From positions 1-38,333 of the forward strand of contig DYJZ01000007.1 in NCBI GenBank assembly GCA_020722885.1: a stretch of 38,333 nucleotides of DNA. The letters are read 5' to 3'. Below, in pieces: positions 1 to 38,333 of the stretch. The position numbers and the translations under genes are program-made. The DNA comes from Thermoanaerobaculum aquaticum (GTDB lineage Bacteria > Acidobacteriota > UBA4820). The notes below the pieces were generated by a model. The model was not told the DNA's origin, ran no database searches, and saw nothing but the letters and a program-made list of their open reading frames with translations. Position 1 is the first letter of the stretch; each line of letters starts with the position of its first letter.

Positions 1-554
1 GCTCAAAGAGTGGAACAATTACGGTTTCACAGGGTGGACAGTGCAAACTTACCTGCGATGCAACAGCAACTCCTACTTCCGGAACAGCTCCTTTAGAAGT
101 TACCTTTGCAGCAACAGAAACACACGAGGGGTGCACCGGAACTCCGACCTTCGCATGGGATTTTGGAGATGGCGCAACATCAACAGAGCAGAATCCTTCG
201 CATACCTACACCAATAATGGAACATATAATTGGACACTCACAGTATCGGTTGACGGACAAACCTGCTCAAAGAGAGGTTCTATAACAGTTGGTCAGCAGG
301 GACCAACCATAACAAGCGTTTCAAAGGCAGCAAATCCATTCAGATTGGTTGTTATGGGAAGTGGATTCCAGGATGGATGCATCGTTCACATCGATGGTAA
401 CCCTGTTCCGAAAACTTCATTTAAGAGCACAACGAAAGTCGTTGCTAAAAAAGGTGCGAAATTGAAAGTAATGTGTCCAAAGGGAGTAACTGTTAAAATT
501 ACCGTTCATAACCCCGATGGCACAATTTCAAACGAATACGAATACACAAGGTAG
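1..554 (+). CDS. PKD-domain surface protein, C-terminal fragment (5' end outside window)
   Basis: The reading frame is open from the left edge (first full codon at base 3) to TAG at 552-554, giving 183 residues of a longer protein. It holds the end of one PKD domain, one complete PKD domain with the WDFGDG and HTY motifs, and a C-terminal domain of about 85 residues ending NPDGTISNEYEYTR. The PKD domain carries four cysteines (a CxxxC pair near its start, one mid-domain, one near its end), matching the three PKD domains of the next gene. The C-terminal domain is also closely similar to the end of that gene product, so the two are tandem paralogues. PKD domains are known from extracellular proteins and mediate binding. 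A strong terminator follows. What the missing N-terminus does cannot be seen. Confidence 0.85.
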   Translation, partial: SKSGTITVSQGGQCKLTCDATATPTSGTAPLEVTFAATETHEGCTGTPTFAWDFGDGATSTEQNPSHTYTNNGTYNWTLTVSVDGQTCSKRGSITVGQQGPTITSVSKAANPFRLVVMGSGFQDGCIVHIDGNPVPKTSFKSTTKVVAKKGAKLKVMCPKGVTVKITVHNPDGTISNEYEYTR

Positions 555-581
555 AATTTTTTCTTTTAAAAAATTACCTTA

Positions 582-609
582 GGGGCGGTTTGACCGCCCC
601 TTTTTTTTT
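582..609 (+). terminator. Rho-independent terminator after the first PKD gene
   Basis: A perfect 8-bp GC-rich stem (ggggcggt at 582-589, accgcccc at 593-600) with a 3-base loop is followed by nine T residues at 601-609. It lies 27 bases after the stop codon of the first gene and separates it from the paralogue that follows. Confidence 0.93.
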
Positions 610-619
610 ATGATATTCT
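590..619 (+). promoter_or_regulatory. Possible sigma70 promoter overlapping the terminator
   Basis: TTGACC at 590-595 (5 of 6 consensus bases) is followed after 18 bases by TATTCT at 614-619 (4 of 6). The -35 box lies in the loop and 3' arm of the preceding terminator. Only 33 bases separate the T-tract from the next start codon at 643, so a promoter for that gene must lie here if it is transcribed independently. This is a pattern match only. Confidence 0.35.
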
Positions 620-642
620 ATTACTTTATGAAGGAGGAGAAT

Positions 643-3567
643 ATGAAAAAAAATTTTGTCCTTTTTCTTATTGTAATTTCTTTTTCCATTACAATTTTTT
701 CTGCAACGATTTCAATGAATTTTTCCGGAGTTAAAGCATTTATTCCCGAGGATCTCGAAGGTTCAGCCTATACTGTTTACAATAATAAAATTTACATCTT
801 TGGGGGCTTTACCTACGATTCTGAACAGAACAAAGTTTTCATTTACGACCCTTCTACCAATGTATGGACTTCTGGAGCAAATCTCTCCACCCCAAGACTT
901 TTTGCTACCGCTGCCGAATTGAATGGAAAAATTTATGTTATAGGCGGAGCCAAAATCGTAAGTGGTTCGTCGGTATCTCTTTCATCTGTTGAAGTTTATG
1001 ACACACAATCTAACACTATTTCTTCAGCACAAAGCCTTCCCGTTGCCCTTCGTGGAGCCTCTGCAGTCTCTGCCAACGGTAAAATATATGTTCTTGGCGG
1101 TAAAACTTCATCATCACTTTCAAACCTGGTTTATGAATACGACCCCTCTTCAGACAGCTGGTCATCCTATTCAACAGCACCATTTGCTGCTGCTTATGGA
1201 GGAGCAATATATTGTTCATCAAAAAACAAAATTTACTATTTTGGGGGACTTATAGGTGAACCCACATCTTCTTCGAACTATCTGGAAAGTGCATACAGCC
1301 TGAACCTTACAGATGTAAGCTGGACGCAACTTTCCGGTATACCATTTAAGGTTTCAAATTTTGCTACCGTTTACAATCCTTCTAATGAAAATGCCTATCT
1401 AATAGGAGGAATGTGGTTTGATGCAACTATCTATGAAGAAATTCCATTTTACGACATTTTGACATTTGATACATCCTCAGAATCCTTTTCTTCGGGAACT
1501 TTTCCTTTTATGCCCGCCCCTTTGAGCAGGTACAATAATGCAGGGGGAATCGTTTCTGGAAAGATGTATTTGATTGGAGGTTCTGGCATCCTCGTTGTGG
1601 ATGAATATGATTTTTCTACAGGTGAATTTTATGAACCAAACGCTAAAATGAATGCGGACATTACAGGCGCTGCTTCAGCCGTTTTTGGCGACAAATTCTA
1701 CATTGCTGATGGCGGATTCTCTAGCCCTCTTGAAGGGAAAGTGTATGAATATAATCCTGCATTAAACTCCTGGACAACAAAAAGCGTCACAGATCCCCAG
1801 CCAAGAATTTATCCCGCTTTTGGTTTTTTTAACGACAAAATTATAATGAGCGGAGGAATGAATTCCAGCGGGGCAGTGTTAAGTTCAACGGTAATTTACG
1901 ACCTTCAAACGAATTCTTTTTCGATCACATCCGCAAACGATCCTGAACCAGCCATTTTTTCTGCCTCGGCAATTTATAATGGTAAGCTTTATATTTTTGG
2001 AGGAAGGACAAATCCAGCGGACCAGAATTCCTTAAGTTTAAAAACAAGGATTTTTGATATTGCTTCATCTTCTTTTTCAATTGGCCCGGACCTTCCTTTT
2101 GCAATTGAACAGGCGTCTGCTGTTACGATTGGTGATAAAATATATATTTTTGGTGGTGCAACACTACTTTTGCCCGATTATATGAACAAAAATATTTTGA
2201 TTTTTGACCCTTCTGCTCAAACATTTACAATAGGAGTACAAATACCCTATCCAACATATGGTTCTTCAGCTTCTTCAATTGGTAGCTTTGCAATTTTTGA
2301 TTCGGGATATTATCTTTTTTACAGTAGCAACCTTCAGGATTTTGGAGGTGGTCCTCTTCCCTATATTCAATTTTTTAATACTGAAAACTCCACTTTTACG
2401 ATTTTTCCAAGGCCTTCCTGCAAGTTGAGGCACTCAACAGGAATAATTGGTGGCAAATTCTACGCCACCGGAGGGGACGACACCAACTGGCCTTCAGTTC
2501 GTCTTGATATCGGGAATATAACAATAACGGGGTGTTCTTTTACCTGCTCTGCATCGGCTTCCCCCGAATCTGGAGCAGCTCCTTTACAAGTAACTTTTAG
2601 CTCTTCCGTTTCAGGAAGTGGTTGTTCTTCATCCCCCACCTATTTCTGGAATTTTGGAGACGGAAACACATCAAGTGACCAAAACCCTGTTCATACCTAT
2701 CAAAATGAAGGAACCTTCAACTGGACATTGACTGTGACCTGGGATGGAACAACCTGTGAAAAAAGCGGGACTGTAACCGTTGGTGGCTGTCAGATTTCGT
2801 GTGAGGCTTCGGTTTCTCCAACAAGCGGAAGCGCCCCATTAAATGTGAACTTCTCAGCTTCAGCAACTGCATCAGGCTGTCCATCTCCGCTTTCCTATGA
2901 ATGGGATTTTGGAGATGGCACAAAATCAACCGAGCAAACAATCTCTCATACATATAGCAATTCAGGCAATTACACTTACATTCTTACTGTAAAATCAGGC
3001 GAAACAGCCTGCACAAAAACAGGAATAATTTCAGTAACATCTCAGGGAAGCTGCACTTTGACCTGCGATGCATCTGCGACCCCGGTTTCTGGTGTTGCTC
3101 CACTTAAAGTATCATTTACAGGCAACGAATCCCATTCTAATTGCTCAGGCACACCATCTTTCTTATGGGATTTTGGAGATGGCAACACTTCCACCCAGCA
3201 GAACCCTACTCATACATATCAAAATGGGGGAACATACAACTATATTTTTACCGTCTCCATTGATGGACAGAGTTGCTCAAAGAGCGGAACGGTTATAGTC
3301 CAGAGTGCAGGTGGACCAAAGATAACAGCCGTAACAAAGGTGAAAAATCCTTTCAGGTTGAAAGTTGTAGGCACGGACTTTGTTAATGGGGCACAGGTTC
3401 TAATAAATGGGGTTCCTGTCCCTTCTACTAAATTTAAGTCTTCCTATTTGCTGGTTGCAAAGAAGGGATCCGCTCTTAAATCAATGCTTCCTGTTGGAGT
3501 AGCCGTAAAAATTAAAGTGAGAAATCCCGATGGTTCAGAATCCAATGAATTTTACTACACCAGATAG
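643..3567 (+). CDS. Secreted kelch-repeat and four-cysteine PKD protein
   Basis: This 974-residue protein starts at ATG 643, chosen because AAGGAGGA at 631-638 lies just upstream and a signal peptide (Met-Lys-Lys, hydrophobic to about residue 22) begins there; an upstream in-frame ATG at 610 has no ribosome site. Residues about 30-625 hold roughly twelve kelch-type motifs (KIYIFGG, KIYVIGG, KLYIFGG and variants), enough for two six-bladed beta-propellers. Three PKD domains follow at about 630-714, 715-801 and 803-888, each with a W[ND]FGDG motif and four cysteines in the same places, which could form disulfides after export. Residues about 890-974 form an IPT/TIG-like domain shared with the preceding gene product. 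No enzyme motif is seen. An adhesive or glycan-binding role at the cell surface is inference. Confidence 0.88.
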   Translation: MKKNFVLFLIVISFSITIFSATISMNFSGVKAFIPEDLEGSAYTVYNNKIYIFGGFTYDSEQNKVFIYDPSTNVWTSGANLSTPRLFATAAELNGKIYVIGGAKIVSGSSVSLSSVEVYDTQSNTISSAQSLPVALRGASAVSANGKIYVLGGKTSSSLSNLVYEYDPSSDSWSSYSTAPFAAAYGGAIYCSSKNKIYYFGGLIGEPTSSSNYLESAYSLNLTDVSWTQLSGIPFKVSNFATVYNPSNENAYLIGGMWFDATIYEEIPFYDILTFDTSSESFSSGTFPFMPAPLSRYNNAGGIVSGKMYLIGGSGILVVDEYDFSTGEFYEPNAKMNADITGAASAVFGDKFYIADGGFSSPLEGKVYEYNPALNSWTTKSVTDPQPRIYPAFGFFNDKIIMSGGMNSSGAVLSSTVIYDLQTNSFSITSANDPEPAIFSASAIYNGKLYIFGGRTNPADQNSLSLKTRIFDIASSSFSIGPDLPFAIEQASAVTIGDKIYIFGGATLLLPDYMNKNILIFDPSAQTFTIGVQIPYPTYGSSASSIGSFAIFDSGYYLFYSSNLQDFGGGPLPYIQFFNTENSTFTIFPRPSCKLRHSTGIIGGKFYATGGDDTNWPSVRLDIGNITITGCSFTCSASASPESGAAPLQVTFSSSVSGSGCSSSPTYFWNFGDGNTSSDQNPVHTYQNEGTFNWTLTVTWDGTTCEKSGTVTVGGCQISCEASVSPTSGSAPLNVNFSASATASGCPSPLSYEWDFGDGTKSTEQTISHTYSNSGNYTYILTVKSGETACTKTGIISVTSQGSCTLTCDASATPVSGVAPLKVSFTGNESHSNCSGTPSFLWDFGDGNTSTQQNPTHTYQNGGTYNYIFTVSIDGQSCSKSGTVIVQSAGGPKITAVTKVKNPFRLKVVGTDFVNGAQVLINGVPVPSTKFKSSYLLVAKKGSALKSMLPVGVAVKIKVRNPDGSESNEFYYTR

Positions 3568-3616
3568 ATAAAGCTTCAACAGCGTTTTACAAAAATTAAA
3601 AATTAAAAGTGTAAAT

Positions 3617-3644
3617 TTGAAGGAAATAGTGTAAACTTTATACC
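3617..3644 (+). promoter_or_regulatory. Weak candidate promoter for the ureohydrolase operon
   Basis: TTGAAG at 3617-3622 and TATACC at 3639-3644 are separated by 16 bases, each matching consensus at 4 of 6 positions. The predicted start of transcription (about 3651) would fall on the AGGAG ribosome site at 3648-3652. No better candidate is visible in the 91 bases between the genes. Confidence 0.3.
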
Positions 3645-3658
3645 TATAGGAGATGACG

Positions 3659-4537
3659 ATGAACCATTTTTATCCTTACAATTTTGGCGGTCTTGTGAGG
3701 AACTTTTCAGAACTTTCTTCTTCAAAATATGTTATTCTCAAAATACCTTACGAAGCCACAACAACCTTTGGAAAAGGAACAAAAAATGGTCCTTCATCAA
3801 TAATTGAAGCTTCAAGAAATATGGAACTTTTTGATGAAGAAACTTTTTCAAGTGGTTATCTTTCTGGTATCCATACGACAGAAGACCTTCTTTTTGAAAA
3901 TATAAATCCTGAAAAGATGACAGAAACTGTTTATAATGCCGCAAAGAATTTTATTCAAATGGGAAAATTTTTGATTTCAATAGGAGGAGAACACTCCATT
4001 TCTTTTCCGCTTTTTAAAGCACATAAAGATTTTTTTGACAAAATAGGAGTTCTTCAGATTGATGCGCACCTCGACTTAAGGGATTCCTACGAAGGAACTC
4101 CTTTCAGTCATGCTGCCGTTATGAGAAGAATCTATGAGATTTGTAATAATATTGTTCAAGTTGGAATAAGATCATTATCTGAGGAGGAAGGTGAGTTTAT
4201 AAAAAGTTACAATGGCAAAATTGTATGGGCAAGAGAGATTGCTCAAAATCCAGAGTGGATCAAAAATGTAATCAAAAGTCTTCCAGAAAATGTTTATCTT
4301 ACCTTTGATGTTGACGGGCTGGACCCATCTATAATGCCGGCAACAGGGACTCCTGAACCTGGTGGACTTTTTTATTACGACACTTTAAAACTCTTCAAAG
4401 AGGTTGTAAAAGAGAGAAATATTGTGGGAGCAGATTTTGTAGAACTCGCTCCTCTTCCCGGACAGCCTGCCTCTGATTTTATTGTAAGTAAACTTATTTA
4501 TAAATTGATCTGCTACATTGAGGAAAAAACAAAATGA
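3659..4537 (+). CDS. speB: Agmatinase / arginase-family ureohydrolase
   Basis: This is a 292-residue member of the manganese-dependent ureohydrolase family. The metal-binding motifs are all present: GGEHS around residues 109-113, DAHLD at 135-139 and DVDGLDP from 217. The start is set at ATG 3659 because AGGAG at 3648-3652 is 6 bases upstream of it but directly abuts the alternative ATG at 3653. Agmatinase splits agmatine to putrescine and urea in the cytoplasm, but guanidinobutyrase or formimidoylglutamase activity cannot be excluded from motifs. Its stop overlaps the start of the next gene (ATGA at 4534-4537), so it is translationally coupled to a glycosyltransferase module, an unusual setting for a polyamine enzyme. 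No arginine decarboxylase gene is nearby. Confidence 0.85.
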   Translation: MNHFYPYNFGGLVRNFSELSSSKYVILKIPYEATTTFGKGTKNGPSSIIEASRNMELFDEETFSSGYLSGIHTTEDLLFENINPEKMTETVYNAAKNFIQMGKFLISIGGEHSISFPLFKAHKDFFDKIGVLQIDAHLDLRDSYEGTPFSHAAVMRRIYEICNNIVQVGIRSLSEEEGEFIKSYNGKIVWAREIAQNPEWIKNVIKSLPENVYLTFDVDGLDPSIMPATGTPEPGGLFYYDTLKLFKEVVKERNIVGADFVELAPLPGQPASDFIVSKLIYKLICYIEEKTK

Positions 4538-5250
4538 TTAAACCCTTTTATTCAATCATAGTTCCGGTCTATAACGAAGAAGAGAATATCCAAATTTTAA
4601 ACGAGGAAATTGTTCAGGTAATTAAAAGTCTGGGAAAACCCTTTGAGATAATCTATATTGACGATGGTTCTCAAGACAGAAGCCTTGAAGTCCTGAAAGA
4701 GCTCAAATCAAAAACACCCGAAATCAAAATCATAGTATTTGAAAAAAATTGTGGTCAGAGCGCTGCAATAGACGCTGGTTTCAGGAAATCTCAGGGAGAT
4801 ATCGTAATCACCATCGATGCCGATCTTCAAAACGACCCAAATGACATTCCCCTTCTTATTGATGCTCTAAAAGAAGGTGATGCTGCGATTGGGTGGAGAG
4901 CCTCAAGAAAAGACTCTTTAAAGAAGAAAATAACATCAAAACTGGGCAACTTTTTCAGAAATTTATTTCTCGGTGAAAAGATACATGATACAGGTTGTTC
5001 CCTTAAGGCATTCAAACGGGAGACGATAGAGAGACTTAAAATATTCAAAGGTATGCACAGATTTTTACCTGCACTTGTCAAAATGGAAGGGTACAAAGTC
5101 ATTGAAGTGAAAGTCGATCACAGACCAAGAATACATGGTAAAACAAAATACGGCTTTTTTGACCGATTTCTGTCTGCTACTCCAGACCTTTTTGCTGTAA
5201 TGTGGATGAAAAGAAGAGTTGTCCCTTACAAAATAAAGGAGGAAATATAG
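4534..5250 (+). CDS. GT2 family glycosyltransferase (dolichyl/undecaprenyl-phosphate sugar synthase type)
   Basis: The 238-residue protein has the GT-A fold signature of DPM/ArnC-like enzymes: an IIVPVYNEEENI start, DDGS at 43-46, a DADLQNDP metal/nucleotide motif from residue 95, and an HRPRIHGKTKYG segment near the end. Such enzymes move a sugar from a nucleotide donor onto polyprenyl phosphate at the inner face of the membrane. It lacks the two C-terminal membrane helices found in ArnC. It overlaps the ureohydrolase by 4 bases and is followed after 3 bases by a LAB_N membrane protein and then an ArnT-like transferase. The three probably make and deliver a lipid-linked sugar. The sugar is unknown. 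Confidence 0.87.
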   Translation: MIKPFYSIIVPVYNEEENIQILNEEIVQVIKSLGKPFEIIYIDDGSQDRSLEVLKELKSKTPEIKIIVFEKNCGQSAAIDAGFRKSQGDIVITIDADLQNDPNDIPLLIDALKEGDAAIGWRASRKDSLKKKITSKLGNFFRNLFLGEKIHDTGCSLKAFKRETIERLKIFKGMHRFLPALVKMEGYKVIEVKVDHRPRIHGKTKYGFFDRFLSATPDLFAVMWMKRRVVPYKIKEEI

Positions 5251-5253
5251 GTT

Positions 5254-5556
5254 ATGTCAACGGTTCAAATTTTTTCTTCTAAACAATTCTGGATAACTTT
5301 TGGAGTGATCGGGCAACTTCTTTTCTCTATGAGGTTTTTTGTCCAGTGGATTGCCAGCGAAAAGGCAAAAAAAAGTGTTATCCCCATTTCTTTCTGGTAT
5401 TTTTCTATTGGTGGAGCATTAATTCTTCTAATATATTCAATATATCGCCTTGATCCAGTTTTTATTCTCAGTCAATCTATGGGGATTGTAATATACCTGA
5501 GAAACCTCTATCTAATTAAGAAAAATTTTGCCAAAAATGGAAAAGTTGAAAGATAG
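5254..5556 (+). CDS. LAB_N domain membrane protein (lipid A biosynthesis N-terminal domain)
   Basis: This is a 100-residue integral membrane protein with about three hydrophobic helices and the conserved RFFVQWIASEKAKKSVIP and SFWYFSIGGALILLIYSIYR segments of the LAB_N family, first named from the N-terminus of some LpxB proteins. Stand-alone versions are often encoded between a GT2 transferase and a PMT/ArnT-type transferase, as here, and may flip or present the lipid-linked sugar. AAAGGAGG at 5235-5242 precedes the ATG by 11 bases. Its 3' end overlaps the next gene by about 20 bases. Confidence 0.85.
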   Translation: MSTVQIFSSKQFWITFGVIGQLLFSMRFFVQWIASEKAKKSVIPISFWYFSIGGALILLIYSIYRLDPVFILSQSMGIVIYLRNLYLIKKNFAKNGKVER

Positions 5557-7108
5557 GCGACCCTTATTCTTTCTTTTAGCATTCTTTGTTCTCGAACTTT
5601 TTTTAATAAATTCGAGGGGGGTTTGGGCACCTGACGAGGCAAGATACGCAAGGGTAGCCTATGAAATGAAAGAGAGAGGAAGCTACTTGATTCCCTATCT
5701 AAACGGTGGAATTTATAGAGAAAAGCCCCCTCTATTTTTTGATCTTGCAATTCTTTTTTCTTTGTTTGAAGAAAATGTACCTCACTACAGTGTTAAACTG
5801 GTTTCTCTTTTCAGTGCTCTTCTCATACTTTTTCTCACCTCTTTGATTGCCAGAAGATTGAACTTAAATAACATCTTTCTTGCTCCTTTGATTTTAATTG
5901 GGACACCCAAATTTATATGGCAATCGCAATTTGGCCAGATAGATATGCTTTTATGCGCATTTGTGCTTTTGCAGTTCTATTTAGGTATTTCATTGATTTT
6001 AGAAGAGAAAGTCTCCTATATTAAAGTTCTTCTTTTAGGTCTGTTCTCATTTGCAGCCATTGTTTCAAAAGGTCCTGCAGGTGTTTTGCCCGTCTTCATT
6101 TGCCTGACGATTTGCTCTCTTTTTGTCAGAAAATATAAAATTCTTTTTACTTTTACAATAAGCATAGCAATCTGCCTGTTTTTAACTTCAATTTGGTTGT
6201 TTCTTTCTGGATTAGTAGCAGGGTTTGATTATCCTGAATCTCTAATTTTCAAACAAACTCTAACAAGATATATTGAACCGTGGCACCACCATGCACCTTT
6301 TTATTATTATTTTCTTGTTATATGGGCTGATGGCTTTCCTTTTATATTTTTCTTTGTTCCAGCGTTAATTCAATCTTTCAAAGAGAAATGGGTTAAAGAA
6401 AAAGAGTTTCTGCTTCCGTTAGTTTTTATTTTAGTTTATCTCCTATTTTTTTCAATATCCTCAGGAAAAAGAAGTATTTATATTTTTCCAATCTACCCGA
6501 TAATTTCTATTTATCTGTCATCTGCAATAAACAAATGGTTCGTTTGTGGTTTTCCTAAAAGATTTATTTTAGCAGCTTCGTTTTTTATTGGACTATTTCC
6601 CGTTATAGCAATTCCGTTTGTATGGCAAAAAGCAAATTATCAGTTTCCCCTCGAGACTGTACTTTTAATTTTAGCCCTGCTCTGTTTTTTAATTGGAACT
6701 ATTAAATTTATTTACTTTTTTCTTTCAAAAGGAGAATTCTACCTCCAGTTATTTCCAATTTTTTCATTGTTGTTATTTTTTGCTTTGCTACCCGCAATTC
6801 AATCTCTTGACAGAACAAAAGTTCCATATGATTTTGTATCTTCTATGAAACCTCTTACTAAATGTGGTATTCAAGTTGGAGTGTACCCTTCACTTATCCC
6901 CTCGCTCAATTATTATCTTGAGGCTAATACCGTAGTTTTTGAAAAGAGTAAGAACAAGGAAGCAATTGAATTTATGAAGGAGGGAAATCTTATTTTAATA
7001 AAGGAAAAGACACTTCCAGAAGATATTAAAGCCAATTCAACCATTCTTTTCAGGGGTCAAATAGGAAATGATTTCTATGTTCTTATTGCTTCGTCAAAAG
7101 GGAATTAA
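5537..7108 (+). CDS. ArnT/PMT-like glycosyltransferase (GT39/GT83 family)
   Basis: This polytopic protein of about 523 residues has roughly a dozen membrane segments. Its N-terminal periplasmic loop carries the family hallmark DEARYARVAYEM followed by YREKPPLFF; the acidic residue after the first membrane helix is needed for catalysis in ArnT and PMT proteins. Such enzymes take a sugar from a polyprenyl-phosphate carrier on the periplasmic side and place it on lipid A (ArnT) or protein (PMT). The LAB_N and GT2 neighbours favour a lipid A or LPS acceptor, which is inference. ATG 5537 is preferred; an in-frame TTG at 5528 is an alternative. Neither has a convincing ribosome site, so translation may be coupled to the overlapping LAB_N gene. 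Its end overlaps the convergent SDR gene by 4 bases. Confidence 0.85.
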   Translation: MEKLKDRRPLFFLLAFFVLELFLINSRGVWAPDEARYARVAYEMKERGSYLIPYLNGGIYREKPPLFFDLAILFSLFEENVPHYSVKLVSLFSALLILFLTSLIARRLNLNNIFLAPLILIGTPKFIWQSQFGQIDMLLCAFVLLQFYLGISLILEEKVSYIKVLLLGLFSFAAIVSKGPAGVLPVFICLTICSLFVRKYKILFTFTISIAICLFLTSIWLFLSGLVAGFDYPESLIFKQTLTRYIEPWHHHAPFYYYFLVIWADGFPFIFFFVPALIQSFKEKWVKEKEFLLPLVFILVYLLFFSISSGKRSIYIFPIYPIISIYLSSAINKWFVCGFPKRFILAASFFIGLFPVIAIPFVWQKANYQFPLETVLLILALLCFLIGTIKFIYFFLSKGEFYLQLFPIFSLLLFFALLPAIQSLDRTKVPYDFVSSMKPLTKCGIQVGVYPSLIPSLNYYLEANTVVFEKSKNKEAIEFMKEGNLILIKEKTLPEDIKANSTILFRGQIGNDFYVLIASSKGN

Positions 7109-7854
7109 CCTCTTGGCATTGGAAGAAGAGCCCCTCCCGAGCAACATAGATCTACACCAGTATAATGTTTGCTAATGTCACTTGACAGAAATAGTATACC
7201 ATTTGCTACATCCTCAGCTTCAGCTACTCTGTTTAAAGGTATATTTTTAATAATATTATTCTCCTTTACCTTTAAAGTATCTTCTGACATTGGAGTTCTT
7301 ACCCATCCGGGGGAAATTATGTTTACTCTGATGTCAGGAGCGAGTTCTTGAGCAATTGAATATACAAGTGATTGAACTGCCCCCTTGCTTCCAGCATAAT
7401 GGCTATGATAGGGCTCACCTCTCTGGCCTGCTGTGGATCCCACAAAGACTATTGAACCTCTTTTCATAAATTTTAACACTTCTCTTACAAGAAAATATGA
7501 AGAAAAGGTGTTTGTTTTAAATATATTTTCTAAAACTTCTTTGCTAATTGACATAATAGGACCATCATTCCAGATTCCAGCGGAGTGAACAAGTATATCA
7601 ATTTGTTTTAGTTTTAAGCTAGCCTCTTTAATAAATTCTAAACATCCCTCCTCTTCAGAAAGATCGTAACTTCCAATATAAAGGTTACCCTTTTTAAGCA
7701 AACTTTCAAGAGGTTTCCTGTTTTTGTTGTACTGGGCAAAAACACTGGCTCCTTGTTTTAAAAAAGATTTAACGCACTCAAGCCCTATGCCGCTGGAGCC
7801 TCCGGTAACTACAACATTTTTACCCTTTAGATCTTCATAAATTACTGAACACAT
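7105..7854 (-). CDS. Short-chain dehydrogenase/reductase (FabG-like)
   Basis: This 249-residue classical SDR has the cofactor motif TGGSSGIG at 17-24, a VHSAG segment in place of NNAG, and the catalytic Ser140, Tyr153 and Lys157 (YAGSK). The start at 7854 is set by TAGGAGGAG with about 8 bases spacing; an upstream in-frame ATG at 7878 lies within the preceding gene and has no such site. It resembles 3-oxoacyl-ACP reductases and other NAD(P)H-dependent carbonyl reductases, but its substrate cannot be read from the sequence. It follows the PhnP-like hydrolase gene by 13 bases, so the two are cotranscribed. Confidence 0.85.
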   Translation of the reverse strand: MCSVIYEDLKGKNVVVTGGSSGIGLECVKSFLKQGASVFAQYNKNRKPLESLLKKGNLYIGSYDLSEEEGCLEFIKEASLKLKQIDILVHSAGIWNDGPIMSISKEVLENIFKTNTFSSYFLVREVLKFMKRGSIVFVGSTAGQRGEPYHSHYAGSKGAVQSLVYSIAQELAPDIRVNIISPGWVRTPMSEDTLKVKENNIIKNIPLNRVAEAEDVANGILFLSSDISKHYTGVDLCCSGGALLPMPRG

Positions 7855-7867
7855 TTTGATTCTCCTC

Positions 7868-8632
7868 CTAAATTTCAAGTGTTAAACCATCATATGCAGG
7901 TTTAATGTCGTCTGGAAGTTTTTGCTCTAAATCATTATAATCAATCTGGTGTCCAAGATGAACCAAATAGGATTTCTTTGGTTTTATCTGTCTTATGACA
8001 TCTATAGCCTCAGATACTGTCATATGGGTCGGATGTTCAGGTTTTTCCCTTAATGCATTTACAATAAGCAATTGACAACCTTTGGCTTTTTCAATGGTTT
8101 CCTCTGGAACTCTTTTACAATCAGTAAGATAGCAAACATCGTTGAATCTGAAACCTGTTACCTCCTGGAAGCCGTGGTCCCCTGAAAGTCGAATTAAGTG
8201 CAAAGGACCAGCATCAAATTCTTCTTTTATTTCAATAAGTTGTAACTCAGGAAGCCCTCCCCCTTGCGGGACCCCTTCTTCAAAGCAGTACCAGAGACTT
8301 CTTTTTATTCCAGCAATGCTTTCTTTTGTAGCATAAACGGGAAGAGGCTTTTTATTTAAATAGGAATAAATTCTTGTTTCATCAAGCCCTAAAATATGGT
8401 CAGCGTGCGGATGCGTGATTGCAATAGCGTCTACTTTATCAATTCCATAAAGAAGTGCCTGCTGTCTCAAATCTATAGTGGCATCGATTAGAAATGAAAA
8501 ACTTTTTTCATAAATCCACAGTGATTGTCTAAGTCTTTTGTTTTTTGGGTTATCAGACTTGCAAACTTTACATTTGCATCCTATTACTGGAACACCAGTA
8601 GAAGTTCCCGTACCTATAAATACAATCTTCAT
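7868..8632 (-). CDS. PhnP-like metallo-beta-lactamase-fold hydrolase
   Basis: The 254-residue protein has the HxHxDH metal motif (His74, His76, Asp78, His79), further metal ligands in SGDHG, LTDC and HLGHQ segments, and an N-terminal cysteine set (Cys19, Cys21, Cys24) of the structural zinc site typical of PhnP. PhnP is a cyclic phosphodiesterase of phosphonate catabolism, but relatives occur widely without phosphonate genes, as here, so a general cyclic phosphate or nucleotide phosphodiesterase role is as likely. The ATG at 8632 is chosen because GGAG lies 6 bases upstream; in-frame ATGs at 8638 and 8662 lack a site. It is divergent from the BFN-family gene. Confidence 0.82.
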   Translation of the reverse strand: MKIVFIGTGTSTGVPVIGCKCKVCKSDNPKNKRLRQSLWIYEKSFSFLIDATIDLRQQALLYGIDKVDAIAITHPHADHILGLDETRIYSYLNKKPLPVYATKESIAGIKRSLWYCFEEGVPQGGGLPELQLIEIKEEFDAGPLHLIRLSGDHGFQEVTGFRFNDVCYLTDCKRVPEETIEKAKGCQLLIVNALREKPEHPTHMTVSEAIDVIRQIKPKKSYLVHLGHQIDYNDLEQKLPDDIKPAYDGLTLEI

Positions 8633-8650
8633 AATCATCTCCAGCCAACA

Positions 8651-8679
8651 ATTATACCACATTTAATAGAATCTTTCAG
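8651..8679 (-). promoter_or_regulatory. Extended -10 promoter for the PhnP-like/SDR pair
   Basis: On the minus strand, CTGAAA (8674-8679) and a perfect TATAAT (8651-8656) are 17 bases apart, and TGG directly before TATAAT makes an extended -10. The predicted RNA start near 8644 is about two bases before the GGAG ribosome site at 8639-8642. Confidence 0.6.
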
Positions 8680-8729
8680 TTTGTCATATGCCATATTTAC
8701 TTTATTTTAAAATGTGTCTATTGACAAAC

Positions 8730-8758
8730 TTGACTTATTTATGCTTTGAGATTATAGT
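8730..8758 (+). promoter_or_regulatory. Sigma70 promoter for the BFN/DUF4416 genes
   Basis: TTGACT at 8730-8735 and TATAGT at 8753-8758 (5 of 6 each) have an ideal 17-base spacer. The RNA would start near 8765, right before the GGAG ribosome site at 8767-8770 and 13 bases before the start codon. Confidence 0.6.
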
Positions 8759-8777
8759 TTAAATCTGGAGATAGAGT

Positions 8778-9257
8778 ATGTTACACAAACTTATTGTAGA
8801 AACACTTTTGCTCGACCCTTTTTCGGAAAAGCCAATTTTAGTTCTTAAAACTGACAGTGGCGATAAAATTTTACCCATCTGGATTGGGCCAACCGAAGCT
8901 CAGGCTATTGCCCTTGAACTGCAGGATATACACGCGCCAAGACCTATGACCCACGACCTTATCTGCAATCTTCTAAAAAGTCTTTGCGGGCAACTTATGA
9001 GTGTTACCATTTGCGACATCAGGGATAACACTTTTTATGCCGAAATGGTTATTAAGAGAAACCGTTCTGAAATAAGAATTGACGCAAGGCCTTCGGACGC
9101 TATAGCGGTTGCCATAAGGCTAAATGCTCCTATTTATGTCGAAGGGCATGTTCTTGAGGAAGCATCCCAGTCATCTGAAGCATCAGTTCTCAGCAGCTCT
9201 CTTTATAAATGGCTTGACAATTTAAAACCGGAAGATTTTGGCAAATATAAAATGTAG
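8778..9257 (+). CDS. Bifunctional nuclease (BFN / DUF151) family protein
   Basis: The 159-residue protein matches the BFN domain family over most of its length: an opening VETLLLDPFSEKPILVLK, the ILPIWIGPTEAQAIALEL core, RPMTHDL, and the RIDARPSDAIAVAIRLNAPIYV block. The plant founding member has RNase and DNase activity; bacterial members are widespread single-domain proteins of uncertain function. GGAG at 8767-8770 serves the ATG. It is the first gene of a three-gene plus-strand operon; its stop at 9255-9257 is 7 bases from the next start. Confidence 0.87.
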   Translation: MLHKLIVETLLLDPFSEKPILVLKTDSGDKILPIWIGPTEAQAIALELQDIHAPRPMTHDLICNLLKSLCGQLMSVTICDIRDNTFYAEMVIKRNRSEIRIDARPSDAIAVAIRLNAPIYVEGHVLEEASQSSEASVLSSSLYKWLDNLKPEDFGKYKM

Positions 9258-9264
9258 GTGATTC

Positions 9265-9798
9265 TTGGGCAAAATCAAGCCCCCCAAACCCTCTCTACTT
9301 TTTGTTGCAGTTACTTACAATTCCTCAGTCTCAAAAGAAAGAATAGAGAAAGCTCTCACACGCTGCTTTGGGGAAACTCTCATTCAATCAGAGAGTTTTG
9401 ATTTTAATTTCACCAATTATTATGAAAAAGAAATGGGAAAGCCGCTTTTAAAATTTCTAACAGCTTTTAAAAATCTTGATACTGAAAATAATTTGTCAAA
9501 AGTTAAGCTTCTTTCAAACAATCTTGAACAGGAATTCCTCGATGAAAAACAAAACAGAAAAGTAAATATTGACCCGGGCTTTATTTCTGAAGCAAGAGTA
9601 GTTCTTGCAAGCACAAAAAATTTTTCTCACAGAATTTATATGGGCAATGGCATATTTGGAGAAGTTACTCTCATTTTTCAAAACAAGGAATTTGTTTCAC
9701 TTCCCTGGACATTTCCAGATTATAAAAGCTCTCAAATTCAAAATTTCCTCTTAAAGGCAAGAGCAGAATATGTTAAGATTTTAAAAGGAGGTTTTTAA
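9265..9798 (+). CDS. DUF4416 family protein
   Basis: This 177-residue protein starts at TTG 9265, with AGGTG just upstream. The PPKPSLLFVAVTYN start, the LTRCFGE and TNYYEKEMG segments and the NIDPGFISEARVVLASTKNFSHRIY core are typical of DUF4416, a family found mainly in deltaproteobacteria and other deep lineages, and sometimes labelled GTP-binding protein without evidence. No P-loop is visible here. It lies between the BFN gene and a small unknown gene with almost no spacing, so the three are one operon. Function unknown. Confidence 0.8.
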   Translation: MGKIKPPKPSLLFVAVTYNSSVSKERIEKALTRCFGETLIQSESFDFNFTNYYEKEMGKPLLKFLTAFKNLDTENNLSKVKLLSNNLEQEFLDEKQNRKVNIDPGFISEARVVLASTKNFSHRIYMGNGIFGEVTLIFQNKEFVSLPWTFPDYKSSQIQNFLLKARAEYVKILKGGF

Positions 9799-9800
9799 AG

Positions 9801-10076
9801 ATGGCTTTCATGGGCGGTTCTTCATATGCTATGGCAATTTCTCTAATGGAGGGCTACATAATTCCTTCACCAACCAATTTGAAAAGGCTTTCAATCGAGG
9901 AAATGAGAGAACTCCTGTTTGAGATTGAAAAACTTTTAAGAGAATTAAGAGGCGAGCTTGTTGATCAAAATGATTTTATGACGATTAAAAAGAGAAACCA
10001 AAAGATAATGAAACTTCAGAGCGCCCAGAATGTAATATCAAATCACCTTCAATTAAAAATCAAAGGAAGAATTTAA
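9801..10076 (+). CDS. Small helical protein of unknown function (91 aa)
   Basis: I do not recognise this protein. The reading frame has a strong ribosome site (AAGGAGG at 9785-9791, 9 bases before ATG) and begins 2 bases after the DUF4416 stop, so it is very likely translated. Residues 1-25 are glycine and hydrophobic rich; residues about 28-90 are charged and predicted helical with leucine spacing suggestive of a coiled coil. There is no signal peptide or metal motif. The convergent rRNA methyltransferase gene ends 10 bases further on. Confidence 0.7.
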   Translation: MAFMGGSSYAMAISLMEGYIIPSPTNLKRLSIEEMRELLFEIEKLLRELRGELVDQNDFMTIKKRNQKIMKLQSAQNVISNHLQLKIKGRI

Positions 10077-10086
10077 GAGAGAATTT

Positions 10087-11277
10087 TTATTCAACCCTTA
10101 AAAAGAATGTTTTCAGGTAGCTGCTTTCCGGGAAATTGAGCAGGATTGGGTGGTCAAGAGACTGTCTTCCAGAAAAAAGTAATAAAATTCTTTTGCCGCA
10201 ATTTTCTGCAGATTCTTTAAGAGAGTCGAAAAAAAGTTCGTAAGATATGTGGTGCGAACAACTTGAGGCTATTAGAATTCCCCCTCTTTTGAGCACTCTA
10301 AGGCATCTTTCATTAAGTCGCACATAGGCTCTAAAAGCTTCTTTTATGTGTTTTGAGGATTTTGCAAATGCTGGTGGATCAGAAAACACAAAATCATATT
10401 TTTCGCCCTCTGGTATGATTCTGGAGAGGTAATCAAAGACATTTTCTTCAATAGTCAAAAAATTATTAAAACCGCATCTTTTTGCTGTTTCAAATGCAAT
10501 CTGGAGGGCATAATTTGAAGAATCGACAAAATGGGCTTCCTTCACTCCAAGCTGGAGGCTTCTTAACCCCCAGCTGCCAAAATAGGAAAAAAGGTCTAAA
10601 ACTCTCTTTCCCTTAAATTCAAATTTATCAAGAAGAGAAATATTCTCCCTCTGGTCCAGAAAAAGCCCCGTTTTCTGTGCCTTTTCAATATCAAAAGCAT
10701 ATTTGGTACCAAGAAAGAGTGCCTCACTAACGAAACTACTGCCTTTAACAATTACAACCTCTCTTTCCAGACCTTCAAGTATTCTCGAGGGAGAATCGTT
10801 TTTTAAAATTATTGTTTCAGGTTTAAAAATAGTATCAATCGCCTCAATTATCCTATTTCTGAATCTCTCCATTCCAGCCGTGAGAATCTGTGCTATGAGA
10901 GTTTTTCCGTAAAAATCGACAATAAGTCCTGGAAGTCTGTCTGACTCTCCATAAACCACCCTTCTGGCTTCGCCTTCTTCTTTGTACAAACCATTTCTGT
11001 ATTTAAGGGCATTAGCCATTCTCTCCTCAATAAAATCATCTTTTAAGAGGTCACTACGGACAAGTTCTCTAAATGATATAAGACTGACAGGATTGTAATA
11101 TCCTATTGCTGCGAGTTTTCCGCTGTTAAAATATAATGATACCATCTCCCCTTTTTCATATTTGGGAATTTCTTCAAGTTCATTTGAGAAAACCCATGGG
11201 TGCCCTTTTTTAAATCTTCTATCTAAATTTGTTTTTAATTTTATTTGCGGTAGAGAACTGGCATCTATTTTATTCAT
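10087..11277 (-). CDS. rlmI: RlmI-like 23S rRNA (cytosine-5) methyltransferase
   Basis: The 396-residue protein has an N-terminal PUA-like domain (RRFKKGHPWVFSNE from residue 20), then a central domain with the family hallmark KTGLFLDQREN at 202-212, and a SAM-dependent Rossmann domain: VLDLFSYFGSWG at 226-237, SDPPAFAKS from 299 and the SSCSHH motif with Cys340. RlmI methylates cytosine 1962 of 23S rRNA; relatives with this layout may modify other positions. It is the last gene of a minus-strand series, beginning 3 bases after the receiver-domain gene, with no strong ribosome site of its own, so coupling is likely. Confidence 0.87.
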   Translation of the reverse strand: MNKIDASSLPQIKLKTNLDRRFKKGHPWVFSNELEEIPKYEKGEMVSLYFNSGKLAAIGYYNPVSLISFRELVRSDLLKDDFIEERMANALKYRNGLYKEEGEARRVVYGESDRLPGLIVDFYGKTLIAQILTAGMERFRNRIIEAIDTIFKPETIILKNDSPSRILEGLEREVVIVKGSSFVSEALFLGTKYAFDIEKAQKTGLFLDQRENISLLDKFEFKGKRVLDLFSYFGSWGLRSLQLGVKEAHFVDSSNYALQIAFETAKRCGFNNFLTIEENVFDYLSRIIPEGEKYDFVFSDPPAFAKSSKHIKEAFRAYVRLNERCLRVLKRGGILIASSCSHHISYELFFDSLKESAENCGKRILLLFSGRQSLDHPILLNFPESSYLKTFFLRVE

Positions 11278-11280
11278 CTT

Positions 11281-11664
11281 TCAGCATTCAAGTTTTTTCA
11301 TAACAGAATCAAGAATCATTAGAAAGACTTCATTCTGGGCAGGGTCATTTTTGTTTATAACCGCCAGACAGCTGCCTAAAGGAAATATTTTGTGAAGTTC
11401 ATTCACATCTTTTGCACTTGCAATAATTATTCTATTTCTACTTACACCTTTACTTGCCGCATATTCAAGGAATTTCTTACCATCTATTTGAGGCATTTCG
11501 TAGTCCATAAGGAGTAAAGAAATGTCCGAATCAATGTGAGGTAGAGCAGAGAAGGGATTGGTAAAAATCTGGATTATTGCTTTTCCTGGATAGTTGGAGG
11601 CGAGAAAATCTGCCCACATAAGGCAGAAAGGCTTGTAATCATCAACAATTATTATCCTCGACAA
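11281..11664 (-). CDS. Orphan CheY-like receiver-domain protein
   Basis: This 127-residue protein is a lone receiver domain: acidic pair Asp8-Asp9, phospho-acceptor Asp54 in LLLMDYEMP, Ser in the IIIASAKD strand, and Lys near residue 104 in INKND. No output domain follows. No histidine kinase is encoded in the window, so its partner must be elsewhere. It is directly upstream of the rlmI-like gene (3 bases), but a functional link is not evident. Single receivers often act in motility or phosphorelays. Confidence 0.85.
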   Translation of the reverse strand: MSRIIIVDDYKPFCLMWADFLASNYPGKAIIQIFTNPFSALPHIDSDISLLLMDYEMPQIDGKKFLEYAASKGVSRNRIIIASAKDVNELHKIFPLGSCLAVINKNDPAQNEVFLMILDSVMKKLEC

Positions 11665-11715
11665 GAAGACCCCTGCTTTCCTTAAAAAAGTAATTTTATC
11701 ACATTTTTCAGGTAA

Positions 11716-12210
11716 TCAGGGCTTATGAAATTCTACGACCTCTCCTGTAAAGGCAGTATGATAGTCCTCTTTTTCGTAAAAATCATAAATTTCATTGGCA
11801 AGAAAACTTTCCCTTTCAAAAGGAACTCTTACTATTGTTTTACACTCGAGGGCGAGTTTTGCCTCCTTTATAAAAGGTGTCTTTATTATAGATGACTTCA
11901 CTTTGTTTATATTAGATTCAATCCACTTATTACACTCTCCTCCGCTTAAACTTCCGCAGATGTCGTAAACTCTCCTCAATTTTCTGGGAAGAAAGTTTAC
12001 CGTAAACTCATTATGCTCCATCATAAGCTTAAAACTGTATCTTGTAGGCCTTACATATACTGTAACCACAGGTTTTCCATACAAAGTACCAACTCCTCCC
12101 CACGATATTGTCATCGGATTTGGGTTGTCCTTTCCTGAAACCAGAATAGCCCAATCTTTATCGAATACTTTGAAAACTTTCAGAGAAAGAGAATCAAAAT
12201 CTTTGCTCAT
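11716..12210 (-). CDS. Flavin reductase-like FMN-binding protein
   Basis: The 164-residue protein belongs to the split-barrel flavin reductase (DIM6/NTAB) family: AILVSGKDNPNPMTISWGGVG, a KPVVTVYVRPTRYSF segment, and NEFTVNFLP. Such proteins bind FMN and reduce flavins with NAD(P)H or act as small redox proteins. AAGGAGG lies upstream within the preceding gene, and the ATG overlaps that gene's stop by 4 bases, showing coupling. The electron acceptor and substrate are unknown. Confidence 0.8.
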   Translation of the reverse strand: MSKDFDSLSLKVFKVFDKDWAILVSGKDNPNPMTISWGGVGTLYGKPVVTVYVRPTRYSFKLMMEHNEFTVNFLPRKLRRVYDICGSLSGGECNKWIESNINKVKSSIIKTPFIKEAKLALECKTIVRVPFERESFLANEIYDFYEKEDYHTAFTGEVVEFHKP

Positions 12211-12710
12211 TTTAAATCCTCCTTCAACCTTTCTAAAATTCTGTCAAGACACTCCTCCATTGCTTTTTCTGGGGTCTGTAAATAATCAACTTTATAATCA
12301 TTTCTTCCTTCATATCTGTAGATTGTTTTGTAAATAAGGTTTTTCTTATTATCGTAAATAGCAAATTCCATTTCTGATGACTGATAAATGTGCCGATTTC
12401 TCGGGCGAACCTCTGTGGTGGTAGCAAAAATGTTTTTTCCATCTTTATCTGTAGTTAATTGTTGCCTTGTCTTAAAAGAGACTTCTATTGTCCCGCTCTC
12501 TTCTGATTCAAAGATAGAGGCTATAAGAGAAAGTTTTCGCAAAACAAGATTATTCAACTCCTCCTTGAGAGTTTGAGGCTCTGCATTCACTTTAACCAGA
12601 AATGGCTTTTTTATCTGGTTTTTAATTTCTAAAGAGACATAATGAACTTTAAAAGGAGAACATCCTGTCATTAAAGCAACAAAAATTAAAAAACAAATTC
12701 CCTTTTTCAT
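12207..12710 (-). CDS. Small lipoprotein of unknown function
   Basis: Starting at 12710 gives a 167-residue protein with a clear lipoprotein signal (Met-Lys-Lys, hydrophobic core, lipobox LMTGC at 14-18). The mature part of about 150 residues is mixed alpha/beta and has no motif I recognise; it includes a conserved-looking IYRYEGRNDYKVDYLQTPEKA segment. In-frame upstream codons to 12752 would bury the signal peptide and overlap the patatin gene, so they are rejected. It begins one base after the patatin stop. It is probably an outer-membrane-associated lipoprotein acting with the patatin, which is inference. Confidence 0.78.
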   Translation of the reverse strand: MKKGICFLIFVALMTGCSPFKVHYVSLEIKNQIKKPFLVKVNAEPQTLKEELNNLVLRKLSLIASIFESEESGTIEVSFKTRQQLTTDKDGKNIFATTTEVRPRNRHIYQSSEMEFAIYDNKKNLIYKTIYRYEGRNDYKVDYLQTPEKAMEECLDRILERLKEDLK

Positions 12711-12711
12711 T

Positions 12712-13593
12712 TCAATTCTCGAGCAATTCTTTGATTTTTGGAAGAGCCTCATGTGCAGCTTCCTCCCCTGCCAAAATCAACTCTTTTCTTTTTGAAAAAT
12801 CGTTAAACCTGACATCACCGCATTTTGGTCTTATCACAACATCAGCATCATTTAAAGAGCAGTCAGAAATCCTGGAAAACATTATTGAGAGACTGTGGCG
12901 AAGTATGTCTGAAGTTTTCTGAGGAGGTTCGCTGGGAATTTCTGGAGGAATGGCTACAGCAATTATCACATCAAGCCCTTTTTCTTTAAGAAAATCAACT
13001 GGAACCTGGTCTGAAACACCTCCATCAACATAGAGATCCTCTCCTATCTTAACCGGCTGAAATATTCCCGGTATGGCGCAGGAAGCGTGAACTGCAACGG
13101 CAACATTTCCAGATTCAAAACCTGCTCTTTGCCCTGTTCTGAGGTTTGTTGCAACAACTATCAAAGGAATCTTAAAGTTTTCAAGAATTTTATGTTTCAA
13201 ATTGGTTGTCAAAAACCTTTCAAGCTTTTCGCCCTTTATTATTCCTCCAGAAAACAGTTGAAAATAGTTGTAGTCAAAAATATCTTCGTTTTCAATTGTC
13301 ATAGCAAAGTATTCAAGGTCTATTACCCTACCCTCATCGCAGTAAAGGGCACCTATTAGACTACCAACAGATGTTCCAGCCACATATGAGATGGGAATCT
13401 TCTCCTGTTTAAGAACCCTTAAAACGCCTATTTCAGCAAAGCCTCTTGCCCCACCACCTCCGAGGGCGATTCCTACCCTTTTAGTTGAAGGCGGCTCGCT
13501 CGGAGTTTCCTCAATAATTTTTACATATTCTTTTTTATGACTGCAGGAGAGAACAAGCAAAACAAAAGCAATTAGAACGACAATTTTTTTCAC
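12712..13593 (-). CDS. Patatin-like phospholipase lipoprotein (RssA-type)
   Basis: This 293-residue protein starts at GTG 13593, with AGGAG 6 bases upstream. Its signal peptide ends in a lipobox (LVLSC, Cys17). The patatin domain has the oxyanion glycine loop GGGGARG at 45-51, the nucleophile Ser75 in GTSVG, and the catalytic aspartate in DGG at 190-192. Patatin-family enzymes hydrolyse phospholipid or other acyl esters. Membrane anchoring through the lipid implies action at the envelope, as for NTE/RssA-like proteins. It is followed by another lipoprotein gene one base away. Confidence 0.88.
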   Translation of the reverse strand: MKKIVVLIAFVLLVLSCSHKKEYVKIIEETPSEPPSTKRVGIALGGGGARGFAEIGVLRVLKQEKIPISYVAGTSVGSLIGALYCDEGRVIDLEYFAMTIENEDIFDYNYFQLFSGGIIKGEKLERFLTTNLKHKILENFKIPLIVVATNLRTGQRAGFESGNVAVAVHASCAIPGIFQPVKIGEDLYVDGGVSDQVPVDFLKEKGLDVIIAVAIPPEIPSEPPQKTSDILRHSLSIMFSRISDCSLNDADVVIRPKCGDVRFNDFSKRKELILAGEEAAHEALPKIKELLEN

Positions 13594-13688
13594 ATTATTC
13601 TCCTATCAAAACAAAATATTTCATCTTTCTGCCTGAAACATTAACACAAAACCAAAAGTGGCAACATTTTATCTGTCATACTTTTGCT

Positions 13689-15686
13689 TCAATCCTGCCT
13701 GACATTGAGTGTCTTTTTAAGTCCCTCAACAATTTCTGAAACATTTTTCCTTTCTTGAGGCGGAAGGTCTAACCTGAGTGCTTTTTCAAATATATTAAGA
13801 GCAGACTTATAATCTTCATAAGTAATATAAAACGCCCCTAAAGTAAGATAATTGGGGTAAAAATCTGGATATCTTTTTATTCCTTCAAGAAAAATGGCTC
13901 TTGCTTTCCCTGTATAACCTCTCATAAGATAAATGTCTCCTATTGATTTTAAAGTTTCCTCAGGTCTGAGTGTTACTTTAAGAGCATTATTGAAATCATT
14001 CTCTGCAAGTTCCTGTTTGTTTTGAATAAGATGAACTCTTCCCTGCATAAGATAGGTGTCTGCAGTAGCAATACCCTTATTTATCGCTTCTTCAAGCATC
14101 GGGAGCGCAACTTGAGGTTTGTTTAAATCAAGATAGTACCCTATAAGGGGGTTTAGCGCTTCAATTGAATCGGGGTCATATTCTAAAGCCTTTTCAAAAC
14201 ATTTTGCGGCTTCATCTTTTCTCTCTCTGGCTATAAGCGCATAGCCTTTAGAAACATATGAAGGAACAAGGGTGGGAGATATTTTTAATGATTCATCAAG
14301 ATATTTTATTGCATCATCAAGGTTACCAATATGACGCAAGGAGTCGCCATAAGAAAAAAGTAGCGATGGATTACCTTTATCGCTCTTAAGTGCTTCTTCT
14401 GCAATTTTTGCAGCCTCCAAGTAGTTTCCTTTCTCCCTTAAAATTCTTATCCTGTCAATTTGATAAAAAACAGATATCATTTTTTCCGGGTCAGGAAGAT
14501 CTTCTATCATTGTTTCTTTCGTCGGTGTCCCGGTTAGATAGCCAAGACCTGAAAACGATGAAAGTTCCATAGTATTTCTTATAGCCTCATAAGAAAAAAT
14601 TTTGCTTTTCAGATAAAGGCTCTCTTCAGGAGCAATTTTCGCTATGTTTACCGCCTCATCTGGGTCACCAATCAAGTCAAAGAGTTTCAACTCTTCGCCT
14701 TTTATCCATTTGTATTTTCCATCTGTTACTCCAAACAACGGTTTCCACCTGAATTCATTGAGTGGAAGAAGAGTTAAAAGAGGAACTACTTTCTTTTTAT
14801 CCTCCTTGAGAGTTAATCCATCCACATCATCAACCCTTTCACCAACAATCTGGTAAATGGTAGGGGCAATATCGGCAAGTGATTTAAATTTAGAAACAGT
14901 TTCAGCCTTAAATCCCTTCCCTTTAACCATCATAACCACTTTCATAGTCGGCTGGTACAGCAAAATACCGTGTGTTAATTCGCCATGCTCTTTAAGGCCT
15001 TCACCATGGTCGGATACTATGAAAACATATGTATTTGGTGGAATTACATCAAAAACTCTCTTTAATTCTTTATCAAGATAGGAGACTGCTCTGTCGTAAT
15101 CCCCCTGAACTTCGCCAGCAGGGGTTTCCGGAGTCAAATAGGGCTGATGTGTATCAAAATAATGGAGCCAGAGGAAAAAGGGTTTCTCCATTTTTCCACT
15201 TAAGAAGGATATCGCCAATTCCGATATCTCTGTGGCAAACCTTCTTCCGGTGTAGCCAAGATTGTCATCATATATTGTAAATCCTCTTGAAAGACCATAT
15301 TTTGCTTTGAGAACTTCTGCCGCCACATAGGCTCTTGTTTCATAACCTTTATCTTTTAAAACTTCGGCTATGGTTTTTACCTTTGGGGAGAGAATTCCCA
15401 CTCCGTTATCCAATAGGGTTGTCTTGTTTTGAAAACACCCCGTGAAAATAATGGCATGTGCTGGAAGTGTTACGGGAGTGGGAGTTATTGCGTTTGTAAA
15501 AACTGTGGCTTCTTTTGAAAATTTGTTCAAATTGGGAGCAAGATTTTTTTTGTCTCCGTAAACTTCAAGCCTATCTGCCCTGAAAGTGTCAAGAGTTATA
15601 ATCACAAAATTGGGTTTTTCTTTTTCCTGACAGAGACACATAACATAAACCGAAATAATAAGCAAGGCAAAAGTAAGTTTTTTCAT
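13689..15686 (-). CDS. Sulfatase-fold hydrolase/transferase with C-terminal TPR domain
   Basis: This 665-residue exported protein (signal sequence 1-20, possibly a lipoprotein at Cys17 or Cys19) has an alkaline-phosphatase-superfamily domain at about 24-370: a metal site in ITLDTFRADRL (Asp33) and a second in SDHGEGLKEHGELTHG near 224-240. At the nucleophile position it has TLPAH (Thr73 to His77) instead of the CxPxR needed to form formylglycine, so it is not a classical sulfatase; threonine nucleophiles occur in phosphoethanolamine transferases. Residues about 425-650 form some six TPR-like helical pairs. The start has AGGAAG upstream. It is the last gene of the bamA-lpx operon, 12 bases after the tonB-like gene. 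A role in modifying an envelope polymer or lipid is inference. Confidence 0.85.
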   Translation of the reverse strand: MKKLTFALLIISVYVMCLCQEKEKPNFVIITLDTFRADRLEVYGDKKNLAPNLNKFSKEATVFTNAITPTPVTLPAHAIIFTGCFQNKTTLLDNGVGILSPKVKTIAEVLKDKGYETRAYVAAEVLKAKYGLSRGFTIYDDNLGYTGRRFATEISELAISFLSGKMEKPFFLWLHYFDTHQPYLTPETPAGEVQGDYDRAVSYLDKELKRVFDVIPPNTYVFIVSDHGEGLKEHGELTHGILLYQPTMKVVMMVKGKGFKAETVSKFKSLADIAPTIYQIVGERVDDVDGLTLKEDKKKVVPLLTLLPLNEFRWKPLFGVTDGKYKWIKGEELKLFDLIGDPDEAVNIAKIAPEESLYLKSKIFSYEAIRNTMELSSFSGLGYLTGTPTKETMIEDLPDPEKMISVFYQIDRIRILREKGNYLEAAKIAEEALKSDKGNPSLLFSYGDSLRHIGNLDDAIKYLDESLKISPTLVPSYVSKGYALIARERKDEAAKCFEKALEYDPDSIEALNPLIGYYLDLNKPQVALPMLEEAINKGIATADTYLMQGRVHLIQNKQELAENDFNNALKVTLRPEETLKSIGDIYLMRGYTGKARAIFLEGIKRYPDFYPNYLTLGAFYITYEDYKSALNIFEKALRLDLPPQERKNVSEIVEGLKKTLNVRQD

Positions 15687-15698
15687 TTTTTCTTCCTG

Positions 15699-16754
15699 TT
15701 ATTCATCATCTTCAGACCACATATTGTAAAAGAATCTGAATGTTCCTGAAATTTTTTCTTCTGTTACAAACGAAGGAAGAGGTGGAAGGGGACTTGAAGA
15801 TATTAAAGCATTTACCGCAGCCTGATCGTAAGAAGGAATTCTTGATGATTTTTCTACTCGAACATTTTTGATGGTTCCATCTTTCATAATCTCAAAATGA
15901 ACTGCAGTCCACCCCTTCTGCCTTAAAATTTCCTGTACGGCTGGAATTCTCCAGTTGCTCTCAACTTTCTGTTGAACAATTCTTGCATAAGGTCCAAGAT
16001 CCCATCCTGAAGTTTCAAAAGAAACTTCACCCCTGTTGAGTCTGGAGGCATTTGTGTTTCTAAAACCTCCTTTAAGGCTTTCTACCATAATCTGACCGAT
16101 TGCACTGGAAAGTCCTCCCTCTCTTTTTTCTCTAAATTCATTTGTGCCATTATTTAAAGCGGGTGCTTTTATATCACTATCTTCTTTTAAGATTCCAGCA
16201 AAGGCTTCCTTTGACTCACCGCTCTCATCTTTATTTAGTTCACTCGCTTTTTTTCCAATACTATCTGAAGGCTTCACTTTAAGGGATTGACCTTTCTTGA
16301 TTTCTTTTTGAAGAGAGCCATTATTTTTGGCAATTACTTTTGGCATTGAGGGGGTAGAAAATCGTCTCACAGGAGAATTGCCCTCCGAATAGGGATCCCA
16401 CGATTTCCCCTTTCCACCGTCAGGACTTGAACCGATTCTATCCTTATCTGACAGCGGTGCCTCGGGATTGGGTTTAAGCTTTGAAACAATAGAAGGATCA
16501 TCTTCGATGTAAACAAATCTCATATTTTTTTTCTTAATTGCTTCTTCAAGTTTTTGAACTGTCTGATTTGATCTTTCAGGATGAAGTGGAGAACCGAGGT
16601 ATTGTTTTGTCCCCAACAGAACTATAATTATGTGAAAAGCAAGAGCAACGGAAAAAGAAAAGATGGAGACCCATTTTTCCTTTGCTATGTCAGAGTATGA
16701 CAGAAAAAGAAGTTCTAATTTTTTTAAAAAATTCTCAACCTTCAAGGATCTCAT
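15699..16754 (-). CDS. tonB: TonB-family energy transducer
   Basis: The 351-residue protein has a short cytoplasmic N-terminus, one membrane helix at about 30-48, a long polar linker rich in Lys, Ser, Gly and Pro (50-240), and a C-terminal TonB domain at about 250-345 (YARIVQQKVESNWRIP, VHFEIMKDGTIKNVRVEKSS, YDQAAVNALISSSPLPPLP). TonB proteins span the periplasm and pass energy from ExbB/ExbD to outer-membrane receptors; TolA-like uses are also known. No exbB, exbD or receptor gene lies in the window. It overlaps the serine hydrolase gene by 20 bases. The linker is not the usual Pro-rich Glu/Lys type. Confidence 0.83.
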   Translation of the reverse strand: MRSLKVENFLKKLELLFLSYSDIAKEKWVSIFSFSVALAFHIIIVLLGTKQYLGSPLHPERSNQTVQKLEEAIKKKNMRFVYIEDDPSIVSKLKPNPEAPLSDKDRIGSSPDGGKGKSWDPYSEGNSPVRRFSTPSMPKVIAKNNGSLQKEIKKGQSLKVKPSDSIGKKASELNKDESGESKEAFAGILKEDSDIKAPALNNGTNEFREKREGGLSSAIGQIMVESLKGGFRNTNASRLNRGEVSFETSGWDLGPYARIVQQKVESNWRIPAVQEILRQKGWTAVHFEIMKDGTIKNVRVEKSSRIPSYDQAAVNALISSSPLPPLPSFVTEEKISGTFRFFYNMWSEDDE

Positions 16755-17799
16755 ATCCCGCCTTTACAAACGCAATTCTCTCTTCTGAGAAAGATTTTCG
16801 AGGATGGTAAGGGTGAATCCTGTTTGAAAGCATTACCATTATCTGACCCTCTTCGTCAATATAAAGAAATGTTCCAGTAAAACCTTCATGAGCCAAACTT
16901 CCTTTCTTCAAAACCTGTCCTAAACTCCATCCTTCAGTGGAAGAAATTTTAAAGGCTGCGCTCCTTTCCTCCCCATTTTTAGCCTCTCCTCTTTTATAAC
17001 ATAATTCTAATACTTTTTTATCAAGAAAAGAAGAAGACTTTAAATAGCATTTTAGAAGCCCAAATACTCCTCTCAATGTTGCAAAAAGACCTGCGTTCCC
17101 CGCAACTCCTCCAAGAAACCTTGCATTGCCGTCGTGAACCACACCCCAGAGCCCTTCTTCGGGAATTGCAGGAGGTGTAGCCCCTTCTTTTTCTGCCATC
17201 TCTTTTTCAAATTCTCCATTCATCTCCGTTCCTGCAATTTTTTCTTTTTCTGATAAATCGGGGTTGAAGGAAGCATCATTTTTAGTTAGACCAAGTGGCT
17301 CTCTTATTAGTTTAACAAAAAGCTTATCGAGAGTGTCACCAAGATTCTTTTCAAGAATAAAGCCAAGTAATATATATCCGAGGCAGGAATAAAGAGCCTC
17401 CTCCTTTGGTTTTTTTCTTTCAATTTTATTGAGAAGAAAATCTTCAACCTCTTCTCTGTCCTTAAATTTATAAAGAGGATACCATGCAGGAAGACCAGAT
17501 TCGTGTCTTAATAGGTCAATTACTGTAAAAGAACCTTTACAACCATCCACAGGCATGAAAAGATCAAGTTTTCCTTCAGAAAATGCCTTCAGAGCAATGA
17601 GAGAAGTTACAAGCGGTTTAGTAAGGGAAGCAACATCAAAAAGTGTATCCCTTCTTGCGACGATTTTCCTTGGTGTAATGAGTGAATATCCTCCAACAAA
17701 TTCACTAAGAACATTCTCCTCTTTTGCAATAAGGTATGCAACTGCAGGGCAGGAGAACAAAATTTTTTTGTTAAAAAGAGTCAGACTCTCTCCTGCCAT
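16735..17799 (-). CDS. Beta-lactamase-fold serine hydrolase
   Basis: This 354-residue protein belongs to the class C beta-lactamase / penicillin-binding protein family: SLTK at 58-61 (nucleophile Ser58 and Lys61), YSC at 137-139 in the YxN position, and HEG at 304-306 in place of KTG. Such proteins act as D-amino acid peptidases, esterases or amidases. There is no obvious signal peptide, suggesting a cytoplasmic protein, which would be unusual for a peptidoglycan enzyme. It sits between the Gfo/Idh and tonB-like genes, overlapping both by about 20 bases. The Asn-to-Cys change in the second motif is notable. Confidence 0.8.
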   Translation of the reverse strand: MAGESLTLFNKKILFSCPAVAYLIAKEENVLSEFVGGYSLITPRKIVARRDTLFDVASLTKPLVTSLIALKAFSEGKLDLFMPVDGCKGSFTVIDLLRHESGLPAWYPLYKFKDREEVEDFLLNKIERKKPKEEALYSCLGYILLGFILEKNLGDTLDKLFVKLIREPLGLTKNDASFNPDLSEKEKIAGTEMNGEFEKEMAEKEGATPPAIPEEGLWGVVHDGNARFLGGVAGNAGLFATLRGVFGLLKCYLKSSSFLDKKVLELCYKRGEAKNGEERSAAFKISSTEGWSLGQVLKKGSLAHEGFTGTFLYIDEEGQIMVMLSNRIHPYHPRKSFSEERIAFVKAGYEILEG

Positions 17800-18719
17800 C
17801 TTTTTAATATTTTTTCCACTATTTCTGCTGCCACTTTTACAGCTTCTCTGGCTGAGATTCCGTCAACTTTTGGCTTTTCCTTCCCATTTACAACCTGAAT
17901 GAAATGTTCTAATTCTGCCCTTAGAGGTTCCTTCTTTTCAACATTAATTTCAAGTTTTGTTATAACCTTTTGTCCATTTTCATCAGAAACTCTGTAGGCT
18001 TCAACGCTCTGATCCGAGTAATCGACTGAAAAATAGGAACTTTTTTCAAAGAGTCTGAGTTTTCTTATTTTGTCCCTCGAAATTCTGCTTGCAGTCAAAT
18101 TGCACACGCACCCAGATTCATAATATATTCTTGCATTTGCTATGTCTATGTGGTTTGAAAGAACAGCAACGCCTATAGCGTCAATCTCTTCAATTTTGCT
18201 TTTTATAAGTGATGAAGCTATTTCGATATCGTGTATCATAAGGTCATAAACAACATCAACATCAAGTGACCTTCCGGTAAAGACACCGAGGCGATGAATC
18301 TCCAGAAAACCTGGTTTTTTAACTTCCTTAAAAACACATTTAACTGCAGGGTTAAAATGTTCAATATGTCCTACAAGAAGTTTTGACCCGAATTTGAGAG
18401 AAGTTTCAACTATTGAATCACACTCTCTTACTGATGAAGCAAGTGGCTTTTCACAAAGAACAGAAATTCCCCTTTCAAGGAAATAGTTGGCTATTTCTTT
18501 ATGTAAAGTTGTAGGTGCTGAAACCACAACAGCATCAATATCTTTAAGTTTTGTGTAATCTAAAAAATAGGAAGTTTTAAATTTTTCTGCAATTTCCCTG
18601 GCTCTTTCCAGATTCGAATCAACAACAGCAGATAGTTCACAACCTTCAAGAGAAGAGAGGATTCTTGCATGATGCTGTCCTAACGCTCCAACCCCTACAA
18701 CTGCTACTTTTAAAGGCAT
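17781..18719 (-). CDS. Gfo/Idh/MocA-family sugar oxidoreductase, candidate UDP-GlcNAc 3-dehydrogenase (GnnA-like)
   Basis: The 312-residue protein has an N-terminal Rossmann fold (GVGALG at 9-14), the family EKP motif at 90-92 with catalytic Lys91, GHIEHFNPA at 117-125, and the active-site Asp159 and His163 (DLMIH). It directly abuts lpxA with no spacer. In Acidithiobacillus ferrooxidans the homologous gnnA lies beside lpxA and, with the aminotransferase GnnB, makes UDP-2,3-diamino-glucose so that lipid A carries amide-linked chains. That makes this a GnnA candidate by position. No gnnB is present in the window, and similar oxidoreductases occur beside lpxA in species where the link is untested. 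Confidence 0.82.
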   Translation of the reverse strand: MPLKVAVVGVGALGQHHARILSSLEGCELSAVVDSNLERAREIAEKFKTSYFLDYTKLKDIDAVVVSAPTTLHKEIANYFLERGISVLCEKPLASSVRECDSIVETSLKFGSKLLVGHIEHFNPAVKCVFKEVKKPGFLEIHRLGVFTGRSLDVDVVYDLMIHDIEIASSLIKSKIEEIDAIGVAVLSNHIDIANARIYYESGCVCNLTASRISRDKIRKLRLFEKSSYFSVDYSDQSVEAYRVSDENGQKVITKLEINVEKKEPLRAELEHFIQVVNGKEKPKVDGISAREAVKVAAEIVEKILKRWQERV

Positions 18720-19502
18720 TTATCTTTGGATCCCCCTTTTTGATTCCCTGATAAATTTTAGAAGATACTCGACTTCTTTGACATTTCCATATTTTTCCTC
18801 AACGACTGGCAGTGCTTCAGAAAGGAGCATTCTGGAATTAAAAAGAAGTCTATAGGCAGATTGAAGCGCTTTTATTGTTTCTGCGGGAAAACCTTTTCTT
18901 TCAAGCCCTATTGTGTTAATTCCATATATTTTTCCCTCTCCCCTTGACCCAACCGTCTTTATAAAGGGAAGAACATCCCTTGTCAAAATAGAGCCTCCAC
19001 CAATAAAAGCGTACTCGCCAACTCTGCAGAATTGATGGATGGCAGATAGTGCTCCAACCGTAGCAAAAGAACCAACTGTCACATGCCCTGCAAGTGTGGC
19101 ATTGTTTGCAAATATAACATTGTTACCAACTCTGCAATCATGTGCTATATGCGCATAAGCCATATAAAGACAGTTACTACCTATCCTTGTTATTTTCTCT
19201 TCTTTCGTGGTAGCCCTGTTTACCGTAACAAACTCTCTAAAAATGTTGTTGTCTCCAATTATAAGCTGGGTTTCCTCACCTTTGTAACTGGTATCCTGAG
19301 GAGGCCCACCAATTGCTGCATGCGAAACAAAGATATTTCCATCTCCAATTGTAGTTTTACCGGATATAACGCAATTTGGACCTATCTTGCAATTTTTACC
19401 TATTTTTACATCCTTACCAATATAAGCAAATGGGCCTACAACCGTTCCCTCTCCTATCTCTGCACCATTTTCAACTACAGCGAATCTACTTATTTCAACC
19501 AT
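18720..19502 (-). CDS. lpxA: UDP-N-acetylglucosamine acyltransferase LpxA
   Basis: This 260-residue left-handed beta-helix protein closely matches LpxA (E. coli 262): hexapeptide repeats through residue 190, the [12 protein letters not shown] motif, HIAHDC with catalytic His at 121 (E. coli His125), HQFCRVG near 146, and the C-terminal helical domain ([10 protein letters not shown]). It transfers a 3-hydroxyacyl chain from ACP to the sugar 3-position, the first step of lipid A. Gly159 corresponds to E. coli Gly173, the residue that allows a long acyl chain, so a C14-type chain is plausible. The start at 19502 is chosen by homology; it overlaps fabZ by 8 bases. An in-frame extension to 19559 would lie inside fabZ. 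Confidence 0.93.
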
Positions 19503-19932
19503 TTTTTTTGACCATCGCACACAGAACCGTCGCCTCACATGCAAGTTCATTTCCCACATAAGCCTTTCCGTGTAGTTTGGCGGTAACAGACTTAATTTTT
19601 AAAACCTCAAGTTCAAATCGCAAAACATCGCCAGGAACAACAGGTTTTCTGAAGCGTGCTTCGTCTATCCCGGCAAAAAGGGCGAGATTTTCTTTTCTGT
19701 TCTCAATATTTTTAAGTAGAAGAACGGCACCAACCTGCGCCATAGCCTCAATTATTAAGACACCTGGCATAACCTTTTTTCCAGGAAAATGTCCCTGGAA
19801 AAAAGGCTCATTTATTGTCACATTTTTAATTCCTACTATTCTTTTCCCCTCCTCAATTTCAATTATTTTATCGACGAGGAGAAATGGGTATCTGTGAGGA
19901 AGAATATCCATTATTTCTTCTATGTTAATCAT
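19495..19932 (-). CDS. fabZ: 3-hydroxyacyl-ACP dehydratase FabZ
   Basis: This 145-residue hot-dog-fold protein shows the FabZ signatures [21 protein letters not shown] with catalytic His48, and the catalytic Glu62 in IIEAMAQ. It dehydrates 3-hydroxyacyl-ACP in fatty acid elongation and competes with LpxA and LpxD for the same hydroxyacyl-ACP pool, which explains their common clustering. Its start overlaps the lpxD stop by 4 bases (coupled translation). Confidence 0.93.
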
Positions 19933-20924
19933 TTTTCATTCTCCTTTTTTATTCTTTGATAAATTTCGTCAAGTTTTTTTAGAAGCGCCTGCTCTTTCAG
20001 CCATTTCCTGTGCTCCCGTGCCGGTATACCAGTAAAATGGCTCCTTTCCGGAACATCTCTTGTGACTGCTGATTTTGCCCCTATAACAGAAAAACTCCCG
20101 ATTTTTATGTGTCCAACCACTCCTGATTGACCGGACATTATCACTCCATCGCCAAGTTTTGTTGAACCACTTATACCTGACTGGGCTATTATCACGCAGT
20201 TTTTTCCCAGAATCACATTGTGGGCAATCTGACAGAGATTGTCTATTTTGCTTCCTTCACCTATCAAAGTTTTTTCAAGAGCCCCTCTGTCAATTGTTGT
20301 GTTTGCACCTATTTCAACATCGTTTTCTATTATTACCTTTCCAATCTGGGGAACTTTTCTAATTGAGCCGTTATCCTCCGCATATCCAAAACCGTCAGAC
20401 CCCACAACCACTCCCGAATGAAGTATAACTTTGTCCTTCAATTTTACATTATCATAAAGAACCACTCTCGGATAAATATGGCAGTTTTCTCCTATCTCGC
20501 AGTTATCTCCAATTACACAACCTGCCTCAATAACACTTTTTTTACCAATTTTACAGTTCTTTCCTATTACAACATAAGCCCCGATATAACAATCTGACTC
20601 TATTTCAGTGCCATTGCCAACTATTGCAGTCTTGTGAATTTCTGGAACAAACTCTTTTGAGGGATAAAAAATGATAAGAGCTTTAGCCCATGCAGCATAG
20701 GGATTTTTGTGCAGCAGCAAAGTTTTTTCTTCAAGACCTTCAGAAATTGATGTTAAAATTGCCCCTGCAGCGCTTTCTCTTGCAATACCAACATATTTTA
20801 AGTTGCTTAGAAAAGTTAAAGATCTTTCATTTGCAGAAGAAAGGGAAGAAAGATTTTCAATTTCCTTCTCCCCATCTCCTACAAGTTCTGCCTCAAGTTT
20901 CTCGGCAAGTTCTTTTAGCCTCAT
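19929..20924 (-). CDS. lpxD: UDP-3-O-acylglucosamine N-acyltransferase LpxD
   Basis: The 331-residue protein has the LpxD layout: an N-terminal uridine-binding domain (1-95), a left-handed beta-helix of hexapeptide repeats (about 100-300) including the SDGFGYA motif and the catalytic His235 in QIAHNV, and a short C-terminal helix. It adds the second 3-hydroxyacyl chain to the 2-amino group of the lipid A precursor. It starts 3 bases after the skp/ompH stop and is coupled to fabZ at its end. If the neighbouring Gfo/Idh enzyme supplies a 3-amino sugar, this enzyme would act on that variant precursor. Confidence 0.93.
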
Positions 20925-20927
20925 ACT

Positions 20928-21440
20928 TTATTTGCCGGGATACGCCTTATCCATCTCAATAATTATATCCTGTGTAACATCGAGAGCATCCGCCGCAAAA
21001 AGGCAAAGATTTTTCTCAATTATAAGAGAATATCCCTTTGCAGCAGCATACTTTTTTATTACTGCATCCAGTTTGGCACCGAACTCGTCCTTCATCTTTG
21101 CACTTCTTGCATCCATATCATCCTGCGCACTTTTGGCAAGAGCCTGCGCTTCGTAATATTTTTGTTGAAATTCTGATCTCAAATCATCCTTTTTGTCTTC
21201 GGCAATTTTAGGGTCTTTTATTTTTTCATCAAGCATCTTAAGGTCAGATTCTTTGGCTTTAAGTTCGCTCTGCTTTAAATCAAAAAAAGATTGAAGCAGA
21301 CCCTTTATTCGCTGTCCTTCTTTTGATTTCTCAATAATTACCTGAGGGTCAATAACTGCAATTTTAATTTGCTGAGAAAAAACTGATACCGTCAACATTG
21401 AAACAACCACTGTCAATAGAACTGCAATCGTTTTACGCAT
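20928..21440 (-). CDS. skp: OmpH/Skp-family periplasmic chaperone
   Basis: The 170-residue protein has a signal peptide (about 1-22, ending near VFSQ), a beta strand segment KIAVIDPQVIIEKS, a long charged coiled-coil region (about 45-120) and a C-terminal segment AAAKGYSLIIEKN, as in Skp/OmpH. Skp trimers hold unfolded outer-membrane proteins in their tentacles on the way to BamA. The start at 21440 is set by GGAGG 5 bases upstream; an earlier in-frame ATG at 21452 has none. It lies 21 bases after bamA and before lpxD, the classical gene order. Confidence 0.9.
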   Translation of the reverse strand: MRKTIAVLLTVVVSMLTVSVFSQQIKIAVIDPQVIIEKSKEGQRIKGLLQSFFDLKQSELKAKESDLKMLDEKIKDPKIAEDKKDDLRSEFQQKYYEAQALAKSAQDDMDARSAKMKDEFGAKLDAVIKKYAAAKGYSLIIEKNLCLFAADALDVTQDIIIEMDKAYPGK

Positions 21441-21461
21441 ATAATCCTCCATATTTTAAAG

Positions 21462-23816
21462 TTAGAATGTTAATCCAATCGTAAATTGAAAGTGTGAAAA
21501 ATCATCACCCGGCTTTGGCTTCAGGTTTGTTGCCCATATTATCCTCAAAGGCACATTGAACATCGGAATAAAAAACCTTGCCTCAACTCCGGCATCTGCT
21601 CTATAATTTGAAAGTTCCCATTCCTGTCTTTCATGATAAGTATTGCCAATATCACAAAAAAGGGCGACATCCATTTGTTCAGTTAAATGAAAAACATATT
21701 CTATATTTGAAAGAAAGAACCTGTTTCCACCCTCTATCGTTCCAGTTTCTGCATCAACAAAATATCTTTCATCTTTCGTAAGAGGATAAACAGACCTTAC
21801 TCCAAATCCCCTTAAAGAATCTTCCCCACCCAAAAAATATCTTTCCCACAAAGGAATAGTTCTGCCTTCAAATGGTGTAATATAGCCTATCTGCAACCTG
21901 AAGGCTGTATTCTGCTTTTTGAATGTAGGAATGAATAAACTGCCGTCGTAGGTTGGTTTTAGAAAATAGTTATCCCCTCCAAAAGGACCGCCAGCAACAT
22001 TCAGGGTAAGATATGAAGACCAACCACGAGACGGTCTGAATGGATTGTTAACAGAGTTCCAGAAAAGTGTTCCAAAGCCTAAAGAGGTTGTTGTATCCCT
22101 CGTGTAAAGTCCGTAATAATTAACCTTGGGATAAATGTAGCTTTCAACATCTTTGACTTTGGACCTTTCATATTTGTATCCTAATTGATAACCAGCAAAA
22201 TCTCCCAAAGGAAAAGTTACAGCCGCAGAGCCTCCGCTTGCTAACTGGTCAAACTGAAGATAGGTTAATCTCTGATTGTAAATTGATGTGCTGAAACCTA
22301 TCCTGTGACCAAAGAACCAGGGATCAGAATAAGTTATTGAGTAAACTTTCTGTATCTTTCCAAAATCTGCATTCAGACTTAACGTCGTCCCTCTTCCGAG
22401 GAAATTGTATGTTCTGAATTGACCGGTGAGGTAGAAGCCATTAATCCCTCCGTAACCACCACCAAAAAGAAGTTCGTTTTTATTTGCTTCTGTACCCGAA
22501 ATCTTGATATCCACTTTATTTTCGTTTGGAACTTTTGTTATAACTGGATCTTCCTTTATGTCAAAAAGACCGGTCATTTTGAGCCTGTATAGCCCTCTTT
22601 CATATTTTTTATAGTTAAAGAGTTCCTGCTCATAAACCTGCATCTCTCTTCTTAAAACAAAATCCCTTGTTGAAACATTTCCAAAAAACTCAATCCGGTT
22701 CACAAAGTATTTCTCATTTTCAGTAATGGAAACTGAGACATCTACCACCTTGTCTTCTTTATTTCTTTTAAAAATAGGCGTAGCACTTGCATAAATGTAT
22801 CCTTTTTCGCCATATTTTTTTTCGAAAACCTTTAAAACTCCATCAAAGCCAACCTTGTTAAATGTTTTTCCCTTCGGGAATTTTATTCCTTTAAGAAGTT
22901 CTTCATCTGAAATTACTGTGTTACCCTCTATTGAGACATTTCCGAGAGTGTAAGACAGTCCTTCGGTTATGGGAATTGTAATTTTAATATTCTTTTTCTG
23001 CTTCTTTCCCTCTTTAACAATTTCTGTTTCAACAAGAGGGTCTCCAATTTCAACATCAATATATCCTTCACTTTCATAAAGCTCTATCAACCTTTTTTCA
23101 TCCTCCTGGTATCTGCTTTCCGAATAAATATCATGTCTTGTTATCCACGATAGGAACCAGTGTTCTCTTGTTTTCTTTAAGGCATCTTTTAGTTTCCTCT
23201 CACTAATAGCTTTTGCTCCCAAAAATTTTACTTCGCTTATTCTTGCCTTTGGTCCTTCTTCTATGTGGAAAATCACCGCAACCTGAGACTTACCAAGATT
23301 GTGAATTTCAGAAGATATTTCTACGTCAGGATATCCTTTTTCCGCCGCTATATATCTCAAAGCTGCTTCTGCTTTTTTTATTGTATCAAAATTCAGTACT
23401 GTTCCAGTCTTTACTTCGGCTTTGTTTTCTTTCAATTTATCCAGAATGCTCGTTGAAGTAAGCTTTTTTGAACCTTTGAATTCAACAGACGAAATTATTG
23501 GTTTTTCCTTTATTTTGAATATAATTTCTATACCTTCTGCGCTCTCTTCCTCTTCAACAGACAAATCCTCAAAAAGACCAGAATCCCATATTCTTTTAAA
23601 CTCCCTTTTTACTGTTTCTTCATCATAAACCTGATTGGGACGAAGGGAGGTCAGAGCCATAAAAGCCTCCTGAGTAATCCTGTCAGCTCCCACAAGAGTT
23701 ATTTTTACTATTCTCTTTTCCTGCGCACTTACAGCAACAAAAAAAACCAAAATAGAAAAGACCATCAAAAATCTGACAAAAAACCCTCTTGAACCTAAAA
23801 ACAGTTTTTGTTCCAT
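21462..23816 (-). CDS. bamA: Outer membrane protein assembly factor BamA
   Basis: This 784-residue protein has a signal peptide (about 1-32), five POTRA domains (about 35-450, with turns such as VEFKGSKKLTS, VKFLGAKAIS, VSIEGNTVIS and IEFFGNVSTRD) and a 16-strand beta-barrel to the C-terminal Phe. The conserved loop L6 motif appears as LRGFGVRS, and the last strand FQFTIGLTF has the outer-membrane insertion signature. BamA folds and inserts beta-barrel proteins. It is the first gene of the envelope operon. A small inverted repeat (TTCCC/GGGAA, 23830-23845) lies in its leader. No convincing -35/-10 pair was found upstream. Confidence 0.94.
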   Translation of the reverse strand: MEQKLFLGSRGFFVRFLMVFSILVFFVAVSAQEKRIVKITLVGADRITQEAFMALTSLRPNQVYDEETVKREFKRIWDSGLFEDLSVEEEESAEGIEIIFKIKEKPIISSVEFKGSKKLTSTSILDKLKENKAEVKTGTVLNFDTIKKAEAALRYIAAEKGYPDVEISSEIHNLGKSQVAVIFHIEEGPKARISEVKFLGAKAISERKLKDALKKTREHWFLSWITRHDIYSESRYQEDEKRLIELYESEGYIDVEIGDPLVETEIVKEGKKQKKNIKITIPITEGLSYTLGNVSIEGNTVISDEELLKGIKFPKGKTFNKVGFDGVLKVFEKKYGEKGYIYASATPIFKRNKEDKVVDVSVSITENEKYFVNRIEFFGNVSTRDFVLRREMQVYEQELFNYKKYERGLYRLKMTGLFDIKEDPVITKVPNENKVDIKISGTEANKNELLFGGGYGGINGFYLTGQFRTYNFLGRGTTLSLNADFGKIQKVYSITYSDPWFFGHRIGFSTSIYNQRLTYLQFDQLASGGSAAVTFPLGDFAGYQLGYKYERSKVKDVESYIYPKVNYYGLYTRDTTTSLGFGTLFWNSVNNPFRPSRGWSSYLTLNVAGGPFGGDNYFLKPTYDGSLFIPTFKKQNTAFRLQIGYITPFEGRTIPLWERYFLGGEDSLRGFGVRSVYPLTKDERYFVDAETGTIEGGNRFFLSNIEYVFHLTEQMDVALFCDIGNTYHERQEWELSNYRADAGVEARFFIPMFNVPLRIIWATNLKPKPGDDFSHFQFTIGLTF

Positions 23817-23969
23817 CTTCTCTTTCCAATTCCCAACTTCGGGAACATTAAAGGATAAAGTATATCACTATTTGCCATTTTTTTCATCTCTTTTAAAGAA
23901 TCCCACACTATATTGGACTTTTTTCGAGAGACAGGAGATGATAAGAAGAAAATGGGGAAGGAAAAAGCA

Positions 23970-24127
23970 GTCATTGCGAGCAGACGTAACCTGTCATTGC
24001 GAGTGCTCTCTAAAATTGTCATTGCGAGTGCTCCTTTGCAGCCCCCACTTACGAAGCAATCTCCCTCTTTTCAAACAAAGGAAGATCACTTCGTTTGTAT
24101 ATGCTTCGAAGTAAACCTCGTGATGAC
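23970..24127 (+). repeat. REP-like modular repeat, copy A
   Basis: GTCATTGCGAG occurs three times in tandem (23970, 23993 and 24018), about 23-25 bases apart, with partly shared text between (TGCTCTCTAAA). An imperfect palindrome follows: ACGAAGCAATCT (24051-24062) pairs with AGATCACTTCGT (24083-24094), and the last GTCATTGCGAG pairs with CTCGTGATGAC (24117-24127), so most of the block can fold back. A second copy at 38029-38190 shares the same modules. Short palindromes of the GTCATTGCGAG type are, from memory, dispersed in many bacterial genomes. Reading frames across it are not genes. Confidence 0.85.
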
Positions 24128-24144
24128 AGTTAATTGTTATTAAC

Positions 24145-24265
24145 ACCAATTTGACATCAATAGTATACAAATCAACTCCACCCGTAGGCTGGAATACATA
24201 TTCCGGTCTGGACGAGGATTGGTTTCGTCGCCTGTGAATTGGTAAACGACGGATGTCAAATTGGT
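24145..24265. repeat. 121-bp fold-back element with inner hairpins
   Basis: Perfect 14-base inverted ends (24145-24158 and 24252-24265) continue inward as an imperfect stem to about 24176/24234 (14 of 18 inner positions can be paired or near-paired only in part). The apical part carries two adjacent hairpins: GGAATA/TATTCC (24191-24204, extendable to 24185-24210 with G-T pairs) and GACGAG/TTCGTC (24211-24229). It could be a small mobile element, a structured RNA or a DNA cruciform. No target-site duplication or transposase is visible. Confidence 0.6.
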
Positions 24266-24330
24266 ATAAGTTGAAAATAGGCGCATTCTGCAAAAGAAAA
24301 TATCGAAATCAGCAAAATTATCAAAAACAT
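24256..24330 (-). pseudogene. Stump of a secreted-protein gene
   Basis: On the minus strand, ATG at 24330 opens 24 codons reading as a signal peptide: hydrophobic LIILLISIFSFA, then ECAYFQLIPI, ending at TGA 24258-24256. The stop lies inside the right arm of the fold-back element, and no continuation is found beyond it. A good promoter lies upstream (24412-24440). The picture suits a gene cut short by insertion or deletion, though no clear Shine-Dalgarno sequence precedes the ATG, so it could also be chance coding next to a non-coding transcript. Confidence 0.35.
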
Positions 24331-24411
24331 AACGAGTTTTTTCTTTTTTTCCTCTTCTTTAACAGAAGCAAAAAAATTCACAAAAAAGACACTTTACTCT
24401 AATAAAACGAA

Positions 24412-24440
24412 ATAATATGTCAAGGAAAAATGATTGTCAA
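24412..24440 (-). promoter_or_regulatory. Strong sigma70-type promoter facing the truncated gene
   Basis: On the minus strand, a perfect TTGACA (24435-24440) and TATTAT (24412-24417, 5 of 6) are separated by exactly 17 bases. The RNA would start near 24405 and run into the truncated reading frame and the fold-back element. A second TTGACA at 24418-24423 lacks a good -10. No intact gene follows, making this promoter an orphan. Confidence 0.6.
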
Positions 24441-24500
24441 TAAATTATAACGGGGAAGTTCATCAAGAAAAAATGCGGGGTTAAAACTCTTACACTCTTT

Positions 24501-25202
24501 CTATCTCTTTTTTGCAAAAACTTCTATGACAATTCCTGATGTTCTTTTTCTTATTTTGATTTCTTGAAAACCATATTTGTTGAGAAGATTAACAAGCTCT
24601 TCATTCAGGGGAAAATTTTTTGTGCTCAGTGGCAGGTATGTGTAGGCAAAATCGTCTCTTGAAATCCATTTGCCGATTTTTGGAAGAATAAATCTAAAAT
24701 AAAAATAAAAAAAGGGGGCAAGAAGTCCCTTAACTTCTCTCGGGAACTCAAGAATCACCAACCTGCCTCCACTTTTTAAAACTCTGGCAATCTCGCAAAT
24801 TCCTCTTTCAATATCTTCAAAATTTCTAATCCCAAAACCGACGATACATCCATCAAAGGTCTCATCTTTGAAAGGCATTGATAGTCCGTCACCATTTATA
24901 AAAAATAGTTCTTTTGTTTTTTTTCTTGCAATTTTGAGCATCTCAAGGGAAAAATCTACTCCTACTATTGTTGCTTTTCCCCTTTTGCTTAGCTGTATTC
25001 CAAAATCTCCTGTTCCTGAACATAAATCAAGGAAAATCTGGCTTTCTTCAGGAAAAAAGTTTTTTACCCCTTTTTTACGCCATATCAAATCAAAACCAAA
25101 AGAAAGAGTGTGGTTGAGAAAATCATAGTAAGGAGCAATATTAGAGAACATTTTTCTTACCTCTGAACTCTTTTTTACTTCTGGCAGATTAAATTCTTCC
25201 AT
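24501..25202 (-). CDS. ubiE: Demethylmenaquinone methyltransferase UbiE/MenG
   Basis: This 233-residue SAM-dependent methyltransferase has the UbiE/MenG family features: VRKMFSNIAPYYDFLNHTLSFG at the N-terminus, motif I LDLCSGTGDFG at 58-68, GIRNFEDIERGICEIARVLKSGG in the middle and the C-terminal IVIEVFAKK. It methylates demethylmenaquinone to menaquinone in the last step of the pathway, or the ubiquinone counterpart. Menaquinone is the more likely product in a lineage of this sort, but no other quinone gene is in the window. It is the last gene of the ABC-transporter operon, 3 bases after hldA. Confidence 0.9.
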   Translation of the reverse strand: MEEFNLPEVKKSSEVRKMFSNIAPYYDFLNHTLSFGFDLIWRKKGVKNFFPEESQIFLDLCSGTGDFGIQLSKRGKATIVGVDFSLEMLKIARKKTKELFFINGDGLSMPFKDETFDGCIVGFGIRNFEDIERGICEIARVLKSGGRLVILEFPREVKGLLAPFFYFYFRFILPKIGKWISRDDFAYTYLPLSTKNFPLNEELVNLLNKYGFQEIKIRKRTSGIVIEVFAKKR

Positions 25203-25205
25203 TTT

Positions 25206-26165
25206 TTAAATACTTTTTAATAGTTCGTCTATGGTGCAGACAGAAGTTCCAAGTTTAGCAACCACAACTGATGCGGCAGCATTTGCAATATTTGCTGCCG
25301 TTTTGAAACTATATCCAGAAGAGAGTGCCATAGCCATAGCAGAAACGACAGTATCCCCTGCACCAGTAACATCATAAACTTCTTTTAACTTCGCCGGAAT
25401 TAGAACAGTCTCTCTGGATTTTCTTTCGCATAGAGCCATCCCATCCTCGCCGAGCGTTATCAAAACTGCCTGCCAGTTTGTTTTTGAAAGGATTTCCCTT
25501 GCAAAAGAGGAAAGATTTTTTTTGGTGATCTCTTTATGAAGAAATCCTGAAGCCTCCCCTCTGTTAGGGGTTACTATTGTCGCTTCAGGGTATGGGAAAT
25601 TTCTGGGTTTTGGATCAACTATGTATGGAATATTTAACTTCTTAACTTTCTCACCGAGCCAGATAAGAAATTGGTGGGAAAAAGTGCCCTTAGCATAGTC
25701 TGAAACAACCATAGCATCACAATCTTTCAGAACATTTTCAATTTTTTTCTTCAACTTATTTATGATATTTTCATCAAGTAAATTCGTTTTTTCTCTGTCA
25801 ATCCGAACAATCTGTTGTTTGTGAGCAATAATTCTTGTTTTTACTATTGTCTTTACCTCTTTTTCAAGAATAATATTCTCACAAGATATCCCTGTTTTTC
25901 TTATAATTTCAAGAAACTCTTTTCCAAAACTGTCTTTGCCTGTCACTCCAATTAAGAGTGGTTCTCCCTTGAGCGCTCTGATGTTGTTTACTACATTAGC
26001 GGCACCGCCAGGCACCCCTCTTTCGCTTATTACCTCAACAACTGGAACGGGTGCCTCTGGAGAAACTCTACTTACATTCCCAAAAATAAATCTGTCATAA
26101 ATTAGATCACCAATAACACATATCTTTTTTCCTTTAAAATCTTCAATTATTTTTTCTCTCTTCAT
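25206..26165 (-). CDS. hldA: D-glycero-beta-D-manno-heptose-7-phosphate kinase (HldA / RfaE1)
   Basis: The 319-residue PfkB-family kinase has the GGAAN motif at 53-57, the RVSPEAPVPVVEV segment typical of RfaE, and DVTGAGD at 265-271 with catalytic Asp271. It phosphorylates heptose-7-phosphate on the path to ADP-heptose for the LPS inner core. Unlike bifunctional E. coli HldE (about 477 residues), it lacks the C-terminal nucleotidyltransferase domain, so a separate HldC is expected elsewhere. The start at 26165 has GGGG about 7 bases upstream; an extension to 26231 would run into the DUF2752 gene. It lies 2 bases from that gene. Confidence 0.9.
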   Translation of the reverse strand: MKREKIIEDFKGKKICVIGDLIYDRFIFGNVSRVSPEAPVPVVEVISERGVPGGAANVVNNIRALKGEPLLIGVTGKDSFGKEFLEIIRKTGISCENIILEKEVKTIVKTRIIAHKQQIVRIDREKTNLLDENIINKLKKKIENVLKDCDAMVVSDYAKGTFSHQFLIWLGEKVKKLNIPYIVDPKPRNFPYPEATIVTPNRGEASGFLHKEITKKNLSSFAREILSKTNWQAVLITLGEDGMALCERKSRETVLIPAKLKEVYDVTGAGDTVVSAMAMALSSGYSFKTAANIANAAASVVVAKLGTSVCTIDELLKSI

Positions 26166-26167
26166 TT

Positions 26168-26572
26168 TTATACCCCGTGATATATCAGATAGATATAATT
26201 TAGAAAGAAAAGTGTCAAAAGGGGAACCCATAGGTACTTCTGCCAGAATCTGGGAATATCCAGATAAAGGAATTTGCCGAAAATCAGCGCCACAAACCCC
26301 GAAATTATCCAGGAAATAAAGAAAAAAACCACCAAAAACATAAAAGGCTGAATTAAAAAAGCGTTTTTAAAATCAAGTTCAAGAAGTTCAAAAACCATTC
26401 TTGTAAAACCGCAGGTTGGACAGGGAATCCCTGTTAGTTGATGAAGTCCACAGGGGGGAATCAAAAAGTAGAAATATTTCTTTACAATAAGCCCCACAAC
26501 AGACAAAATAGAAAAGGAAATAAAGAGAAAGGGCCAGGCAGGATAGACTGTTCCTGCCTTTTTGATATCCAT
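26168..26572 (-). CDS. DUF2752 membrane protein
   Basis: This protein of about 134 residues has three hydrophobic helices and the family motif CPTCGFTR (Cys51, Cys54, Arg58) preceded by Cys41 in PPCGLHQLTGIP, as in DUF2752. The function of the family is unknown. ATG 26572 lies 10 bases after the DUF4340 stop but has no clear ribosome site; GTG 26632, with AAGGAT upstream and overlapping DUF4340 by 50 bases, is a possible alternative adding 20 residues. It lies between the DUF4340 and hldA genes in a compact operon. Confidence 0.75.
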   Translation of the reverse strand: MDIKKAGTVYPAWPFLFISFSILSVVGLIVKKYFYFLIPPCGLHQLTGIPCPTCGFTRMVFELLELDFKNAFLIQPFMFLVVFFFISWIISGFVALIFGKFLYLDIPRFWQKYLWVPLLTLFFLNYIYLIYHGV

Positions 26573-26582
26573 AAGAACAAAT

Positions 26583-27890
26583 TTAATTGGAAACCCCTTC
26601 TTTAAGGTGGCTATAAATCGTGGAAAAGGCACCTTTTATCCTTTCACTATCCTCTTTTGAAATCGAAACAAAAATTTTTCTTTCCTTTATTTCAGCAATT
26701 AAGACATCCTTCCCTTCATAAAAAATTATTTCTAAATCTTTATTATTGTCCGTTAATTTAATTTCTGCAAAGACAGGCAGAGTTTCTTCTTTATTAATTT
26801 TCCTTTCCCCCTCGAGATAACTCAATGAATAAAGGAATGTCTCTATCTGCTCCTCTTTAAGTTTTTTGGAATTATCAGTCCATTTTTTTTCTTTATCCTT
26901 AGAAAAAATAATTTTTTCTTTTCCCGAAATTTCCAGCCTTTTCCATAAACTTAAATCTGAGGGAAAGACTTTTAAAGATCTAAACTCTTCAGGTCCTTTG
27001 TCTATATTCCTTACAGAGTTTTTACTTATAACAAATATTCCCTTCCTGTTAGAAACGGAAGCATAATAAAATCTTTTTTCCTGATCCTTTAAAGAGCCAA
27101 TTTTAATATTTATTTCACCATCAGTATCCGTTTTAATTTTTATAGTCTCAGAAGGCTCATTTATCTTTGTCGTTTTATCGTCAACTGTTTCATCTTCAAA
27201 TCCCATTACAGGCCAGAGAACTATATCTTCAATAAAAAAGAGAGTATTTCTTTCATTAGCGTCGTCAAAAAATGGGCAGGTTACCTTCCATTCATTCCCA
27301 AAATTTTTTAGATCAAGGTAAAGGTTACTACCTTTTATGTATGAAATTTCCTTAACATTTTCAGGTTTTAGTGGAGCACAGAGGTCCTTGCTTCTGAAAT
27401 CGTTTAAACCTCTTTTAAGTGTGTCTAAAGTGTATTCGCTCAAAACCCCTATTTTGTTACCACATTTAAAATATGAACCTTTTTCGAGAGGTGGATTGCT
27501 GCCTATTTCAAGTTTGAATTCATTACTTTTAGTCTTTAATAGGAGCTCAATTTTTGGCTTCAGAAGTCCAATTTTTTCTAAATCCACACTTTCTTTAATT
27601 TCCCTCTCCATTTTCGCATTCTTCAACGCTTCAATAAAACCATTTACCGAACCTGTATCTGCAATATCGGTTAATGGAGACAATATCTTATAATCTTTTC
27701 CAATTTTTACTATTTTTATCTCTTCAAAACCTTTCCTTTCTATCTCAAGAACTTCATCCTGAAAAACAGAAAAAATTTTGTCTTTGCTCTCAATTATTTC
27801 TCTCGTTGTTTTTCCTTTTCTTTCAACAAAAAATATAAAAGCAAGAAGAGATAAAACAATTGTAAGCAGGATAAGGGTACTTCTTTTCAT
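26583..27890 (-). CDS. DUF4340 membrane-anchored protein
   Basis: The 435-residue protein has one N-terminal membrane helix (about 5-22) and then a large beta-rich region with repeated motifs of the type FxxEVLEIERKG and SFKDLNS-like modules, matching the DUF4340 family. Such proteins are commonly encoded right after GldG-like ABC transporter auxiliary proteins, as here (1 base from its stop), and are thought to act with that transporter on the outside of the membrane. The transported substrate is unknown. Confidence 0.8.
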   Translation of the reverse strand: MKRSTLILLTIVLSLLAFIFFVERKGKTTREIIESKDKIFSVFQDEVLEIERKGFEEIKIVKIGKDYKILSPLTDIADTGSVNGFIEALKNAKMEREIKESVDLEKIGLLKPKIELLLKTKSNEFKLEIGSNPPLEKGSYFKCGNKIGVLSEYTLDTLKRGLNDFRSKDLCAPLKPENVKEISYIKGSNLYLDLKNFGNEWKVTCPFFDDANERNTLFFIEDIVLWPVMGFEDETVDDKTTKINEPSETIKIKTDTDGEINIKIGSLKDQEKRFYYASVSNRKGIFVISKNSVRNIDKGPEEFRSLKVFPSDLSLWKRLEISGKEKIIFSKDKEKKWTDNSKKLKEEQIETFLYSLSYLEGERKINKEETLPVFAEIKLTDNNKDLEIIFYEGKDVLIAEIKERKIFVSISKEDSERIKGAFSTIYSHLKEGVSN

Positions 27891-27891
27891 T

Positions 27892-29346
27892 TTACCGCCT
27901 TCTTACAAAATAGACAAAAACTCCAAAAACGGCTATGATAAAAGGAAATAGAACAACAAGAATAACAAAATTGGTTATAAGCTGGGTAGAGGTCAAAACT
28001 ATTGATTGTCTGCTCACTTCCTTTGGAGGAATGGAAATTCTTTCCTCCTGCTCAACAAGATAGTGCACACAGTTTAATGCGAAAATTGAGTTTCCTCCGA
28101 GTTGTGATAAAAATGCTCCCTCTGAGATAACATCCGAATCTCCCACTACAACCATTCTTGATTTATTTTTCCCCTTAGAAGATACTACAGCGGATAATGT
28201 CAAAACTCCCTGATGATCTTTTTCATCTTTTTTTACATCTTTAAGGTTACTAAGGTTTGTCTCTCCCCACGCAGCCGAACTTGTTGAAATGAGTGTCTCG
28301 CTTTTGTAATCTTTGTTAACCGCATCTACTACTTTTAAAGGTCTTGCAAGAATAAACAGAATTGGATATTTATTTTTTTCAAGATCAGAGGTTATTGAAT
28401 GGTGAGAATAGTTAACCCCGAAAAAGGTTTGAGCCCTTCCAGCAAGTAAAGAGGCTTCAGGGTCTACAATCAGACCATCTAAAAGTTCAACTCCAAACCT
28501 TTCACACATTTCCTCAAGTCCAGTCTTTCCAAACTTCATCTCCTTTCCTTCCTCTATCACAGGATCAAGAAAAAGAAAGAGCGCTCCTCCTCTTTCAAAA
28601 TATCTTTCCAAAATTTCTTCCTCCTGTTTTGTGAATGGCATTTGTGGTCCTGCAACGATTACCAGAGAAGCATCCTCAGGTATTTCAGCAAGTCCAATAG
28701 TTTGAAGTTCCTCTGTCACAGCCCCTTCCTTCGATAGACGCTCTTTGAATAAATAAATACCTTTATTGTTTTCTTCAAAATCCCTTCTTTCACCGTGTCC
28801 AATTGTAAAATAAATTTTTGGCTTTCGTGGATCAACAACCTCATACATAGCGTTAAGAAAAGAACCTTCCCCTTTAAAACTTTTGACTTTTGCCATTCCA
28901 TCAAACTGATAGTTTGAAAAGTCATACTCTACAAACTGATCCTTTTCAACCCATTTGCTCCTTTCTTTATTTGCAAATACCACTGCATTTGGTGTTGTAA
29001 CACTATATTTTTTCAGAACCATTTCATACTTCTCTCTATCTTTTTCAGGATCCAAAAATTCTACTTTTATTTTTGGCGATTCAGATTTAAAAGAATTCAG
29101 CAATCTTTCAACTCGTTCGTAACTTTCGTCCCCCACAGGGAGTAGAACATAAATTTCAATCTCTTCTTTAAGATTTTTTAAAAATTTCTTTGTTTGCTCT
29201 GAAAGAGAAAATTCTCCACTGAAAGTCATATCAAAAGTTTTAAAATGTCTTATTGAGAGATAATTGACAATAACAAAAAGAGAGATGCAAAGAATAATAA
29301 AAATGCTCCAGTTTGTTCCTTTTAAAATCTCTTTCTTGCGGTTCAT
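27892..29346 (-). CDS. GldG-like ABC transporter auxiliary protein
   Basis: The 484-residue protein has membrane helices near residues 13-32 and 455-480, flanking a long extracytoplasmic region. The FSLSEQTKKFLKNLKEEIEIYVLLP and KPKIYFTIGHGERR segments and the FLFLDP motif are typical of the ABC_transp_aux (GldG) family. In Bacteroidota GldA/F/G take part in gliding motility; in other phyla the same set is an uncharacterised exporter. ATG 29346 has AAGGAGG 5 bases upstream and is preferred to the in-frame GTG at 29352. It overlaps the permease gene by 4 bases. Confidence 0.85.
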   Translation of the reverse strand: MNRKKEILKGTNWSIFIILCISLFVIVNYLSIRHFKTFDMTFSGEFSLSEQTKKFLKNLKEEIEIYVLLPVGDESYERVERLLNSFKSESPKIKVEFLDPEKDREKYEMVLKKYSVTTPNAVVFANKERSKWVEKDQFVEYDFSNYQFDGMAKVKSFKGEGSFLNAMYEVVDPRKPKIYFTIGHGERRDFEENNKGIYLFKERLSKEGAVTEELQTIGLAEIPEDASLVIVAGPQMPFTKQEEEILERYFERGGALFLFLDPVIEEGKEMKFGKTGLEEMCERFGVELLDGLIVDPEASLLAGRAQTFFGVNYSHHSITSDLEKNKYPILFILARPLKVVDAVNKDYKSETLISTSSAAWGETNLSNLKDVKKDEKDHQGVLTLSAVVSSKGKNKSRMVVVGDSDVISEGAFLSQLGGNSIFALNCVHYLVEQEERISIPPKEVSRQSIVLTSTQLITNFVILVVLFPFIIAVFGVFVYFVRRR

Positions 29347-30080
29347 TGCCACCTCCTTGCCTCAAGACTTTTGACGGCAAGTGCAAGAAAAAGAATTGTG
29401 CCAGAAATGAGATAAATAACATTTCTTGAATCTATTATTCCTTTAGAAAAATTTTCCATCATTGCCAAAAGATCAATATTCTGAAAAAATTCCTTTTTGC
29501 CACTTCCAAGTATAAATGTAAAAAAGGTCATTCCAACCATCAACGCCATAATTGAAAAAGAAATAACTGCAGCAACTATCTGGTTTCTTGAAATAATTGT
29601 AGCGAAGATTCCTATTGAAACAAAAAATGCACCAATCAGGGTAACTCCAATGTAGCCAGAAAAAACAGAACCAAGATCAACCTCACCATACGCTTTTAAA
29701 ATTAAGACATAAACAAAAGTTAAAAGCCAGGCAAAAAGATAAAACAAAAAAGCTGCGGCAAATTTGCCAATCACTATCTCAAAATCACTTACAGGAGATG
29801 TAAGCAGAGTTTCAATAGTTCCTAATTTTCTCTCTTCTGCCCCGAGCCTCATTGTGATTACTGGAATCATAACAATAAGAACAAGCCAGAAAAAAAATGT
29901 ACCCCCAAAAAGAAGTGCCATTGGCGATAGCGGAGGACTTGCAGACTTACTCATTGCCGCAAGGACAACATAAAAAACAAAACTGTTAATTAAAATGAAA
30001 GAAGAAAGCACAATATAGGCAACAGGAGAAAAAAAGTATTGCCACATCTCTTTTTTTACTATTGCGTAAATTTGGCTCAT
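29343..30080 (-). CDS. GldF-like ABC-2 type permease
   Basis: This 245-residue integral membrane protein has six predicted helices in the ABC-2 pattern and the conserved cytoplasmic segment MRLGAEERKLGTIETLLTSP followed by DFEIVIGKF, seen in GldF/NosY-like permeases. It forms the channel with the ATPase gene upstream, whose stop overlaps its ATG by 4 bases. The operon order ATPase, permease, GldG, DUF4340 suggests one membrane complex. Confidence 0.87.
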   Translation of the reverse strand: MSQIYAIVKKEMWQYFFSPVAYIVLSSFILINSFVFYVVLAAMSKSASPPLSPMALLFGGTFFFWLVLIVMIPVITMRLGAEERKLGTIETLLTSPVSDFEIVIGKFAAAFLFYLFAWLLTFVYVLILKAYGEVDLGSVFSGYIGVTLIGAFFVSIGIFATIISRNQIVAAVISFSIMALMVGMTFFTFILGSGKKEFFQNIDLLAMMENFSKGIIDSRNVIYLISGTILFLALAVKSLEARRWQ

Positions 30081-31027
30081 TGCATCTCCTCCCTTTCTTC
30101 GCTGACCATTTTTAAAAATGCTTCTTCAAGGGTTCTTTTTATTAAAGACATTTCTAAAAGAGGAATCTTATTTTCATAACATTTCCAGAAAATTTCCTCT
30201 CTAATATTTGTGCTCTCTTTCGAGGTTACTTTAAATGAACATATTTTTTCATCACCTGAGGGAATAACGGTAAATTTTACAATATTGTAAATTTGACTTA
30301 ACATTTCAACACCTTTGTTTTCAGGACAGAGCAAAGAGATTTTTAGCTGAGTTCCCCCGCTGAAAGCAGCCCTCATATCATCAAGGGAACCATCAAAATG
30401 GATATTGCCTTTATGAATAAGAAGCACTCTTGAACAGATTGCTTCAACTTCACTCAAAATATGCGTTGATAATATAACAGTGTGATCCAGAGATAGCGAT
30501 TTTATTAGTTCTCTCGTGTGGTATATCTGGGCAGGATCAAGCCCCTGTGTAGGTTCGTCAAGAATTAAAAGAGGTGGATCATTAATAAGGGAGTTTGCAA
30601 TTCCAATTCTTTGTCTGAAACCTTTAGAACAACTCCCGATAAGTTTTTTCATAACTTCCTCTATTTCACATCGCTGGACAACATAATCCATTCTTTCCTT
30701 AAGATTTTTTCCCTTTAGTCCTTTTATCCTTCCCCTGAATTCAAGATACTCACTTACCTTAAGGTCTTCGTAAAGGGGATTACTTTCGGGAAGATATCCA
30801 ATAAATTTTCTTACAAGAACAGGATTTTCGAGAATGGAATATCCTTCTATAATGACATCACCTTCATTAGGATAAAGAAATCCTGTAATTAGACGCATTG
30901 TCGTAGTTTTCCCTGCCCCATTTGGACCTAAAAAACCTACAATTTCACCTTTTTCAACTTTAAAATTGACATTTTCAACGCCCTTAATGTTTCCATAGAG
31001 TTTTTTCAAACCCACCGCATTAAGCAT
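30077..31027 (-). CDS. GldA-like ABC transporter ATPase
   Basis: The 316-residue protein has a complete ABC ATPase domain: Walker A GPNGAGK at 34-40, signature CSKGFRQR at 133-140 (Cys where Leu or Tyr is usual), Walker B LLILDEP at 153-159 and the His189 switch in STHI. The region after 215 is the C-terminal extension of DRA/GldA-type exporters. It drives export through the GldF-like permease. The start codon overlaps the preceding gene by 8 bases, with a GGGGGAAG ribosome site within that gene. Confidence 0.88.
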   Translation of the reverse strand: MLNAVGLKKLYGNIKGVENVNFKVEKGEIVGFLGPNGAGKTTTMRLITGFLYPNEGDVIIEGYSILENPVLVRKFIGYLPESNPLYEDLKVSEYLEFRGRIKGLKGKNLKERMDYVVQRCEIEEVMKKLIGSCSKGFRQRIGIANSLINDPPLLILDEPTQGLDPAQIYHTRELIKSLSLDHTVILSTHILSEVEAICSRVLLIHKGNIHFDGSLDDMRAAFSGGTQLKISLLCPENKGVEMLSQIYNIVKFTVIPSGDEKICSFKVTSKESTNIREEIFWKCYENKIPLLEMSLIKRTLEEAFLKMVSEEREEMQ

Positions 31028-31382
31028 TTTGTTTCTTCCCCCTGGAAATTAAATATAATGACGTGTTTTGCGCAACACTCTCTTTTCCCATTTTTTCTGC
31101 ATATTCCTTCAGTCTGACGAGTTCATCTTTATTTATTTCGATCTTCATAGCCCTGCAAACATTTTGATACAAAACAAGGTCTGCTAATTCTATGCTCTTC
31201 TCCTTTATTTCAAGCATTAAATTTTCATCCTGTGCTTTCTCAAAATATTCAAGAGCATCGTAAAGCATTCCTTTAGAAAAATACTTTTTCCCTATTTCAA
31301 TTAATACTTCTTTTGGGGAGTTTTCTAAAAACAAAACCCTGTGCCTTGAAGAAACAGAAAGCGGAATTTCTTTATCGGACAT
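31020..31382 (-). CDS. Small helical (TPR-like) protein of unknown function
   Basis: I do not recognise this 120-residue protein. It has no signal peptide or membrane segment. The middle part (about residues 25-65, KYFSKGMLYDALEYFEKAQ) resembles one tetratricopeptide unit and the rest is predicted helical and charged. The ATG at 31382 is set by GGAGG 5 bases upstream; an in-frame ATG at 31394 has none. It is the first gene of the Gld-type ABC transporter operon and overlaps the ATPase gene by 8 bases, so a role as a cytoplasmic partner of the transporter is a reasonable guess. Confidence 0.72.
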   Translation of the reverse strand: MSDKEIPLSVSSRHRVLFLENSPKEVLIEIGKKYFSKGMLYDALEYFEKAQDENLMLEIKEKSIELADLVLYQNVCRAMKIEINKDELVRLKEYAEKMGKESVAQNTSLYLISRGKKQNA

Positions 31383-31403
31383 AACTTCCTCCATAAATAA
31401 AAT

Positions 31404-31432
31404 AATTTACCACACTAACTAAAAAGTTTCTA
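31404..31432 (-). promoter_or_regulatory. Candidate promoter of the Gld-type ABC operon
   Basis: On the minus strand, TAGAAA (31427-31432) and TAAATT (31404-31409) are 17 bases apart, 4 of 6 matches each, and TGG precedes the -10 box as an extended element. The RNA would start near 31397, about 15 bases before the start codon. Confidence 0.4.
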
Positions 31433-31483
31433 TGGTAAAAACAACACATTTCTTAAGTCACTATTCACATTGTTCTCAATAAT

Positions 31484-31509
31484 AAAAAAGGGCGGTTTCC
31501 CCGCCTTTT
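31484..31509 (-). terminator. Rho-independent terminator of the M14 peptidase gene
   Basis: On the minus strand the sequence after the M14 stop forms AAAGGCGG / CCGCCCTTT with a one-base bulge and a short loop, followed by a run of T. It lies about 20 bases beyond the stop and isolates the gene from the ABC operon. Confidence 0.82.
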
Positions 31510-31529
31510 AAAGATGATTTGTTGAAACC

Positions 31530-34259
31530 TTACGGACAAACGCCAGATGAATTGACTACTCTCTGTCCCGCTGTTGCATTTCCTGCTGACCCTTCACCAC
31601 CTGCATTGTAACCAACAACGATGTAGTAAATCACCCTGTTTGTTGTATCTACCATTTCAGGATTGTCAGCCGCTGTATCAAATTGATTTTCTGTTCCTTC
31701 ATACCTTCTGCAGAAATCTTGATTTGAATCACATAGTTCAGGTAGGTTTTCCTTTGTTCCCCTGTAAACCCTATAACCTACTGCTGAAGGCTCTTCAGTC
31801 CAATGTATAATCATACCGCTCCAGGTAAAATCCGTTCCAACTGCAACTTCAGGAGGAGGCAAAGGAGTTTCCTGACAAATAGTCATTTCACAGGTCGATG
31901 GATTTGTGTATGTAAGAGAAACATCGTCTATATGACAGTCATTACCATAGGCACTTATGCCCAGTATTCCAATATAAATGCTCTGTCCAATAAAATTTGA
32001 AAGATCCACACTGTGAAGTTTCCAGCCTGTTGTTCCGTCGTATCTGCTTATTTCACTTCCAACATTGTTAAAATTCGTTCCATCTGTTGATACCTGAATT
32101 TGAATCCTGTCATTGCTTGTATATCCGGTGTCATGATACATCCACAATTTTAAAGTGGCTGATGAGGAACCTGATGGTATTAAAGTTAATGAAGTTTGAT
32201 AAAGTCTCGTTGAATAACCGCTCGATGCATTGTATGAGTTGAAATAGGCAAGCCCTGCTCCGCTATGGGTACCTCCTCCCGAAGGATGAACCGTGTTTGT
32301 TGATCTTGCCCAGTTACCGCCTGTTCCATTTACATCAAACTGCGCCCAATTTGTTGGAGGAAATACAGTCCCATCAAAACTTTCGCTCCATAATGTAACT
32401 TCCGAGCCCTGAGTAACATTTCCAACAGTTAAATTAAAATTGCTGTCCCATGAACCTTGATCACAACTTATATGAAGAACAAAAGAGAGGGTTTCACCAC
32501 AGGAAACACTTTCAGACACGCCAAAAGTAAAGTGAGGACTTATGCTGCTTCCTGTCCCTCCCCCTGCTACATCATCAAAAAGAGAGTCTCCATCCACAAT
32601 GGTAACCCCAGGTGAAAGTGCAGAAAGTGTTGCACTTACATTTGTAGCAGAAACAGTTCCACTGTTTGAAAGCGTCACTTGAAGAACCACTGTTTCTCCA
32701 GCTTCTATGACTCCATCCCCCGCTTCAGAACCACAGAAATCACTTACTGTTGAGCTGAAATAAGAAAGTTTGGTTTTGCACATATTGCAGTCAACCGTTG
32801 TAGTCTGGTTTTCCGAAACAACCACTGAAGGAATAACGGTAGAACCATAACCGTTTGAAAAACATTCGACTGCGTATGTCCCCGGTTCAAGAACACGGTG
32901 GAAATCCCCAACTTCGGGATCCGTAAAAACTTCTTTATACTGATGAGGAACTGTAATGTATGGCGAGGAAGTTGAAGTGCAAGTAACAACAACAGTTCCG
33001 TCAAGGGGAAGACCATTTGACGAATCTCTCATCACACCTGAAATTCCCTGGAAGGTCTTCATCATATAATTTATTACGCCCTGCCTGTGCTGTAATGTAT
33101 ATGTGGGAATCTGGCTCGAATCGGGCCATTTCGTAGATGTAACCTCAAGAGTTGTATCAAGGTCTGACCAGAGGTTGTATGACCAGTCGTTTGTGTCCCC
33201 CCTGGTTACATACCAGTCAGCCCCATTTGTATACCAGAATCCAGGCATTGAACAACCATCCATATAAGCTTGAGCAAGGCCATAGGGAGAAGGATCAGCT
33301 TCTCCATTTGGCCCTCCGCTTCTTGATTCAAAAAAGATTGGTTCATCAGTTGTTGGAACAGATGTGTAGTTATAAATGGCATTGAAGCAGGTCTCTCCTG
33401 AATGAAAAGAGATCGAATTGACAAAACGCTTACCCCATATTTCAGTCAGGTCTCTTATTGCCTGTGTTTCTTTCTCTGTCCATGGTTCACAGGGGTTTGT
33501 GGAGGGATAACAGTCATCATTGCCTTGAGGTCCCCAAAAGTTGCGGTTAAGATCAACGCCTCTGCTGTTATATCTGGTCTGATTCATAAGCCCATATGGA
33601 TTTCCAAGAGGAATAAACCACATTTCAGAATCAGTAACGAGTTTATTGGCGGAATAGTCTAATCCGTAATTATCAAGAATAAAGTCAAGCACATCACACG
33701 CCACCATCATGCTGCTAACTTCGTCACCGTGAATGTTTGCATAGATTCTTATCTCAGGCTCTGCTTCCTCAATATCAGGATTGTCAGTTACTTTAACTGC
33801 TATTATGTCATACGAACCATCCTGGGAATCCCCGATATCATAAAGCCTCACTATTTCAGGATGTGAATTGTAAAGAGTAAGAAGATGCTCCATCAGACTT
33901 CCTGCTGGCGGGTTTATCATATTAAATTTTGAAGCAGTGTAGTAGCAGGGAAAAGGAGTGTTGCTACAATAACCGGGTGTTGCTTTCGCTGATCTTTCAA
34001 GTTCCATTTCATCATAAAGAATTTCGTATTTAATTCCATTTGCTTCAAGAAGGTGCATTTCTTTATCTGTTAATATCGCTTTGTAAACATTTCCCTTCCT
34101 TCCCACAATATCCAGCCGCATTTTGTAAATAAAATCCACATCTTCTTTAGAAGAGATTGTAATTGCGCATAGAGTATGGTCGTCGTATGTATCTGCCAAA
34201 GTGAAAAGAGAAAAAATCGTAAGAAAAGAAATAAGAATAATGTATTTTGGTCTTGACAT
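31530..34259 (-). CDS. Secreted M14 zinc carboxypeptidase with C-terminal accessory domains
   Basis: The 909-residue protein has a signal peptide (about 1-24) and an M14 catalytic domain at about 105-410: zinc ligands His177 and Glu180 (IHGDE), His286 (FHSGE), substrate Arg239 in DLNRNF, and catalytic Glu372 (TTLEVTS). A carboxypeptidase-type Ig-like domain (ISGVMRDSSNGLPLDGTV) follows at about 410-490, then a CARDB-like repeat domain, a jelly-roll MAM-like domain (LWSESFDG to IDDVSL) and a C-terminal Fn3-like domain. It probably degrades peptides outside the cell. Start at 34259 is set by GGAGG 7 bases upstream. The C-terminus differs from the two PKD proteins at 1-3567. It has its own promoter and terminator. 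Confidence 0.87.
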   Translation of the reverse strand: MSRPKYIILISFLTIFSLFTLADTYDDHTLCAITISSKEDVDFIYKMRLDIVGRKGNVYKAILTDKEMHLLEANGIKYEILYDEMELERSAKATPGYCSNTPFPCYYTASKFNMINPPAGSLMEHLLTLYNSHPEIVRLYDIGDSQDGSYDIIAVKVTDNPDIEEAEPEIRIYANIHGDEVSSMMVACDVLDFILDNYGLDYSANKLVTDSEMWFIPLGNPYGLMNQTRYNSRGVDLNRNFWGPQGNDDCYPSTNPCEPWTEKETQAIRDLTEIWGKRFVNSISFHSGETCFNAIYNYTSVPTTDEPIFFESRSGGPNGEADPSPYGLAQAYMDGCSMPGFWYTNGADWYVTRGDTNDWSYNLWSDLDTTLEVTSTKWPDSSQIPTYTLQHRQGVINYMMKTFQGISGVMRDSSNGLPLDGTVVVTCTSTSSPYITVPHQYKEVFTDPEVGDFHRVLEPGTYAVECFSNGYGSTVIPSVVVSENQTTTVDCNMCKTKLSYFSSTVSDFCGSEAGDGVIEAGETVVLQVTLSNSGTVSATNVSATLSALSPGVTIVDGDSLFDDVAGGGTGSSISPHFTFGVSESVSCGETLSFVLHISCDQGSWDSNFNLTVGNVTQGSEVTLWSESFDGTVFPPTNWAQFDVNGTGGNWARSTNTVHPSGGGTHSGAGLAYFNSYNASSGYSTRLYQTSLTLIPSGSSSATLKLWMYHDTGYTSNDRIQIQVSTDGTNFNNVGSEISRYDGTTGWKLHSVDLSNFIGQSIYIGILGISAYGNDCHIDDVSLTYTNPSTCEMTICQETPLPPPEVAVGTDFTWSGMIIHWTEEPSAVGYRVYRGTKENLPELCDSNQDFCRRYEGTENQFDTAADNPEMVDTTNRVIYYIVVGYNAGGEGSAGNATAGQRVVNSSGVCP

Positions 34260-34277
34260 AATCAAACCTCCATCATT

Positions 34278-34307
34278 ATTATATAGCAAATTACTCGCAT
34301 AATTCAA
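34278..34307 (-). promoter_or_regulatory. Promoter of the M14 peptidase gene
   Basis: On the minus strand, TTGAAT (34302-34307, 4 of 6) and a perfect TATAAT (34278-34283) are 18 bases apart. The -35 box overlaps the last codons of the upstream chromate-transporter gene. The RNA would start near 34271, at the first base of the GGAGG ribosome site (34267-34271). Confidence 0.65.
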
Positions 34308-35458
34308 AGTAAGTAAGACAAGACAAGGGAGAAGAAAACCAGATAAATGGGAGATATTTTGAACCTCAACATTACTACACTTACAATAATAATAACAATA
34401 CTGAAAATATTTATTATTCCTTCAAGAGAAAGATGAACAAGAAGTTGAAAAAGCATCCCCATAAAAGCACATATAAGCCCTGAGGTGAAAGATTTCAAAA
34501 ATGGAAAAGATGAGATTTCATTAAAGAATGGAAGCAAGAAAAGAATTATTAAATAAGAGGGAAGAAGAACAGATAAAGTCGCAATAATAGCACCTTGAAA
34601 TCCACCTATCTTGTATCCAATGAAAGTTGCTGTAATTGTTACAGGTCCAGGAGTTATCTGCCCAAGAACAAGTCCATTTATGAACTCTTTTTCCGTCAAC
34701 CACTTTGTCAAAAGGACACTCTCCTGGAACATCAGAGCAACTGCAGTATAACCTCCCCCAAAAGCAAGCAGGTTTACTTTAGCCATCCTCAAGCCGAGTT
34801 CACCAAGTTGAGGATAATAATTTAAAAGAAAAACAAATGAAAAGATCATTAAAAACAAAAAAACTAAAGGAAATCTTTCTCTCTTTAATACGAGCTTTAA
34901 AGGGGGGATTGAAAATCCTTTTGCTGATTCTCCCTTTCTAAAAAAGATAACTCCACATAGCCCGGCAAGAAATAAAACAAGAACAACTGATATGTTAAGC
35001 ATAAAACAGGCAAAGGCTAAAACAATCAGAAGCATAGCATTAAAATTCTGTTCTGTAATTTTTCTCATAGACCATATGGCATCTATTAATATTGCAACAA
35101 TAACAGCATCGAGATATTTAAAAAGCTTTATGAAAGATGGAACTTTCTGGTATTTAAAGTAAATAAATGAAAAAAGAAGCATAAATGCAAATGTTGGGAA
35201 AATGTATGTTGCAAAAGCAGTAATGGAGCCAGCAACGCCTTTCAGCCTGTATCCCAAATGAGCAGAAGTCTGTACGGCTAAAGGTCCTGGAAACATCTGG
35301 CAGAATCCGAGTGATGTTTTAAATTCTTCATCAGAAATCCATTTCTTTTTATCTACTACTTCTTTTTGGATTTGTGCTACTATGGCAGGTCCCCCCCAAC
35401 AGGTTATCCCTAACTTAAAAAATGTTTTCCCGATGTCGAAGAGAGAGGGTTTACTCAT
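34304..35458 (-). CDS. Chromate transporter (ChrA) family protein
   Basis: The 384-residue membrane protein consists of two homologous chromate-transporter domains of about 190 residues. Both carry the family motifs: GGPAIVAQIQKEVVDKKKW, then GFCQMFPGPLAVQTSAHLGY in the first half, and GGGYTAVALMFQE, then LGQITPGPVTITATFIGY in the second. Family members such as ChrA export chromate, but many genomes carry copies with no chromate resistance, so the ion is uncertain. It lies 10 bases after the zinc-ribbon receiver gene in a pilT operon, an unusual pairing. Confidence 0.85.
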   Translation of the reverse strand: MSKPSLFDIGKTFFKLGITCWGGPAIVAQIQKEVVDKKKWISDEEFKTSLGFCQMFPGPLAVQTSAHLGYRLKGVAGSITAFATYIFPTFAFMLLFSFIYFKYQKVPSFIKLFKYLDAVIVAILIDAIWSMRKITEQNFNAMLLIVLAFACFMLNISVVLVLFLAGLCGVIFFRKGESAKGFSIPPLKLVLKRERFPLVFLFLMIFSFVFLLNYYPQLGELGLRMAKVNLLAFGGGYTAVALMFQESVLLTKWLTEKEFINGLVLGQITPGPVTITATFIGYKIGGFQGAIIATLSVLLPSYLIILFLLPFFNEISSFPFLKSFTSGLICAFMGMLFQLLVHLSLEGIINIFSIVIIIVSVVMLRFKISPIYLVFFSLVLSYLL

Positions 35459-35468
35459 TGGAAAGTAC

Positions 35469-36197
35469 TTAACTTTTACTATTTGGCGGTACTACATATT
35501 CAGATCTTTTCACTTCTTCAAGGACTTCAAAAAATGTTCTGTATCTTTTCTCGTTTTCTTCCATACCCTTTGAAATAATGGATTCTATCTTTTTTATGTC
35601 TTTTTTTGCCACCGTTAAATTCGCTCCGTAAACAAAAGCGGAATTTGTATCCATGGTCGCAAGATCTGCAGAGATAAAAGCAACAAGCATCTTTCTTCTT
35701 TTGTCTGGAGGAAGACTGTTAATTGCGGCAAGTATTTTAAAGCCTCCCTCCGGATCGTCTGGAAACCTGTTGTCTACTGTTACAAGTTCATAGTCATTCT
35801 TTTTTAGAATCTCGCAAGCCATTTTGGAAGATGGAGCAATTTCAACAACATATCCCATTTTCTCGATCGATTCTTTTAAAAAATCCTGAAAAATCTTTTC
35901 ATCTTCACAAATAAGGGCTTTAGGTTTTTCTTCAAGAGAAGATTTTTTTCTGTCTCCCTTTTTGGGAAGGTTTAATGGAAGAAGTGCGAAAATTTCTTTC
36001 AACAGGTCCTCTTTTATTTTCTGTATGGCAACTTCCTCGAGGTCCGAATTTTTTTTTAAATCCGGAACTTGTTTTCCTGCTAAAGACACTATTATTGGAT
36101 TTTTACAGTTAGGGCACTGAATTTTCTCCGGGATTTTAGGGTATTTTGCTTCATCAATAACAAAAGATTTTTGACAGGATTCACATTTTATTTTCAT
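35469..36197 (-). CDS. Zinc-ribbon plus receiver-domain response regulator
   Basis: This 242-residue protein starts with an MJ0042-type zinc ribbon (Cys5, Cys8, Cys28, Cys31), followed by a charged linker (42-92) and a receiver domain at about 93-215: acidic pair Glu98/Asp99, phospho-acceptor Asp142 in VTVDNRFPDD, Ser176 in VAFISAD and Lys198 in TVAKKD. A helical tail of about 30 residues ends the protein. Zinc ribbons of this kind fused to receivers occur in deltaproteobacteria, often in motility or development genes. It follows the pilT gene by 2 bases, so it probably tunes the pilus motor or its signalling; that is inference. Confidence 0.85.
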   Translation of the reverse strand: MKIKCESCQKSFVIDEAKYPKIPEKIQCPNCKNPIIVSLAGKQVPDLKKNSDLEEVAIQKIKEDLLKEIFALLPLNLPKKGDRKKSSLEEKPKALICEDEKIFQDFLKESIEKMGYVVEIAPSSKMACEILKKNDYELVTVDNRFPDDPEGGFKILAAINSLPPDKRRKMLVAFISADLATMDTNSAFVYGANLTVAKKDIKKIESIISKGMEENEKRYRTFFEVLEEVKRSEYVVPPNSKS

Positions 36198-36199
36198 TT

Positions 36200-37450
36200 T
36201 TACTCCATCAAGTCTTTAATATCTGTCGCAGAGAAATCGTCAGGCACATTATTTACGATTTGCTTTTTGTGTGCTTCTTCCTTTTCTCCTCCAACTTTTA
36301 CCTCTTGTTTTTTGGTTTGTTCTTCCATAAATCTTTTCCCTTCTGCGGTGGTAGCTGAAATCCCGGACATCCTTAGAGCAAGATTGGGAGAATTTGTAGC
36401 GTATGAAAGGGCTGTCTCTTTTGTTATTATCCCCTCTTTCCACAACCTTTCCAGTTCCATATCAAATGACTGCATTCCATCAAGAGAGCCATCCTGAATA
36501 GCATCAAGAAGTGATTTCCCCTCTCTTTCTGATTCACCTTTCTGAATGTATTCCCTTGTTCTCGGTGTGGATCGCATTATCTCACAAACAGCAATTCTAC
36601 CCTTTCCATCTGCCTTCGGAACAAGACGCTGGCTGACAATCCATTTGAATGTTTGACTGAATCTTGTTCTTATCTGTTGTTCTTCATTTTTCGGAAAAAT
36701 TCCAATTATTCTGTCAACAGTTTTACTTGCATCAATTGTATGAAGAGTTGAAAGAACAAGGTGTCCTGTTTCTGCCGCTTCGAGGGCTATTTCTGTTGTT
36801 TCAAGGTCTCTCATCTCTCCAACAAGAATAACCTTTGGTGCCTGCCTTAAAGCAGCTCTTAAAGCAAGAGAAAAAGAAGGGACATCAGCGCCGAGTTCTC
36901 TCTGGTTTATTGTTGATTTTTTGTGTCTGTGAAGATACTCAAGAGGATCCTCTATGGTTACAATATGATACGCTTTGTCTTCGTTTATTCTGTTTATAAT
37001 TGCTGCCAGTGTAGTTGATTTCCCGTTACCGGTTGGTCCAGTAACAAGTACAATTCCATTCCTTTCGTCTGCAATTTTGTTTATTTGCGGTGGAAGGCCA
37101 AGTTCTTCAACCGTTGGAACACCGTTTGGAATAACTCTTAAAACTATGGAATATGTGCCCCTCTGAGAAAAAATGTTGACTCTGAATCTTGTTTTTCCCG
37201 GAATTGAATACGAAAGGTCAACGCTTCCCTGTCTGAAAAGTTTCTGAAGGAGGTGTCTGTCATCCCTTATAAGAGCAAGGGCTATTTGTTCGGTTTGATA
37301 TGAAGACAGTTTTCCCATTCCTCTTATTGGAACTTCCCGCAAAATGCCATTTATTTCCACCTGAGGTGGTTTTCCCACTGAAAAGTTTAGGTCACTAACA
37401 TTGGGCGACTGTGAAAGCATAAATTCAAAAAGCTGGTCTATCTGGTTCAA
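36200..37450 (-). CDS. pilT: PilT-family type IV pilus retraction ATPase
   Basis: The 416-residue protein has an N-terminal PAS-like domain (DQLFEFMLSQSPNVSDLNFSVG), Walker A GPTGNGKS at 138-145, the Asp box TIEDPLEYLH, Walker B ILVGEMRD with catalytic Glu212, and the His box STLHT, as in PilT/PilU. It depolymerises type IV pili for twitching. About 60 extra charged residues follow the usual PilT end, ending FSATDIKDLME. The start is set at TTG 37450, with AGGAGG 4 bases upstream; an ATG extension to 37528 would add a hydrophobic segment unlike PilT and run across the divergent promoter. Whether it is PilT or PilU cannot be told. Confidence 0.87.
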   Translation of the reverse strand: MNQIDQLFEFMLSQSPNVSDLNFSVGKPPQVEINGILREVPIRGMGKLSSYQTEQIALALIRDDRHLLQKLFRQGSVDLSYSIPGKTRFRVNIFSQRGTYSIVLRVIPNGVPTVEELGLPPQINKIADERNGIVLVTGPTGNGKSTTLAAIINRINEDKAYHIVTIEDPLEYLHRHKKSTINQRELGADVPSFSLALRAALRQAPKVILVGEMRDLETTEIALEAAETGHLVLSTLHTIDASKTVDRIIGIFPKNEEQQIRTRFSQTFKWIVSQRLVPKADGKGRIAVCEIMRSTPRTREYIQKGESEREGKSLLDAIQDGSLDGMQSFDMELERLWKEGIITKETALSYATNSPNLALRMSGISATTAEGKRFMEEQTKKQEVKVGGEKEEAHKKQIVNNVPDDFSATDIKDLME

Positions 37451-37473
37451 GATTCCTCCTTTTATTCCAAAAA

Positions 37474-37482
37474 TGGTATAAT
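37474..37482 (+). promoter_or_regulatory. Extended -10 promoter for the B12-binding protein gene
   Basis: TGG followed by a perfect TATAAT (37477-37482) makes an extended -10 box; no good -35 is seen at 17-18 bases. The RNA would start near 37489, inside the AGGAGG ribosome site (37488-37493), giving a leader of about 11 bases. It lies in the short space between this gene and the divergent pilT gene. Confidence 0.5.
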
Positions 37483-37499
37483 ATAACAGGAGGATTAAA

Positions 37500-37922
37500 A
37501 TGGGAAGAGAAAGACTCAGAATACTCATAGGAAAAGTTGGGCTTGACGGTCACGACAGAGGAGCAAAAATAATTGCAAGGGCTTTAAGAGATGCAGGACA
37601 TGAAGTTATTTACACGGGTCTTCACCAAACTCCAGAGCAGATAGTCTCTACAGCCATTCAGGAGGATGTCGATGCAATTGGGCTTTCCATTTTAAGCGGC
37701 GCACACAACACACTTTTCCCTAAAGTAGTAGAACTATTAAAAGAAAAAAAAGCGGAGGATATTTCAGTCTTTGGAGGAGGAATAATACCAAAAGAAGATA
37801 TCCCATTTCTAATGGAATCAGGAATTAAGAAAATCTTCCTTCCTGGAACCACAACAGACGAAGTTCTTGACTTTCTTGACAAAGAGATTGCCCCTTTAAA
37901 GAAAAAAGTTATTGAATGGTAA
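37500..37922 (+). CDS. Stand-alone B12-binding subunit of methylmalonyl-CoA mutase type
   Basis: The 140-residue protein is a complete cobalamin-binding Rossmann domain: the DGHDRG motif at 16-21 with the cobalt-ligating His18, the SIL serine/leucine motif at 63-65, and GGGIIP at 92-97. It closely resembles the C-terminal domain of methylmalonyl-CoA mutase (KVGLDGHDRGAKIIARALRDAGHEV...). As a separate small subunit it would pair with a large catalytic subunit encoded elsewhere; that gene and the MeaB/ArgK chaperone are not in the window. AGGAGG at 37488-37493 serves the ATG. Confidence 0.9.
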   Translation: MGRERLRILIGKVGLDGHDRGAKIIARALRDAGHEVIYTGLHQTPEQIVSTAIQEDVDAIGLSILSGAHNTLFPKVVELLKEKKAEDISVFGGGIIPKEDIPFLMESGIKKIFLPGTTTDEVLDFLDKEIAPLKKKVIEW

Positions 37923-38333
37923 AATCCTGATTTTTTTTCTTTACTCTGTCACACATCTGTCCAAAATAAATTTTGACAGAAGCATCTAAGAAGTCAAGAG
38001 GAAAAATGTCAAGACTATTTAGAAATACTCCGTTGTGAGTGCTCACTAACCGTGTCATTGCGAGCCCTCTCTAAAGCAGTCATTGCGAGTGCTCCTTCGG
38101 AGCATAATCTTACGAAGCAATCTTCCTCTTTTCAAAGAAAGGAAGATCATTTTGTCCGTGGACGCATCGAAGTAAATCCCAGAAGGACATTATCATATAG
38201 CTTTGACAGGGGACTTATGGAAATCGCTCGACAAGCCTTTTCATACACCGCCCATCGAGCCCGAAACCTATCAGCCGAGCCTTTTTGAGAACTAATTGGA
38301 GAGCAAATAACATATACAGGCACAAAAACAGTG
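37923..38333. other. Non-coding tail (411 bp) with repeat copy B
   Basis: After the B12-binding gene the window holds 106 AT-rich bases, repeat copy B, and 140 more bases with a small inverted repeat (GCTCGA 38226-38231, TCGAGC 38255-38260). No gene, tRNA or convincing terminator hairpin was recognised to the right edge. Confidence 0.65.
38029..38190 (+). repeat. REP-like modular repeat, copy B
   Basis: This copy carries GTCATTGCGAG at 38054 and 38079 (25 bases apart) and a decayed unit at about 38031, then a perfect small hairpin GCTCC/GGAGC (38091-38103), then CTTACGAAGCAATCT and TCTTCCT...AGGAAGA as in copy A. The text between 38062 and 38176 aligns by eye with 24001-24115 over nearly its whole length. 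The outer right arm is degraded compared with copy A. The longest reading frame across it is not a credible gene. Confidence 0.82.

Follow-up and report, generated by a model that had tools for sequence, protein, structure and literature searches.

The fold-back stretch studied here, from Thermoanaerobaculum aquaticum (assembly GCA_020722885.1), is very probably one copy of a non-autonomous miniature transposon (MITE) that has IS630-type ends on its outside, carries a pair of GTAG hairpins inside, and is moved in trans. It lies in the first 38,333 nucleotides of contig DYJZ01000007.1, and we refer to this whole stretch of DNA as the window. Taken together, the multicopy spread of the family, its IS630 ends and its TNA target duplication lead us to a MITE that was most likely mobilised in trans by an IS630-type transposase. 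The features discussed below are as follows.

24144 to 24266, plus strand: whole 123-bp element (MITE), with its edge placed by comparing the flanks of 58 full-length copies for 3-bp identity
24145 to 24158, plus strand: left terminal inverted repeat ACCAATTTGACATC, with C for the first T of the 15-bp family end TACCAATTTGACATC
24252 to 24265, minus strand: right terminal inverted repeat, 14 bp, a perfect match to the left end
24141 to 24143, plus strand: left copy of the putative target duplication TAA, ambiguous since another repeat, ending TTATTAA, makes up the left flank
24267 to 24269, plus strand: right copy of the putative target duplication TAA, from the 3-bp flank comparison across copies
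24184 to 24208, plus strand: REP-like unit made of a GTAG tag (24184 to 24187) and hairpin 1 (24187 to 24208), from the family alignment
24211 to 24235, minus strand: REP-like unit made of hairpin 2 (24211 to 24232) and a degraded inverse GTAG tag, damaged in this copy, from the family alignment
23969 to 24143, plus strand: CATTGCGAG-type repeat array (units at 23969 to 24033), outside the element and adjoining it
24501 to 25202, minus strand: ubiE/COQ5-type methyltransferase gene, upstream neighbour
21462 to 23816, minus strand: Omp85/BamA-type gene, downstream neighbour

The element sits in a 684-bp gap between the Omp85/BamA-type gene and the ubiE-type gene, both on the minus strand, and its 123 bp correspond to the 121 bp marked out in a preliminary description, extended by one base on each side. 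That description, made from the letters alone, had claimed perfect 14-base inverted ends and the absence of any gene, and both claims held up (24145-24158 against 24252-24265; no gene inside the 123 bp). It had also proposed two adjacent hairpins at 24185-24210 and 24211-24229, and the family alignment places them close by, at 24187-24208 and 24211-24232.

By BLAST, we found the element at 22 places in its own genome (G000; an assembly of 1.90 Mb in 107 contigs, 91% complete), mostly at full length, with the other 21 copies 70-89% identical to the one in the window. Across 60 genomes including this one, three match, namely the own genome, a genome from the same family with one place (G003), and a genome from the same order with 14 places scored (G012); the remaining two species of the genus (G001 and G002) yielded no copy by BLAST. 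A 25-base pattern from the 3' end recovered 10 stretches from the collection of species genomes, all from Acidobacteriota, with 0 matches among viral contigs. The preliminary description had named a covariance-type search with an alignment of relatives as a check, and homologues were found: a model of the full unit that combined structure with sequence had matches in 5 of the 396 genomes of the phylum, all from one order (G000, G003, G005, G009 and G012). Within the loci fetched, a profile search located 79 places, spread over five genomes, of which 58 are full-length copies. Copies in the own genome are intergenic in 22 of 23 cases, compared with 16.8% for random placement within the same loci, and copies occur in either orientation relative to the neighbouring ORFs. 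Several own-genome copies (L009, L010 and L011; L022 and L040) have both flanks or a truncation in common, indicating that these were duplicated as parts of larger units.

The unit is 123 bp long and is accompanied by a 3-bp TNA duplication, as established by matching flanks: the three bases to the left equal the three bases to the right in 37 of the 58 full-length copies, compared with a mean of 13.3 and a maximum of 24 in 2000 shuffles of flank partners. The flanking sequence is TNA on the left in 55 of 58 copies and on the right in 53 of 58, and of the 50 copies flanked by TNA left and right, 37 also have the same middle base in both flanks (shuffle mean 13.1; 0 of 5000 shuffles as high). 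This signal is strongest in G012 (25 of 32 copies, and 25 of 28 among TNA/TNA pairs) and weak in the own genome alone (10 of 21; 60 of 2000 shuffles as high), partly because some copies there lie in larger duplicated units. Across the same 58 copies, no other duplication length or offset stood clearly above its own shuffles. We did not find a base-level empty site among the orthologous genes of three relatives, which share only 40-64% protein identity. The end unit of the CATTGCGAG-type array occurs at 22 places in the genome, directly before the element at 7 of them and without it at 15; since the right flanks of these 15 places do not correspond, they do not amount to clean empty sites.

A search with the end sequence revealed ACCTATTTGACATC many times near contig ends of the own genome. 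Each of the 15 places that we read starts one and the same insertion sequence (IS), with the longer ones reaching the start of a transposase, and the left ends have T at -3 and A at -1 in 15 of 15. At all 15 of these contig ends (L023-L037), the assembly is broken by copies of an IS630 present in high copy number. An intact IS630-family relative is found at locus L120 in G018, and its left end, TACCAATTTGACATC, equals both ends of the own-genome MITE consensus over 15 of 15 bp. Over the following 19 nt, the MITE left end also resembles the right end of the L120 IS (1 of 1000 shuffles as high), and the inner right part of the MITE has no likeness to this IS. Two reading frames at L120 carry HTH_33 and DDE_3, and score 61.7 and 101.1 bits against the NCBIfam IS630 model, whose cut-off is 100; the IS lies between TCA and TGA, two flanks that do not match.

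The assembly of the own genome contains no intact transposase, with nothing over threshold for DDE_3 and only pieces at contig ends, such as a C-terminal transposase piece at the end of contig 58, and we read the missing DDE_3 as the IS having collapsed at contig ends. The N-terminal peptide of the IS, taken alone, reached the cut-off of no Pfam family. Another candidate, an IS630 transposase in G012, was rejected: it shares 40% identity with the L120 ORF, and its probable inverted ends (at about 950 and 2080 in L198) differ from the MITE ends. The accessible text of one account has TA as the duplication of the IS630-Tc1-mariner group, with Sailor (TATA) as a described departure (PMC8533490). 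The element here duplicates TNA where TA is usual, so we file it as a MITE with IS630-type ends and a divergent target and not as a typical IS630 MITE. TNA is then a further departure from TA, observed for the MITE and only indicated for the IS by its left flanks.

In the mechanism that we propose, an IS630-type transposase supplied from another part of the genome would bind the terminal repeats, excise the 123-bp unit and insert it at a TNA site, duplicating these three bases. The GTAG core would most likely have joined an ancestral MITE as a REP insertion and been copied along since. Three options had been offered in the preliminary description: the miniature mobile element is borne out by the multiple copies, the IS630 ends and the 3-bp duplication; the structured small RNA is not favoured; and a protein-binding form is implied by the MITE reading, as a palindrome that the transposase would bind.

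Turning to the Y-shaped centre, in an alignment of 50 sequences (A2) a GTAG tag is followed by two 9-bp hairpins, separated by a spacer of a few bases, and then by the inverse tag CTAC. Inverted pairs of GTAG plus an imperfect hairpin are present in alignments A2 and A3, and a well-kept G012 copy (L057) folds exactly into the paired-hairpin form. Judged by its sequence, the centre consists of two GTAG hairpins arranged head to head, which is how a GTAG REP dimer, or REPIN, is built according to the accessible portions of PMC3733652 and PMC3116915. The same core is found in a second G012 MITE subfamily, whose ends differ (TACCAAGTTGCATTC...), and at L075, L098 and L076 it lacks such ends. We also observed a hybrid copy at L099 (364-483), with the left end of the second subfamily and the right side of the first. 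The two subfamilies and this one hybrid copy in G012 suggest that the core passes between MITE end types. Such passage forms part of a broader proposal that we hold only tentatively and consider rather unlikely as a whole, in which the 123-bp unit would be a dual-system element with sites for both a DDE enzyme (the IS630-type ends) and a HUH/RAYT enzyme (the GTAG pair), its core would pass between end types, and the target of its IS630 group would have shifted from TA to TNA.

The anatomy of the centre also raises a reading in which the element is a REPIN first, whose folded single strand would be moved by a RAYT tyrosine transposase via the GTAG hairpins, with the outer ends as mere flank. 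The inverted pairs of GTAG tag and hairpin fit this, as do the cores that stand alone, the clustering with other stems at L075 (127-332; three GTAG hairpins that differ in their stems but share an ACAC loop), and the excess of G-T on the GTAG strand of each hairpin described below. RAYT-like genes flanked by GTAG hairpins exist as well, in G012 and G005, where REPtron-like Y1_Tnp genes lie at L128 (1470-2185) and L132 (about 560-1340); the GTAG hairpins beside the tyrosine transposase genes of these two genomes have other hairpin sequences. None of the tyrosine transposase loci fetched elsewhere contains this core (GTAGGCYGGGATACAYATCCC-type hairpins), with the proviso that G012 is 67% complete and may be missing a gene. 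The own genome, at 91% completeness, has no Y1_Tnp gene, and on this ground we rejected a RAYT as the mover there; nor did we find the same REP flanking a RAYT gene, the mark of a REPtron, in the own genome or in the loci fetched. Such a REPIN would moreover leave unexplained the conserved ends, the TNA duplication, the match to the IS630 end and the junctions at the 123-bp ends in 37 of 58 copies, and we consider this origin improbable.

A different question is whether the fold acts as RNA. We folded both strands, as the preliminary description had proposed, and each is far better than shuffled sequence: as RNA, the plus strand reaches -46.8 kcal/mol (z -5.5) and the minus strand -38.7 kcal/mol (z -3.6), with 0 of 200 shuffles as good for either, and DNA folding parameters give the same verdict for the 121 bp. 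An RNAalifold consensus of 21 own-genome copies revealed only a weak partial structure, and we used the structure read from the wider alignment in its place. In the hairpins and inverted ends, 89.9% of cells are paired. Compensatory changes among relatives, which the preliminary description had named as a check, were present by one count and sparse by the other: 61 cells are changed on both sides (shuffle mean 26.9; 0 of 500 shuffles as high), but only 12 pairs have double changes (shuffle mean 8.9; 35 of 500 as high), mostly at columns 6/120 and 10/116, end positions that separate genomes.

The preliminary description had further suggested that G-T pairs in the hairpins suit an RNA or single-stranded DNA form of the plus strand. 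Across 50 copies read on that strand, this stands for hairpin 1 (33 G-T and 8 A-C cells) but is reversed in hairpin 2 (9 G-T and 25 A-C), with 28 G-T and 21 A-C cells in the inverted ends; counts per pair, taken in the own genome, show a weaker bias, with five G-T and two A-C in hairpin 1 and three and four in hairpin 2. An RNA of the plus strand would favour G-T in both hairpins, and the A-C rather than G-T mismatches of hairpin 2 thus speak against one. Such a mirror-image pattern would fit a pair of inverted units that are each tolerant on their own GTAG strand, and is suggestive only, as the copies are related and the per-pair counts small.

A structured non-coding RNA or mRNA processing element on the plus strand, spreading by an unknown route, would account for the strong fold, the kept paired positions and the 12 double-change pairs. 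The A-C cells of hairpin 2, the small number of positions behind the double changes, mainly ones that separate genomes, the copies in both orientations relative to neighbouring ORFs, and Rfam, which returned 0 matches across the whole window and hence no described structured RNA family, all weigh against such an RNA, and we deem it highly improbable. Slighter still is the prospect of a chance fold-back or a product of local duplication with no mobility. The own-genome copies carried inside larger units lend themselves to this account, which may hold for single copies; for the family, it is refuted: copies are numerous across several genomes, their flanks are unrelated, and they carry target duplications.

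As a rule, REP/REPIN hairpins are classed apart from MITEs among bacterial repeats, and GTAG-type hairpin pairs are usually moved by a different enzyme than an IS630-type transposase. The family described here unites the two kinds in one unit. With REPIN/RAYT systems it shares the inverted pair of GTAG-tagged imperfect hairpins, the intergenic placement and some cores that stand alone, but it is bounded by 15-bp transposon ends with a target duplication, and no cognate RAYT was found. The nearest MITE is RUP of Streptococcus pneumoniae, which is likewise small (about 107 bp) and intergenic, with the ends of IS630-Spn1, but which inserts at TA rather than TNA, and for which the accessible part of PMC2229807 mentions no GTAG hairpin pair such as the one here. 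ERIC and Correia/NEMIS are also small, palindromic, intergenic MITEs with a strong fold, a likeness drawn from their descriptions in the accessible parts of PMC2229807 and PMC10969869.

The nearest composite, and one printed precedent, is found in Anabaena variabilis, where GTAG-15 REP dimers are nested in a long outer palindrome as they are here, and where palindromes without a GTAG dimer were not found, according to the accessible part of PMC3733652. The outer sequence given there, TATAGGA...TCCTATA, is unrelated to the ends of our element, and section 7 of that paper, in its accessible text, assigns the palindrome to no transposon and gives no target duplication, whereas the element here has both. 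Among open papers, we found none in which IS630-type MITEs are linked to GTAG dimers, to TNA or to Acidobacteria. The family provides an IS630-type system whose target is the 3-bp TNA in place of the customary TA, as well as a testable account of the GTAG dimers that stand unexplained inside long palindromes of cyanobacteria in the accessible part of PMC3733652.

Finally, the copy in the window differs from better-kept members of its family. Its hairpin 1 has two G-T pairs on the plus strand, and its hairpin 2, which is intact in most copies from relatives, has A-C, G-G and T-T mismatch positions and is missing from the RNA minimum-energy fold. Given this decay, the C in place of the usual T at the left end, and the repeat that forms the left flank, we read it as probably an old and immobile copy between ubiE and bamA, whose second hairpin has decayed. 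The striking fold-back between these two genes is most likely, then, a mobile repeat that has decayed rather than a regulatory RNA. We additionally observed a further repeat, GGACATTTCTAAATAGTCTTGACA with variants, in the right flank of several copies and elsewhere (L003, L008, L009, L011, L020 and L023).
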